NCBI GenBank assembly: GCA_903861115.1
Contig: CAIOTD010000141.1
Location: 1-53,756 of the forward strand
Length of the DNA stretch: 53,756 nucleotides
From: an uncultured Burkholderiales bacterium
Lineage (GTDB): Bacteria > Pseudomonadota > Gammaproteobacteria > Burkholderiales > Burkholderiaceae_C
Reading direction: 5' to 3'
The translations under genes and the position numbers were made by a program. The notes under the pieces are model-generated. The model had not been told where the DNA came from, ran no database searches, and was given only the letters and a program-made list of their open reading frames with translations. Below, one piece after another: positions 1 through 53,756 of this stretch (its first letter is position 1; each line of letters opens with the position of its first letter).

Positions 1-464
1 CTCACAATCATGTTCAACGCCACTTCAACACCCAGCACCCGAGGCAAACGTTGTGTCCCACCTGCGCCGGGTATGAGGCCGAGCTTGACTTCGGGCAATG
101 CAATTTGACAACCCGGGGCTGCCACTCTGTAGTGGCAAGCCAAGGCGAGCTCAAGTCCACCGCCCATGACCACCGAATGAAGGGCCGCCACAAGGGGTTT
201 GTCCGCGTTTTCGAAAGCGGTGATCAAGGTGTGCAAATTGGGTTCTTGCAGCGCTTTGGGTGTGCCGAATTCTTTGATGTCTGCCCCACCGCAAAAGGCT
301 TTGCCCTCACCGTTGAGCACAATGGCTTTGATCTTGGGGTCGCCCAAGGCTTGCTCAAGATGGATCAAGCACTGCTGGCGTGTTGTCCAATTCAGGCCAT
401 TGACGGGCGGGTTGACCAAGGTGATGAGTGCGACATCGTCGTGAACGTTGTAGGTGGTGGTCAT
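1..464 (-). CDS. Enoyl-CoA hydratase/isomerase N-terminal domain (truncated by window edge)
   Basis: The gene starts at the ATG whose complement is 462-464 and runs off the left edge, so only about 154 N-terminal residues are visible. They form a crotonase fold: the oxyanion-hole motif [12 protein letters not shown], then [16 protein letters not shown], then the second catalytic-Glu segment [20 protein letters not shown]. The opening ([20 protein letters not shown]) resembles the start of the long FadB/FadJ-type proteins of Burkholderiales, in which the hydratase is fused to 3-hydroxyacyl-CoA dehydrogenase. A stand-alone hydratase cannot be excluded because the C-terminus is missing. Expected role: hydration of 2-enoyl-CoA in beta-oxidation. 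It lies 120 bases downstream of a co-directional acyl-CoA ligase, which fits a fatty-acid catabolic pair. Confidence 0.85.
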
Positions 465-584
465 GGTAAAAGGGATGGGGCTGGGTGGTAAGGGGTGACT
501 TTTGAGGGCTTAAAAAGAATCATGCCGTTGAAAGTCAAGTCCAAAGATGATCTGGATCAGAACATCGTCAAAATTGTTTTTTGT

Positions 585-2195
585 TCATGCCTTGATGAGT
601 TCTTCTCTTAATTTCGTTTTAAGAATCTTTCCTGTGGCCCCAATGGGGATGGCCTCCACAAAAATGACATCGTCTGGGATTTGCCACTTGGCGGTCTTGC
701 CTTCATAAAAAGACAACAACTCCTCTTTGGTGAGGGGCAGATCTGGTTTTTTAACCACCACCACAATCGGACGCTCGTCCCATTTGGGATCGGGCACCGC
801 AATGCAAGCGGCCATGGCCACATGGGGGTGGGAGACAGCAATGTTCTCAATGTCAATGCTGCTGATCCACTCACCCCCCGACTTGATCACGTCTTTGGTG
901 CGGTCCACAACTTGCATGTAGCCATCCTCATCGATGGTTGCGACGTCGCCGGTTGGGAACCAGCCGTCAATCAAAGCGGGGGACGTTTCCTTGAAGTATT
1001 TATTGATCACCCAAGAGCCCTTGGCATACAAATCGCCATAGGACTTGCCATCATGAACTTGGGGCAGCCCTTGATCGTTCAAAATCTTCAGATCCACGCC
1101 GTAAAAGGTGCGACCTTGTTTGAGGCGGAGTTTGAGCTGCTCTTCGGGGGCCAAGTTCCTGTGTTTGTTTTTCAGGGAACACAAGGTGCCTAAAGGACTG
1201 AGTTCGGTCATGCCCCATGCGTGCAAGACCTCCACGTTGTAATCGAGTTTAAAGCTTTCAATCATGGCAGGCGGACAAGCCGAGCCCCCGATGACCGTGC
1301 GTTTGAGGCTTGAGAACTTGGCATTCAAGGGCTTCATGTGCGACAAGAGCATTTGCCAGACCGTGGGCACGCCAGCGGCAAAGGTCACTTGTTCTTGTTC
1401 AATCAAGTCGTAAACCGACTTGCCATCCAATGCCGGCCCTGGGAAGACGAGTTTTGCCCCCACCATGGCAGAGCTGTAGGGCAAGCCCCAGGCATTGACG
1501 TGAAACATCGGTACCACGGGCAAGACGCTATCGGTGGCCGACATGTTCATCACATCCGGCAAGGCCGATCCAAATGCATGCAACAGCGTTGAGCGATGGC
1601 TATAAAGTGCCCCTTTGGGGTGACCCGTTGTGCCCGAGGTGTAGCACAAACTTGAGGCGGTGTTTTCATCAAAAATGGGCCACTCGAAGTCACTGTTGTG
1701 TTGTCCTATCCACGCTTCATAAGAGCGCAAAGCGGGAATGCCGGTGTCCTTTGGGAGTTGCGCCTTATCACAAAGGGCAATCCAGTGCTCAACGCTTGGC
1801 GTGCGCGCGTGAATGGCTTGCACAAGGGGTAAAAAGCTCATGTCAAAACAAAGCACTTTGTCCTCGGCGTGATTGACGATCCAAGTCAATTGATCGGGGT
1901 GAAGCCTCGGGTTGATGGTGTGAAGCACGCGAGCCGTCCCACTCACCCCGAAATAAAGTTCTAAATGCCTGTAGCCATTCCAAGCGATGGTTGCAATGCG
2001 AGCGCCCGCCTCTAGATCCATGTGTTTCAACGCATTGGCAATTTGCCTGGATCGTTTGGCCACTTCGCGCCAATTGGAGCGGTGGATGTCTCCCTCCACG
2101 CGTCGAGAGATGATTTCTGTATCTCCATGATTGCGTTCTGCGAAATCAATCAAGCCAGAGATGAGCAACTCTTGCTGCTGCATTAATCCAAACAT
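585..2195 (-). CDS. Acyl-CoA synthetase (AMP-forming fatty-acid-CoA ligase family)
   Basis: A 536-residue member of the ANL superfamily that activates a carboxylic acid to its CoA thioester through an acyl-adenylate. The P-loop motif [17 protein letters not shown] is at about 184-200. The A5 region [12 protein letters not shown], the A7 motif [16 protein letters not shown], the A8 hinge [15 protein letters not shown] and the C-terminal catalytic lysine in [15 protein letters not shown] all follow in order. Length is normal for medium/long-chain acyl-CoA ligases. The [11 protein letters not shown] form is shared with long-chain and 3-methylmercaptopropionate (DmdB-like) ligases, so the substrate is not fixed by sequence. 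Cytosolic. The downstream crotonase gene suggests beta-oxidation. The ATG at 2195 is followed by the family-typical N-terminus. Confidence 0.9.
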
Positions 2196-2503
2196 AATAA
2201 AACCTCAAAAAATATCAATTTCATCGATCCAGCACCATCACAAAGGGGTCCTTTGATAGAACGCATTGATCTGATTGTGCAATTCTCGTACAGCTAGAAT
2301 ACCAAAGGTAAACCCTAGAGGGCGTCAAGGATACTCAGGATTTGAGAAAATAAAATAAAAAAGACGCCTGTGCAAAAACATTTTGCACAAATGCCTTGCT
2401 TAGAAGCCTTCAGTACTTGGGTCTCTCGCACCGAGCTTGGATCCCCCCTTTGTTGCCGTCTTGCACCACAAGCCCCAAGACCTTTTCAGAATAAAGAACC
2501 ACC
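2196..2503. other. Divergent intergenic region between acyl-CoA ligase and selO
   Basis: A 308-base gap between two divergently transcribed genes that must hold both promoters. It is A/T-rich around 2340-2370. The only clear internal structure is the inverted repeat at 2369-2389, listed separately. I see no credible small gene or RNA gene here. Confidence 0.6.
2369..2389. promoter_or_regulatory. 21-bp perfect inverted repeat, candidate operator
   Basis: TGTGCAAAA-ACA-TTTTGCACA is a perfect 9-bp inverted repeat with a 3-base centre. It lies between the divergent acyl-CoA ligase and selo genes, 115 bases before selO and 174 bases before the ligase start. The size, symmetry and position suit a dimeric repressor. 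As RNA it would form a short hairpin without a U-tract, so a terminator is less likely. The regulator is unknown. Confidence 0.4.
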
Positions 2504-4045
2504 ATGACCGAGCGTCAGCCATCCTCTCTAAAACTCAGTGAGTTCAATTGGATCAATCGATTTGCCCAGTTGGGCGACACTTTTTCGACCCCACTCAGCG
2601 CAACTGCACTCCCAAGCCCTCGGTGGATGGCCTTTTCACGCCCATTGGCTCAGGAGATGGGCTTGACAGACACTTGGATGGAGGAGCCAGGGGTGCTAGA
2701 GGCGCTGAGCGGCAACGCGGTTTTAAAGGGCTCGGCGCCACTGGCGAGCGTTTACAGTGGACATCAATTTGGCCACTGGGCGGGTCAATTGGGAGACGGC
2801 CGAGCGCTTTATCTTGGGGAGATTGTGAGCCCAGTGGGCCCTTTGGAGATTCAGCTCAAAGGGGCGGGGCCGACGCCGTACTCGAGACGTGCCGATGGCA
2901 GAGCGGTTCTTCGAAGCACGGTGAGAGAGTTTTTGTGCAGCGAGGCCATGGCAGGTCTTGGCATTCCCACCACTCGTGCACTTTGCATGGTGAGCTCTCC
3001 CCAGCCCGTTTACCGAGAAGAGCTTGAAACTGCAGCGGTGCTCACCCGCGTTGCACCGAGTTTTATTCGTTTTGGACACTTCGAGCATTTTGCGGCCAAC
3101 CAAAACAAGGCGGCCTTGAAGACCCTGGCTGAGTTTGTCTTGGATTTGGTCGAAGAGCAATTAAAGACGCACTTGAATCTAAGTGCTTTAAGTGGACTGA
3201 GTTTTGAGGAAAAGTGCTTGGCCTTTTTGGAGTTGACCGCGATCAACTACGCCAAACTTATGTCCCAATGGCAAGGGGTGGGGTTTTGCCACGGGGTGAT
3301 GAACACCGACAACATGAGCATTTTGGGACTCACCATGGATTACGGCCCCTTCCAATTCATGGACGCCTTTGATCCTCAACACATTTGCAACCACTCCGAC
3401 CACGAGGGTCGGTACCGGTATGCGCAGCAACCGCAAATTGCGTACTGGAATCTTTTTTGTTTGGGTCAGGCCTTTGCGAGTTTGATTGAAGACACGGAAA
3501 AAATTGTGAACGCTTTGAGTTTGTTCAAGGCGCGCTTGCCCCTTGAAGTTGAGCGCGTTTACCAATCCAAGCTCGGTCTTCTCCATCGCGCAAGTCCTCA
3601 GACCGTGGGCGCAGACACCCCTTTGGCTGAAGGCATCTTGCAAGTCTTGGCCCAAGAGCGCGTGGACTACAGCATATTTTGGCGCCAACTCTCTACAGCC
3701 GTGCTCAATGTTCCCCGACTTGGGCGAGTGGCCTTTCAAGGCGTCAATGACCTCTTTTTAGACGCCAGAGGGTTTGAATCGTGGTTGGACAGCTATTTGG
3801 ATCGACTAAAATCAGAAAGCTTGGAGGCCAGCGCACAGTGCATGCTCAAAAGCAATCCAAAATTTGTTCTGCGCAACCATTTGTGTGAAACAGCCATTCA
3901 AGCGGCCAATGCCGGTGACGCTTCAGAGATTGAGCGCTTGATGCATGTTTTGAGCACACCTTTTGATGAGCACCCTGGTTTTGAATCATTCGCCGATCAC
4001 CCGCCCCATTGGGCTCAATCACTATCCATATCTTGTTCATCATGA
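2504..4045 (+). CDS. selO: SelO/YdiU family protein adenylyltransferase
   Basis: A 513-residue pseudokinase-fold protein of the SelO (YdiU) family, known to transfer AMP from ATP to protein Ser/Thr/Tyr residues and linked to redox homeostasis. Recognisable blocks are [18 protein letters not shown], the long [20 protein letters not shown] motif with [22 protein letters not shown] (catalytic-loop equivalent) and [14 protein letters not shown] (metal-binding DYG). Length is normal for the family. The stop overlaps the msrB start in an ATGA tetranucleotide, so the two are probably translationally coupled. This pairing makes functional sense because SelO targets and MsrB substrates both belong to redox biology. 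The C-terminus lacks the selenocysteine-type CxxU motif seen in eukaryotic SelO and ends in a short Cys-containing tail. Confidence 0.93.
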
Positions 4046-4452
4046 AAATCAAAAAATCCGATCTCGAGTGGAAAGACATCTTGGCCTCCAAGGGGGCAGA
4101 GTCTGTGGCTTTTGAAGTCACCCGCCATGCCGCCACAGAGCGGCCCTATACGGGCAAGTATGAAAGCGAGTGGGCCAAAGGGGAGTATCACTGCATATGC
4201 TGCGGCGCAAAACTTTTTGACGCTTCAAGCAAATTTGATGCGGGGTGTGGTTGGCCCTCTTTTTATCAGCCAGAAAATGAAGACGCCATTGAGGAACGGG
4301 TCGATGTGAGCCACGGCATGCGGCGTGTGGAGACCGTTTGTGCGCAATGCGATGCCCATTTGGGGCATGTCTTTGAAGATGGACCAAAGCCCACGGGGCT
4401 GCGATACTGCATGAATTCGGCATCCCTTTTGTTCAAGAAAAAGGAGGACTGA
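4042..4452 (+). CDS. msrB: Peptide-methionine (R)-S-oxide reductase MsrB
   Basis: A 136-residue MsrB that reduces methionine-R-sulfoxide in proteins with thioredoxin as electron donor. The four zinc ligands are present as CxxC pairs (C51/C54 in CICC, C100/C103 in CAQC), the substrate motif GCGWPSF is at 69-75, and the nucleophile is C123 in [10 protein letters not shown] chose ATG 4042 because it gives the normal family start ([10 protein letters not shown]) and overlaps the selO stop as ATGA; an upstream in-frame start at 4009 would add a non-conserved 11-residue extension inside selO. No signal peptide, so cytosolic. It is followed after 4 bases by yciB. Confidence 0.95.
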
Positions 4453-4456
4453 AGCG

Positions 4457-5056
4457 ATGAAAGCCTTTTTAGATTTTTTCCCCGTGGTGCTGTTTTTTAT
4501 TGTCTTTAAGTTCAGCGACGTTTTTACGGCCACGGCGGTCGCCATTTTGGCCACCGTTGCTCAAATTGCATGGCTGAAGTACAAGGTGGGCAAGGTTGAG
4601 ACGATGCAATGGGTGAGTCTTGGCGTGATTGTGGTCTTTGGCGGGGCGACCTTGATCTCCCATGACGAGACCTTCATCAAATTCAAGCCAAGCGTACTCT
4701 ACATCATCATGTCTTTGGCTTTGTTGGTCGGAGAGTACGGTTTTGGTAAAAACTTCCTCAAGCAACTCATGTCCGCTCAAGTTCAGGTCGAAGACCGCGT
4801 TTGGCGAGTGTTGGTCAATGCGTGGGGCGTGTTCTTTTTGGGCATGAGTGCCTTGAACTTATGGGTTGCCTACAACTTTGACACGGACACGTGGGTGAAT
4901 TTTAAAATGTTTGGTGGCATGGGGCTGATGTTTGTGTTTGTCTTGGGCCAGGCGTTTTATTTGGCCAAGTACATGAAAATGGACGAGAGCCTTGATCTGG
5001 CCGCAAGCGACACCCAGGTCTCGCTTGAACCCCTTGATCAAAGCAAGAAACTTTGA
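4457..5056 (+). CDS. yciB: Septation protein A family (YciB/IspZ), inner-membrane protein
   Basis: A 199-residue polytopic membrane protein with about five or six hydrophobic segments. It carries the family features MKAFLDFFPVVLFFIVFK at the N-terminus, the central motif RVWRVLVNAWGVFFLGM, and NLWVAYNFDTDTWVNFK near the end. YciB proteins affect cell envelope integrity and septation (ispZ in Shigella), but the biochemical role is unsettled. The start lies 4 bases after msrB, consistent with one operon. It belongs to the selO-msrB-yciB-bolA-PPIase order typical of Burkholderiales. The hydrophilic C-terminal 25 residues are weakly conserved. Confidence 0.92.
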   Translation: MKAFLDFFPVVLFFIVFKFSDVFTATAVAILATVAQIAWLKYKVGKVETMQWVSLGVIVVFGGATLISHDETFIKFKPSVLYIIMSLALLVGEYGFGKNFLKQLMSAQVQVEDRVWRVLVNAWGVFFLGMSALNLWVAYNFDTDTWVNFKMFGGMGLMFVFVLGQAFYLAKYMKMDESLDLAASDTQVSLEPLDQSKKL

Positions 5057-5135
5057 TGCCCCTTCTACATGACACTTTGTTGACAACAGCCAGTCCTCTT
5101 TGGCTCTTTTTTCATTGGAAAGGGTGGTCTCTAAC

Positions 5136-5408
5136 ATGAACGATGACATCACGTCCCAAGGGATTGCTTTGCGCTTGGAGTCGGTCTTGGGTGCCCATGG
5201 CGTGCAAGTGATCGATGAAAGTGCGCAGCATGCGGGCCATGTGGGCGCCAACGCCTCTTTAAGTGGCACGCATTTCAGAGTAAAAATCGCATCGAAGGCT
5301 TTTTCTACCTCAAATCGGGTTCAACGTCACCGAATTGTGTATGATGCAGTGCAAGATTTTATGGAAAAAGGCCTTCATGCCTTGGCCATTGAAATTTTAG
5401 AGGAGTGA
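5136..5408 (+). CDS. bolA: BolA family protein
   Basis: A 90-residue BolA/IbaG-type protein. The class-II KH-like fold is visible from SGTHFRVKIASKAF through NRVQRHRIVYDAVQDFM to the helix GLHALAIEILEE. The helix-turn-helix-like segment RVQRHRIVYDAV and a conserved His are the hallmarks. BolA proteins bind [2Fe-2S] clusters with monothiol glutaredoxins and influence morphology and stress responses. I use ATG 5136 (MNDDITSQG); the in-frame ATG at 5100 lies only 43 bases after yciB and adds a non-family segment. It sits between yciB and the PPIase gene in the same orientation. Confidence 0.9.
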   Translation: MNDDITSQGIALRLESVLGAHGVQVIDESAQHAGHVGANASLSGTHFRVKIASKAFSTSNRVQRHRIVYDAVQDFMEKGLHALAIEILEE

Positions 5409-5493
5409 CCAAAAACGCTTCAAAAAGCGTCCATTTGACTTTTCCCCTTAACTGTTTACGATCTATTAGAACCAATCTTTTCAAGAGAACGAC

Positions 5494-6270
5494 ATGAAAA
5501 ACCATCTTCCCTTCGCTTTGATGATCACCTTGGGTGCCCTCACCTCCTCATTGGCCCAAAACGTGGCCATTGTGAACGGTAAAGCAGTGCCCAAATCCAG
5601 AGTGGAGGCCTTGGCTCAACAAGTGTCGCGCTCAGGCCGCCCTGTGACACCAGAAGTTGAGAGTCAAATCAAGGACGAAGTCATTGCTCGTGAAGTTTTC
5701 ATGCAAGAAGCACAAAAGAAAGGGCTTGACGCCACCGATGACTACCGCAGTCAACTCGAGCTTGCCCGTCAAACCATTTTGATTCGTGAGCTTTTTGCTG
5801 AGTTCCAAAAGAACAACCCTGTGACGGAGGCCGACATCAAGGCCGAGTTCGACAAATTTGTCTCCGCCAACTCTGGCAAAGAGTACCGCGCACGTCACAT
5901 TTTGGTTGAAAAAGAAGACCAAGCCAAAGCGATCATTGCGGGCATCAAAAAGGGTCAGAAATTTGAAGAGATTGCCAAGAAGCAATCCAAGGATCCTGGC
6001 TCAGGCGCCAACGGTGGCGACTTGGACTGGGCCTCTCCTGGTAACTTTGTCAAAGAGTTCTCTGAAGCCATGATGGGATTGAAAAAAGGTCAAATGACCG
6101 AGGTGGCTGTCAAGACTCAGTTTGGCTACCACATCATTCGCCTGGACGATGTGCGTGAAGCGCAGCTGCCCAAGTTTGATGACGTCAAACCCCAAATTGC
6201 TCAACAGTTGACTCAAACCAAGATGAACAACTATCAACAAGACTTGAGAAGCAAAGCAAAAGTTGAATAA
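5494..6270 (+). CDS. Periplasmic parvulin-type peptidylprolyl isomerase
   Basis: A 258-residue exported PPIase. A Sec signal peptide (MKNHLPFALMITLGALTSSL, cleavage probably after the following Ala) is followed by a SurA/PpiD-type N-terminal chaperone helix region. The parvulin domain spans about 125-225 with ARHILVE, SKDPGSGANGGDLDWA, MVxLKKGQ-type and TQFGYHIIRLDD motifs. Family role: cis-trans isomerisation of prolyl bonds and holding of outer-membrane proteins in the periplasm. Length is typical of short SurA/PrsA-like proteins of beta-proteobacteria. It is the last gene of the plus-strand group and is followed by a strong terminator. Confidence 0.92.
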   Translation: MKNHLPFALMITLGALTSSLAQNVAIVNGKAVPKSRVEALAQQVSRSGRPVTPEVESQIKDEVIAREVFMQEAQKKGLDATDDYRSQLELARQTILIRELFAEFQKNNPVTEADIKAEFDKFVSANSGKEYRARHILVEKEDQAKAIIAGIKKGQKFEEIAKKQSKDPGSGANGGDLDWASPGNFVKEFSEAMMGLKKGQMTEVAVKTQFGYHIIRLDDVREAQLPKFDDVKPQIAQQLTQTKMNNYQQDLRSKAKVE

Positions 6271-6283
6271 GCTTTGATCGTTT

Positions 6284-6326
6284 AAAAAAAACCTCGCCCT
6301 TTCATAAAAGTTGCGAGGTTTTTTTT
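6284..6326. terminator. Bidirectional Rho-independent terminator between PPIase and purL
   Basis: The stem AACCTCGC (6290-6297) pairs with GCGAGGTT (6313-6320). It is flanked by an A-run on the left and a T-run on the right, so it reads as a terminator on both strands, serving the convergent PPIase and purL genes. Confidence 0.88.
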
Positions 6327-6401
6327 CGTGCGCTGCGCCTTGCGATGAAGCCCTGAGGGTCTTCAAAGCTCAGGCAATGGGGGTTTTTCTGATGAAGCGC
6401 A

Positions 6402-9400
6402 TCAGTTCACAAAACGCCTTGCATTTCTCCAAATTTCAAACCACGGTGTTGGCGCAAGGGAGGCCTTGTGCGTGGCCGCTCTCAAAGGGCTCCAGCTCAA
6501 TTGCAAATCTCTAAAGACGCGCTCAGGATGCGGCATCATGGCGGTGAATCGGCCATCCATTGAGGTCACCGCGGTCAACCCTTGTTCGCTCCCGTTGGGG
6601 TTGGCAGGGTACGTTTCAGTGGCCTGCCCTTGGGCATCGACGAATCGCATCACGCGTTCAACTTTTGAGCTGTTGCCTTGTACTTTAAAATTCGCATAGC
6701 CTTCCCCGTGGGCCACGGCAATGGGGTAGCGAAGTCCTTGCAGGCCTTGAAAAAGGATGCTTTTTGAGGGCAAAACTTCCACCATGGAGAGGCGGGCTTC
6801 AAAGCGCTCGCTTTTGTTTTGCGTGAATCTTGGCCAATGCTCTGCACCGGGGATGAGGTGCGCAATTTCAGCAAACATTTGGCAGCCATTGCACACCCCC
6901 AGGGCAAAGGTGTCTGTTCGACCAAAGAAGGCCTGGAATTGCTCAAGCAAGGCATGGTTGAAGCTGATGCTTCTCGCCCAGCCAATGCCCGCACCCAAGG
7001 TGTCTCCATAACTGAACCCCCCACAAGCCACCAAACCACTGAAATGAGAGAGGGACGTTCTCTGTGTTTGTAAGTCACTCATGTGAACATCATAGGTATC
7101 GAAACCAGCCGCATCAAAGGCGTAGGCCATCTCAATGTGGGAGTTCACGCCTTGTTCGCGCAAGATGGCCATCTTTGGGCGTGAGAGCATGAGTGCAGCC
7201 GACACGGGCGCATTGATCTGTGTTTGAAGGGGTTCAGGCACATGGCCGTGTAGAGGCGCGTCCTTGATGTGTCCCAAGGCCTCGTGCTCTTGATGGGCCG
7301 CATCCGGGTGGTCTCTGAGTTGCGTGATTTTCCAACTGAGGGCATCCCAAACAAGCAACAAGTCGCTCACTTGGGCATTGAAGATTTCCTTCGTGTCACG
7401 CCAGATGCTGATCTTGGGAACGTCTTCAATGCGAACTTTGCCAATGAAGTGACTGTGCTTGGACAAACCGTGTGCCCGAAGGGTTTGCATGACCTCGTTT
7501 CTGTCTTGCGTTTTGACCTGGATCACGACGCCGAGCTCTTCGCTGAACAAGGCTTTGAGTGTCAACTCATCGCGTCGCACGCTGACCTGAGACGCCCAGT
7601 TTTTAGAGTCGCCATGGTCTGCAAAGGAGTTTTGGATGCCGTCGCCTTCAGTGACCAAGATGTCTACATTTAAGCTCACGCCCAGTCCGGAGGCAAAAGC
7701 CATTTCGCAAACGGTGCTGAGCACCCCACCGTCGCTCACATCGTGGTAGCTCAATATTTTTGAAGTGCTTCTTAGCGCATTGATCGCATCAACCAAAGCG
7801 ACCAAATCTTTGGGATCCTCAAGGTCAGGGGTGTCTTGGACATTTTGGTCCATCACCTGCGACAAAATGCTCCCACCCATGCGTTTGAGTCCTCGACCCA
7901 AATCGATCAAAATCAAGGTGGTGTCCTCAGGGCTTGCCATGAGTTCGGGCGTGAAGTTGCCTCTGACATCATCGAGTGAGCAAAAGGCACTCACGATCAA
8001 ACTGACCGGTGACGTGACACTCACGCTTTGCGAAGTCGTTGGATCTTGCCACGCTGTTCTCATTGACAAAGAGTCCTTGCCCACGGGAATGGACACACCA
8101 AGCGCTGGACAAAGTTCGAGCCCGACCGCTTTGACCGTATCAAACAAAGCGGCATCTTCCCCCTCTTGTCCGCAAGCGGCCATCCAATTGGCAGACAATT
8201 TGACGCGTTTGAGTTCAATCGGAGCGGCCAAGAGGTTGGTGATGGCCTCTGCAATGGCCATGCGGCCAGAGGCTTGTGGGTTGATGCTGGCAATGGGCGT
8301 TCTCTCGCCCATGCTCATGACCTCGCCTGACACGCCGACAAAGTCACTCATCGTGATGGCACAGTCTGCCACAGGGATTTGTCGCGCGCCCACCATTTGG
8401 TCTCGATGTGTGAGACCTGAGACCGTGCGGTCGCCAATGGTGATCAAAAACCGCTTGGAGGCGACACTGGGGTGGGCCAGCACTTGAATGACCGCATCTT
8501 GCAAGGTGAGCGTGCCCATGTCAAAATCTTGGCCATGGCGCGTTTTGCGCGAGACCGAGCGGTGCATCTTGGGCGGTTTGCCCAACAAGACATCCATGGG
8601 CATGTTCACACAGTGCTCATTGCTCGGGTCCTTCAAGACCAAATCACGTTCGCTTGTGGCGTGACCAATGACCGCGAAGGGACAACGTTCTCGCTCGCAA
8701 ATTTCGCGAAAACGCTCTAACTTGTTTGGATCCACCGCCATGACATAGCGCTCTTGGCTCTCATTGGACCAAATTTCCTTGGCCGACATGCCTTGTGCTT
8801 GGAGCTGAATTTTGTCCAGGTGAAAAATGGCCCCTTTGCCCGCGTCATTGACCAATTCAGGAAAGGCATTGGAGAGCCCACCCGCGCCCACATCGTGAAT
8901 CGCCAAAATGGGTGACTCAAGGCCCAGCATCGAACATTGGTTGATCACCTCTTGGGCCCTTCTTTGAATCTCGGGGTTGCCTCGCTGCACCGAATCAAAG
9001 TCCAAGGCTTGATCATTCATGCCACTGCTCATGGAACTTGCAGCCCCACCGCCTAGGCCAATGCGCATGCCGGGTCCCCCAATCTGAACCAACAACGTTC
9101 CCGTTGGATAAAGCTCTTTTTGGACCAGTTGTGCATTTATGCGACCCAAGCCGCCTGCAATCATGATGGGTTTGTGGTAACCCCGTTGAACGCCATCGAT
9201 GAGTTGTTCATACTCCCTAAAGAAGCCCAACAAATTGGGTCGACCAAATTCATTGTTAAAGGCCGCGCCTCCCAGAGGGCCCTCCATCATGATTTGAAGC
9301 GGTGTGGCCAAATGAGGGGCCACGGGGAGTTGCGAGTTCCAAAGCTTAGAGGTCATGAAGCCCGTGAGGGCCGCTTTGGGCTTGGAGCCTCGTCCTGTGG

Positions 9401-10451
9401 CGCCTTCGTCCCTGATTTCTCCGCCTGCACCCGTTGCTGCCCCGGCAAAAGGAGAGATGGCTGTCGGGTGATTGTGTGTCTCCACCTTCATCAAAACATG
9501 CAGGAGTTGCTGCTCGCCTTTGTACTGGGGAGAAGCAAGCGTTGGCACCTTTGACCCAGCGGCCCCTTTGAAGCTGGCTTCAAAGTTCAGGGCTTGGTGG
9601 CCTTGCATCACAGAGGCATTGTCTGAATAGGCAACGACGGTGTAGTCGGGGTTGAGCTTGTGCGTGTTGCGGATCATCCCAAACAAGGTCTGCGTTTGCG
9701 CCTCGTTGTCAATGGTGAACTGGGCATTGAAGATTTTGTGTCGACAGTGCTCGCTGTTGGCTTGGGCGAACATCATGAGTTCTACTTCAGTGGGGTCGCG
9801 CCCCAAGCCCTGAAAAGCCGCCACCAAGTACTCGATTTCATCGGGTGCCAAAGCCCAGCCGAAGGTCGCGTTTGCACGCTCTAGAGCTGACGAGCCTTCA
9901 CTCAAAATAGGAATGCTCAAGGTCGCGGGCGTCGAGAGCTCTTGGAAGCAGATCTCGATGTCTGAGGCCTGGGTCAAAACACTCTGCGTCATGGGGTCAT
10001 GAATCTTTTGCATGACAAGACGCGCACGAGGCCAATCGAGCGCCAAGGTTTGTCCTTTGGAGACGGGTGGCTTTTTAAAGCCCAACCGGTAGGTGGTCAA
10101 GCGCTCAATTCGCTGCACATCAAATCCACAATTTTTTGCAATGTCCGTGGCTTTGGAGGACCAGGGTGAAACCGTGCCGATGCGTGGACAGACCCAAAGT
10201 TCATGAGAAAACCGATCCGTCAAGGCCTGATGGCTTGCATCGAGCTCTTTTGCATTGAGCAAGAGGGCCAGCGACGCTTTGAGTTCAGGCGCGGCGATTT
10301 TGTCGGTGAGCACCCAGTCAAGGGAGCTCACCACAAGATCGGTGATGTTGGGGTCAATCGCTTGGAGCTCTTGAAGGCGTTGAAGTCGTCTGTAGTTTGA
10401 CAAGGCTTGATCATCGCTCAAGCTCTCAAAGGCAGTTAAATGGTGAGTCAA
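6402..10451 (-). CDS. purL: Phosphoribosylformylglycinamidine synthase (FGAM synthase), large single-chain form
   Basis: A 1349-residue single-chain PurL of the type found in beta/gamma-proteobacteria. It converts FGAR, glutamine and ATP to FGAM in purine synthesis. The synthetase core is shown by [52 protein letters not shown] and GKDSLSMRT. The C-terminal glutaminase domain has the nucleophile in GVCNGCQMF (Cys at about 1187) and the His-Glu pair in MPHPERVFR. The start is a TTG at 10451: there is no ATG for over 140 codons, an AGG lies 7 bases upstream, and the resulting MTHHLTAFE matches the usual N-terminus. It is a monocistron convergent with the PPIase gene. Confidence 0.96.
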
Positions 10452-10697
10452 AGGGAGGCCTTAAAGGAAATGGGGGGTCACAGGGTCGCGGCTTGATTCA
10501 AAATGTTCCCAAAAAAACTGAAACACGCAAAGTGATGTTGGGCCAATGGAATTCTCTTGAAAAGGCACGGTTGCCCCTTGCATGGGGGCATTTTATCGCA
10601 TTGACCGCAAGGTCTTCTTTGAAAAAAACGCTTCAAGATCACGAAATGTCTATTGCCGCGATCCAAAAAGGGCTTTTAAGCCTGAGATAATAGAGCC

Positions 10698-11510
10698 ATG
10701 GCTATTACATTCAAAGATCAAAACGGCATTGAGGGCATGAGAGTTGCTGGTCGACTCGCCTCCGAAGTCTTGGACTATTTGGCGCCCCACGTGGTGCCAG
10801 GTGTCACGACCAACCAACTCGACCAATTGGCGCACGACTACATCACGCAAGTCCAAGGGGCCATCCCCGCGCCATTGAACTATGCACCCGGGGGCTACAC
10901 GCCTTACCCAAAGTCCATTTGCACCTCCATCAACCACCAAGTCTGTCACGGCATTCCCAATGACAAGGCCTTGAAAAAGGGTGACATTGTCAACATCGAC
11001 ATCACGGTCATCAAGGACGGCTGGCACGGAGACACGAGTCGCATGTTTTTGCTCGGAGAGACCTCCATTGTGGCCAAACGACTTTGTCAACTGACCTATG
11101 AGGCCATGTGGCATGGTATTGTGAAGGTCAAACCGGGGGTTCATTTGGGTGACATTGGCTTTGCGATTCAAAAGTTCGCTGAGAGCAATGGGTTCTCGGT
11201 GGTGCGAGAGTTTTGTGGACACGGCATTGGTTTGAATTTCCATGAAGAGCCCCAAGTGCTCCATTACGGCAGACCTGGCACCTTGGAGGTCTTGCAAGAG
11301 GGCATGACGTTCACCATCGAGCCGATGATCAATGCAGGCAAGAGAGATATCAAGGAGCTTGGGGACGGCTGGACGATTGTGACCCGCGACCACTCTTTGT
11401 CGGCGCAATGGGAGCACACCATTTTGGTGACGCCCACTAGCTTTGAAGTGCTCACCTTGTCGGATGCCTACCCGCCTTTGCCCTCCTTTGTGACAAGCAC
11501 CAAGTGCTAG
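10698..11510 (+). CDS. map: Type I methionine aminopeptidase
   Basis: A 270-residue type I MetAP that removes the initiator Met from nascent proteins. The five metal ligands are in place: the Asp pair in VNIDITVIKDGWHGDTSRMF, the His in GHGIGLNFHEEP, and Glu in TIEPMIN and WEHTILV. The substrate-side motif SINHQVCHGIPND is also present. No N-terminal SH3-like zinc extension, as expected for the bacterial form. It starts 246 bases from the purL start, divergently, and is followed after 21 bases by glnD on the same strand. Confidence 0.96.
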   Translation: MAITFKDQNGIEGMRVAGRLASEVLDYLAPHVVPGVTTNQLDQLAHDYITQVQGAIPAPLNYAPGGYTPYPKSICTSINHQVCHGIPNDKALKKGDIVNIDITVIKDGWHGDTSRMFLLGETSIVAKRLCQLTYEAMWHGIVKVKPGVHLGDIGFAIQKFAESNGFSVVREFCGHGIGLNFHEEPQVLHYGRPGTLEVLQEGMTFTIEPMINAGKRDIKELGDGWTIVTRDHSLSAQWEHTILVTPTSFEVLTLSDAYPPLPSFVTSTKC

Positions 11511-11531
11511 CAAGCGCAGCGCTCCCATCCA

Positions 11532-14204
11532 ATGACCGCCATGAACTCACCCGCCGCTTACAAAGTCAACAAAAACCGTCTCCTTGATGAGTTGCGACAA
11601 CAAGCACAGTTGAGATCGGCCCTTGTGGTCAAAAAGGCCTTGCAAGATTTGGCCAAATTGACCGACAAGACCTTGTGTGCCTTGTGGGCCGAGTGCGAGT
11701 TGGGTGAGCCCTTGTCCTTGGTGGCCGTTGGTGGGTACGGACGCGGTGAACTCTTCCCATACTCGGACGTGGATGTCTTGGTGTTGTTGCCAAGTGGGCT
11801 TGAAGACACCTTAGAGAACGAGGCACACCAAGAAACCCTGCGCAAAGTTGAAAAATTCATTGGTCTGTGCTGGGATTGTGGGCTTGAGATTGGCTCGAGC
11901 GTGAGGTCCTTGGAAGAGTGTTTGAGCGAGGCGAGAACCGACATCACGATACAGACCTCCTTGCTCGAAGCGCGCTTGATTGGTGGGAGTGAGACGCTGT
12001 TCAAGCATTTTCAACGCCACTTCTTCAAAGACATCGACCCCAAGGCCTTTTTCATTGCCAAGACCCTGGAGATGAATCAGCGCCACATCAAGTTCCAAAA
12101 CACGCCCTATTCCTTGGAGCCCAATTGCAAAGAGTCCCCTGGGGGTCTCAGAGATCTGCAAATCCTGCTGTGGCTGACCAAGGCTTGTGGGTTTGGTAAA
12201 AGCTGGGATGAAATGGCCAAGAATGGTTTAGCGACTGCGCTTGAGGCGAAAAAAATCAAGAAAAACGAAATGCTCTTGAATTTGATTCGCACACGCTTGC
12301 ACCTGGTCGCCAAAAGACGAGAGGATCGCTTGATCTTTGACTTTCAAGCTCAAGTGGCCAGCGATTTGGGCTTGGCGAGTGTTGCCGATGAAGCCAAAAA
12401 TGCACGCGCTGCCAGTGAAGCCTTGATGAAGGAGTATTACTGGTGTGCCAAAGCGGTGACGCAGCTCAATCAAATTTTGCTGCTGAACATCGAAGAAAAG
12501 CTCAATCCCAACGATTTGTCGCATGTGCCCAAGCCCATCAATGAACGGTTTTCGGAAAAAGCGGGCATGCTGGAAGTCAACTCGGATGACCTCTACCAAA
12601 ATGAACCCCATGCCATCTTGGAGACCTTTCATCTGTACCAAACGACCGTGGGCATCAAGGGCCTATCGGCCAAGACCTTGAGGGCCTTGTACAACGCCCG
12701 CTCTGTGATGGGGCCCGCTTTTAGAAAAGACCCGGTCAATCGGGAACGGTTTTTAAAGATTTTGAAAGAGCCCGCAGGCATCACGCACGCCATGCGCTTG
12801 ATGAATCAAACCTCTGTCTTGGGCCGTTATTTATGGGTCTTTAGGCGCATTGTGGGACAAATGCAGCACGACTTGTTTCATGTCTACACGGTCGATCAGC
12901 ACATTTTGATGGTGCTCAGGAATGTTCGTCGTTTCTTCATTGTTGAGCACGCCCACGAATACCCCTTTTGCTCCCAACTTGCCTCGGGCTGGGACAAACC
13001 TTGGATTTTGTACGCAGCCGCCCTTTTTCATGACATCGCCAAGGGTCGCGGAGGAGACCACTCCAAGCTCGGGATGGTGGAGGTGAGAAAGTTTTGTCGA
13101 GACCACCAAATCGCCAAAGAAGACATGAAGCTCATCGAGTTCTTGGTCAGTGAGCACTTGAGCATGAGTCACATTGCTCAAAAACTCGATTTGAGTGATC
13201 CGGATGTGATCTTTGATTTTGCCAAGCGTGTTAAAAATGAACGCAATTTGACGGCGCTTTATCTTTTGACCGTGGCCGACATCAGAGGCACGAGCCCCAA
13301 AGTTTGGAATGCGTGGAAGGGCAAATTGCTAGAGGATTTGTACCGCTCAACCCTCAGGGCTTTGGGCGGCAGAGCACCCGATGCCAGCGCCGAAGTGGAA
13401 ACACGCAAAAGAGAGGCCTTGGCCCTCTTGGCCTTGTATGCCCTGCCCTTTGATGCCCATGAGAACCTTTGGAACAATTTGGATGTGAGTTATTTCATGC
13501 GCCACGATGCGCCCGATATTGCTTGGCACACCCGGCAATTGAGTCGAAATCTTTTCATCCAAGAGGAGTTGGCCAAAGGTGCGCAGACACACAACGAGGA
13601 TTTGCCCAGCAAAACACTGCCCTCGTCGACCGTCGTTCGTGCACGGCTCTCGACCGCTGGCGAAGGCCTACAGGTGATGGTGTATACGCCCGATCAGCCC
13701 GACCTGTTTGCACGCATCTGCGGCTACTTTGACCAAGCCGGCTTCAGCATCTTGGATGCCAAAGTGCACACGGCTAAAAATGGCTTTGCCTTGGACACCT
13801 TTCAAGTCGTGTGCGACATGCTTGAAGAGCGCTACCGAGAACTCATTTACATGGTCGAGCATGACTTGACGCAGACCTTGATCAATGTGACCGCCTTGCC
13901 TCGTGTGAGCAAAGGACGCGTGTCCAGGCGCGTGAAAAACTTCCCCATCCAGCCTCGCGTGACCTTGATGCCCGATGAAAAAGCGCAGCGCTGGTTGCTC
14001 AACATTTCAGCCAGCGACCGCATGGGCTTGCTCTACAGCGTGGCGCTGATCCTTGCGAAACACAAGATCAATCTGCTCTTGGCCAAAGTCACCACCTTGG
14101 GCGAGCGGGTGGAGGACACCTTTTTGATCGATGGCGCTGCTTTGCAGCAAAACAAGATTCAAATAGAGATGGAAACTGAATTGTTGGACGCCTTGAATGC
14201 ATGA
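11532..14204 (+). CDS. glnD: [Protein-PII] uridylyltransferase / uridylyl-removing enzyme
   Basis: An 890-residue bifunctional nitrogen sensor that uridylylates PII (GlnB/GlnK) when glutamine is low and removes UMP when it is high. The nucleotidyltransferase motif GGYGRGELFPYSDVDVLVLL is at about 67-86. The HD hydrolase motif LFHDIAKGRGGDHSKLG is at about 498-514. Two C-terminal ACT domains sense glutamine, at VYTPDQPDLFARICGYF and NISASDRMGLLYSVALILAKH. Length is typical. ATG 11532 or ATG 11541 could start it; neither has a clear ribosome-binding site. It likely follows map in the same transcript. Its output would reach the ammonium transporter at 26622. Confidence 0.96.
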   Translation: MTAMNSPAAYKVNKNRLLDELRQQAQLRSALVVKKALQDLAKLTDKTLCALWAECELGEPLSLVAVGGYGRGELFPYSDVDVLVLLPSGLEDTLENEAHQETLRKVEKFIGLCWDCGLEIGSSVRSLEECLSEARTDITIQTSLLEARLIGGSETLFKHFQRHFFKDIDPKAFFIAKTLEMNQRHIKFQNTPYSLEPNCKESPGGLRDLQILLWLTKACGFGKSWDEMAKNGLATALEAKKIKKNEMLLNLIRTRLHLVAKRREDRLIFDFQAQVASDLGLASVADEAKNARAASEALMKEYYWCAKAVTQLNQILLLNIEEKLNPNDLSHVPKPINERFSEKAGMLEVNSDDLYQNEPHAILETFHLYQTTVGIKGLSAKTLRALYNARSVMGPAFRKDPVNRERFLKILKEPAGITHAMRLMNQTSVLGRYLWVFRRIVGQMQHDLFHVYTVDQHILMVLRNVRRFFIVEHAHEYPFCSQLASGWDKPWILYAAALFHDIAKGRGGDHSKLGMVEVRKFCRDHQIAKEDMKLIEFLVSEHLSMSHIAQKLDLSDPDVIFDFAKRVKNERNLTALYLLTVADIRGTSPKVWNAWKGKLLEDLYRSTLRALGGRAPDASAEVETRKREALALLALYALPFDAHENLWNNLDVSYFMRHDAPDIAWHTRQLSRNLFIQEELAKGAQTHNEDLPSKTLPSSTVVRARLSTAGEGLQVMVYTPDQPDLFARICGYFDQAGFSILDAKVHTAKNGFALDTFQVVCDMLEERYRELIYMVEHDLTQTLINVTALPRVSKGRVSRRVKNFPIQPRVTLMPDEKAQRWLLNISASDRMGLLYSVALILAKHKINLLLAKVTTLGERVEDTFLIDGAALQQNKIQIEMETELLDALNA

Positions 14205-14227
14205 TCCCCGGTGAGCACGCTTTGAGT

Positions 14228-14252
14228 CGCCCCAAGACGCCCCAAGACGCCC
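14228..14252 (+). repeat. 10-bp tandem repeat, 2.5 copies
   Basis: CGCCCCAAGA occurs twice in tandem followed by CGCCC, directly after the glnD stop. Low complexity and short; no function is evident. Confidence 0.6.
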
Positions 14253-14263
14253 GCTCCAGAAGG

Positions 14264-14305
14264 GCCGTGTCCTTTGGACAAAAGAGACACGGCTAGACAC
14301 TTTTT
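14264..14305 (+). terminator. Hairpin with delayed T-run downstream of glnD
   Basis: GCCGTGTC (14264-14271) pairs with GACACGGC (14286-14293). A T5 run starts 7 bases later, which is farther than in an ideal terminator. An alternative inner hairpin TGTCC-TTT-GGACA (14268-14280) uses the same bases and excludes the outer stem. It lies between glnD and the next binding-protein gene. Confidence 0.45.
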
Positions 14306-14329
14306 AATGTATTTTTTTGAGTTTCAAAC

Positions 14330-15535
14330 ATGAAATTATTGCTTCCCACCCTCAAGACCCTGTTGGCCTTGGCCACTTTGATCAGCTCCTCGAGCCTGCT
14401 TGCTCAAAACACGATCAAAATTGGCGAGATCAATAGCTACAAAGCGCAACCCGCATTTTTAGAGCCCTATAAAAAGGGCATGGAGTTGGCTTTGGAGGAG
14501 ATCAATGCGCCGGGCTCTGGTTACGCGAATAAATTTGAATTGATCACAAGAGATGACAACGCCAACCCTGGGGATGCGGTGCGAGCTGCAGAGGAGCTCC
14601 TCTCAAGAGAAAAGGTTGATCTTTTGGCGGGCACCTTTTTGTCCAACATTGGCCTCGCGGTCGCGGATTTTGCAAAACAGCGTCGAGTCTTCTTCTTGGC
14701 CAGTGAGCCCTTGACCGATAAGATGGTTTGGCAAGGAGGCAATCGGTTCACGTTCAGACTTCGCGCGTCGACCTACATGCAAGTGGCCATGTTGATCCCC
14801 GAGGCGGTCAAACTCAAGAAAAAACGTTGGGCCATTGTTTATCCCAATTATGAATATGGACAATCGGCAGCGAGCACGTTCAAGCAACTCTTAAAAAATG
14901 CACAACCCGATGTCGAGTTCGTGGGTGAACAAGCGCCCGCTTTTGGAAAAATTGATGCAGGTCCTGTGGCCCAAGCCTTGGCGGACACCAAACCAGATGC
15001 CCTCTTCAATGTGCTCTTTGGCGCGGATCTCACCAAGTTTGTCCGAGAAGGCAACACAAGGGGGTTGTTTGAAGGGCGCGAGGTGGTGAGCTTGTTGACG
15101 GGTGAGCCCGAGTATTTAGATGCCTTGAAAGATGAAACGCCCAACGGCTGGATTGTCACAGGCTACCCTTGGAGCAACATTGAAACACCCGAACACAAAG
15201 CTTTTTTAAGCGCTTATCAAAAACGCCATGGCGACTATCCACGGCTGGGTTCGGTCGTGGGTTACATGACCATCAAAGCCATTGCAGAGGGCGTTAAAAA
15301 AGCCAAAAGCGCACAAACCGAGGCCTTGATCACGTCCTTCAAAGGGCTTCAATTTGACTCGCCTTTTGGGAAAGTGACCTTTCGATCTGAGGACCACCAA
15401 TCCACCATGGGTGCCTTTGTGGGCAAAATCAAAAACGACCACGGTAAAGGGGTGATGGTCGATTACCGCTACATGGACGGTTCTCGCTTTCAGCCCAGCA
15501 TCGATGAGATCAAAAAACTACGTGCACCGGACTGA
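14330..15535 (+). CDS. ABC transporter substrate-binding protein, branched-chain amino acid/amide type
   Basis: A 401-residue periplasmic binding protein of the type-1 (Leu/Ile/Val-binding) fold. A signal peptide rich in Leu/Ala/Ser ends near LISSSSLLAQ. The mature part begins NTIKIGEINSY and keeps the family pattern GMELALEEINAPG, ELITRDDNANPGDAVRAAEELL and VDLLAGTFLSNIGLAVADFA. It is the first gene of a complete Liv-type cassette, with permease and two ATPases directly downstream. Such cassettes import branched-chain amino acids but also urea, amides, aromatic acids or other organic acids in Burkholderiales. The extradiol dioxygenase-like gene after the cassette makes an aromatic or organic-acid ligand a reasonable guess, not proven. 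Confidence 0.9.
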   Translation: MKLLLPTLKTLLALATLISSSSLLAQNTIKIGEINSYKAQPAFLEPYKKGMELALEEINAPGSGYANKFELITRDDNANPGDAVRAAEELLSREKVDLLAGTFLSNIGLAVADFAKQRRVFFLASEPLTDKMVWQGGNRFTFRLRASTYMQVAMLIPEAVKLKKKRWAIVYPNYEYGQSAASTFKQLLKNAQPDVEFVGEQAPAFGKIDAGPVAQALADTKPDALFNVLFGADLTKFVREGNTRGLFEGREVVSLLTGEPEYLDALKDETPNGWIVTGYPWSNIETPEHKAFLSAYQKRHGDYPRLGSVVGYMTIKAIAEGVKKAKSAQTEALITSFKGLQFDSPFGKVTFRSEDHQSTMGAFVGKIKNDHGKGVMVDYRYMDGSRFQPSIDEIKKLRAPD

Positions 15536-15585
15536 ATGCAAAAAAAATCTTTTAATTGCTGCATGATTTTGCATTGAATTTGGCA

Positions 15586-17502
15586 ATGGATGCGTCCTCT
15601 TTTGCAGTTCAACTGTTAAATGGTTTTGCACAAGCCAGCACCCTTTTTTTGGTGGCGGCGGGTTTATCGCTGATCTTTGGCGTCACGAAAATCGTCAATT
15701 TTGCCCATGGCTCTTTCTACATGCTGGGGGTCTACGTGGCCTACGCCTTGACCGAGGGCCTTGGACGCCGATGGGGTTTGAGTTGGAGTTATTGGCCCCT
15801 GGTGCTTTTAACGGGTTTGATCGTGGGGGTCCTCGGTGCGGGGGTCGAGATCCTTTTTTTGCGTCGCATCTACAAGTCGCCTGAAATTTACCAGCTCTTG
15901 TGCACCTTTGCCTTGGTTTTGATCTTTAAAGATGCCACCCTTTGGCTTTGGGGCGCCGAGGATTTGCTGGGAGCTCGGGCACCCGGTCTTTCAGGTGCGG
16001 TGAACATCTTGGGGCGGCGTGTGCCCAGTTATGATCTTTTTTTGATTGTGATGGGTCCGCTTGTTTTGTGTCTGCTGTGGTGGATGCTCAAGAGAACGCA
16101 TTTTGGGGTGTTGATCAGGGCCGCCAGTCAAGATCGAGAAATGGTGGGCGCTTTGGGTGTTGAGCAAAGCAAATTGTTCACAGCCGTTTTTGCTTTGGGT
16201 TGTGCTTTGGCGGGTTGGGCCGGTGCCTTGCAGCTGCCAAGAGAGCCCGCCAATTTGAACCTGGACATGCTCACCATCGGCGAAGCTTTTGTGGTGGTGG
16301 TGGTGGGCGGCCTGGGGTCTTTGCCTGGTGCCTATGCAGCAGCGGTGTTGATTGCGCAAATCAAAGCGATTTGCATCGCCATTGGAACGGTGGAGTTGGC
16401 AGGCCTGTCCTTTGCGTTTTCAAAGCTCACCTTGGTGGCTGAGTTTTTGGTCATGGCCTTGGTCTTGATCTTCAAGCCCTGGGGCTTGATGGGATCTGAA
16501 GACCTCAAAAATCGGGAGCACGCAACGAGCGTCTTCACAGGCGAGTGGCGTCTCACCCCTCCCCTTTGGCTGTGCTCGAGCGCGATTGTTTTCTTGTTTT
16601 TCATTCCGACACTGACACAAGACTCGGCTTACAGCACGGTCTTGGCCATCGATGTGTTGACGGCCACACTGTTTGCATTGAGTTTGTATTTTTTAATGGG
16701 GCCTGGCGGGATGCTGTCCTTTGGGCAGGCTGCTTTTTTTGGCCTGGGTGCTTATGCGTCGGGTTTGATGGTGCTTCAATGGCAAATGCCCATGGCATGG
16801 GCGCTTGTTTTTGCCCCTTTGATCACAGCGCTGTTTGCCGCCGCCATGGGGTGGTTTTGCGTCAGACTGAGCGGCGTGTATTTGGCCATGCTCACACTCG
16901 CTTTTGCGCAAATTTTGTGGTCCATTTGTTTTCAGTGGGAGAGCTTGACGGGAGGCAGCAACGGATTGACGGGCATTTGGCCCAGTGACCTGTTCTCTTT
17001 GAAGTCGAATTACTATTACCTCACCCTGACCTTGGTCGTGCTCTCCTTATGGATTCTCAGGCGAATCATTGACGCGCCTTTTGGGTTGGCCCTCAGAAGT
17101 GTTCGTGACTCAAGCCTGAGAGCGCAAGCCATTGGCATGGATGTCAAGGCCTTGCAATGGACGGCCTTTGCCGTGTCAGGTTATTTTGCGGGTCTTGCCG
17201 GTGCTCTTTTTGCTTTTTCAAAAGGCAGCATCTCGCCTGACAGTCTTGGCATCTCGAAATCTGTGGACGCCTTGGTGATGGTTCTTTTGGGGGGCCTGCA
17301 TACCCTCTTGGGTCCCGTGCTGGGTGCGCTCAGTTTTACTGCATTGCAAGACACGATTGTTCGTGAAACTCAATATTGGCGAGCTTGTTTTGGCGCGGTG
17401 ATTTTGCTGCTGGTCTTGGTTTTTCCAAAGGGTTTGATGGGATTGTTCCAAGGGACCCAGTGGCCGTGGCACCTTGCAAGCAAAGATGGGGCGCAAAGAT
17501 GA
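15586..17502 (+). CDS. Fused LivH-LivM branched-chain-type ABC permease
   Basis: A 638-residue polytopic protein in which the two permease subunits are joined. The LivH half is residues 1-300 with the start MDASSFAVQLLNG, LIFGVTKIVNFAHGSFYMLG and the EAA-like loop GVLIRAASQDREMVGALGV. The LivM half is from about 335, with GPGGMLSFGQAAFFGLGAYA, GVYLAMLTLAFAQILW, LTGGSNGL and the loop FGLALRSVRDSSLRAQAIGM. I chose ATG 15586 because it yields the canonical LivH N-terminus; an in-frame TTG at 15556 would add ten residues. Separate livH and livM genes are the commoner arrangement. The stop overlaps livG in ATGA. Confidence 0.92.
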   Translation: MDASSFAVQLLNGFAQASTLFLVAAGLSLIFGVTKIVNFAHGSFYMLGVYVAYALTEGLGRRWGLSWSYWPLVLLTGLIVGVLGAGVEILFLRRIYKSPEIYQLLCTFALVLIFKDATLWLWGAEDLLGARAPGLSGAVNILGRRVPSYDLFLIVMGPLVLCLLWWMLKRTHFGVLIRAASQDREMVGALGVEQSKLFTAVFALGCALAGWAGALQLPREPANLNLDMLTIGEAFVVVVVGGLGSLPGAYAAAVLIAQIKAICIAIGTVELAGLSFAFSKLTLVAEFLVMALVLIFKPWGLMGSEDLKNREHATSVFTGEWRLTPPLWLCSSAIVFLFFIPTLTQDSAYSTVLAIDVLTATLFALSLYFLMGPGGMLSFGQAAFFGLGAYASGLMVLQWQMPMAWALVFAPLITALFAAAMGWFCVRLSGVYLAMLTLAFAQILWSICFQWESLTGGSNGLTGIWPSDLFSLKSNYYYLTLTLVVLSLWILRRIIDAPFGLALRSVRDSSLRAQAIGMDVKALQWTAFAVSGYFAGLAGALFAFSKGSISPDSLGISKSVDALVMVLLGGLHTLLGPVLGALSFTALQDTIVRETQYWRACFGAVILLLVLVFPKGLMGLFQGTQWPWHLASKDGAQR

Positions 17503-18278
17503 GTTTGCTTGTCGTCAAGGGGATTGAAAAAAGTTACGGCGCCAACCGTGCGGTCAGTGGCCTGTCTTTTAGCCTTGACAGGGGCGAGATGATCGCCTTG
17601 ATTGGACCCAATGGGGCGGGCAAATCCACCACCTTCAACATGCTCAATGGTCAAATTCTTCCCGATCGTGGTGACATTCAATTCAAGGCCCAATCCATCA
17701 TCGGATGCTCCCCAAGGCAAACCTGGCAAGCGGGGATCAGTCGAACCTTTCAGGTCGCTCAAACCTTTGGCTCTTTGACGTTGGCACAAAATGTTCAAAT
17801 GGCCCTGCTATCGGCCCACGCAAAGTTGTTTTCATTTTGGCAAAGTGCAAGGCATTACCAACGTGACAAAGCCCTTGAGCTTTTGCGAAGCGTTGATTTG
17901 CACACCCAGGCAGACAAACCCTGTGCAAATTTGGCGTATGGCGATGTCAAACGCCTGGAGTTGGCCATTGCATTGGCCAATGCCCCCACGCTTTTGCTCA
18001 TGGATGAACCCACCGCTGGCATGTCGGCAAGAGAGAGAAACAATCTCATGGCCTTGACCCATCAATTGGTCAACGACAGACGTGACACTGAAAACGGACT
18101 TGCCGTGTTGTTCACCGAGCACAACATGGATGTGGTCTTTGAACACGCCCATCGGGTGCTGGTCATGGCGCAAGGCGAACTGATCGCCCAAGGCCCGCCC
18201 AAGGAGATCAGAGAAAACACCTTGGTGAAATCGGTGTATTTGGGTGGCGGATCTTTTCCTCGAGAGAGCGCATGGTGA
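17499..18278 (+). CDS. livG: Branched-chain-type ABC transporter ATP-binding protein LivG
   Basis: A 259-residue ABC ATPase. Walker A is GPNGAGKST, the Q-loop region is GISRTFQVAQTFGSLTLAQNV, the signature-equivalent is NLAYGDVKRLELAIAL, Walker B is LLLMDEPTAGM and the H-loop is FTEHNMDVVFEHAHRVLVM. The signature LAYGDxKRLE replaces LSGGQ as is normal for LivG. ATG 17499 overlaps the permease stop by 4 bases; an upstream in-frame start lies inside the permease gene. It overlaps livF by 7 bases. It should pair with LivF under the fused permease. Confidence 0.94.
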   Translation: MSLLVVKGIEKSYGANRAVSGLSFSLDRGEMIALIGPNGAGKSTTFNMLNGQILPDRGDIQFKAQSIIGCSPRQTWQAGISRTFQVAQTFGSLTLAQNVQMALLSAHAKLFSFWQSARHYQRDKALELLRSVDLHTQADKPCANLAYGDVKRLELAIALANAPTLLLMDEPTAGMSARERNNLMALTHQLVNDRRDTENGLAVLFTEHNMDVVFEHAHRVLVMAQGELIAQGPPKEIRENTLVKSVYLGGGSFPRESAW

Positions 18279-19036
18279 AGACACAACAAGACGGCCTCGC
18301 GCACACCAGCGCGGACATTTTTCTTGAATGCAAAGATTTGTGTGCAGGGTACGGTTCCGCGCAAATTTTGTTTGACGTCAATTTGCACGTCAAGCGTGGC
18401 GAAGTGGTGGCTCTCATGGGGCGAAATGGTGCGGGCAAATCCACCACGCTCAAGACGCTCATGGGCTTGGTCGCTAAAAAATCAGGGACCGTGGCATTTC
18501 TCGGTCGCGATCACAGGGACCTCGAGCCCTTCGAGATGGCAAAGCGGGGCTTGGCCTATGTGCCCGAGGATCGCAGGATTTTTACAGATCTCACGGTCCT
18601 TGAGAATTTGAGTGTTGCGAGGCAAGACAGGAGATTTTTTCCAGAGGGTCAAGAGGCGCCGTTTTGGGACATCGAGAGCTTGGGCGTGTTGTTTCCAAGT
18701 TTGGCAAAAATGCCTGATCGCCTGGGCGCTCAAATGAGTGGGGGTGAGCAACAAATGCTGGCCGTGGCCAGAAGTTTGATGGGCAACCCCTTGATGATCA
18801 TGCTTGATGAACCCTCTGAAGGGGTTGCGCCTTTGATGGTGGAGCAAATGGGGGAGATGATCCTGGGTTTAAAGCGCCGTGGTGTCGGCGTTTTATTGAG
18901 TGAGCAAAATTTTCAATTTGCACAGTGGGTTGCTGATCGCGTGTACGTTCTCGAACGAGGAGAGATTGTGCACACCTCTGGGGTGAAGGAGTTGGCTCAA
19001 AACGAAGCGCTCATGCGCTCCTTTGTTAGCCTCTAG
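18272..19036 (+). CDS. livF: Branched-chain-type ABC transporter ATP-binding protein LivF
   Basis: A 254-residue ABC ATPase and partner of LivG. It has Walker A GRNGAGKSTTLKTLMG, the Q-loop segment AYVPEDRRIFTDLTVLENL, the signature MSGGEQQMLAVARSLM, Walker B MIMLDEPSEGVAP and the H-loop LLSEQNFQFAQ, where Gln replaces the usual His (commonly EQN in LivF). The N-terminus carries about 17 extra residues before the conserved LECKDLCAGYGSAQILFDV. It ends the transport cassette; a 233-base gap follows before the dioxygenase-like gene. Confidence 0.94.
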   Translation: MVKTQQDGLAHTSADIFLECKDLCAGYGSAQILFDVNLHVKRGEVVALMGRNGAGKSTTLKTLMGLVAKKSGTVAFLGRDHRDLEPFEMAKRGLAYVPEDRRIFTDLTVLENLSVARQDRRFFPEGQEAPFWDIESLGVLFPSLAKMPDRLGAQMSGGEQQMLAVARSLMGNPLMIMLDEPSEGVAPLMVEQMGEMILGLKRRGVGVLLSEQNFQFAQWVADRVYVLERGEIVHTSGVKELAQNEALMRSFVSL

Positions 19037-19269
19037 GACGGGCGCGTCCTGCAACGCGCGGGGCTGTCCTCTAGAGCGCTCAAATTCACCTGAAAACGCC
19101 CAGGCCTCTTAAGGTAAGTCCTAGGGGCATGAGGCGCCTCGTGACGATATATTCACACCTTTGGCAAACGGGTCGGATTGGCGCCCTTTGCAGGGGTTTG
19201 ATTTTGGGCGAATGCCATCATTTGCCTGAGCTTGAATGAACAATATGACGCTTTGAAAGATCAAAAAAA

Positions 19270-20229
19270 ATGACGCAATCTTTGATGGCTCAAACCAAAA
19301 GACCGGGTGTGCTTGCTGTTCACTCTTTGGATGAGTATGTGCTTGAGGTGCCCAGTTTAGAGGACGCCAAAAAGTTCTATACCGATTTTGGCTTGCGGGT
19401 TGTGGATGAAGGCGAGCAAGTCGCGCTTTACGCTCACAACAATCCGCACCGCTATGCCACCTTGATCAAGGGCATGAAGAAGCGTCTTCTTTGCTTGAGA
19501 TTTGGTATTTACGCCGAAGACTTGCAAGCCTTTAACGAGCACATTGATCGCCTTGGCGTGCGACGTGTTGCGCCCCTTCACGGCCCATCAAGCAACAGCA
19601 TTTGGATCGAGTCGAGCGACGGTTTTGCGGTGGAGATCAAGGTTGCGCAAAAGTCTTCCCCCTCAAGCCAAGCCCCAAGAGTCTTTGAGCCCGCTTGTTC
19701 GGGTTTTGGTCGAGCGCCCGCGAGCTCCAAAGTGGACCAGGTTCACCCCTTGTACATGTCGCATGTTTTGATTTTTACAAAAGACGTTGAAACGTCTTTG
19801 AAGTTCTACGCTGAAGTTTTGGGTCTGCGCTTATCGGATTCATCGGGTGAGGAGAAGTTGGGCATTGCTTTCATGCACTCGCCACACGGCAGTGATCACC
19901 ATTTGCTCGCTTTCTTGGGAGACAAAAACTACGGCTTTCACCACAGCAGCTGGACGGTCGAGTCCATTGACAAGGTCGGTCTTGGGATGAAGCAAATGAA
20001 CGAGGCCGGTCACACCTATGGCTGGGGTGTGGGTCGACATGTGCTGGGGTCCAATTATTTTCGCTACACAAGAGACCCATGGGGCAGTTATGTCGAATAC
20101 TCTTATGACATTGATTTTGTGCCGCATGACCATGATTGGCCCTCTAAGAATCACCCTCCTCAAGACTCTTTTTACCTGTGGGGCCCTGATGTGCCCGCAG
20201 AATTCGGTAAAAACTTTGAGACCCCTTGA
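19270..20229 (+). CDS. VOC-family extradiol dioxygenase-like protein (type I, two-domain)
   Basis: A 319-residue protein with two vicinal-oxygen-chelate modules, about 18-126 and 160-282. The second module holds a full metal triad: H165 in YMSHVLIFTK, H224/H225 in YGFHHSSW and E276 in GSYVEYSYD. Family members are Fe(II)-dependent ring-cleaving dioxygenases (catechol 2,3-dioxygenase or 2,3-dihydroxybiphenyl 1,2-dioxygenase type). The first module lacks the triad, as usual for the non-catalytic half. It follows the Liv-type importer on the same strand, so imported aromatic substrates are plausible. No other ring-cleavage pathway gene is nearby, so the substrate is unknown. Confidence 0.82.
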   Translation: MTQSLMAQTKRPGVLAVHSLDEYVLEVPSLEDAKKFYTDFGLRVVDEGEQVALYAHNNPHRYATLIKGMKKRLLCLRFGIYAEDLQAFNEHIDRLGVRRVAPLHGPSSNSIWIESSDGFAVEIKVAQKSSPSSQAPRVFEPACSGFGRAPASSKVDQVHPLYMSHVLIFTKDVETSLKFYAEVLGLRLSDSSGEEKLGIAFMHSPHGSDHHLLAFLGDKNYGFHHSSWTVESIDKVGLGMKQMNEAGHTYGWGVGRHVLGSNYFRYTRDPWGSYVEYSYDIDFVPHDHDWPSKNHPPQDSFYLWGPDVPAEFGKNFETP

Positions 20230-20299
20230 GGGGCATTGAAAGCGGTGCGTTGGCTTGAGAGCGAGCGCTTTGGTGTGTCTTGGGTCGTCGGCGTGGCGC

Positions 20300-20797
20300 T
20301 TAGGCCAAGGTGTTGATGTTTTTACCCAAGCCCATGAGGCTTGAGAGGGAGTCCGTGCCTGTCGTGGAGGACTGATCCAAGCCATCCAAGACGCCAAACA
20401 GGCTCAGGCTGGTCTGTGTTTTGATGCTGTTCAAAATCGCTTGTGGATTGGGTTTAGAGCCTTTGGAGGCATTGGCGCTGTTGCCACTGGATGTACTCGT
20501 GGTCAAAGCGTTCGCCAAGGCTTGACCGCCCTGCAAGCCTGAGGCCAGGGTTTGAGCGCTCTTTAAGTCGCCTGAATTCAAAGCCGAGCCCAGTTGGGCA
20601 AAAGTCGAGTTCATGCTTTGCATCAAAGACTTGCCCCCTTGGGTGCTTGAGTACTGCGTGAAGGCCTTTTGAGCGCCGGCCAAGTCTCCCGATTTCAAGC
20701 TCGCAAAGAGTTGTTTGGCACTTTGGTTGCTCCTCTGGGTGTCCGACAGATGTCCACTCAAAATATGGGTTGTTGCGGTGTTGAAACTCAGGCTCAT
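20300..20797 (-). CDS. Hypothetical protein with internal SGDL-x2-AQ repeats
   Basis: A 165-residue protein of unknown function, rich in Ser, Ala, Gly, Gln and Thr. I start it at 20797 because GGAGAG lies a few bases upstream; the in-frame start at 20851 adds 18 residues. Residues 29-46 (LFASLKSGDLAGAQKAF) and 68-85 (LGSALNSGDLKSAQTLA) are clearly related, spaced about 39 residues apart, and suggest paired helices similar to short helical repeats. No signal peptide or membrane segment. Residues 92-115 are a low-complexity Thr/Ser/Asn linker. Convergent with the dioxygenase-like gene; no functional link is visible. Confidence 0.7.
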   Translation of the reverse strand: MSLSFNTATTHILSGHLSDTQRSNQSAKQLFASLKSGDLAGAQKAFTQYSSTQGGKSLMQSMNSTFAQLGSALNSGDLKSAQTLASGLQGGQALANALTTSTSSGNSANASKGSKPNPQAILNSIKTQTSLSLFGVLDGLDQSSTTGTDSLSSLMGLGKNINTLA

Positions 20798-21041
20798 GAA
20801 CGCTCTCCAAATGTGTAGCAAATTCACTGGGGCTTTGAGATCAAAAGCCATTGGTGAAAAATAGGCAAAGCCTTGCCGCCTGTGATGGCGTCAAAGAGGG
20901 CTTTTTGCCCGGTCCACGGTTATGCGCAATGTCTGTGCCATGCTTGAAAACGGCCAATGTGTGCCCAAAAGGCCAACTGACAGGGTGTGAAGACGTGATG
21001 TGTTCAGCCAAAGACTGGCCTTTAATTGGGCGAACAACCGC

Positions 21042-21467
21042 TCAATAGCCGGCCTTTGCCCCGTCCCGAATCTTGGCAAACAAGCCGGCCCCTTTGGTGC
21101 CTTGTTTTTTAAAGCGCTCGCGTCTGGCCACTTTGGGGTCGACTCTGAGGGCCTTGGTGAGCTCCAAGCGAGCGTTGTGCTCGAGCTGCGTTTCAAGCCC
21201 ACAGGGCTCGCCCCACACGCTTAAAAACAACTGAGCGCTTTGAACGAGCTCTTCAAGCTTCAATTGAAGCACTTCGGCGGATCCCTCACCACGCGCTTGC
21301 AACACCACGGGGCCGATTTCTAAAACCAGCCCCATTTGGAGGGCCTTTTGAAGGGCTTGAAAGACGGTGGTGCCCACGGGGACTTGAAAGTGCTGCTCTG
21401 CCACGCTTCTGAAGCCATGGGCGCAGATCACCTCGATGCCGACGGTCTCGGGCGCATTATTTGACAT
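21042..21467 (-). CDS. rnfH: RnfH family protein (ubiquitin-like, UPF0125)
   Basis: A 141-residue protein with the RnfH/RatB fold. It begins with a beta-grasp strand (VGIEVICAHG), continues with FQVPVGTTVFQALQKA and ends with the family hallmark ELTKALRVDPKVARRERF plus a basic tail. The central part (LQLKLEELVQSAQLFLSVWGE) is longer than in the ~100-residue E. coli protein. Its function is unsettled. I use ATG 21467, which overlaps the end of ratA by 11 bases, so the two are probably coupled; ATG/TTG options further upstream lie deeper inside ratA. Confidence 0.85.
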   Translation of the reverse strand: MSNNAPETVGIEVICAHGFRSVAEQHFQVPVGTTVFQALQKALQMGLVLEIGPVVLQARGEGSAEVLQLKLEELVQSAQLFLSVWGEPCGLETQLEHNARLELTKALRVDPKVARRERFKKQGTKGAGLFAKIRDGAKAGY

Positions 21468-21891
21468 ACACTTGCTCAGCGCGTTTGACAAAGGCATCGA
21501 CCAAAGTGCCTGCTATTTTGTCAAACAAGGGGCCCACCAAAGCGCCAAACATGCTCTCAAAGTCATAATTGAGTTGCAACTCGATGCGACAAGCGCGCTC
21601 GGTGCCCAAGGGATGAAACTGCCAAAGCCCGTTGAGTTCTTTGAAGGGGCCTTTGACCAAGTTGATTTTGACCTCACGGCCCTCAACGTGAGTGTTGTGG
21701 GTGGTGAACGCTTTTTTGAAGCCACCGATGGACATCCCAATTTCTGCCGTGACCCCGTGCTCGTGATGCTCTATGATAGAGGCCTGTTCGCACCAAGGCA
21801 AGAATTGTGGATAACTGGGCACATCGGTGACCAAGTTATACATCTCCTCGGCACTGAACCAAATGAGCACTGATTTATGGATGGTTTTCAT
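21457..21891 (-). CDS. ratA: RatA/Coq10-like START-domain protein
   Basis: A 144-residue SRPBCC/START-fold protein. The features are MKTIHKSVLIWFSAEEMYNL, VTDVPSYPQFLPWCEQASI, the strand-rich middle, and the C-terminal helix GPLFDKIAGTLVDAFVKRAEQVY. Close relatives are Coq10-like ubiquinone-binding proteins and E. coli RatA (YfjG), reported to interfere with 70S association. The position next to rnfH and divergent from smpB is the classic arrangement. I would not read it as a genuine toxin-antitoxin pair on sequence alone. Confidence 0.93.
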   Translation of the reverse strand: MKTIHKSVLIWFSAEEMYNLVTDVPSYPQFLPWCEQASIIEHHEHGVTAEIGMSIGGFKKAFTTHNTHVEGREVKINLVKGPFKELNGLWQFHPLGTERACRIELQLNYDFESMFGALVGPLFDKIAGTLVDAFVKRAEQVYVK

Positions 21892-21994
21892 ATGTAAAGG
21901 CCAAAGGCCCTACTCCCCACAGACAAACTAAAAAAACGATTTTCCCGTGCCATTGTACGAATAAGCGCAGGCTTTTGACCCTTCTTTCCCTTTC

Positions 21995-22468
21995 ATGACA
22001 AAAAAACAAGAATTACCCTCTCGCATTGCTGACAACAAAAAGGCCGCTTTCAATTATTTCTTTGAAGAGCGCTTTGAAACGGGCATGGTCCTTCAAGGCT
22101 GGGAGGTCAAAGCCATTCGAGAAGGCAAGGTGCAGCTGACCGATGGCTATGTGGTGATCCGTGAGGGGGAGCTGTATGTGATTGGTTGCCAAATCAACCC
22201 CACACGAACCACCTCAACCCATGTGACCGCCGACGCGACTCGCACCAAGAAATTGCTCCTTAAAAAGGATGAAATCCGACGCCTCGTTGGCAAGGTCGAA
22301 CAAAAGGGCTACACCCTGGTGCCCTTGAACTTGCACTGGAAAAATGGCAAGATCAAATGTGAAATTGCGCTGGCCAAAGGCAAGGCCGAGCACGACAAGC
22401 GAGACACCATCCGAGACCGAGAAGGCAAGCGCGAGGTGGAGCGCGCCATGAAGCACAAGACGCGTTGA
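21995..22468 (+). CDS. smpB: SsrA-binding protein SmpB
   Basis: A 157-residue tmRNA-binding protein needed for trans-translation rescue of stalled ribosomes. Conserved blocks are [37 protein letters not shown], present in pieces such as [19 protein letters not shown] and the basic C-terminal tail [20 protein letters not shown]. The tail, which enters the mRNA channel, is complete. The tmRNA gene itself is not in this window. It is divergent from ratA-rnfH across a 103-base gap. Confidence 0.96.
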
Positions 22469-22550
22469 CCCGACAAGCGCTTCGTCTTTTGAGCATTCGC
22501 GGCTTTGATTTTCAGGAGCGTGCTTGAAAAAAAGGCTGCTTTTTAGGCGA

Positions 22551-23501
22551 TCAAGCGGCCTGAGCCTGATACGTGCTCACAAATCCATTGGGCAAGCCCG
22601 CTTTGGCCAGTTGACCATAGAGTTTTAAATCGGAGAGGCTTTTTGACATGGCCTCTCGGGTGCTTAAAAGGGCATCCAAATTCACCCCCGTTTTGAGGCC
22701 CATGGCGTCGAGCATGAAGCACAAGTCCTCCATCACAATGTTGCCGCTTGCACCCGGCGCAAAGGGGCAACCCCCAAGGCCGCCCAAAGAGGCATCAAAA
22801 TACTGGATGCCACAATCCAGGGCCGCCGTCACATTGGCCAGGCCCGTGCCTCGGGTGTCATGAAAATGTGCCGCAACGGGCACACGTCCTGCAACGGCCA
22901 ACACCGCCTTCAGCACCGCGCGCGTTTGAGCGGGATCTGCATACCCCACCGTGTCGCACACCACGATCTCATCGGCCCCTGCGTCGAGCAACTGCTCGGC
23001 ACACAAAACCACCTCAGTGACCGCAATTTTTCCCTCATAGGAGCAGCCAAGGGCTGTGGACAAGCCCGCGCCGATCAAAGGGCGCTGTGTTTGGGGCAAT
23101 GTTTTGATCAAGTCCACAATGGCCTTGAAGTCTTGCATAGAGGCGTCGCGCTCTCTTCTCACGTTTTTAAGATTGTGAGTTTTGCTCACCGAGACCACGT
23201 AGTTGAGTTTTCTTACACCCAACTCGATGCCGCGTTGTGCACCCTTTAAATTGGGAATCAAAGCGCTCACCACCAAGTCTTTGTGTTTCAAAGCACCTTG
23301 ACAGACCTCTGTTGCATCGGCAAATTGGGGGATCAATTTCGGGGGCACAAACGAGGTGACTTCAATCTCGCCCACACCGGCTTGGAATTCATTTTGAATC
23401 CACGTCAATTTATCCGCCGTTGGCATAAAAGTGGGATGAATTTGCAAACCATCTCTGAGTCCCACTTCACGCACGATGATGTCTCTTTGAATGCTGCTCA
23501 T
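22551..23501 (-). CDS. mvaB: Hydroxymethylglutaryl-CoA lyase
   Basis: A 316-residue HMG-CoA lyase-like TIM-barrel enzyme that would cleave HMG-CoA to acetoacetate and acetyl-CoA in leucine/isovalerate breakdown. The N-terminal metal/substrate motif VREVGLRDGLQ, the metal-ligand HFHDTRGTGLAN and the catalytic-Cys loop GLGGCPFAPGASGN are all present. The nearby citramalyl-CoA lyase-like members cannot be excluded. It lies downstream of an enoyl-CoA hydratase gene on the same strand with a hairpin between. It converges on smpB. Confidence 0.92.
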   Translation of the reverse strand: MSSIQRDIIVREVGLRDGLQIHPTFMPTADKLTWIQNEFQAGVGEIEVTSFVPPKLIPQFADATEVCQGALKHKDLVVSALIPNLKGAQRGIELGVRKLNYVVSVSKTHNLKNVRRERDASMQDFKAIVDLIKTLPQTQRPLIGAGLSTALGCSYEGKIAVTEVVLCAEQLLDAGADEIVVCDTVGYADPAQTRAVLKAVLAVAGRVPVAAHFHDTRGTGLANVTAALDCGIQYFDASLGGLGGCPFAPGASGNIVMEDLCFMLDAMGLKTGVNLDALLSTREAMSKSLSDLKLYGQLAKAGLPNGFVSTYQAQAA

Positions 23502-23540
23502 GGCCTGGGTCCGATAAAAAAATAATGAGGGGGAGGAAAT

Positions 23541-23566
23541 GCTCGTCTCTTGTTCAAGAGGCGAGC
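23541..23566 (-). other. Strong stem-loop between enoyl-CoA hydratase and mvaB
   Basis: Twelve bases at 23541-23552 (GCTCGTCTCTTG) pair with 23555-23566 (CAAGAGGCGAGC) with only one imperfect pair. It lies 3 bases after the hydratase stop and 39 bases before the mvaB start. On the minus strand there is no U-tract directly after it, so it may be a processing or partial-termination element. Confidence 0.5.
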
Positions 23567-23569
23567 AAC

Positions 23570-24412
23570 TTATGCGCCTTGGAAATGGGGCTTTCTTTTT
23601 TCATTGAAGGCTTTGACCCCTTCCATTCGGTCTTGGGTATCGATCAAATGATTATAGGCCTCGACCTCAAAGCGAAAGGCGGTTTTAAGCTCCATTTGTC
23701 CGCCATAACGAACGGATTTCTTGACTTGCTTGACCGAGAGAGGCGCATTGGATGCAATGGTTTCAGCCGTTTTAAGGGCCTCAATGAGAACATCTTCTGG
23801 CTCAAAAATTTCGTTGACCAAGCCCCACTCATAGGCCTTTTGGGCGCTAAAGGGTTTGCCCGTCATGATGATTTCTTTGGCGCGTCGTTCACCCACGGCT
23901 CGGGGCAAGAGTTGTGTGCCACCTGCACCAGGCATGATGCCAATGGTGACTTCGGTCAATGCAAAGCGTGCATTTTTATTGGCATAGATAAAGTCACAAG
24001 ACAGTGCCATCTCTAAGCCTCCCGCGTAAGCGTGACCATTCACAGCGGCGATCACGGGAATGGGCACTTCTAGCAGGGCCCAGTATTGGCGCTCAAACAC
24101 TTCGTGCTGTTTCGTCCACTGCTCGCGCGTCATGCCGTTGCGCTCCTTGAGGTCGCCGCCTCCGCAAAAGGCTTTTTCACCCGTTGCGGTCAGCACCACG
24201 GCGCGAAGCCCCTGTGCGTCCAAAATGATTCTGTTCCACAAGTCCTCAAGCTCTTGACCCATGAGCGTATTGAAGGCGTTGGAGACTTCTGGTCGATTCA
24301 GGCTCACCTTCAGGACATGGGCCGAGACCTTTTCGGTCAAAAGGGTTTGGTACTTGGGGATGCTGGCCTGTGCGGGAGAAAAAACAGTGTCGTTCATAAG
24401 GGGACGGTTCAT
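23570..24412 (-). CDS. Enoyl-CoA hydratase/isomerase family protein
   Basis: A 280-residue stand-alone crotonase-fold enzyme. It has NRPEVSNAFNTLM at the CoA-binding edge, the oxyanion motif KAFCGGGDLKERNGM, then NGHAYAGGLEMALSCDF with catalytic Glu and LTEVTIGIMPGAGGTQLLPR with the second Glu. Both acid residues of active hydratases are present. The adjacent HMG-CoA lyase suggests branched-chain (methylglutaconyl-CoA-like) hydration, but the sequence does not prove it. I start at ATG 24412; ATG 24397 (MNDTVFSP) is equally possible and a GTG at 24424 lies upstream. No clear ribosome-binding site decides. Confidence 0.88.
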   Translation of the reverse strand: MNRPLMNDTVFSPAQASIPKYQTLLTEKVSAHVLKVSLNRPEVSNAFNTLMGQELEDLWNRIILDAQGLRAVVLTATGEKAFCGGGDLKERNGMTREQWTKQHEVFERQYWALLEVPIPVIAAVNGHAYAGGLEMALSCDFIYANKNARFALTEVTIGIMPGAGGTQLLPRAVGERRAKEIIMTGKPFSAQKAYEWGLVNEIFEPEDVLIEALKTAETIASNAPLSVKQVKKSVRYGGQMELKTAFRFEVEAYNHLIDTQDRMEGVKAFNEKRKPHFQGA

Positions 24413-24620
24413 TGACAAAAGCACAGTATAAATGAAGTGCCTGTGAAGCGATGGTGACGCATCCCTTGAACCGGGTCCTCGGGCCTCTTCGAGTTCGGGT
24501 TCGGGTTTGGGTTTAGCCCGAGTCCAGGAGGGACGGGCCTGTGCAATAATTTACGACCTGATCGACCGCTCTGATGCACAAAACATGACCCCTCAACGCT
24601 CACACGCTCAAACTGGCGCA

Positions 24621-25607
24621 ATGCTTTCCAGTTCAAAATTTATTGTGGCCCTGATGCTGGGCTTGTCCCAGCTGGTGGCCTTCTCGGCCACACCCGACAA
24701 GGCACTGAGCGTGAGCGACTTCCCCAAAGGGCCGGTCAAAATGATCATTCCCTTTCCCCCTGGAGGCCCCACCGACACGCTGGGCCGATTGATTGGCCAA
24801 AAGTTGCAAGAGATCTGGGGTCAACCCGTGATCATTGATTACAAGGCGGGTGCGGGCACCGTCATTGGGGTCGATTATGTCGCCAAAAGTGCGCCCGATG
24901 GCTACACCTTGGGGATGATCAATTCGGCCTTTGTGGTCAACCCGTCCTTTCAAAAGTCTTTGCCCTATGACTCCATCAAGGACATTGCCCCGATCACCTT
25001 GGTGGCCAACTTGCAATTGGCCATGGTGGCACGCCCCGATGCCCCCTTCAACACCTTGCCCGAGTTGATCGCTTATGCCAAAAAGAATCCGACCGCTTTG
25101 AGTTACGGTACACCTGGCACAGGCTCCACGACGCATTTGGGCACCGAGCTTTTAAAGAGAAGTGCCAACTTTGAAGTGGTGCACATTCCTTACAAAGGAA
25201 GTGCCCAAGCGCATGCCGAACTCTTGGGGGGGCGACTCGATTTGGTGGTGGATCCATTTTTATCGGTCATGCCCTACGTGAAGGCGGGTCGCATGAAGGT
25301 GATCGCAACCCTGGGGGACAAGAAACTGCCCAACACCGACTTTTCCCTGGTCCAAGAAACGGTGCCTGGCTTTAATGTCAACGCGCTTTTGGGCTTCGTT
25401 GCGCCCAAAGGCACGCCCAGTGCGATTGTGCAAAAAATACAAAGCGACATTGCCAAAGTCATGGCAACACCTGAGCTCAAAAAAAGAAGCGATGAGTTTG
25501 CCATGGAAATTGTCTCCTCCAGACCTGAGGTGTTTGAGCAGTTCATCGCCAGCGAAATCAAAAAGTGGGCCCGTGTGATTGCGGACGCCAAAATTCAACC
25601 CGAATAA
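24621..25607 (+). CDS. Bug-family (TctC) tripartite tricarboxylate transporter substrate-binding protein
   Basis: A 328-residue periplasmic binding protein. The signal peptide MLSSSKFIVALMLGLSQLVA precedes FPKGPVKMIIPFPPGGPTDTLGRLIGQ, the hallmark of the Bug family expanded in Burkholderiales. Further family motifs are GAGTVIGVDYVAKSAPDGYT, YGTPGTGSTTHLGTELLK and VHIPYKGSAQAHAELLGG. Longer in-frame starts at 24585 and 24507 exist but push the signal peptide inward. No TctA/TctB membrane genes are nearby, so it is an orphan that may use a distant transporter. It is followed after 43 bases by a TauD/TfdA dioxygenase gene. Confidence 0.92.
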   Translation: MLSSSKFIVALMLGLSQLVAFSATPDKALSVSDFPKGPVKMIIPFPPGGPTDTLGRLIGQKLQEIWGQPVIIDYKAGAGTVIGVDYVAKSAPDGYTLGMINSAFVVNPSFQKSLPYDSIKDIAPITLVANLQLAMVARPDAPFNTLPELIAYAKKNPTALSYGTPGTGSTTHLGTELLKRSANFEVVHIPYKGSAQAHAELLGGRLDLVVDPFLSVMPYVKAGRMKVIATLGDKKLPNTDFSLVQETVPGFNVNALLGFVAPKGTPSAIVQKIQSDIAKVMATPELKKRSDEFAMEIVSSRPEVFEQFIASEIKKWARVIADAKIQPE

Positions 25608-25650
25608 GCCCAAGGTTCGACCTGGCTGACATTCAAGAATTGATTTTTTT

Positions 25651-26529
25651 ATGACCTTAAAACTCGAACCCCTGCACCCTCTTTTTGTTGCCCAAGCCAG
25701 TGGCGTCGATCTCACGCAACCTTTGAGTCAAGAAGAGATCAAAGACATCAATGCCGCGATGAACACCTATGCGGTTTTGGTTTGGAAAAACCAGCCCTTG
25801 AGCCAAGCGCAACAAATCGCGTTCTCTGAATCCTTTGGCCCCTTGGACATTGGTTTAAAGCGCGTCTTTAAAAGGAAAGAAAGACTGGATGATGAGCGAC
25901 TCATCGACATCTCCAATGTGGACTTGAATGGCGAGTTGCATCGCCGCGACTCCCCCAAGAACCTCTCCTCCTTTGCCAATCAACTGTGGCACTCGGACAG
26001 CTCCTTCATGTCGCCCAAAGCGGCCTACTCCATGCTCCACGCCTTGGTGATTCCAAGTGAAGGGGGCAACACTGAATTTTGCGACCTCAGAGCGGCCTAT
26101 GACGCTTTGCCCGCGAACTTAAAGCAAGAGATCAAAGACTTGAGCGCTGAACACTACGCGCTTCATACCCGAATCGTGCTTGGGGACGATGCCTACACCG
26201 ATGAGCAAAAAAAGGCCATTCCTCCAGCGGTTTGGCCCTTGGTCATGAAGCACCCGGGTTCTCAACGATCGGTGCTTTTTGTGGGTGTGCACGCGCACAA
26301 AATCATCGATTGGCCCATTGCTGAGGCGCGTATTTTCTTGAGTGACTTATTGGAGCACGCCACACAAAGACGATTTGTCTATGAGCACCAATGGGAGGTG
26401 GGTGACATGGTGATGTGGGACAACAGGAGCACATTGCACAGAGGTCGGCGCTATGACTTGAACCAACGACGAGAGCTGCGTAGAACCACCTTCAACGATG
26501 TGCCTGAGGCCAATTTGGCCGCGGCTTAA
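25651..26529 (+). CDS. TauD/TfdA-family Fe(II)/2-oxoglutarate dioxygenase
   Basis: A 292-residue 2OG-dependent oxygenase. The metal triad is H114 and D116 (LWHSDSSF) and a distal His near 263 (NRSTLHRGRRYD), with Arg near 274 in RRELRRTT to bind 2-oxoglutarate. MTLKLEPLHPLFVAQASGVD is the usual N-terminal opening of TfdA-like enzymes. Relatives hydroxylate taurine, 2,4-D or other carboxylates and sulfonates. The upstream Bug binding protein would bring a carboxylate ligand into the cell, suggesting that this enzyme attacks the imported acid. Substrate unknown. Confidence 0.9.
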   Translation: MTLKLEPLHPLFVAQASGVDLTQPLSQEEIKDINAAMNTYAVLVWKNQPLSQAQQIAFSESFGPLDIGLKRVFKRKERLDDERLIDISNVDLNGELHRRDSPKNLSSFANQLWHSDSSFMSPKAAYSMLHALVIPSEGGNTEFCDLRAAYDALPANLKQEIKDLSAEHYALHTRIVLGDDAYTDEQKKAIPPAVWPLVMKHPGSQRSVLFVGVHAHKIIDWPIAEARIFLSDLLEHATQRRFVYEHQWEVGDMVMWDNRSTLHRGRRYDLNQRRELRRTTFNDVPEANLAAA

Positions 26530-26583
26530 CGGGTCGATTTTTGATCCATCGGGGCCTGCACGCACGCTAGGCCTTTGCTTTGG

Positions 26584-26606
26584 AGGGGGTCAACAAAGAC
26601 CCCTGC
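26584..26606. terminator. Weak hairpin between convergent dioxygenase and amt genes
   Basis: GGGGTC (26586-26591) pairs with GACCCC (26598-26603) around AACAAA. A further CTTTGC...GCAAAG pairing outside extends it with a bulge. No T-run follows on either strand, so I give it low weight as a terminator. Confidence 0.3.
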
Positions 26607-26621
26607 AAAGCGCTCTGGGCA

Positions 26622-27827
26622 TCAATTCCAGCTGTTCTCTTTGCCCGGTGTGGCGCTGACATGGTGGATGGTCAAATCGGCCCCATTGTGCTCCTCTTCC
26701 TCGCTCAGCTTAAGTCCACAAACGGCTTTGAGTGCGCCGTAGACCGCATAGCCACCGACCAAAGCGATGACGACGCCAAGCGCACTGCCCATGAGTTGTG
26801 CCGTGAGGGAGACGCCCCCCAAGCCCCCAAGCGCTGTTTGCCCAAAAATCCCAGCGGCAATGCCACCCCAAAGCCCACACACCCCATGCAAGGGCCACAC
26901 ACCCAAGACGTCATCGATTTTCCAAACGTTTTGTTCAATGGTAAAGAGCTTCACAAAGAGCACACCCGCCACGGCGCCGACCACCAAGGCACCCAGTGGA
27001 TGCATGAGATCCGAGCCCGCGCAAACGGCCACGAGACCGGCCAATGGGCCGTTGTAGACAAAGCCGGGGTCGTTCTTGCCGGCCAGCCATGCGGCGATGG
27101 TGCCTCCCACCATGGCCATCAAAGAGTTCATCGCCACCAAGCCACTCATTTTGTCGATGGTTTGTGCGCTCATGACGTTAAAGCCAAACCAACCCACACT
27201 CAAGATCCAGGCGCCCAAGGCCAAGAATGGAATGTTGGAAGGCGGGTGTGCGCTGATGCGCCCGTCTTTGGCGTATCGCCCGTACCTGGCGCCCAGGAGA
27301 AGAATGGCGGGAAGCGCAACCCAGCCCCCCATGGCGTGAACCACAACAGAGCCCGCGAAATCATGAAACTCTTGCCCATAAGAGGCCTTGAGCCAAGCTT
27401 GAAATCCATAGTGCTGGTTCCATGCAATGCCTTCAAAGAAGGGGTATAAAAACCCCACCAAGACGAAGGTGGCAATGAGTTGAGGATTGAACTTGGCGCG
27501 CTCCGCGATGCCGCCGGAGATGATGGCGGGAATGGCCGCAGCGAACGTCAGTAAAAAGAAGAACTTGACCAATTCAAAGCCATTTTTATCCGCAAGGACC
27601 GTTGCCGTGTCCCAAAAACCAATGCCATAGGCCACGCCGTAACCGATGAAGAAATACGCAATCGTCGAGACCGCAAAGTCCATCAAAATCTTCACCAAGG
27701 CGTTGACTTGGTTCTTTTCTCGAACCGTGCCGAGCTCCAGAAAAGCGAAACCCGCGTGCATGGCCAGCACCATAATGGCGCCCAACATGATAAATAGTCC
27801 GTCAATTGCAGTTTTATAGGCGTCCAT
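26622..27827 (-). CDS. amtB: Ammonium transporter (Amt/AmtB family)
   Basis: A 401-residue polytopic channel with about eleven membrane segments. The two pore histidines are visible in FAGSVVVHAMGG and WPLHGVCGLWGG. Other family motifs are IDGLFIMLGAIMVLAMHAGFAFLE in the first segment, SGGIAERAKF and LGAWILSVGWFGFNVMSAQ. The start lacks a cleavable signal peptide, unlike E. coli AmtB. No glnK lies next to it, which is the usual partner arrangement. The C-terminal cytoplasmic tail is short and acidic (KLSEEEEHNG). An NtrC-like site lies 43-59 bases upstream. GlnD, encoded at 11532, is the upstream controller of PII. Confidence 0.95.
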   Translation of the reverse strand: MDAYKTAIDGLFIMLGAIMVLAMHAGFAFLELGTVREKNQVNALVKILMDFAVSTIAYFFIGYGVAYGIGFWDTATVLADKNGFELVKFFFLLTFAAAIPAIISGGIAERAKFNPQLIATFVLVGFLYPFFEGIAWNQHYGFQAWLKASYGQEFHDFAGSVVVHAMGGWVALPAILLLGARYGRYAKDGRISAHPPSNIPFLALGAWILSVGWFGFNVMSAQTIDKMSGLVAMNSLMAMVGGTIAAWLAGKNDPGFVYNGPLAGLVAVCAGSDLMHPLGALVVGAVAGVLFVKLFTIEQNVWKIDDVLGVWPLHGVCGLWGGIAAGIFGQTALGGLGGVSLTAQLMGSALGVVIALVGGYAVYGALKAVCGLKLSEEEEHNGADLTIHHVSATPGKENSWN

Positions 27828-27869
27828 GATCTCTTTTTTAGTGCATTTAATTTAAATAGTTGTATTTTT

Positions 27870-27886
27870 TGCACCGATAAGGTGAA
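27870..27886. promoter_or_regulatory. NtrC-like binding site upstream of amt
   Basis: TGCACC-GATAA-GGTGAA matches the NtrC consensus TGCACC-N5-GGTGCA in 11 of 12 positions. It is centred about 50 bases before the amt start. No convincing sigma-54 promoter (GG-N10-GC) lies between it and the gene, so its mode of action is unclear. Control of amt genes by NtrC is well known in proteobacteria. Confidence 0.5.
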
Positions 27887-27920
27887 AAAGTGATTTTATA
27901 TCTAAATTTGTTATCTATTT

Positions 27921-27932
27921 AACTCATGAGTT
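27921..27932. promoter_or_regulatory. 12-bp perfect palindrome AACTCATGAGTT
   Basis: Self-complementary sequence in the A/T-rich region upstream of amt, 94-105 bases before its start, with a related CTATGAGCT just beside it. Possible regulator site; no family is recognised. Confidence 0.3.
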
Positions 27933-28077
27933 CATCTATGAGCTTAAATAACGCACCAAAATAAATCAAATGAATCATTTATTATTCATTGATGAGACCT
28001 CTTCAAAGGGGCTTCTCACAAGGCCAACAAAGAGCCCCAGAACCCCAACCAAAGATGAGACAAGCCCCGCCCTCAAG

Positions 28078-28105
28078 CAAATGACCGCCCTGAGGCGGTC
28101 ATTTG
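28078..28105 (-). terminator. Perfect 12-bp-stem hairpin downstream of typA
   Basis: CAAATGACCGCC (28078-28089) pairs perfectly with GGCGGTCATTTG (28094-28105) around a 4-base loop, 61 bases after the typA stop. It is the best candidate for the end of the rimP-to-typA transcript, although the run of U after the stem is short. Confidence 0.6.
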
Positions 28106-28165
28106 AAGGGATCCGTTTGAGCGCGCCTCAACGCATTGAGGCACTCGCATCCAAAGCAAAACAGC

Positions 28166-29992
28166 TTAAGCCGAACGTGAAGAACGCTTTCTGTCGTGCT
28201 CTTTCAAGAATCGCTTTCTCAAGCGAATGCTCTTGGGTGTGATTTCCACCAACTCGTCGTCGTCAATGAATTCAACACCGTACTCAAGGGTCAAATCAAT
28301 GGGGGGCGTGATTTTGATGGCGTCTTCTTTGCCAGAGACCCTGAAGTTGGTCAACTGCTTGGTCCGTGTGGCGTTCACCACCAAATCGTTGTCACGGCTA
28401 TGAATGCCCACGATCATGCCTTCATAGACCGGATCATTGGCTTTGACGAACATGCGACCTCGGTCGTCGAGTTTGCCCAAAGCGTAAGTGAAGATTTCGC
28501 CATCATCCATTGAAATCAGCACGCCGTTTTTACGACCACCGATTTCACCTTTGTGGGGCTCGTAGCCGTCAAAGATGTTGGAGATCAAACCCGAACCGCG
28601 CGTCAAGTTCAAGAACTCATTGGTAAACCCAATCAATCCCCTTGCAGGAATGCGGTATTCAAGTCGAACGCGTCCGCGACCATCGGGCACCATGTTGACC
28701 AATTCACCTTTTCTCTCGCCCAAGGCTTGCATGACGCCACCTTGGTGCTGCTCTTCAATGTCGGCGGTGACCATCTCAATCGGTTCATGGCGCTCGCCGT
28801 TGACCTCCTTGAAGACCACGCGAGGCTTGGAGACGCCCATTTCGTAGCCCTCTCGGCGCATGTTTTCAAGCAAAATGGTCAAGTGCAATTCGCCTCGACC
28901 CATGACTTCAAACACACCCTCTTCATCGGTTTCATTGACCTTCAAGGCCACATTGTGTTGGAGCTCCTTTTGTAAGCGATCCCACAATTGGCGGCTCGTG
29001 ACGAATTTACCTTCACGCCCGGCCAAAGGACTCGTGTTGACACAAAAGTTCATGGTCAATGTAGGCTCATCGACTTGGAGCATGGGCAAAGGCATGGGGT
29101 TTTGTGGATCCGTGATCGTCACGCCAATGCCAATGTCAGCAATGCCGTTGATCAGCACAATGTCACCAGGACCGGCTTCGGTCACTTGAACACGGTCCAA
29201 GCCTTGGAACTTCAAGACTTGGTTGATGCGCCCCTTAAAGCTCTTGCCATCGGGACCTTCCATCACCAAAACATCGGTTTGTGGCTTGATGGTGCCCGCA
29301 CTGATGCGGCCCACCCCAATGCGCCCGACAAAGGTCGAGAAGTCGAGCGCTGAAATTTGAAGTTGCAATGGGGCCGATGGGTCGCCCTTTTGTGCGGGGA
29401 CGTGTTTGAGAATGGTGTTGAACAGTGCAGACATATCGGGTCCCCACTGCTCGCCAGGCGCACCCTCTTCAAGGGAGCTCCAGCCATTGATACCGGATGC
29501 GTAAACGACTGGGAAATCGAGCTGTTCGTCGGTTGCGCCCAATTTATCAAAGAGGTCAAAGGCTTGGTTCACCACCATGTCGGGGTTGGCACCAGGCTTG
29601 TCCACTTTGTTGACCACCAAAATGGGTCTCAAACCCAAGGCCAATGCTTTTTTCGTCACAAAGCGCGTTTGTGGCATGGGGCCTTCTTGCGCATCGATCA
29701 AAAGCACCACGCCATCGACCATGGACAAGGCACGTTCAACTTCACCGCCAAAGTCCGCGTGACCCGGGGTGTCCACGATGTTGATGTGGGTGCCCTCCCA
29801 GCTCACAGCGCAGTTCTTGGCCAAAATCGTGATGCCACGTTCGCGCTCAATGGCGTTGTTGTCCATGACCGTGTCGACCACTTTCTCGTGGTCGGCAAAG
29901 GTGCCGGACTGGCGAAGCAATTGGTCAACCATGGTGGTTTTACCGTGGTCAACGTGGGCAATGATGGCAATATTTCGAATTGGAAGACTCAT
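28166..29992 (-). CDS. typA: Translational GTPase TypA/BipA
   Basis: A 608-residue ribosome-associated GTPase of the EF-G/LepA class, involved in stress adaptation and 50S assembly. G1 [16 protein letters not shown]3 [16 protein letters not shown] and G4 [10 protein letters not shown] are clear. Domain III/V motifs [20 protein letters not shown] and [17 protein letters not shown] and the C-terminal [18 protein letters not shown] are typical of BipA. The ATG at 29992 overlaps the truB stop by 4 bases, so it belongs to the nusA-infB transcription unit. A C-terminal basic segment [17 protein letters not shown] ends the protein. Confidence 0.97.
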
Positions 29993-31152
29993 AACAAACT
30001 CTCTAAAATGGAATTGATCTCTAGGGGATTCAGTAGCCTATCGGGGATCAACTCACCCCCCTTTGTATGCGCACTACCGAGTAAAACAGTTGGGTTTTGA
30101 GCGTAGACGGCCACGCGATCGCAATCGCGCCACTCACCACTTCGTCTCAAACCACTTAAAAATTTCGCTGAATCGGATTCATTCAACTCAATGGGCTCAT
30201 AACCCGACAACAAACACTGCGTGGGCTTGATCGGCGCCATGGCGTTGCGGCTCTCTTGGTCTTGAGCGATCTCTTCAAAGGCTTGCAAGTCCATGCAGTC
30301 GTCAATGCCAAAATCTCCACTGGCAATGCGTCGCAGGTAAATCAAATGGGCGCCCACACCCAGCGCATTGCCAATGTCCTCGGCCAGCGTGCGGATGTAG
30401 GTCCCTTTGGAGCATTTCACCTTCAGGGCCAAAGCGCGGGTGCCTTCAACGGCATTGGCTTGCAATGCAAAAGCCTCATCCAGTTTCCAATGGCTTAAAT
30501 CAGAAACAGACTTTAAATCATCCATTTGCTTGAACTCGTTCATCTCCAGCGTGTGGATCGTGACTTGGCGTGCTTTGACGTCGAGCTCAAGACCGGCTCT
30601 TGCGTAGTCGTAGAGTGCTTTGCCATCCACTTTCAGGGCGCTGTACATGGGAGGCGTTTGCTCAATGGGGCCGGTGAAGGCCGCTTTGACCTGCAACAGG
30701 CCATCGGCACTCAAATCAAGGCCACTGGCGTCCGTGCGTTGGGTGATTTCACCCTCTGCGTCGGCTGTGCTCGTGTTTTGCCCAAGTCTTGCGACCGCCA
30801 AATAGGTTTTGTCTGAATCCAAATGCACTTGACTGAATTTGGTCGCAGCGCCCAGACAGATCGGCAACACTCCCGTTGCCAAAGGATCCAAGGTGCCCGT
30901 GTGACCCGCTTTTTCTGCCTTGAGCAACCATTTCACGCGTTGGAGCACCTGGTTGCTCGATTGACCCAGCGGTTTGTCAATCAACAGGACTCCGTGCAGG
31001 GAACGGCGCTTGATCTTGACTTGAGCTTTTTTGGGTTTCTTCTTCTTGGCAACACCGCTGTCTGACCACGAAGGGTCTTGTGACGCCCGCACCGCACCCT
31101 GCGCAAAGGCCGGCGCATCGATGGGAGCGTGTTCAAGCGTGTTCGAGTTCAA
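29989..31152 (-). CDS. truB: tRNA pseudouridine synthase B (Psi55)
   Basis: TruB forms pseudouridine 55 in the T-loop of tRNAs. The catalytic Asp lies in [23 protein letters not shown]-type motifs [15 protein letters not shown], the [21 protein letters not shown] loop and the insertion-rich middle fit the family. The core begins only at about residue 50 ([13 protein letters not shown]). The longest start is a TTG at 31152, giving 387 residues, with an acidic then Lys-rich extension ([17 protein letters not shown]). A GTG at 31092 with AGGG upstream is an alternative that would shorten it by 20 residues. It overlaps typA by 4 bases. Confidence 0.93.
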
Positions 31153-31213
31153 AGGGGTTGAGGGTGTTCAGTTAAGGGAGATGTTTTATCAAGGACCACA
31201 GCAAAAAAGCACG

Positions 31214-31579
31214 TCAGTCGTCTTTGGCCTTTTCAAGCAAAGCGCGGTTGATCAAAGCATTCAATTCAGCCGCCCGCTCAGGCGTTTTGTCGTACAAAAA
31301 GTGCAAGGTCGGGACCGTGTGAATTTGCAAGCGCTTGAAAAGACCGTTTCTAAGAAAGCCTGCCGCTTGGTTCAGGCCTTCTGCGGCCAACGCTGGGTCG
31401 CCATTCAAAACACTGAAATGGATTTTTGCGTGGGCGTAATCAGGGGTGACCTCTACGCCTTGAAGGGTCACCATGCCAACTCGAGGATCCTTGAGCTCAC
31501 GGGCGATCAATTCAGACAAATCTCGCTGAATTTGATCGGCCACTTTGAAGCTTCGGTTTGAATTGGTCTTTTTGCGCAT
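31214..31579 (-). CDS. rbfA: Ribosome-binding factor A
   Basis: A 121-residue KH-fold factor for maturation of the 30S subunit and 16S rRNA 5' end. Key segments are [27 protein letters not shown], read in pieces, then [18 protein letters not shown] and [19 protein letters not shown]. The DPRVG loop and the [14 protein letters not shown] helix are well kept. I chose ATG 31579 ([11 protein letters not shown]) because family members start there; an in-frame ATG at 31621 would add 14 residues. Lies between infB and truB. Confidence 0.93.
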
Positions 31580-31736
31580 GTTTCGAATGGGGACCCCTCT
31601 TGCAGAGGGGTCAACTGACATAAATTTTAAGTATCGTTCTTACAAATGACAAAACAAAGTCATGTCCAAAACCCTCCAACTCGCCAAGCAGAGAATTTTG
31701 GGCTTGGCACACAGGAGCTTCGCCCCCTCAGGCCAA

Positions 31737-31767
31737 TGACTTTAAAGAGCCCAGCCCTTTAAAGTCA
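31737..31767 (-). other. 11-bp inverted repeat in the infB-rbfA gap
   Basis: TGACTTTAAAG (31737-31747) pairs perfectly with CTTTAAAGTCA (31757-31767) around nine bases. It begins 9 bases after the infB stop inside the operon. There is no U-tract on the minus strand, so an RNA-processing or mRNA-stability role fits better than termination. Confidence 0.5.
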
Positions 31768-31776
31768 ATGTCAACG

Positions 31777-34700
31777 TTAAAGGGTTCTGGCCACTTCCTT
31801 GATTTCAAAGAATTCCAATTGATCGCCTTCATTGATGTCGTTGTAGCCTTTGATGTTCAAGCCGCACTCGAAGTTCTCTTTCACTTCCTTGGCGTCGTCT
31901 TTGAAACGTTTCAAGCTCTCAAGCTCACCTGTGAAGATGACCACGTTGTCGCGAAGAAGGCGCAATCTGGCCGTCCTGCGGATGACACCCGAGGTGACCA
32001 TACAGCCCGCGATGGAGCCAATTTTGCTGACCCTGAAGACTTGACGAATTTCGGCTGAACCAATGACTTCTTCTTTCTTGTCGGGCGTCAACATGCCAGA
32101 CATGGCGGCCTTGAGTTCATCCACCGCGTCATAAATGATGTTGTAGTAACGAATCTCGACACCGTTGTTCTCGGCAAGTTTTCGAGCACCCGCATCGGCA
32201 CGCGTGTTGAATCCAATGATCACCGCTTTGGAGGCAATCGCCAAATTCACATCGCTCTCGCTGATCCCACCCACAGCGGCGTAGACCATTTGCACCTTGA
32301 CTTCTTCGGTAGAGAGTTTGAGCAAAGAGGCCGACAAGGCCTCTTGCGAGCCTTGTACGTCGGCTTTGACAATGATGGGCAACAACTTCATCTCGCCTTG
32401 TGCCATGTCGGTGAACATGTTCTCAAGCTTAGAGGCTTGCTGTTTGGCCAATTTCGTATTTCTGAATTTACCCGCACGGTAGGTGGCGATCTCACGTGCG
32501 CGTCGTTCATCCGACATCACCATGAATTCGTCGCCTGCTTGAGGCACCTCGGTCAAGCCCTGAATTTCAACAGGGATGGAGGGTCCGGCCGATTTGATGG
32601 GCTTGCCGTTTTCGTCAAGCATGGCTCTCACACGGCCAAAGGTTTGACCCGCCAAGACCACATCGCCCACATTCAGGGTACCCGATTGCACCAAAATCGT
32701 TGCAACGGGTCCGCGTCCCTTGTCCAACTTGGCTTCAATGACCAAGCCTTTGGCCATGGCGTCCACGGGGGCCTTGAGCTCCAGGACCTCGGCTTGCAAG
32801 AGAACTTGTTCAAGCAAGTCATCCACCCCTTGACCGGTTTTGGCTGACACGCCAATGAAGGGCGAGTCGCCACCAAATTCCTCGGGCACCACTTCCTCGG
32901 CCACGAGTTCGCTCTTTAAACGCTCAACGTTGGCTTCGGGCTTATCGATCTTGTTCATCGCAACCACGATGGGGACACCCGCGGCCTTGGCGTGTTTGAT
33001 CGCCTCTTTGGTTTGTGGCATGACACCGTCGTCGGCAGCAACCACCAAAATCACAATGTCGGTGGCCTGTGCACCCCGTGCACGCATCGCTGTAAAGGCT
33101 TCGTGTCCCGGTGTGTCCAAGAAGGAAATCATGCCCCTTGAGGTCTCAACGTGATAAGCACCGATGTGTTGCGTGATGCCACCGGCTTCACCCGAGGCCA
33201 CCTTGGCGCGTCGGATGTAGTCAAGCAGTGAGGTCTTGCCGTGGTCAACGTGACCCATGACCGTGACCACAGGCGCTCTGGACAATGAGGGCGCTTGCGT
33301 TGCAGAGTTTTCTTCTTCCGTGAAGGCCTCAGGATCGTCCAATGCGGCGATGATGGCTTTGTGTCCCATCTCTTCCACGACGATCATCGCCGTGTCTTGG
33401 TCCAGGGGCTGATTGATGGTGACCATTTGGCCAAGCTTCATCAAGTGTTTGATCACCTCGGAGGCTTTGACGGCCATTTTGTGCGCGAGCTCTGCCACCG
33501 TGATGGTCTCAGGCACATGCACTTCAATGATCCGCGCCTCAACGGGTGCTTGTGGCACTTGAGGTTCGTCGCGATCGCGGTCTCTGCGACCCTTGGGGCC
33601 TCCGCGCCATGCGTTGCGTGAGTTGCCTGCAGAGGTGTCGCCACGTGTTTTGATTTCTTTTTTCTTGGCCTGCTCGTCGGCCCAACTGGAGGACAATTTG
33701 GCGCTCTTGACCTCTTTGCCATCTTTGCTGACGGTGCCAGCCGGGGCAGCCTTGGCGGCGGCCACCGTTCCAGGCGCCTGAGCGGGTTTGTGAAGGGTGC
33801 CTTTGATCGCCCCTTTGCCGTCGTCTGCGGCTTTGGTGGGCTTGGGCTCCTCTTTCTTAAAGGGAACCGCGACCTTTTTGGGCGTGCTCATCATGTGACG
33901 AATGGCTTCAGCCTCGTCAAGGGCCACTTTTCTTCGGGCTTCGAGATCTTTGGCTCGGATGCCCTCTTCCTCAGCAGCAGCTTTGGCACTGGCGAGTTGG
34001 CGATCCAATTCTTCTTGGGCGGCACGGGCCGCTTGAGCCAGCTCAGACTGATCGTTGTCGTCCACCAAAGAGGTCGCGACTTCGGCGACCTTGGCTGGGG
34101 TCTTTTTATTCGTATCGGCCTTGGGCGTGACCAACTTGTCAAGGGCCTCCGTGGAGGCCAATGACAAGCCATGGTCTGCTTTGGCGTCCTTGTCTTCTTT
34201 GTCCGTCGCTTGGACGGGGTCCAACGATTTTCTGGACGCAGCAGCCTCATTGGCCAAGTTGGCCTGGCTTTCGGCACGCGCCTTGGCTTCCTTCAAGTTT
34301 TTGGCTTCAAGCTCTTGACGTTCGAGTCGCTTAAGCGCCAATTCCTCTTCTTGTCGACGGATGAACTCCGCTTGTCTTCTGGCCTCTTCCTCACGACGAG
34401 CAAGCTCGGCTTGGTCAATGATGGAGACCGGTGGCGCAACGGGTGCCGCCACCACGGGCGCGGGCGTGGCGAGCTCGGGCTCATCGCGCTGAACGAAGGT
34501 GCGTTTTTTCCGAACCTCGACTTGAATGGTTCTGGCTTTGCCGGTTGCATCGGCTTGCTTGATCTCGCTGGTCGATTTCTTGACCAAGGTGATTTTCTTG
34601 CGCTCAACGGCGGCAGGCGCCGTGCCATGCGCTGCTTGCAATGAGCTCAATAATTTTTGTTTATCAGCATCTGTGAGCTCATCGCTTTCGCTGGTCTTCG

Positions 34701-34788
34701 CAACCCCTGCTGAGTTCAATTGCTCAAGCAAGACTTGAGTTGTTTTTTTGAGTTCTTTGGCAAACTCGGCTACTGTCGTACTGGTCAT
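31777..34788 (-). CDS. infB: Translation initiation factor IF-2
   Basis: A 1003-residue IF-2, GTPase that joins initiator tRNA and the subunits. The N-terminal IF2-N domain ([19 protein letters not shown]) is followed by a long charged coiled-coil region rich in Ala/Glu/Lys/Arg up to about 400. The G domain has [34 protein letters not shown] and [17 protein letters not shown]. The C-terminal domains include the [22 protein letters not shown] segment and [17 protein letters not shown]. An AGAGGAAC sits just before ATG 34788. It follows nusA after 24 bases. Confidence 0.97.
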
Positions 34789-34812
34789 CTGTGATGTTCC
34801 TCTTCATGACCG

Positions 34813-36297
34813 TCACTCTTGACCCACGAACCAATGTTCGCGAGCTTTAAGGATCAGGGTTTTGGCCTCTTCTTCTGATTGTCCGGTGATTTCCACCAGT
34901 TCGTCGATGGCCAAATCGGCCAAGTCATCGCGTGTGGTCACGCCTGCCTCGGCCAGTTTGGCGATCAATTCGGCATTCAAGCCTTCAAGATCGCGCAAGT
35001 CTTGAGAGACCTCCTCAACGCTTTCTTCACGAGCAATTTCCATGGTTAACAAAGCATCCTTTGCTCTGGCTCGTAATTCGTTGACCGTATCTTCGTCAAA
35101 ACTCTCTATCTCTAACATCTCTTGAATGGGCACGTAAGCGACCTCTTCAAGAGACGTGAATCCCTCATCAATCAAGATGTCAGCAATCTCTTGATCAACG
35201 TCTAATTTTTCCATGAACAGGGTTCGTGTACCGTGGGTTTCATCGGCTTGCTTTTGAGCAGACTCCGCCGCATCCATGATGTTGATCTTCCAGCCTGTGA
35301 GGTCGGACGCCAAACGCACGTTTTGGCCGCCGCGACCAATGGCGATGGCCAAGTTTTCCTCGTCAACCACCACGTCCATGGCGTGTTTTTCTTCGTCCAC
35401 CACGATGGAGCTGACATTGGCCGGCGCCAATGCACCGATCACAAACTGTGCGGGATCTTCGCTCCAAAGCACAATGTCCACTCTCTCGCCGGCCAACTCA
35501 TTGGTGACGGCATTGACCCGTGTGCCTCTGACACCCACGCATGTCCCAATCGGGTCGACACGTTTGTCATGTGAAATCACAGCAATTTTTGCTCTGGAGC
35601 CTGCGTCTCTGGCGCAAGATTTGATCTCAAGCAGACCTTGCTCAACCTCGGGCACCTCTTGCCTGAAGAGCTCAATCATGAACTCAGGAGAAGAGCGAGA
35701 CAAAATAATGGGCGCCCCTCTGAGGGTGGTGTCCACTTCCATGATCATCGCGCGCACACGGTCACCATTTCTGAAGTTCTCTTTGGGGATCATCTCTGAG
35801 CGTCTCAAGCGACCCTCGACCCGGCCGCTCTCAACAATCAAATCACCCTTGTCCATGCGCTTGACCGTTCCGAGGAATATCTTCTCGCCCCTGGACATGA
35901 AGTCTTGGAGAAGCATCTCACGCTCGGCGTCGCGAATCTTTTGCAAAATCACTTGCTTGGCCGCCATCGCACCAATGCGACCGATGGGCAAGGACTCAAT
36001 CAATTCTTCGATGTACTCCCCTTCCTCAACGTCGGCAACGCGCTCTTTGGCGTCCATGAGCAACTCTTCGGCCTCTGGATTTTGAAGTCCTGCCGCATCA
36101 GGCACCACCAACCAACGTCTAAAGGTTTCGTAGTCGCCTGAATCCCGATCCATGGAGACGCGAATATCGACCTCTCCTTGGTAAAGTTTCTTGGTCGCTT
36201 GCGCCAAGGCAAGCTCAACGGCACCAAAAACAACATCACGTTCGACGTTTTTTTCGTGTGAAATGGCTTCAACCAGCATCAACATTTCGCGATTCAT
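34813..36297 (-). CDS. nusA: Transcription termination/antitermination factor NusA
   Basis: A 494-residue NusA. The N-terminal RNA-polymerase-binding part begins [20 protein letters not shown]. The S1 domain ([19 protein letters not shown]), two KH domains ([20 protein letters not shown] and [18 protein letters not shown]) and two acidic C-terminal repeats typical of gamma/beta-proteobacteria follow. ATG 36297 has AGGAG 9 bases upstream; the TTG at 36306 is rejected for that reason. It lies between rimP and infB and is expected to autoregulate the operon as in other proteobacteria. Confidence 0.97.
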
Positions 36298-36317
36298 GTT
36301 GTACAACTCCTCTTAAA

Positions 36318-36896
36318 TCATCGTTTGGACTGACGTCCTTTAAAATCCACAATCGGTGCCAGGCGAGCTTCTTTCAACTCGTCGAGCTTGAATGACAAGG
36401 CCTGCAAAGGAGCAGGCTCTTTTTTCTTACTGACCCGTTGTCCGGGTTTGGGTTTCGGCGCGTCACTCCAGACGATCTGCCACACCCCTTCAGCATCCGT
36501 GCTTTCCAGCACCCCTCTGAACTTCTTTCTCAACACGGAGGTCAAACCATTGGCTTGAGCCCCCATGGGGTTTTTAAGCGTCAGATCAATTTCTTGACCT
36601 GCAAAACGCAAAAAATCCATCTCTTTTCTCAAAGGCCGGTCAATCCCTGGGGAGGAGACCTCTAGCCTTTGGTAGGCAATTTCTTCGACCTCTAGGGTGA
36701 ACTGAAGTTGACGCGTGACCTTCTCACAGTCTTCAACGGTCACAAATTGCTCACCGCCCAAGGCCTCTTGTTCAGGTGTCCAAGGCAAATCAATGGTCAC
36801 ACGGAGCAATCCCCCTTGAGAGCGCTCAATCTCTACGAGCTCATAACCGAGCCCGGTCACAATTTGCTCAACAGTTTCTTGCAGTGCCAAAGTCAA
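36318..36896 (-). CDS. rimP: Ribosome maturation factor RimP
   Basis: A 192-residue 30S-assembly factor and first gene of the rimP-nusA-infB operon. Family segments are VEQIVTGLGYELVEIER, GGLLRVTIDLPW, VTVEDCEKVTRQLQFTLE, the diagnostic LEVSSPGIDRPLRKEMDF and FRGVLESTDAEG. No ATG is available near the front: TTG 36896 (GAAG about 5 bases upstream) or TTG 36890 would give the typical MALQ-like opening. The C-terminus has an extra Lys/Pro-rich insert (PKPKPGQRVSKKKEPAP). A strong terminator closes the previous operon about 70 bases upstream, so a promoter should lie in 36897-36966. Confidence 0.95.
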   Translation of the reverse strand: MTLALQETVEQIVTGLGYELVEIERSQGGLLRVTIDLPWTPEQEALGGEQFVTVEDCEKVTRQLQFTLEVEEIAYQRLEVSSPGIDRPLRKEMDFLRFAGQEIDLTLKNPMGAQANGLTSVLRKKFRGVLESTDAEGVWQIVWSDAPKPKPGQRVSKKKEPAPLQALSFKLDELKEARLAPIVDFKGRQSKR

Positions 36897-36966
36897 TCAC
36901 GCTTCATCTAAGTTCTTGCGCCCGTCCCAAACTCTTTTTGAGCTTGGGTTCAATTTTCAATAGACC

Positions 36967-36998
36967 AAAAAAAACGGGCGGTGAAAACCCGCCCGTTT
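36967..36998 (-). terminator. Rho-independent terminator after the exbD operon
   Basis: AAACGGGCGG (36972-36981) pairs with CCGCCCGTTT (36989-36998), with a 7-base loop. On the minus strand it is followed by eight T (36974-36967). It ends the tonB-exbB-exbD transcript and insulates rimP. Confidence 0.88.
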
Positions 36999-37152
36999 GG
37001 TCGTGAAGTCGATATTCTAACGGGTTTTTCTCTCAATGCCAAGAATGGACTTGTAAATATGTCGTGTTCTGACAAGGAAATTTTAGATTTTTACAACAAA
37101 AAGGCAGCTTAAAACGCTGGCGCTTGAAGATCGAAACCTTAATACGAAAGAA

Positions 37153-37623
37153 TTATTTTGAAAACTGCTCCGATCCCAAGACCCCAATTTTTTTCAAACC
37201 GTGTCTTTGCGCGCTCGCCATGACCATGATCACTGAGCCGTAACGGGTCTTGGCCGCAGCACGAATGTGAATCTCGGGTGCCGGCTCTTGGTGACGGAGT
37301 GCATCAAAGAGAGGTTCGAGCTCTCGGTTGTCAGACAGTGCTTTGCCGTTCCAAGACACCGTGTTGCTTGCATCAATCGTGATTTTGATGACCACGGGAT
37401 CGATCTTTTTGACTGGCGGCTGCGCCACAGGCATGTTCAAATTGACCGAATGCAATTGAGCGGGAATGGTGATGATCAGCATGATGATCAACACCAAAAG
37501 GACATCGATCAAGGGCGTGGTGTTGATGTCCATCATCACTTGAGGCTCTGGGTTGTGGGCGGGCTCAAAGCGCACTTTTTGTGCTCGTTTGAAGGCGCTG
37601 GATTGAAAGGGATCGATGAACAT
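37153..37623 (-). CDS. exbD: ExbD/TolR-family biopolymer transport protein (second copy)
   Basis: A 156-residue single-span inner-membrane protein. After a 32-residue N-terminal segment comes the conserved MMDINTTPLIDVLLVLIIML, whose intramembrane Asp carries protons through the ExbB-ExbD motor. The periplasmic domain follows (VVIKITIDASNTVSWNGKAL). The longer basic N-terminus distinguishes it from the neighbouring copy. It is the last gene of the TonB group; a strong terminator lies 155 bases beyond. Expected partner: TonB and ExbB, energising outer-membrane receptors that are not encoded here. Confidence 0.93.
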   Translation of the reverse strand: MFIDPFQSSAFKRAQKVRFEPAHNPEPQVMMDINTTPLIDVLLVLIIMLIITIPAQLHSVNLNMPVAQPPVKKIDPVVIKITIDASNTVSWNGKALSDNRELEPLFDALRHQEPAPEIHIRAAAKTRYGSVIMVMASAQRHGLKKIGVLGSEQFSK

Positions 37624-37655
37624 GGTGCTTTTTTTGTAGGATCTGGCTTGAGGCC

Positions 37656-38069
37656 TTATTGGGGTTGCGTGATGAAGCCCACTTTCGTCAACCCCAAACG
37701 CTGCAAAGCGTTCATCACCCGTCCCACGGACTCAAAATCTCCATTTGCATCCCCCCTGATTTGAACCTCAGGCTGGGGCGACTTCAAAGCATAGGGTCTG
37801 AGTTTTTTCATCAAATCGTCGCTCGAATTCATGAGCGCATCGTACAAAAAGATCTGCCCTTTTGCATTGACTGAAACGATGACATTTTCTGGCTTGCTCT
37901 CACGCACGACATTCTTCTCTTGCGGCAAAGACACCCTCACCGAGGTGGTGACCACTGGGATGGTGATCAAAAAAATGATCAACAAGACCAGCATCACGTC
38001 CACGAGGGGCGTGGTGTTGATTTGGCTGATCACGTCGTCCTCAGCGCTCTCGTTCAGTTGAATGGCCAT
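37656..38069 (-). CDS. exbD: ExbD/TolR-family biopolymer transport protein (first copy)
   Basis: A 137-residue single-span protein. QINTTPLVDVMLVLLIIFLIT holds the essential membrane Asp; the periplasmic domain ends with VGRVMNALQRLGLTKVGFI. I use ATG 38069 since the upstream TTG at 38075 adds only two residues. It is 32 bases before the second exbD copy and shares the TTPLxDVxLVL core, but the two differ elsewhere, so they are diverged paralogues. Two ExbD copies next to one ExbB occur in some beta- and gamma-proteobacteria. Confidence 0.93.
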   Translation of the reverse strand: MAIQLNESAEDDVISQINTTPLVDVMLVLLIIFLITIPVVTTSVRVSLPQEKNVVRESKPENVIVSVNAKGQIFLYDALMNSSDDLMKKLRPYALKSPQPEVQIRGDANGDFESVGRVMNALQRLGLTKVGFITQPQ

Positions 38070-38122
38070 ATGCAATCGGTTTTAATAAAGGGTGATGGAG
38101 AGCGGCGACGAAGGCAACCGAC

Positions 38123-38917
38123 TCATTTGGCATTGAGCACCGAGTGCAAATCTGAACCAAAGGCATTGACCTGGTCCACGATGAGTTTGTTTCTCCTGAC
38201 CAACCAGTTATAGCCGAGAACGGCCGGCACGGCCACGGCCAAACCCATGGCGGTCATGATCAAGGACTCGCCAACGGGACCCGCAACCTTGTCAATGGAA
38301 GCCTGTCCAGTCAAACCAATTTTCATCAAGGCGTTGTAGATGCCCCAGACTGTTCCAAAAAGCCCCACAAAGGGTGCCGTCGAGCCCACCGTTGCCAACC
38401 AAGACAAGCCATTTTGCAACTCCGACTGGATTTGCGACATGCCTCGCTGAAGCACCATGCTGAGCCAGACCTCTTTGTCAACGGGCGCCAAGATGCCTTT
38501 CTGAGGCGCGTTGGCGTCCAGTCCTGTTTGAACAAGAAAGCGAAAAGGACTCTTTTCGCCCAATGTGTGCAGACCTTCTTGTACAGAGTTTGCGAACCAA
38601 AAACGCTCTTTGGCCTCTTTGGCGTGCTCTAGGTAGCGACTTTGGTCGATCAATTTGGTCACGATCACATACCAAGAGCCCACGCTCATCACCATCAAAA
38701 TCAGCAAGGTGAGTTTGGCCACCCAGTCCGACTGCGCCAGCAAGGCCATGACGCCATAAGCCTCTAGGGCTGTATCCTGCGCGTTGTCTGTTGGAACGCT
38801 TGGGGCGCTGGGCGAGGTCTGGGCCATGGCCATGAAGGTGCCCAATGCACATTGGGCCCAGATGATCATTTTACCGACGGGGGAAAAACAGAGATGAAAG
38901 CGCATGGGGTGATTCAT
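38123..38917 (-). CDS. exbB: MotA/TolQ/ExbB proton channel protein
   Basis: A 264-residue ExbB with three membrane segments: WVAKLTLLILMVMSVGSWYVIV, WLATVGSTAPFVGLFGTVWGIYNAL and GESLIMTAMGLAVAVPAVLGY. The loop KIGLTGQASIDKVAGPVGESL is the diagnostic motif. The N-terminal 33 residues look like a cleavable signal segment ending near TFMAMAQ, as in long-form ExbB proteins. It couples proton flow to TonB with ExbD. Located between tonB and the first exbD with gaps of about 50 bases. Confidence 0.94.
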   Translation of the reverse strand: MNHPMRFHLCFSPVGKMIIWAQCALGTFMAMAQTSPSAPSVPTDNAQDTALEAYGVMALLAQSDWVAKLTLLILMVMSVGSWYVIVTKLIDQSRYLEHAKEAKERFWFANSVQEGLHTLGEKSPFRFLVQTGLDANAPQKGILAPVDKEVWLSMVLQRGMSQIQSELQNGLSWLATVGSTAPFVGLFGTVWGIYNALMKIGLTGQASIDKVAGPVGESLIMTAMGLAVAVPAVLGYNWLVRRNKLIVDQVNAFGSDLHSVLNAK

Positions 38918-38966
38918 AATGAAGTGAATAAAAGGGAGTTAAGGTGTATGTCTTGCAGGTCAAACG

Positions 38967-39620
38967 TCAGTCTTCCATCTTCCAGACATAGCGCAAGCTT
39001 GACCAACTGGCCTCGGGCTTGCCGTCAACCGTGGCGGGCTTGAATTGGCATTTGGACAAGGCCAACCGGGCCGCCTCATCGAGTCGCTTGTAGCCAGAGG
39101 ACTTCTCCACCTCTGACTCCAACACTTTCCCATCCACGCCAATGTGAAAGCGCAATTGCACCGTTCCTGACTCTTGAAATCGTCTTGAAGCCGATGGGTA
39201 AACGGGGGTTTCGCAGTTTTGGCTGGCATTGATCACGGCCGCGGTTCGTACGCTTGGAACGGGCGCTTGAGCGCTCACGGGCACATCAGCAGGCGCGGCA
39301 GGCTTTGGGGTGGAGGAGATCTGCGCAATGGCATTCACGGGTGCAGGCGCATTCAATGGGATCTCAACGGGCGGCACGTAGTCGGGCAAAGCCGACTTTT
39401 TAAGGGGGGTATTGACAGGAGGCGGCGGTGGTGGAGGCGGTAGATCGGGTTTGCTCTCTTCGATCAATTGCGCCTCGATGGGGGATTGAATGTGTTTGAC
39501 AAATCGATGGGCCAGGCCCGATTCGATGGCATAAAAGCCCAACAGATGCAAAGCAACAACCACGGCCAAACCCAAGCCATGTTTGCTCGTGGAGGTCTGG
39601 TGCTGTGCGAAGTCCATCAT
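38967..39620 (-). CDS. tonB: TonB energy transducer protein
   Basis: A 217-residue TonB. The N-terminal anchor (LGLAVVVALHLLGFYAI) is followed by a Pro-rich periplasmic spacer that opens with eight consecutive prolines, then a TonB C-terminal domain with YPSASRRFQESGTVQLRF, the VDGKVLESEVEKSSGYKRLD segment and ALSKCQFKPATVDGKP. A Cys pair (NCETP and SKCQF) may form a disulfide, as in many TonB domains. It starts 15 bases after the double ATPase stop, which ties it to the transport genes upstream. Confidence 0.94.
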   Translation of the reverse strand: MMDFAQHQTSTSKHGLGLAVVVALHLLGFYAIESGLAHRFVKHIQSPIEAQLIEESKPDLPPPPPPPPVNTPLKKSALPDYVPPVEIPLNAPAPVNAIAQISSTPKPAAPADVPVSAQAPVPSVRTAAVINASQNCETPVYPSASRRFQESGTVQLRFHIGVDGKVLESEVEKSSGYKRLDEAARLALSKCQFKPATVDGKPEASWSSLRYVWKMED

Positions 39621-39635
39621 GAGGCGCTGAATATA

Positions 39636-41579
39636 TCAAATTCTAGGAACGCAGGCGAGCAGTGACTGGGTGTACGGGTGTCTTGGTGAGTGCAAAACAT
39701 CCACCGCGCTGGCATGTTCAACCAAAAGACCTTCGTGCATCACGGCAACCTCGTGGGCCAAATAGGAGACGACGCTGATGTTGTGGGTGATCAGCAAATA
39801 ACTCACGCCCAAGCTTTCTTGCAACTCTCTGAGCAAATTCAAGATCTGCGCTTGAATGGAGACATCCAGCGCCGAGGTGGGCTCGTCGCAAATGATCAAG
39901 GAGGGTTTGACGGCCAAAGCCCTGGCAATGGCAATGCGTTGTCTCTGACCGCCCGAGAACTCGTGGGGGAAGCGTCGCAGGGCATCTTTGTGCAGCCCCA
40001 CCCGGTCGAGCAAGACATCGATATCAGAAAGCCTTTGATCTCGGTGCCACTCGGGGTGAAGGCTCTTCATGCCCTCTTCCAAAATGTCGATGATTCTCAT
40101 CCTTGGATTGAGGGATGCAAAGGGGTTTTGAAAAATGATTTGCATCTCACGTTTGGCTTGCAACTCGCGCTGGCGTCCTTGGTTCAAGACCTCAAGTCCC
40201 TTCAATCTGACTTGTCCGTGAACATCAGCACTTTTGCCCAAGACTTGTATCAAGGCTTTGGCCAATGAGGTCTTACCACACCCAGATTCACCCACCAAGG
40301 CCAAGGTTTTGCCTTGTTCGATGTCAAAGCTCACGCCCTTGACCGCTTCAAAAGCGCGCGGCGCTTGAAGCCATTGTTTCGCCAAAGGGTAAGACACGTG
40401 CAGCTCCCTCACCTCCAAAATCACGGGCCCATGGGATGGGGCGTGCACCAAAGAGGACTCGACTTGCAAGCCCTGGTCTTGCGTTGCAAACGACAAGGGC
40501 TGAGCAGGTTTTGCGCTGGGCGAGCCTGAAAGGGGCGTTGTAGGCTGGGGGACCCTGTGAGCCGCTTCGCCCGTCAAGCGCGTCGAGTTCTCACCCCCCT
40601 CTTGCGCCAATAGACACCGAACCCCACTCAGTCGACTCGCCTTGAATTCAAACATGGGCACCGCACGGCTTTCGCATTCAGGCATTTTTTGTGGGCAACG
40701 TGGTGCAAAACGACACGCACTGAATTCGCCCGTCAAGGGTGGAACCTGACCTTTGATGGCGGCCAAATCTTTGCCGCGACGCTCAAAGTCTGGCAAGGAG
40801 TCCATGAGCAACTTTGAATAGGGGTGCTGAGGCGCTTCAAAGAAATCTTTCGCGTCCCTCAGTTCGACGATTTCACCCGCGTACATCAACGCAACTCTGT
40901 GTGCCATGTCCTTGACCACAGCCAAGTCATGGGTGATGAGCATCAAAGACATCCCTCGCTCAGCTTGAAGGTCTTTAAGGAGTTTCAAGACCTGCGCTTG
41001 AAGCGTCACATCCAAGGCCGTGGTGGGCTCATCCGCAATCAACACATCGGGCTCGCTCACCAAGGCCATGGCAATCATGACACGCTGCAGTTGTCCCCCC
41101 GAAAACTCAAAGGGATACTGCTCAAAGCGCCTGGCGGGCTCACTCAAACCCACACGCTCAAGCCACTCAATGCAGCGCGCTTTGGCCTTCGCGGCAGGAA
41201 CGTCTTGGTGACACCTCAGCGCCTCGAGCATTTGATCCCCGATTCGCATCACAGGGTTCAAACTGCTCGCGGGCTCTTGAAAAATGATGGAGATGCGCCG
41301 ACCCCGAAAGGCTTGCATTTGCCGCTCTGACAATTGAAACAAATCGTCGCCCTTCAAGTGGACCACCCCATGGGTGATTTGAGCGACACCGGGCAAGAGT
41401 TGCATGAGGGCCAATGCGGTCATGGATTTGCCGCAACCCGACTCACCCACCAAGGCAAAGGTTTGACCGGCCTCGATTTCAAACGCCAATGCGCTGAGCG
41501 CCAAAGCCCAACCGCTTTGGGTGTACAAATGCATGGACAAGTCTTTGACGTCCAACACGGGGGGGGTGAAGCCTGTCAT
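39636..41579 (-). CDS. Peptide-type ABC transporter ATP-binding protein, fused double ATPase (YejF-like)
   Basis: A 647-residue protein with two complete ATPases. The first has Walker A GESGCGKS (45-52), a Q-loop, signature FSGGQLQRVMIAMAL and Walker B VLIADEPTTALD. The second has GESGCGKTSLAKAL, FSGGQRQRIAIARALA and LIICDEPTSALDVS. Between them lies the oligopeptide-type Cys motif CRFAPRCPQKMPECESRAVP and a 60-residue low-complexity linker. Fused peptide-transporter ATPases are known from YejF and GsiA, but this one is longer because of the linker. The start overlaps the permease stop by 4 bases (ATGA), and tonB follows closely. Confidence 0.92.
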   Translation of the reverse strand: MTGFTPPVLDVKDLSMHLYTQSGWALALSALAFEIEAGQTFALVGESGCGKSMTALALMQLLPGVAQITHGVVHLKGDDLFQLSERQMQAFRGRRISIIFQEPASSLNPVMRIGDQMLEALRCHQDVPAAKAKARCIEWLERVGLSEPARRFEQYPFEFSGGQLQRVMIAMALVSEPDVLIADEPTTALDVTLQAQVLKLLKDLQAERGMSLMLITHDLAVVKDMAHRVALMYAGEIVELRDAKDFFEAPQHPYSKLLMDSLPDFERRGKDLAAIKGQVPPLTGEFSACRFAPRCPQKMPECESRAVPMFEFKASRLSGVRCLLAQEGGENSTRLTGEAAHRVPQPTTPLSGSPSAKPAQPLSFATQDQGLQVESSLVHAPSHGPVILEVRELHVSYPLAKQWLQAPRAFEAVKGVSFDIEQGKTLALVGESGCGKTSLAKALIQVLGKSADVHGQVRLKGLEVLNQGRQRELQAKREMQIIFQNPFASLNPRMRIIDILEEGMKSLHPEWHRDQRLSDIDVLLDRVGLHKDALRRFPHEFSGGQRQRIAIARALAVKPSLIICDEPTSALDVSIQAQILNLLRELQESLGVSYLLITHNISVVSYLAHEVAVMHEGLLVEHASAVDVLHSPRHPYTQSLLACVPRI

Positions 41580-43045
41580 TTGGACCTCCCTGCAAAGAGG
41601 CGGGTTTTGGGGTCAAAAGCATCGCGCACGGCATCGGCCAGTAAATTGGCACTGATCACCAACAAGAACATGAACACAAAGGCCGTGACCAAGGTCCACC
41701 AGACCACTGGGGTCGCGGCCAACTCATCTCTGGCCGTGTTGATCATCACGCCAAAGCTGGCCGTGTTGGGATCCACGCCAACGCCCACATACGACAAGAC
41801 CGCTTCGGACAAAATAAAGCCAGAGAATTGCATCACGCAATTGATCAATACCAAATGCATCAAATTGGGTGCAATGTGGGACAAGAGCATCCTGGGCGTG
41901 CTCACCCCAAAGGCTTTCGCCGCTTGGATGTACTCCAGTTCTCGCAACTTGAGCGTCTCACCCCGAACCAATCGACACAGGCCGGTGAATGAGGTGAGCG
42001 CCAAGATGACACAAAGAAAGAACAGCCGTGCATCCGATCTTTGAAGAGCTGAATCGAAGTAACCGGTGTGTGAATCGATGAAGACTTGAAGCATCAAAAC
42101 GGTGGCGGCGATGAGCAGCACATCGGGGATCGAGGCGAGCAAGGTGTAAATGTATTGAATGAACTCATCCACTGCACCTCGAAAGTAACCCGCCACAATC
42201 CCCAAGGCCAGGGCCACGGGCATGATCACCAGTGTGGTGAGTGTGCCGATGACCCAAGCGGTGCGGATGCTTTTGAGGGCGATCAAAAGAACGGATTTGC
42301 CCGTCTGATCGGTGCCAAAGACGTGGTAATGGCTCGATAAATCGATCACCCACATGATGGCGAAGGTGATCAAAAAACACATCAAAAGAGCTGTTCTGAT
42401 GGGCCAAGAGGCTCGCCCGCTTGAGAAATGCTGGAACAGCTGACCCATGCTTTGGGCTTGTGGGTTGCTCAACAGCCAAGTCAAGGCAAGCACCACCAAG
42501 CCCAACACCGCATTGAACCCAAGGGCCTTGAGGAAAGCACGAAGACTCAAAGACCAGCAATCTTGGATGTGATCGGACGTGTTGTCTTTCAAATGGGCCC
42601 CGCCAAATTGAAGCCTGGGATAGTCACGCACGGTGAGCCCCCCTCGCTCAAAGGTCTCTTTTTTAAAGCCCACGATGGCCAAGGGCGCCGAGTAACTTCT
42701 CTCTCTCGTGTCGGACAAAGGCTGCAGCCAGAGGTCCAGAATAGATTTGGGTTCGGCACTGCTCGTTTTTTGCGCAGCTTTTTCGCCTTGTTTGGATTGA
42801 ACGCTTGGCGCACTGGTGGCGCTGTCTTGAAGCACAGACAGGGGCCTGAGATGAATCGAGTCCAACAAGGCGACGATCAAAAAGAGCATCAACACCATGC
42901 TGCTGGCCACCGAAATGGGCCGCTTAAACGCCCTTGACCAAGAGTCTTTGAGGGGTGGGGTCTTGAACACATAAACGACATACGCCGCCACACAGAGCAC
43001 CAGTGCGAAGAGAAAAACATCGATCAATAAAAAGACAATTTGCAT
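41576..43045 (-). CDS. DppC/YejE-type ABC permease with large N-terminal extension
   Basis: A 489-residue permease. The conserved core begins near 235 with HVFGTDQTGKSVLLIALKSI and contains the cytoplasmic EAA-like loop YIQAAKAFGVSTPRMLLSHI. The C-terminal half GVGVDPNTASFGVMINTA also fits. The first 200 residues add two extra membrane segments (IDVFLFALVLCVAAYVVYVF and SVASSMVLMLFLIVALLD), a periplasmic-looking stretch of about 120 residues and a further hydrophobic segment. Standard DppC/YejE proteins have about 280-340 residues. Overlaps the ATPase by 4 bases; the other permease ends 68 bases upstream. Inner membrane. Confidence 0.9.
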   Translation of the reverse strand: MQIVFLLIDVFLFALVLCVAAYVVYVFKTPPLKDSWSRAFKRPISVASSMVLMLFLIVALLDSIHLRPLSVLQDSATSAPSVQSKQGEKAAQKTSSAEPKSILDLWLQPLSDTRERSYSAPLAIVGFKKETFERGGLTVRDYPRLQFGGAHLKDNTSDHIQDCWSLSLRAFLKALGFNAVLGLVVLALTWLLSNPQAQSMGQLFQHFSSGRASWPIRTALLMCFLITFAIMWVIDLSSHYHVFGTDQTGKSVLLIALKSIRTAWVIGTLTTLVIMPVALALGIVAGYFRGAVDEFIQYIYTLLASIPDVLLIAATVLMLQVFIDSHTGYFDSALQRSDARLFFLCVILALTSFTGLCRLVRGETLKLRELEYIQAAKAFGVSTPRMLLSHIAPNLMHLVLINCVMQFSGFILSEAVLSYVGVGVDPNTASFGVMINTARDELAATPVVWWTLVTAFVFMFLLVISANLLADAVRDAFDPKTRLFAGRSK

Positions 43046-43113
43046 GAGGGGCCGTCTTGTGGGTCAGCAGTTTTGGTGGGGGAATGCAGCTTCTTGGGTC
43101 ATGGGTGTGCGCA

Positions 43114-44091
43114 CTATTGCAAACGAATTCTCGGGTCTGCCCAGGCGTAACACACTTCGGTCAAGATCAGTCCCAAGATGTAGAGCACCGAGCCCACAAA
43201 GACCATGGAGCGCACGATGGCAAAGTCTTGGGCTCCGATGGCCTCGATCAAATAGCTCCCAAGACCGGGGATGGAGAAGAAGGACTCCACCAACAAACTG
43301 CCCATGAAGAGCAAGGGGATCACCGCAACGCTGGAGCTGATGATCGGAATCAAGGCGTTCCTCAAGACGTGTGAGAACAACACTTGGACCTCGCTCAAGC
43401 CCTTGGCTTTGGCCGTTCTGACATAGTCTTTGTCAATTTCTTCTAAAAAGACACTTCTGTTAAAGCGCACCTCGCCACCGATTCTAGAGAGCACCGAGAT
43501 CACGATGGGTAAACACAGAAAGCGCCAAGTCTCTGCCCCCCAAGTAAAGCCAGAAACGGGCAACCATTGCAGCACCTTGGACAGGAGGAATTGCCCCGCA
43601 ACAATAAAGAACAGGGCCGAGATGGACATCAACACCACACAAAAAATGGTACCCCAAAAGTCCAAATAACTGCCCCTGAAAAAGGCCAAAACAAGGGCCA
43701 TGAAAATCGAGATGCCCATGCCCAGCACAAAGGAGGGCAAAGCGAGCATCAAACTCGCGGGCGCGCGTCGCAAGATCTCGGTGCTGATGTCTCGACCGCC
43801 GTCAGAGGCGCCAAAGGAGAAGGTAAAGAGTTGTCTTGAGGTTTGAAAGAACAAGGTTTGGGTCAAACGGTCCACACCTTGGGCCTTCTCCTCGAAGAAA
43901 AGTGCCTTGTCGTAGCCGCGCTCGATTTTCCATTTCTCAACCGCTTGCGGGGTGATGCGTTTGCCACCGAGTTGCATGCGAGCCATGTCATCGGGTGTAT
44001 TGACTTTAAAAAAGAGCACAAAGGTGAGCACATTGATGCCCATCAAAATCAACAAGCCGTAGCCCAGTTTACGGATCAAAAAACCCATCAT
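43114..44091 (-). CDS. DppB/YejB-type ABC permease
   Basis: A 325-residue permease. It opens MMGFLIRKLGYGLLILMGIN and has a periplasmic loop with the YejB-like NTPDDMARMQLGGKRITP region, then the EAA loop DKDYVRTAKAKGLSEVQVL and a C-terminal SIPGLGSYLIEAIGAQD segment. The start is taken at ATG 44091 because it overlaps the SBP stop by 4 bases; the upstream in-frame stretch is inside the SBP gene and non-homologous. It forms the heteromer with the following 489-residue permease. Confidence 0.92.
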   Translation of the reverse strand: MMGFLIRKLGYGLLILMGINVLTFVLFFKVNTPDDMARMQLGGKRITPQAVEKWKIERGYDKALFFEEKAQGVDRLTQTLFFQTSRQLFTFSFGASDGGRDISTEILRRAPASLMLALPSFVLGMGISIFMALVLAFFRGSYLDFWGTIFCVVLMSISALFFIVAGQFLLSKVLQWLPVSGFTWGAETWRFLCLPIVISVLSRIGGEVRFNRSVFLEEIDKDYVRTAKAKGLSEVQVLFSHVLRNALIPIISSSVAVIPLLFMGSLLVESFFSIPGLGSYLIEAIGAQDFAIVRSMVFVGSVLYILGLILTEVCYAWADPRIRLQ

Positions 44092-46448
44092 TTGAAGTCT
44101 CCAAGCGTTCTTTGCTGCGCCTCTTGCATGCCATCCATCACCGAGCGGTCTTGGCGCTTTCTCCACACCCGAAGGGCAGGCCAAAGCAAGAGCGCCACGA
44201 CCAAGGGGATCAAAAGGAAAGGCCAGACCGCGGGGCGGTTCCATTCGCTGATCTTTTGCACTCTGAGCGCTGGATCGATGTTCAAGTAGGACATCTGGTC
44301 TCGAATGATGTTGGAGGGCTTGCCGTTTTTGACCCACTGGTGATAGGCCCCCCCGTACTCCTCCGACCAACCAAAGAGCATGGGCGCCTCCTCTTGCATG
44401 ATGCGCATCATTTGTTGAATGAGGGAGGCACGCTCAGGGGTGTTTTCCATGTCCTTCATTTTTTCAAACAAGTGATCGTATTGTGCATTTTCAAAATTGG
44501 AAGAATTTTCTCCGCCAAATTTGGCCTTTGAATTGGGGCCATACAGCAGGAACAAAAAATTTTCCGGATCGGGGTAATCTGCAAGCCAGCCCCAAAAGTA
44601 AAACTGCGCCGAGCCTTTTCGCATTTTGTCTTGAAAGCGGTTGTAGTCGGTATTTCTCACCTCCAACTGGAGGTTGAGTTTTGCAAACTGTTTGCTCACC
44701 CAGTCGATGCGCGTTTTGGCACCTGGGCCAACCCCTTGGGTGTCGTAATTGATCACCAAAGCCTGGCCTGTCTCTTTGTCAACACCGCCCGGATAGCCCG
44801 CCTCGGCCAGCAAGCGTTTGGCCTCCTCGATCGATCGACGCTTGTATCGCCCTGCCCCATCCGACTGAAAAACCACGGGATTAAAAGGCATGGCATCGTT
44901 GCCAAAGAGGCCCGGGACCACCACAGAGTGATTGACTTGGGCGCGTGAATTTTCAAAGATGGAGACGTACTCTTCAAAATCAAAGGCAATGGAGATGGCT
45001 TGTCTGAGCTTTCTGTTTCTTGCGGCTTGCTCGGGTGTTTTTCCAGCGCCCACCACCGGATCCAACCAATTAAAGCCGTAGTGCCAAAACCCCACTTGAA
45101 TGGTGGTGGGCAATTGGATCTTGCGCTCAAGCAACTCTTTGGACAAACCCGTTCCATCTTGAATGGAGACTTGGTAAGCGATGCCGGGCTCGCCTCTTTC
45201 CATTTGAGGCATGTCGTAATAGCCTTGAATGAATTTGGTGGCAACGGAGGTGCCCTCCTTCTCACGTGTGCTGATGATCTTGTCCAAAAGAGGCATCGTC
45301 TTGCCGCAGTCTTTTAGCAAACCCAAAGTGCGGTCTTCATCGGAGCCTTCACAGGGATAAGGCTCACCTCGGTAGTTGGGGTTTTTAGACAAAACCATCC
45401 GAGCATTGGCGTCGTGTTCGGTGAGCATGAATGGGCCCGTTCCAACGGGCCAAGTGTTGGCACTGAGGTTTTTCTTGGCCATGCCCTCTTGGGCATAAAA
45501 GGCATCCACCTCCCAGGCCACGGGTGCAAAGAACGTCATGGCCAACCAATATTTGAACTGAGGATACAGGCCTGAAATCTTGATCTGCAAAGTGTAGGGA
45601 TCGATCACTTTCACGCCTTCAAAGTCGTGCTGCCTGAAGTCCATCCATGGCAGCGGCGACGCGGATCCAGCAGGTTTTGAAAGCGCAGACTTCAAACGCA
45701 AATTCTCCTTTTGAATCTGCTCGCCAAAGCGCTCAAAGCCGACAATCTTGGAGGACAAAAAGCCAAATGCGGGTGAATTGATGCGCGGTGAGGCCAAGCG
45801 TTTGATGGCATAGGCGTAGTCGTAGGCCGTGAGCTCCCTCGTCCCCATGGCGTTGAAGTCCCATGGAGAATGGATCTCTTTCAAATCACTGGGGCTGAGC
45901 TTTAAGTTGACCCATGCACCTTGTGGGTCTTTGTAAAAAGCCGGATGGGGCTGAAACAAAATACCGGGCTTGACTTTGAGTTCAAACACGGTCTGGGCGA
46001 TTTTTCCTCGTGTTTCTTCGCCCAAGTCTTTCAAGGCATTGGGGTCTATCTTTAAGTCTTTTCCCTCTTTGTCGAAAAAGGTCAATCGGGGCATGCTTTG
46101 AAGCGTGCGAGGCTCCAACGCATAGGGGCGCTTCAGATAGTGGTACTTGAGGGGGGGCTCATAGACCGCATAGGTCCAGGGTGTTTCATTGTTGCTGTAG
46201 GAGGACGCCGAGTCCAAGTACTTGGGATCCTCTTGATAAGAGGTGAGCAAATACGGTTTCTCCAACCACTCTTTAGGCACAGGCGCGTTAAAGAGGCCCC
46301 TGAGTGGGGCCACCCCGGTGTTCGAACTTTGTACACCCAGACCCACCTCAAAGGCGACCAAGCCAGAGAGAAAAGTCAAGACCACCAGCAGCAAAGCCGA
46401 GTGTTTTTGGGCCCTGTGCTTCAAAAGACGCCAGCCTTGAAGGATCAC
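44088..46448 (-). CDS. Peptide-type ABC substrate-binding protein with apparent double membrane anchor
   Basis: A 786-residue SBP_bac_5-class binding protein (Dpp/Opp/Yej type). Visible motifs include KYWLAMTFFAPVAWEVDAFY, the NTWPVGTGPFMLTEHDANAR segment, LRQAISIAFDFEEYV and FWGWLADYPDPENFL. Unusually, an N-terminal hydrophobic segment (about 18-36) without a clear cleavage site is matched by a C-terminal membrane helix (about 741-762, WPFLLIPLVVALLLWPAL) and a basic 24-residue tail. Typical relatives have 500-610 residues and are free or lipidated. The start is GTG 46448 (overlap GTGA with the protease stop). Ligand probably peptides. Confidence 0.9.
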   Translation of the reverse strand: MILQGWRLLKHRAQKHSALLLVVLTFLSGLVAFEVGLGVQSSNTGVAPLRGLFNAPVPKEWLEKPYLLTSYQEDPKYLDSASSYSNNETPWTYAVYEPPLKYHYLKRPYALEPRTLQSMPRLTFFDKEGKDLKIDPNALKDLGEETRGKIAQTVFELKVKPGILFQPHPAFYKDPQGAWVNLKLSPSDLKEIHSPWDFNAMGTRELTAYDYAYAIKRLASPRINSPAFGFLSSKIVGFERFGEQIQKENLRLKSALSKPAGSASPLPWMDFRQHDFEGVKVIDPYTLQIKISGLYPQFKYWLAMTFFAPVAWEVDAFYAQEGMAKKNLSANTWPVGTGPFMLTEHDANARMVLSKNPNYRGEPYPCEGSDEDRTLGLLKDCGKTMPLLDKIISTREKEGTSVATKFIQGYYDMPQMERGEPGIAYQVSIQDGTGLSKELLERKIQLPTTIQVGFWHYGFNWLDPVVGAGKTPEQAARNRKLRQAISIAFDFEEYVSIFENSRAQVNHSVVVPGLFGNDAMPFNPVVFQSDGAGRYKRRSIEEAKRLLAEAGYPGGVDKETGQALVINYDTQGVGPGAKTRIDWVSKQFAKLNLQLEVRNTDYNRFQDKMRKGSAQFYFWGWLADYPDPENFLFLLYGPNSKAKFGGENSSNFENAQYDHLFEKMKDMENTPERASLIQQMMRIMQEEAPMLFGWSEEYGGAYHQWVKNGKPSNIIRDQMSYLNIDPALRVQKISEWNRPAVWPFLLIPLVVALLLWPALRVWRKRQDRSVMDGMQEAQQRTLGDFK

Positions 46449-49129
46449 AAACCACTCCTTTGAATGCTGGCTTTCAAAGACTCGCTCAATGTGTTGATGG
46501 CATCGAGGTAGTGCGCCTGCGTTTCAGGATCGAGCTTTTGCCTGTTCGAGGCGCGACTGAGCTGGGACAATAAATTTCTTGCGTTTTGTCTGATCAGTCC
46601 TGCCGCCTCGGGGGGGAGGCCTTTGGAGGAGCGAAGGAGCATGGCGCTCATGCGCTGGAGGTGTTCCTTTTGTAAATTGCGTCTAAGGAGCTCGACGCGC
46701 TTGCCCAGGCGAGCCTCTATCCAGATCGTGTCTTGAATGCGGGTATAAATTTCAGACAAGCCCAAAGTGTCGCTGCCCTTGGACTGGCCGTTTGTTTTGT
46801 CAAGCTTCAATTGCGACTCGCTCACCCGCTGGGCCAGGCGTTCAGAGTACAAGGCGTCCAAGACGGTCCGTTGCACGCCAAGAACATTGTTCAAGACAGA
46901 TACGGCGGAGCTTTGCGCGCTTGGATCCCCGCGGCGTGAGGCCCGCTCAAATTGATCGATGGCCAGTGAGCTCAAAAGTTGAGGAGAGAACTCAAAGGCG
47001 CGCTGCCCAAAGAAGGCCTGCTCGATCAAGACCAAGGCCTCGCGTTGTTCACTTGCTGAGACGGGCTCATAGACCGCTTGACCAAACCCAGCTCGCACAC
47101 GTCGGACTCTTTCACCACCAATGTATTTGACCACCAGGGGGGCGATTTGATTCAAAGGACGAAAGCCACTTAAAAAACTGCGCGTGAGTCGCTCAAAACT
47201 TTCGCCCTTTTCAAGGTTCAAGTTTTGCAGTCTCACCCAAAGTTCTTGACTCAACTGGACCCTTTTTCTGTAATAGGCCAACGGCTTGGCCCCCAAATCG
47301 AATCGATTGACCCAAGGATCCACACTGCCCGATCCCTCTGAGGTGTCTTCATCGCTGGCGTAGGCGAGTTCGACTTGAGTGCTTTTTGAAGCAATGTCTT
47401 GAAGGGATTGAGACTCGACGCTTGGATCGAAGGGTTTGTAGCCGTATTCAATGGCCCAGTAATCGTAGGGACCCAAGGTGCTCATCACGTACTCACCTTG
47501 AGGCTTTTGAGCCAAGGCAAAATTAAACGGTGTGTAGTCCATGACCGAGGCGGTGATGCCTCGTTCACGCGTGAAGCTTGCGTCTTGCAATTGCTCCAAA
47601 TCGTAAGCCGCGGAGGAGAGAAAATTGTGCCTCAGTCCCAGGGTGTGTCCTACTTCATGCATGACCACGTCCTTGATGTAGGCTTGGGCCAACTTTTCCG
47701 CGTCTCCAGAGGCCATGGGCTCTCCCCTGGCTGTCAACAAGTCTTGGGCAAAGTCAAATTCATAGGCCAATTGGTCCATCAACAGACACGAAGAGCTTGC
47801 ATCGCGGCCCATGGCGGTGGGCCCGACGTCTTCAAGCATTTGTCGGCGCGCACTTCTAGCGAAGACATCTGAGATGCCGATATCGGCATCTAAAATTTCA
47901 CCTGTTCTTGGATCGGCTTGCGACGGTCCAATGGCAAAACCGATGTCTGAACCCGTGAACCACCGGACCGATGCGTGCTGTGCATCCATGGTGTTGAAGC
48001 TGTCTTGATCGCCCTGCTCTTTGACCACCAAAGCGCCCATCAAGCCGATCTTCTCAAAAGCTTTGTTCCACTCCAAAATGCCCGCGGCCACTGAGGCCTT
48101 GTACTGAGGGGGAATGTTTTTGTCGAGCCAATAGACAATGGGCTTTATGACGGGTGAACTCGAAAGCGTTGGGTCCGTCTTTTCAAGGCGCCATCGTTTG
48201 ATCACGTGCACACGGGACTTGGGTTTGAGGTCGGTGCTGTAGTCAAAGTGACCTTGGGTGAAATACCCTACCCGCTCATCGGCCAATCGGGGCAACATGG
48301 GTGCGGAGGGCAACTGTTTGAAGTTGTAATAAAAATGCACGAACAGGCTTCTAGGATCGGGCACATTTCTAGGCATTGGGGTTGCGGTGCTCGCACTGGG
48401 TGTCAAAGGGGGCGCGGCCAATTTAGAGACGAAATAATGCGCTTTGACCTCTAAGGCGGTCAGCGCCATGGATTGCTCACTTGAGAAAAAGCTCGTGTTT
48501 TTGCTGTCCAAAGAAAAGCCCATGCGATAGGCCATGTCAAGCTGGGTGGTGTAGCCCGCAATGTCGGCAAAAAGCAGGCTGCTGGCATCGATCAACAAGG
48601 CTTGATCGGTTGTTCTAGGTTGCGCGGCAATGTCGGCCGAACCCAGCAAGCTTTCTGAGTAGGACTCCTGCACAAATCGAGCCTCTAAGCTGTTCTCGGG
48701 TGCAAACGCCTCTTCATTTTTTGCCAGCAGTTGAATGCGCGTGCCTGAGCGGTGGAAGTAGGCAATGTAATGACTGCCCATTTGGGAGCCATACAGACCT
48801 CTTTCGCCAACAGATCTTGGGATGTTGACGCTAAAGAAAAAAGGGTGATCGAGTTGTTCCGGTTTGATGGAGAGCCAGACCTTCTCCTCTTTGACATAGA
48901 GATCAAAGTAACCCGGTTTTCTTTCACTCTCTTTGGTGACTTCATCAAAAAGTTTGAGCGCGGCCAAATTGCCTTTGATTGGCGCGACCTTGGGCGCCTT
49001 TTCTTTTGTTGTACTGTCCTCTTTTGCAAGCCTTGTGATCGCCTTCGTGTCCAATGCGCTTGGCTCATGCAGCTCAGTCAAATTGAGTGCAAAAGACACT
49101 TGTAGGAAACACAAAGGGACAAGCCCCAT
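46445..49129 (-). CDS. Exported zinc-dependent metalloprotease (DUF5117/DUF4953-like)
   Basis: An 894-residue protein beginning with a short hydrophobic leader (MGLVPLCFLQVSFA) that looks like a signal peptide. The zinc motif HEVGHTLGLRHNF is at about 491-503 (HExxHxxGLRHN), with a Met-turn candidate SVMDYTPFNFA about 50 residues on. The N-terminal half has GERGLYGSQMGSHYIAYFHR-type segments seen in large uncharacterised zinc-dependent metalloproteases (DUF5117-DUF4953 class). The C-terminal 300 residues are helical and Arg/Leu-rich. I start at ATG 49129; a TTG at 49192 would add 21 residues. It overlaps the SBP gene by 4 bases and heads the operon; its likely site is the periplasm or outside the cell. 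Confidence 0.85.
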   Translation of the reverse strand: MGLVPLCFLQVSFALNLTELHEPSALDTKAITRLAKEDSTTKEKAPKVAPIKGNLAALKLFDEVTKESERKPGYFDLYVKEEKVWLSIKPEQLDHPFFFSVNIPRSVGERGLYGSQMGSHYIAYFHRSGTRIQLLAKNEEAFAPENSLEARFVQESYSESLLGSADIAAQPRTTDQALLIDASSLLFADIAGYTTQLDMAYRMGFSLDSKNTSFFSSEQSMALTALEVKAHYFVSKLAAPPLTPSASTATPMPRNVPDPRSLFVHFYYNFKQLPSAPMLPRLADERVGYFTQGHFDYSTDLKPKSRVHVIKRWRLEKTDPTLSSSPVIKPIVYWLDKNIPPQYKASVAAGILEWNKAFEKIGLMGALVVKEQGDQDSFNTMDAQHASVRWFTGSDIGFAIGPSQADPRTGEILDADIGISDVFARSARRQMLEDVGPTAMGRDASSSCLLMDQLAYEFDFAQDLLTARGEPMASGDAEKLAQAYIKDVVMHEVGHTLGLRHNFLSSAAYDLEQLQDASFTRERGITASVMDYTPFNFALAQKPQGEYVMSTLGPYDYWAIEYGYKPFDPSVESQSLQDIASKSTQVELAYASDEDTSEGSGSVDPWVNRFDLGAKPLAYYRKRVQLSQELWVRLQNLNLEKGESFERLTRSFLSGFRPLNQIAPLVVKYIGGERVRRVRAGFGQAVYEPVSASEQREALVLIEQAFFGQRAFEFSPQLLSSLAIDQFERASRRGDPSAQSSAVSVLNNVLGVQRTVLDALYSERLAQRVSESQLKLDKTNGQSKGSDTLGLSEIYTRIQDTIWIEARLGKRVELLRRNLQKEHLQRMSAMLLRSSKGLPPEAAGLIRQNARNLLSQLSRASNRQKLDPETQAHYLDAINTLSESLKASIQRSGL

Positions 49130-49234
49130 AAAACGATAGGACAGTCGATCTAAGAGTGATAGCAAAAGCGAAGCTCCGAAAAAGTGGTTCAAATGTAAAT
49201 TGGCCCCATATTACCCAAAATAGCCAGGGCGCTC

Positions 49235-49271
49235 AAAAAAAACGGGCCATAAAGTCCAGGGCTTTGGGGCC
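49235..49271 (-). terminator. Rho-independent terminator after the ring-opening amidohydrolase
   Basis: On the minus strand GGCC-CC-AAAG pairs with CTTT-AT-GGCC around CCCTGGA, followed by C-G-T8 (49242-49235). It separates the amidohydrolase gene from the metalloprotease operon that starts at 49129. Confidence 0.7.
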
Positions 49272-49293
49272 ATTAGATCACGGCAAGGCCTTC

Positions 49294-50409
49294 TCAAGCC
49301 TTGTAAAGCACACAAACCGGCCCGCCTCCTGCGGGTCCTTGGTGCTCAGCCCCGCCGGAGACATACAAAGCGGTCTCACCCGTGATGCTGGCCAAGACCC
49401 CGCCCACTGCAGCACGTGCGTGTCGAGTCGCATTGATATCGGAGTCGTCGAGCATGGTGTGGCGCAGGCCTCTGATTTGACCACTGGGCGAGGCCTCCGC
49501 TTTGGCCAGGACGTTCACAAGCTTGAACGGTTCAGAATGTTTGGCCGCACCAAAACACGGCAGAGCGGTTTTGGCAAAGAGCTCGATCACCGCCGCACCA
49601 TCGATGGCGTCTTGCATCACGGTGTGATCGATCATGAGTTCTGAGCTAGAGGCCTTGGAGATCCCCAGCACCAAGACGACATTGTTTTCTAACTCAATGC
49701 CGGCCGAGGCCGAGGCCCTGGCTGAAAACAAGTCCATGTTCTGCAGCACGACGTCATCTCTGAGAAGTTCGGCCCGAACTTCCCCCAAAGCCAAAGCCAC
49801 GCCCAGGGCTGAAGCCCCCCTGGAATAAGCCATGGACTCATAGGTCTCATGGGTCACCACCGTTTTGGAGGCTTTCTGAGCGGCTTGGATTTTATCCATG
49901 GTGAGCAAAGGGCATTTGATTTGAACGAAGTGAACATCGTGCGTTGACTCGATGTGCGCTTCACGCATGGCATGCTGAACAGCCCGTGCCGTCTCTTCAA
50001 TTTGCGCCATGCGCCCCATCTCCCAGGGCTCGAATGCCCGGGTTTGTGCGACACCAATGGCCAATCGAGGTGCGTTGCTTTGTGCGGGACGCTCTACCCA
50101 TTGTCTTGTGAACACGGTGAAATGGGGCGACAAGACCCCTTCTGTGCCGCCCGACATGACCAAAGCGACTCGGTGGTGGGCCTCCTCTGGCGTGCAATCC
50201 AAGTGGGTCGAAAGATAGTGACACCAGGCCATGCTCGCAAAATTACGTGTGTGGTCATTGACACACCCATTGCCTTCGGTCTTGCCCATCACGGCCACAA
50301 TCTCCTTGGGATTGAGCAGACCTTGTTCGACCAAAGCTTTGACCCCACTCAAATCGGAGGGGCTTTGGGCCAAAATGCGGTGAACACGAACGATTTGATG
50401 GGCAGCCAT
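49294..50409 (-). CDS. Ring-opening amidohydrolase (cyanuric acid amidohydrolase/barbiturase family)
   Basis: A 371-residue member of the AtzD/TrzD/barbiturase (Toblerone-fold) family, which opens cyanuric acid to carboxybiuret or barbiturate to ureidomalonate. The three-fold repeat is visible with one Lys-Ser set per repeat: K43 (MGKTEGNG) with S86 (MSGGTEG), K165 (QIKCPLL) with S233/S235 (ARASASAG), and K303 (LAKAEAS) with S351 (YVSGGAE). GGGPVCVLY ends the protein. No atzE/atzF/biuret or urea genes are nearby, so the nitrogen pathway is incomplete here. Cytosolic, no signal peptide. Which of the two substrates it takes is not decided by these motifs. Confidence 0.9.
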   Translation of the reverse strand: MAAHQIVRVHRILAQSPSDLSGVKALVEQGLLNPKEIVAVMGKTEGNGCVNDHTRNFASMAWCHYLSTHLDCTPEEAHHRVALVMSGGTEGVLSPHFTVFTRQWVERPAQSNAPRLAIGVAQTRAFEPWEMGRMAQIEETARAVQHAMREAHIESTHDVHFVQIKCPLLTMDKIQAAQKASKTVVTHETYESMAYSRGASALGVALALGEVRAELLRDDVVLQNMDLFSARASASAGIELENNVVLVLGISKASSSELMIDHTVMQDAIDGAAVIELFAKTALPCFGAAKHSEPFKLVNVLAKAEASPSGQIRGLRHTMLDDSDINATRHARAAVGGVLASITGETALYVSGGAEHQGPAGGGPVCVLYKA

Positions 50410-50487
50410 AAGAATTGATTACTCAAATAAAAAAAGAGAAAATTGTACCCATCCAAGCGCATCAACGCGCTTGAAAAGACCGTTTAA

Positions 50488-50636
50488 GCCCAGGGCACAC
50501 CCTTGAGGTTTGATTGTAGTGCCGACAAGCTCTTAGAGGGGGGGGCTTCATGTCGGCGGACACACCCACCTCGGTCCTGAACGGTGAGATCTCGACTCAG
50601 GCCTTTTGCGAGCGCAAGCCCGTCAGTCCCTGGTGG
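50488..50636 (+). other. Structured non-coding stretch upstream of fabI
   Basis: This part of the 284-base divergent gap contains several nested pairings: GCCGACA (50521-50527) with TGTCGGC (50551-50557), AAGC with GCTT inside it, CACC with GGTG around CTCGGTCCTGAA, and CCAGGG (50491-50496) with CCCTGG (50628-50633). No ORF of family-like composition is present. It could be a small RNA or a fabI leader; I could not match it to a known RNA family. Confidence 0.35.
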
Positions 50637-50693
50637 AAAACAGGGGCAAAGCTATGAGAAAATACGCCCAGTTATCAAAATACAGGACATCAC

Positions 50694-51497
50694 ATGGGTC
50701 AAAGAACCGGATTTTTAAGTGGCAAGAAGCTCTTGATCACAGGCGTGCTCTCTAACCGCTCCATTGCTTACGGCATCGCCAAGGCTTGCTTTAACCAAGG
50801 CGCTGAGTTGGCTTTTAGCTATGTGGGTGAAAGATTCAAGGACAGAATCACTGAGTTTGCCAAGGAATTTGATTCGACCTTGATCTTTGACTGTGATGTG
50901 GGCCAAGATGAGCAAATTGAAGCCATGTTCAGCGAACTGTCAAAAACCTGGGGCCAGTTTGATGGCTTTGTGCACAGCATCGGTTTTGCGACCCGCGAAT
51001 CCATTTCAGGAGATTTCTTAGATGGCTTGAGTCGCGAGGGTTTCAAAATCGCTCACGACATCAGTGCTTACAGCTTTCCAGCCATGGCAAAAGCCGCCTT
51101 GCCTTATTTGAACGACAAAGCCGCTCTTTTGACCTTGTCTTATTTGGGCTCGATCAGAAGTGTCCCCAACTACAACACCATGGGGTTGGCCAAGGCGTCT
51201 TTAGAAGCCTCGGTGCGTTATTTGGCCGAGTCCTTGGGCTCGAGAGGCAGAGGGTTCAGAGCCAATGGCATCAGTGCGGGCCCCATCAAAACCTTGGCAG
51301 CCAGTGGCATCAAAGGATTTGGCAAAATATTGAGTGTGGTTGAACAAAATGCCCCCATACGTAGAAATGTGACGATCGAAGATGTCGGCAATGTTGCCGC
51401 ATTCTTAATGAGCGACTTGGCTGCAGGCGTGAGTGCTGAGATCACTTATGTGGATGGCGGATTTAGCCAGGTCATGGGTGGCAGTGCAGAGGAATGA
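50694..51497 (+). CDS. fabI: Enoyl-[acyl-carrier-protein] reductase (NADH), FabI
   Basis: A 267-residue FabI that performs the last reduction of each fatty-acid elongation cycle. It opens [21 protein letters not shown] (cofactor-binding loop of FabI), has [18 protein letters not shown], the catalytic pair Tyr/Lys in [17 protein letters not shown], and [16 protein letters not shown], the segment contacting triclosan in E. coli FabI. The AGGA 6 bases before ATG 50694 fixes the start. A terminator follows at 51521. Monocistronic, divergent from the ring amidohydrolase. Confidence 0.96.
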
Positions 51498-51520
51498 GGC
51501 CTGAAAAGGCTCTGCGATTC

Positions 51521-51544
51521 AGCCCCCGTCAAGGGGGCTTTTTT
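51521..51544 (+). terminator. Rho-independent terminator after fabI
   Basis: AGCCCCC (51521-51527) pairs with GGGGGCT (51533-51539), followed by six T. It is 24 bases after the fabI stop. Confidence 0.9.
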
Positions 51545-51609
51545 GTGGGCATCCCAGCGTTGAAAGAATTTTACCGAGGCAAACGCAGCAAAGCACGCCG
51601 ATCAGTGAG

Positions 51610-53445
51610 TTAGGCCGCAGAGACACCTACGAGTACTGGGGCGCCCAAATCTTGCATGATCGCAATATCAAGCGCAGAAATGGATCGCACCGTGCCCGCA
51701 GTCAGGGCATCGGACATCAAGTCTGAGCTGACTTTGACGTGGTAGTAAGCTGAACCCGCACCAGAAGAGGCCGGATCCAGAGGGACCGGCCCGCCATAAA
51801 TGGCCTCAGCCTTTGGGCCAGTGAAGTAAGGCAGACCGTTTTGCATCTGGATGAAGGTGTCGTAGGTGGTTTGCAAATTATTTGCGCTTGGATACAAGCC
51901 ATCAAAACCCAAGGCATGAAACAACTCGTGGGTCAGCACGGTGGTCAAGTCGTATTGCGATTTGGTCGGCAGTACAGACGGATTGGTGTCAAACAATGAC
52001 CAGTCGCTCATGTTGATATAGACCTTTGCATCGGCTTGGGCGCCGTTGGCATCCAGCCCTGTTTGGCTCTCGGCCAAAAAGGCGGTGGTATAGGTCGCTG
52101 AGCGAGCTGAGCTCAAGTTGGCCGGCACACCCACGAGAGCACCAGACGCCTCGGCCAACACATTGGCAGAGGTGTTCTCAGGAATGACTTGTATGTCCAA
52201 GCTTCCCTTGGCATTGAAGAAAGCACCTATTTTGTTCAAAGCGGCGGTCAAGCACGTTTGTACAGCCGTTTGCTGACTTGAATAGCCTGAAAAAGCACTG
52301 AAGTCCAAGGTGTACTGAAAATGGGACGCTGCATTGGAGGTGTTTGACGGCGTGGCGCTTGCGTTGCTCACAGGGTTGGTCGTGGGTGCACTTGGCGTCC
52401 CACTGTTGACCACTTGACCCGTGCTCGTGTAAACATGCACGCCAGAGCTTGAAATGATCGCACTCAGGGTCTGATCGGCAAATTGCAAAGCCGTTCCCGT
52501 GCTGGTGCGCTCGACGTTGATCAAAGCAACTTGCGTGTTGCTGGCATCAAAGAGGGTCAAGCTGCCGCCCTGTGTGGTCCAGGTGTATTTGGAGAGTGAG
52601 AACGGCAACACCACCTTTTCGATGCTGGCGTCAATGGTCTCCATGTGAACACCACTTGTCAGTATCACAGTTTCATTGCCGCCAGATCCATAAAGATTCA
52701 AGTTGCTCTGCGTGCTCGTAAAGGTTTGTGAATTGTTCAGCAATAAATCGGTGAGCGTGAACACATCTAGACCGTTGCTGTTGAGGTTGATGGTCCCAAT
52801 GGCATTGTTAAAGCTCAGGCTGTGCGTGCCCAAGGTGTTCACCGCCCAATCTAAGATTTTATTGTGCTGAGCATCACTGATTGAAACGCCGCCATAGCTC
52901 AGGCTCATAAGGCTGGGGTCATAGTTGACCCCTAGCTTGATCACCTCAACGGCGGAGTCACAACTCACGTGAGAAATACCGGAAGGAATGTTGACGGTTT
53001 CTGTACCCGAAGCGCCCCAGAGGGTGATGTCTCCATTGGGCAAGGTGACCGTTATATTGGGAATCAATTGCGCTTTGTCGTAATGAATTTGCGCATAACC
53101 TGATGCATTGGCCGTCAAGGTCAATGCACTTTTGTCAGCAAAGTTAACGTGAACACCCAAGGTACTGGCAGTGATGTTGGCCAGCAAACCTGTGGTGTTG
53201 CTGAACAAATAAGCCCCACCCGCCCCATTGGAGTTGAACCAGTAATTAAAAATACCTTGAGAGAGATTCAAGTTCTCAATGGACGAGGACAAGGTCACGG
53301 CAAAGGTTGAGTCAGCCAAGACAACCGTCTCAATGCCACTCGAGCCCATGATGGCGATGTCGCTTGGGGAGACCGTGTAGGTCTGTCCAGGCGAGAGTGC
53401 CGTGGTGGCTTTAAGGCTTTTGGTGAAGGCGGAGGACTGGCTCAT
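51610..53445 (-). CDS. Repeat protein with C-terminal leishmanolysin-like metalloprotease domain
   Basis: A 611-residue acidic/Ser-Thr-rich protein with no N-terminal signal peptide. Three repeats of about 110 residues fill the first ~340: each has G-x2-G-x-ETV (near 34-41, 144-151, 253-260) and a following S[IV]E-x-[LV]xL, and repeats 1 and 3 also share a later [LV]xFAD-x-[ST]L segment. A Ser/Thr/Pro/Asn linker (~350-385) leads to a metal domain: HELFHALGF (H506, E507, H510), then H569 and the Met-turn DLMS (M577), ending ISALDIAIMQDLG. This spacing suits M8-like metzincins, where the third His is displaced. I start at ATG 53445 rather than GTG 53451. Possibly exported by a signal-independent route. 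Not a recognised named family. Confidence 0.75.
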   Translation of the reverse strand: MSQSSAFTKSLKATTALSPGQTYTVSPSDIAIMGSSGIETVVLADSTFAVTLSSSIENLNLSQGIFNYWFNSNGAGGAYLFSNTTGLLANITASTLGVHVNFADKSALTLTANASGYAQIHYDKAQLIPNITVTLPNGDITLWGASGTETVNIPSGISHVSCDSAVEVIKLGVNYDPSLMSLSYGGVSISDAQHNKILDWAVNTLGTHSLSFNNAIGTINLNSNGLDVFTLTDLLLNNSQTFTSTQSNLNLYGSGGNETVILTSGVHMETIDASIEKVVLPFSLSKYTWTTQGGSLTLFDASNTQVALINVERTSTGTALQFADQTLSAIISSSGVHVYTSTGQVVNSGTPSAPTTNPVSNASATPSNTSNAASHFQYTLDFSAFSGYSSQQTAVQTCLTAALNKIGAFFNAKGSLDIQVIPENTSANVLAEASGALVGVPANLSSARSATYTTAFLAESQTGLDANGAQADAKVYINMSDWSLFDTNPSVLPTKSQYDLTTVLTHELFHALGFDGLYPSANNLQTTYDTFIQMQNGLPYFTGPKAEAIYGGPVPLDPASSGAGSAYYHVKVSSDLMSDALTAGTVRSISALDIAIMQDLGAPVLVGVSAA

Positions 53446-53525
53446 GTTCACTTTCTAAACTTGATGAATCGCGTCGATTTCACACAACGAAGGGGCATCG
53501 CTCTCAAGAGTGCATTGCCACGTTC

Positions 53526-53550
53526 TGTAACAAAGTAATCTTATGTAACA
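53526..53550. promoter_or_regulatory. Direct repeats TGTAACA upstream of the repeat-protease gene
   Basis: TGTAACA occurs at 53526-53532 and 53544-53550, spaced 18 bases start to start, about 80-105 bases upstream of the start at 53445. They could be a paired regulator site; the regulator is unknown. Confidence 0.3.
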
Positions 53551-53648
53551 CGCATCGGATCTTACGTTTCAAACTTAAGCCTTGTCAATCGGGAGAAGTG
53601 GACATTTACAAAGGATTCACCCGTTTAAAAGACAGGTGCAAGCGTCAA

Positions 53649-53756
53649 TCAAGTCGCAGGCTCCCTCACGCAATCGGCAAAATAAGAGACGACGCCATCA
53701 TCTCCGACCACTTCGACCAAACCCTGAATATCGGTCTCAAAGCCCGGGCATAGGAG
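53649..53756 (-). CDS. C-terminal fragment of an unidentified protein (truncated by window edge)
   Basis: The last 35 codons of a minus-strand reading frame are open to the right edge and end with TGA at 53649. The visible residues (CPGFETDIQGLVEVVGDDGV ... YFADCVREPAT) look protein-like, with balanced composition. Too short to recognise. It may be the gene upstream of the repeat-protease gene; the ~200 bases between would hold the latter's promoter. Confidence 0.35.
   Translation of the reverse strand, partial: LLCPGFETDIQGLVEVVGDDGVVSYFADCVREPAT

Follow-up and report, generated by a model that had tools for sequence, protein, structure and literature searches.

Organization of the nine-gene row

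The window, that is, the whole stretch of 53,756 nucleotides that was analysed, carries nine consecutive genes on the minus strand at 37153..49165, as judged by an ORF check and Pfam searches. In the order of transcription, the genes, the terminator that closes the row and a flanking gene outside the system are:

46445..49165, minus strand, exported metzincin protease with DUF5117 and DUF4953 (Pfam; proposed TTG start)
44088..46448, minus strand, family-5 substrate-binding protein (SBP) with hydrophobic segments at both ends (SBP_bac_5, E 7e-49)
43114..44091, minus strand, importer permease B (BPD_transp_1, E 8e-31; 4-base overlap of its ATG with the SBP stop)
41576..43045, minus strand, importer permease C with a long N-terminal extension (BPD_transp_1, E 7e-23, residues 279-482)
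39636..41579, minus strand, fused two-domain importer ATPase of the Dpp/Opp type (two ABC_tran and two oligo_HPY stretches)
38967..39620, minus strand, TonB (TonB_C, E 5e-16)
38123..38917, minus strand, ExbB (MotA_ExbB, E 3e-30)
37656..38069, minus strand, ExbD, first copy (ExbD, E 3e-27; ATG at 38069)
37153..37623, minus strand, ExbD, second copy (ExbD, E 4e-23)
36972..36998, minus strand, intrinsic terminator closing the row, upstream of rimP (ten pairs; shuffle z -5.7 for the surrounding stretch)
50694..51497, plus strand, fabI, enoyl-ACP reductase (Pfam)

All nine genes occur in the order given by an earlier reading of the DNA (the sequence-only reading), and the spacings it reported match the sequence: 4-base overlaps are present at the protease/SBP, SBP/permease and permease/ATPase junctions, 15 bases separate the ATPase gene from tonB, and the other gaps, put at 32-68 bases, measure 68, 49, 47 and 32 bases from the annotated ORF starts. 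The protease gene itself stands as described, but its 5' end, placed there at an ATG at 49129, probably needs correcting. The TTG at 49165 is the more likely start, since the relatives G018 and G029 both retain GGAG followed, after an 8-base spacer, by TTG. The 4-base protease/SBP overlap is kept in L070 and is replaced by a short gap in G018 and G029; it was therefore rejected as a conserved sign of coupling.

The terminator proposed past the 3' end (36967-36998) corresponds to a strong hairpin of ten pairs. The one proposed upstream (49235-49271) is absent from the consensus scan, and the fold around it is only moderate (z -1.9). A promoter or terminator between the ATPase gene and tonB had been named as evidence against a single system; a scan of 36800-49400 found no promoter- or terminator-like site at this junction. 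Over that interval, promoter-like matches numbered 4 against 6.0 expected by chance, and terminator-like matches 19 against 18.2. We infer that the row is co-transcribed.

Protease, importer and TonB motor

The protease carries the HExxHxxGxxH motif at residues 503-513 and a Met-turn methionine, M542; these metzincin hallmarks are invariant in all 38 selected homologues. Its structure model appears metzincin-like according to VIA-align, with which Foldseek's own matches were re-examined, and the fold class is likely to be metzincin. The Foldseek search of the model against the PDB gave no match at E <= 0.001, a four-sequence profile detected no solved relative at E up to 1, and a literature search on DUF4953/DUF5117 returned no papers.

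The importer contains the full set of Opp/Dpp-type components, namely SBP_bac_5, two BPD_transp_1 permeases and an oligo_HPY ATPase, all above Pfam gathering scores. The SBP has 786 residues, with an N-terminal signal or anchor and a C-terminal membrane segment, the latter present in 44 of 47 homologues checked; its nearest solved sequences are heme-binding protein A (the closest), OppA and DppA. Permease C has nine hydrophobic segments. Membership in YejABEF was rejected, as the YejF model scored 518 bits against a cut-off of 834 and YejB 99 against 445; the SBP and the permeases also fall under the NCBIfam cut-offs of every family among the best 25 matches listed. The substrate would presumably be peptide, because M3 and S9 peptidases accompany a second importer subfamily (see below) and an LD-carboxypeptidase-type gene lies upstream of the SBP gene in relatives.

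A TonB-ExbB-ExbD motor is encoded by the last four genes, with TonB_C, MotA_ExbB and two ExbD matches above cut-off; this TonB is one of four TonB_C matches in the genome. In the ExbB tree the window's cassette groups by genus, a pattern that plain vertical descent would also produce. No TonB-dependent receptor was detected within the window with 16 receptor queries, which included all seven of this genome. The sequence-only reading had proposed a search for the receptor in the rest of the genome. Seven Plug-positive TonB-dependent receptors are encoded there, none of them an obvious partner, and the sole one related to the importer-linked receptor of the sister species G005 (36% at E <= 1e-10) has GH28 and altronate-dehydratase genes around it. 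Which receptor serves the locus is something that we infer.

Linkage of importer and TonB genes in related genomes

The same-family sample comprised 41 other genomes with an SBP match, of which 40 were examined (G267, at a contig end, was left out); without L163 and L199, in which no ATPase was called, 38 loci remained. Receptor and/or motor genes lie in the adjoining same-strand run in 31 of these 38 loci, a receptor in 27 and a TonB-ExbB-ExbD motor gene in 21. Directly past the ATPase gene, a receptor gene on the same strand follows in 25 of the 36 loci whose sequence extends that far, whereas receptors make up about 0.6% of genes, as estimated from 343 Plug matches in about 62 Mb of sequence from 12 genomes; this comparison assumes 0.95 genes per kb and ignores phylogeny. 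The receptors adjoining the ATPase gene fall in several separate clades, and two motor gene orders occur at the family loci, as compared by ad hoc gene calling and start choice. With ad hoc gene starts, the ATPase-to-receptor gap is 218-663 bp in 21 of the 25 loci, so importer and receptor may be separate transcripts there. Within the window's genus, the sister species G005, G021 and G032 have a receptor gene immediately upstream of the SBP gene, at the position of the protease, and G034 retains a receptor remnant upstream of the SBP gene.

The locus counts, receptor clades and motor gene orders rest on receptor, ExbB, ExbD and TonB profiles built here from 9, 6, 8 and 5 sequences, respectively. 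The receptor profile recovered three of the genome's seven Plug-positive receptors and missed four; tests for absence were therefore repeated with the 16 receptor queries, and the results were unchanged (0/12 loci outside the family, 3/47 protease loci, none in the window). Among the matches listed, importer-adjacent receptor calls were backed by a Plug match in at least 9 of the 10 Pfam-searched genomes that had such a call. The TonB-like protein of L190, the one checked, had no Pfam match at 1e-5.

Outside the family, 14 genomes of the same order had a strong SBP match, and 12 were used (G042 and G060 were left out; the sequence of L046 spans only 7.7 kb). In none of the 12 loci was a receptor detected beside the SBP gene, which indicates that the importer can work without one. 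Some other importer genes went unrecognised beside the SBP gene at L051, L052 and L053. In relatives, fabI is the divergent neighbour of the importer and marks a conserved importer locus in the order; the importer is old and largely vertically inherited. Other families of this order have a second importer subfamily, whose genes are linked with TonB motors and with M3 or S9 peptidases. In genus g22, for example, an M3 peptidase gene lies within 5 kb of ExbB on the same strand in all seven sampled genomes. For this subfamily, the SBP and ExbB genes are separated by over 20 kb or fall on separate contigs in 10 of the 17 genomes matching both.

The protease has a narrower distribution. It adjoins this importer in five genomes only (the window genome, L070, G018, G029 and L072), and the full nine-gene row, present besides the window genome in L070 and G018 (= L036), was rejected as a conserved composition. 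The contigs of G029 and L072 end inside the importer; the TonB cassette of G029 lies on a different contig, where its neighbours are a receptor gene and a GDPD gene. Most of the protease homologue loci examined have no importer or TonB genes nearby: among 47 named loci flanked on each side by 5 kb or more of sequence, an importer is nearby in two and a receptor in three. At the distant loci L117 and L135, a protease homologue lies about 2 kb downstream of another Opp-type importer.

According to the sequence-only reading, the nine genes form one system whose linkage should persist in relatives. For importer and TonB genes this is borne out; that the two belong together is well supported by the family counts, the sister-species receptors and the second-subfamily linkage. 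The role of the protease as an integral part of the system is weakly supported, and this enzyme looks like a lineage-specific addition to a bacterial peptide-uptake system.

The genes could instead be mere neighbours, an old housekeeping peptide importer by fabI, a general-purpose TonB cassette and a stand-alone protease that ended up next to one another in a single clade. Such an arrangement would account for the loci outside the family, where the importer borders fabI and no receptor was detected, for the usually unlinked protease, and for the same-genus genomes G003, G009, G010, G011 and G033, which have the TonB cassette and no match to this SBP. G018, moreover, keeps fabI, the rimP-nusA-infB order and other flanking genes as well as it keeps the nine genes, so its gene linkage is not discriminating. 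However, we consider mere neighbourhood unlikely, though of appreciable probability, because recurrence across the family loci, in sister-species receptors and in a different subfamily is hard to obtain by chance.

Proposed function

We read the locus as most likely serving the TonB-energised uptake of oligopeptides, with a protease specific to this lineage, and thus as a variation on the receptor/TonB/ABC plan. The exported metzincin would trim peptide material in the periplasm, and the doubly membrane-tethered SBP would pass the trimmed peptides on to the permease pair and its fused ATPase for import as nutrient. The chances are about even that the locus belongs to a gene group, recurring in Burkholderiales, that combines an Opp/Dpp-type ABC importer with adjacent genes for TonB-dependent uptake. 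More tentatively, at somewhat short of even chances, the group may represent a widespread, TonB-energised Burkholderiales system for acquiring oligopeptides or protein fragments. A receptor, TonB-ExbB-ExbD-ExbD, a TPR protein and the doubly membrane-tethered SBP with its Opp-type importer would then make up a single genetic unit, trimming would fall to interchangeable exported peptidases (M3, S9 and, in this locus, a metzincin), and the unit would have come together several times independently.

Recovery of murein peptides, in which the importer would take up cell-wall peptides, an LD-carboxypeptidase would act on them and the TonB part would reclaim lost fragments, seems rather improbable. 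An LD-carboxypeptidase (S66)-type gene lies immediately upstream of the SBP gene in 32 of the 38 family loci (one representative was checked with Pfam), the weak matches of the SBP to solved proteins include a periplasmic murein peptide-binding protein, and the Yej importer with YepA (YejBEF-YepA) takes up muropeptides in Agrobacterium (PMC9790009). However, the window's row has no such gene, and in other genera the gene adjoins a tadA-like deaminase gene and may be an old neighbour; metzincin, M3 and S9 peptidases would also suit proteins better than murein. Similarly improbable is iron or metal acquisition, in which receptor and TonB would import an iron protein, a peptide siderophore or heme, and the Dpp-type importer would move heme or a peptide-metal complex; heme uptake through Dpp is known. 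In its favour, the SBP is closest to heme-binding protein A among solved sequences, the six receptors tested match heme, B12 and siderophore models, though without reaching any cut-off, and some loci have 2OG-Fe(II) oxygenase or Asp/Asn hydroxylase genes between receptor and tonB. Against it, the widespread FRAP box is found in seven of eight receptors checked and the NPNL box in one only, and the recognised linked enzymes are mostly peptidases.

If the locus serves TonB-energised oligopeptide uptake, as we prefer, it bears on a wider question, since most TonB-dependent receptors of environmental Proteobacteria have, to our knowledge, no known substrate. Where a receptor position is consistently linked with a peptide-type ABC importer, and with peptidases too in some lineages, a testable substrate can be predicted for many of them; the linkage also points to a way in which Burkholderiales of freshwater might live on dissolved protein.

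Comparison with known systems

A literature search, mostly without subscription journals, found no link of TonB motor or receptor, Opp-type importer and peptidase in Burkholderiales in the titles and abstract openings among the matches listed. The nearest described composition is the Fus operon for ferredoxin uptake in Pectobacterium, with the FusA receptor, the TonB homologue FusB, the M16 protease FusC and FusD, a putative ABC transporter (PMC7593965). It shares with the locus studied here the combination, within one operon, of an ABC transporter and a periplasmic protease with TonB-driven uptake across the outer membrane; its pairing of a TonB homologue with a protease is also a point for iron acquisition. 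In contrast to Fus, the protease here is a DUF5117/DUF4953 metzincin and not of the M16 type, the transporter is a complete Opp/Dpp-type importer that includes an SBP, and the row also contains ExbB and two ExbD genes but no receptor gene, although receptors adjoin the importer in relatives. The remark in the sequence-only reading that it was aware of no described operon of this composition needs a qualifier, because Fus already combines comparable parts.

The SBP_bac_5 protein, the two BPD_transp_1 permeases and the fused double ATPase resemble Opp, Dpp and Yej importers, which differ in that the SBP here has its C-terminal membrane segment and is linked to TonB genes. A four-gene TonB-ExbB-ExbD-ExbD arrangement is known from Xanthomonas. 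Cassettes with the same tonB-exbB-exbD-exbD order occur in same-genus genomes without this importer, whereas that of the window begins 15 bases past the importer ATPase. The RagAB complex of Porphyromonas reportedly mediates TonB-dependent uptake and is said to be implicated in protein use; in contrast, the inner-membrane step here would be taken by an ABC importer.

Gene content and flanks of the nine-gene row

The genome carrying the window is a draft of 2.79 Mb in 200 contigs, among which the window is contig C141, and its near relatives with names are Burkholderiales metagenome assemblies. The features that concern us are the following.

49165 to 37153, minus strand: row of nine genes (exported metzincin protease, family-5 substrate-binding protein (SBP), two permeases, fused ATPase, tonB, exbB, two exbD)
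49294-50409, minus strand: AtzD/TrzD-type ring-opening amidohydrolase, immediately 5' of the protease and on the same strand as the row
44088-46448, minus strand: SBP, long (786 residues), with one hydrophobic segment at each end
36972-36998: strong terminator 3' of the row, ahead of rimP-nusA-infB-rbfA-truB-bipA

The start/stop overlaps in the row and the 15-base gap between ATPase and tonB, both stated in the sequence-only reading, were borne out on re-checking. Terminators had also been placed outside both ends of the row; the downstream one stands, and the upstream one is doubtful. On the upstream side, fabI (plus strand) lies beyond the amidohydrolase. The amidohydrolase stays with the row in locus L070 and in genome G018, and none was found at the corresponding place in genome G029. 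All nine genes are present in G018; since the flanking genes there hold their order equally well, the conservation of the row in that genome proves little.

The C-terminal hydrophobic (membrane) segment of the SBP is common to 44 of the 47 homologues checked, and the protein is predicted to be an unusual, doubly tethered binding protein. Among proteins of solved structure, its nearest by sequence are heme-binding protein A, OppA and DppA.

Linkage of the importer with TonB genes

The SBP was present in 42 of the 150 genomes of the family sample; of the 41 loci other than the window's, 40 were retrieved. The fullest locus reads tadA-like deaminase, LD-carboxypeptidase, SBP, permease, permease, ATPase, TonB-dependent receptor, tonB-like gene, exbB, exbD, exbD and TPR protein, and many loci show just part of this order. 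Among the 38 family loci in which the ATPase was called, the adjoining same-strand run holds a receptor in 27, a motor gene in 21 and either in 31. Seven have neither: three are on contigs that run no more than 3 kb past the ATPase, in L178 the receptor and motor come after one opposite-strand gene, and L200 has a divergent receptor upstream. In L164, L167, L176 and L179, as in the window, tonB immediately follows the ATPase with no receptor, but in these four the gap is 572-642 bp. Between the receptor and tonB, several family loci, such as L185/L231 and L191/L244, carry genes for an Asp/Asn beta-hydroxylase or a 2OG-Fe(II) oxygenase.

One rival explanation is a chance neighbourhood of importer, TonB genes and protease. 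In 12 family genomes we counted 6 to 70 receptors per genome (343 in about 62 Mb); a receptor is expected as the next gene after the ATPase in about 0.6% of cases and was observed in 25 of 36, an excess for which any p-value would be too small because of shared descent. The receptors at the importer locus fall into several separate clades, and the motor genes occur in two different gene orders. The importer-TonB link recurs and is not peculiar to the window, and the family-wide importer-receptor-TonB locus is of more interest than the window's nine-gene row.

No receptor was detected beside the SBP in 12 loci of the same order outside the family, where fabI is its divergent neighbour in nine; one of these loci, L047, has ExbB/ExbD-like genes near the SBP on the opposite strand. 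The SBP tree branches into order outgroups, then the window's genus, then other family members, and mostly follows descent. Two long-branched entries are misplaced, namely the same-family L200 among the outgroups and L047 beside L161/L162.

Differences in gene content within the window's genus

Within the genus, a protease-bearing clade of four adjoins a clade of five without the protease in the SBP tree. In three genomes of the latter (G005, G021 and G032) the gene directly 5' of the SBP encodes a receptor, recognised by the Pfam barrel plus Plug where the contig permits, and occupies exactly the position of the window's protease; in G026 no receptor was detected at this position. At the same position G034 has the following feature.

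L041:3548-3844, plus strand: receptor remnant between fabI and SBP

The remnant, 99 codons and 88% identical to the end of the G005 receptor, is a decayed copy of the receptor present in sister genomes.

The window's ExbB clusters with cassettes (tonB-exbB-exbD-exbD) of its own genus, five of them from genomes without this SBP, and apart from seven importer-linked cassettes of other genera. This grouping is compatible with separate joining of cassette and importer; vertical descent by genus would give the same grouping. In G029, a sister within the protease clade, the cassette is on another contig, adjoining a receptor and a GDPD gene. That locus (L039, contig C211) is one row of receptor, glycerophosphodiester phosphodiesterase, tonB, exbB, exbD and exbD, possibly for TonB-driven phosphodiester uptake.

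A second importer subfamily

A second Opp-type importer subfamily has an SBP about 25% identical to that of the window. In genus g22, of another family of the order, the companions of this importer are tonB-exbB-exbD-exbD and an M3 peptidase whose N-terminus, judged by eye, is signal-like. In all seven g22 genomes sampled, the M3 gene and ExbB are on the same strand and no more than 5 kb apart; the complete gene order was read in four, and an M3 match was absent from three other genomes of the g22 family. The importer is accompanied in G043 by receptor, motor, and M3 and S9 peptidases, in G154 by receptor, ExbB-like and ExbD-like genes and M3, and in G074 and G157 by S9-type peptidases, receptors and motor. 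Of 150 genomes sampled across the order, 17 match this SBP as well as this ExbB at the chosen cut-offs. SBP and ExbB are no more than 20 kb apart on a single contig in seven of the 17 (four from g22), and not so in the other ten. In G058 and G180 the importer is beside fabI, and no TonB genes were found within the stretch read. G043 also has two tonB-exbB-exbD-exbD cassettes (L061 and L062), separated by about 200 kb, whose ExbB proteins are almost identical.

Proposed mechanism and known systems

Siderophore and B12 uptake follow a known plan of receptor, TonB-ExbB-ExbD and specific ABC transporter (PMC3400609), and the Fus system joins receptor, TonB homologue, protease and ABC transporter (PMC7593965). 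The row's own combination has an Opp-type importer and a metzincin, and the TonB/receptor plan combined with these two did not turn up in our literature searches.

Gene content and the recurring linkage are direct observations. We infer the substrate, the receptor used, co-transcription and the role of the protease as follows. In the most likely mechanism, an outer-membrane receptor encoded elsewhere in the genome would admit peptides, powered by the row's TonB-ExbB-ExbD; the metzincin would cut them in the periplasm, and the tethered SBP and importer would take up the products. Murein-peptide recovery is a rival explanation, as is heme or metal uptake.

The window's genome has seven Plug matches. 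Its receptor nearest the importer-linked class belongs to a locus of GH28 and altronate-dehydratase genes that has a motor of its own, and this makes the receptor the weakest link of the proposed mechanism. Locus L056 of that genome (contig C93, 38001-51121) holds a receptor, a GntR regulator and altronate dehydratase together with exbB-exbD-exbD, a TonB_C match and a GH28 protein, and is probably a TonB-driven pectin-oligosaccharide locus. In three Undibacterium loci (L092-L094), a receptor follows a protease homologue by about 600 bp on the same strand, and another lies upstream on the opposite strand.
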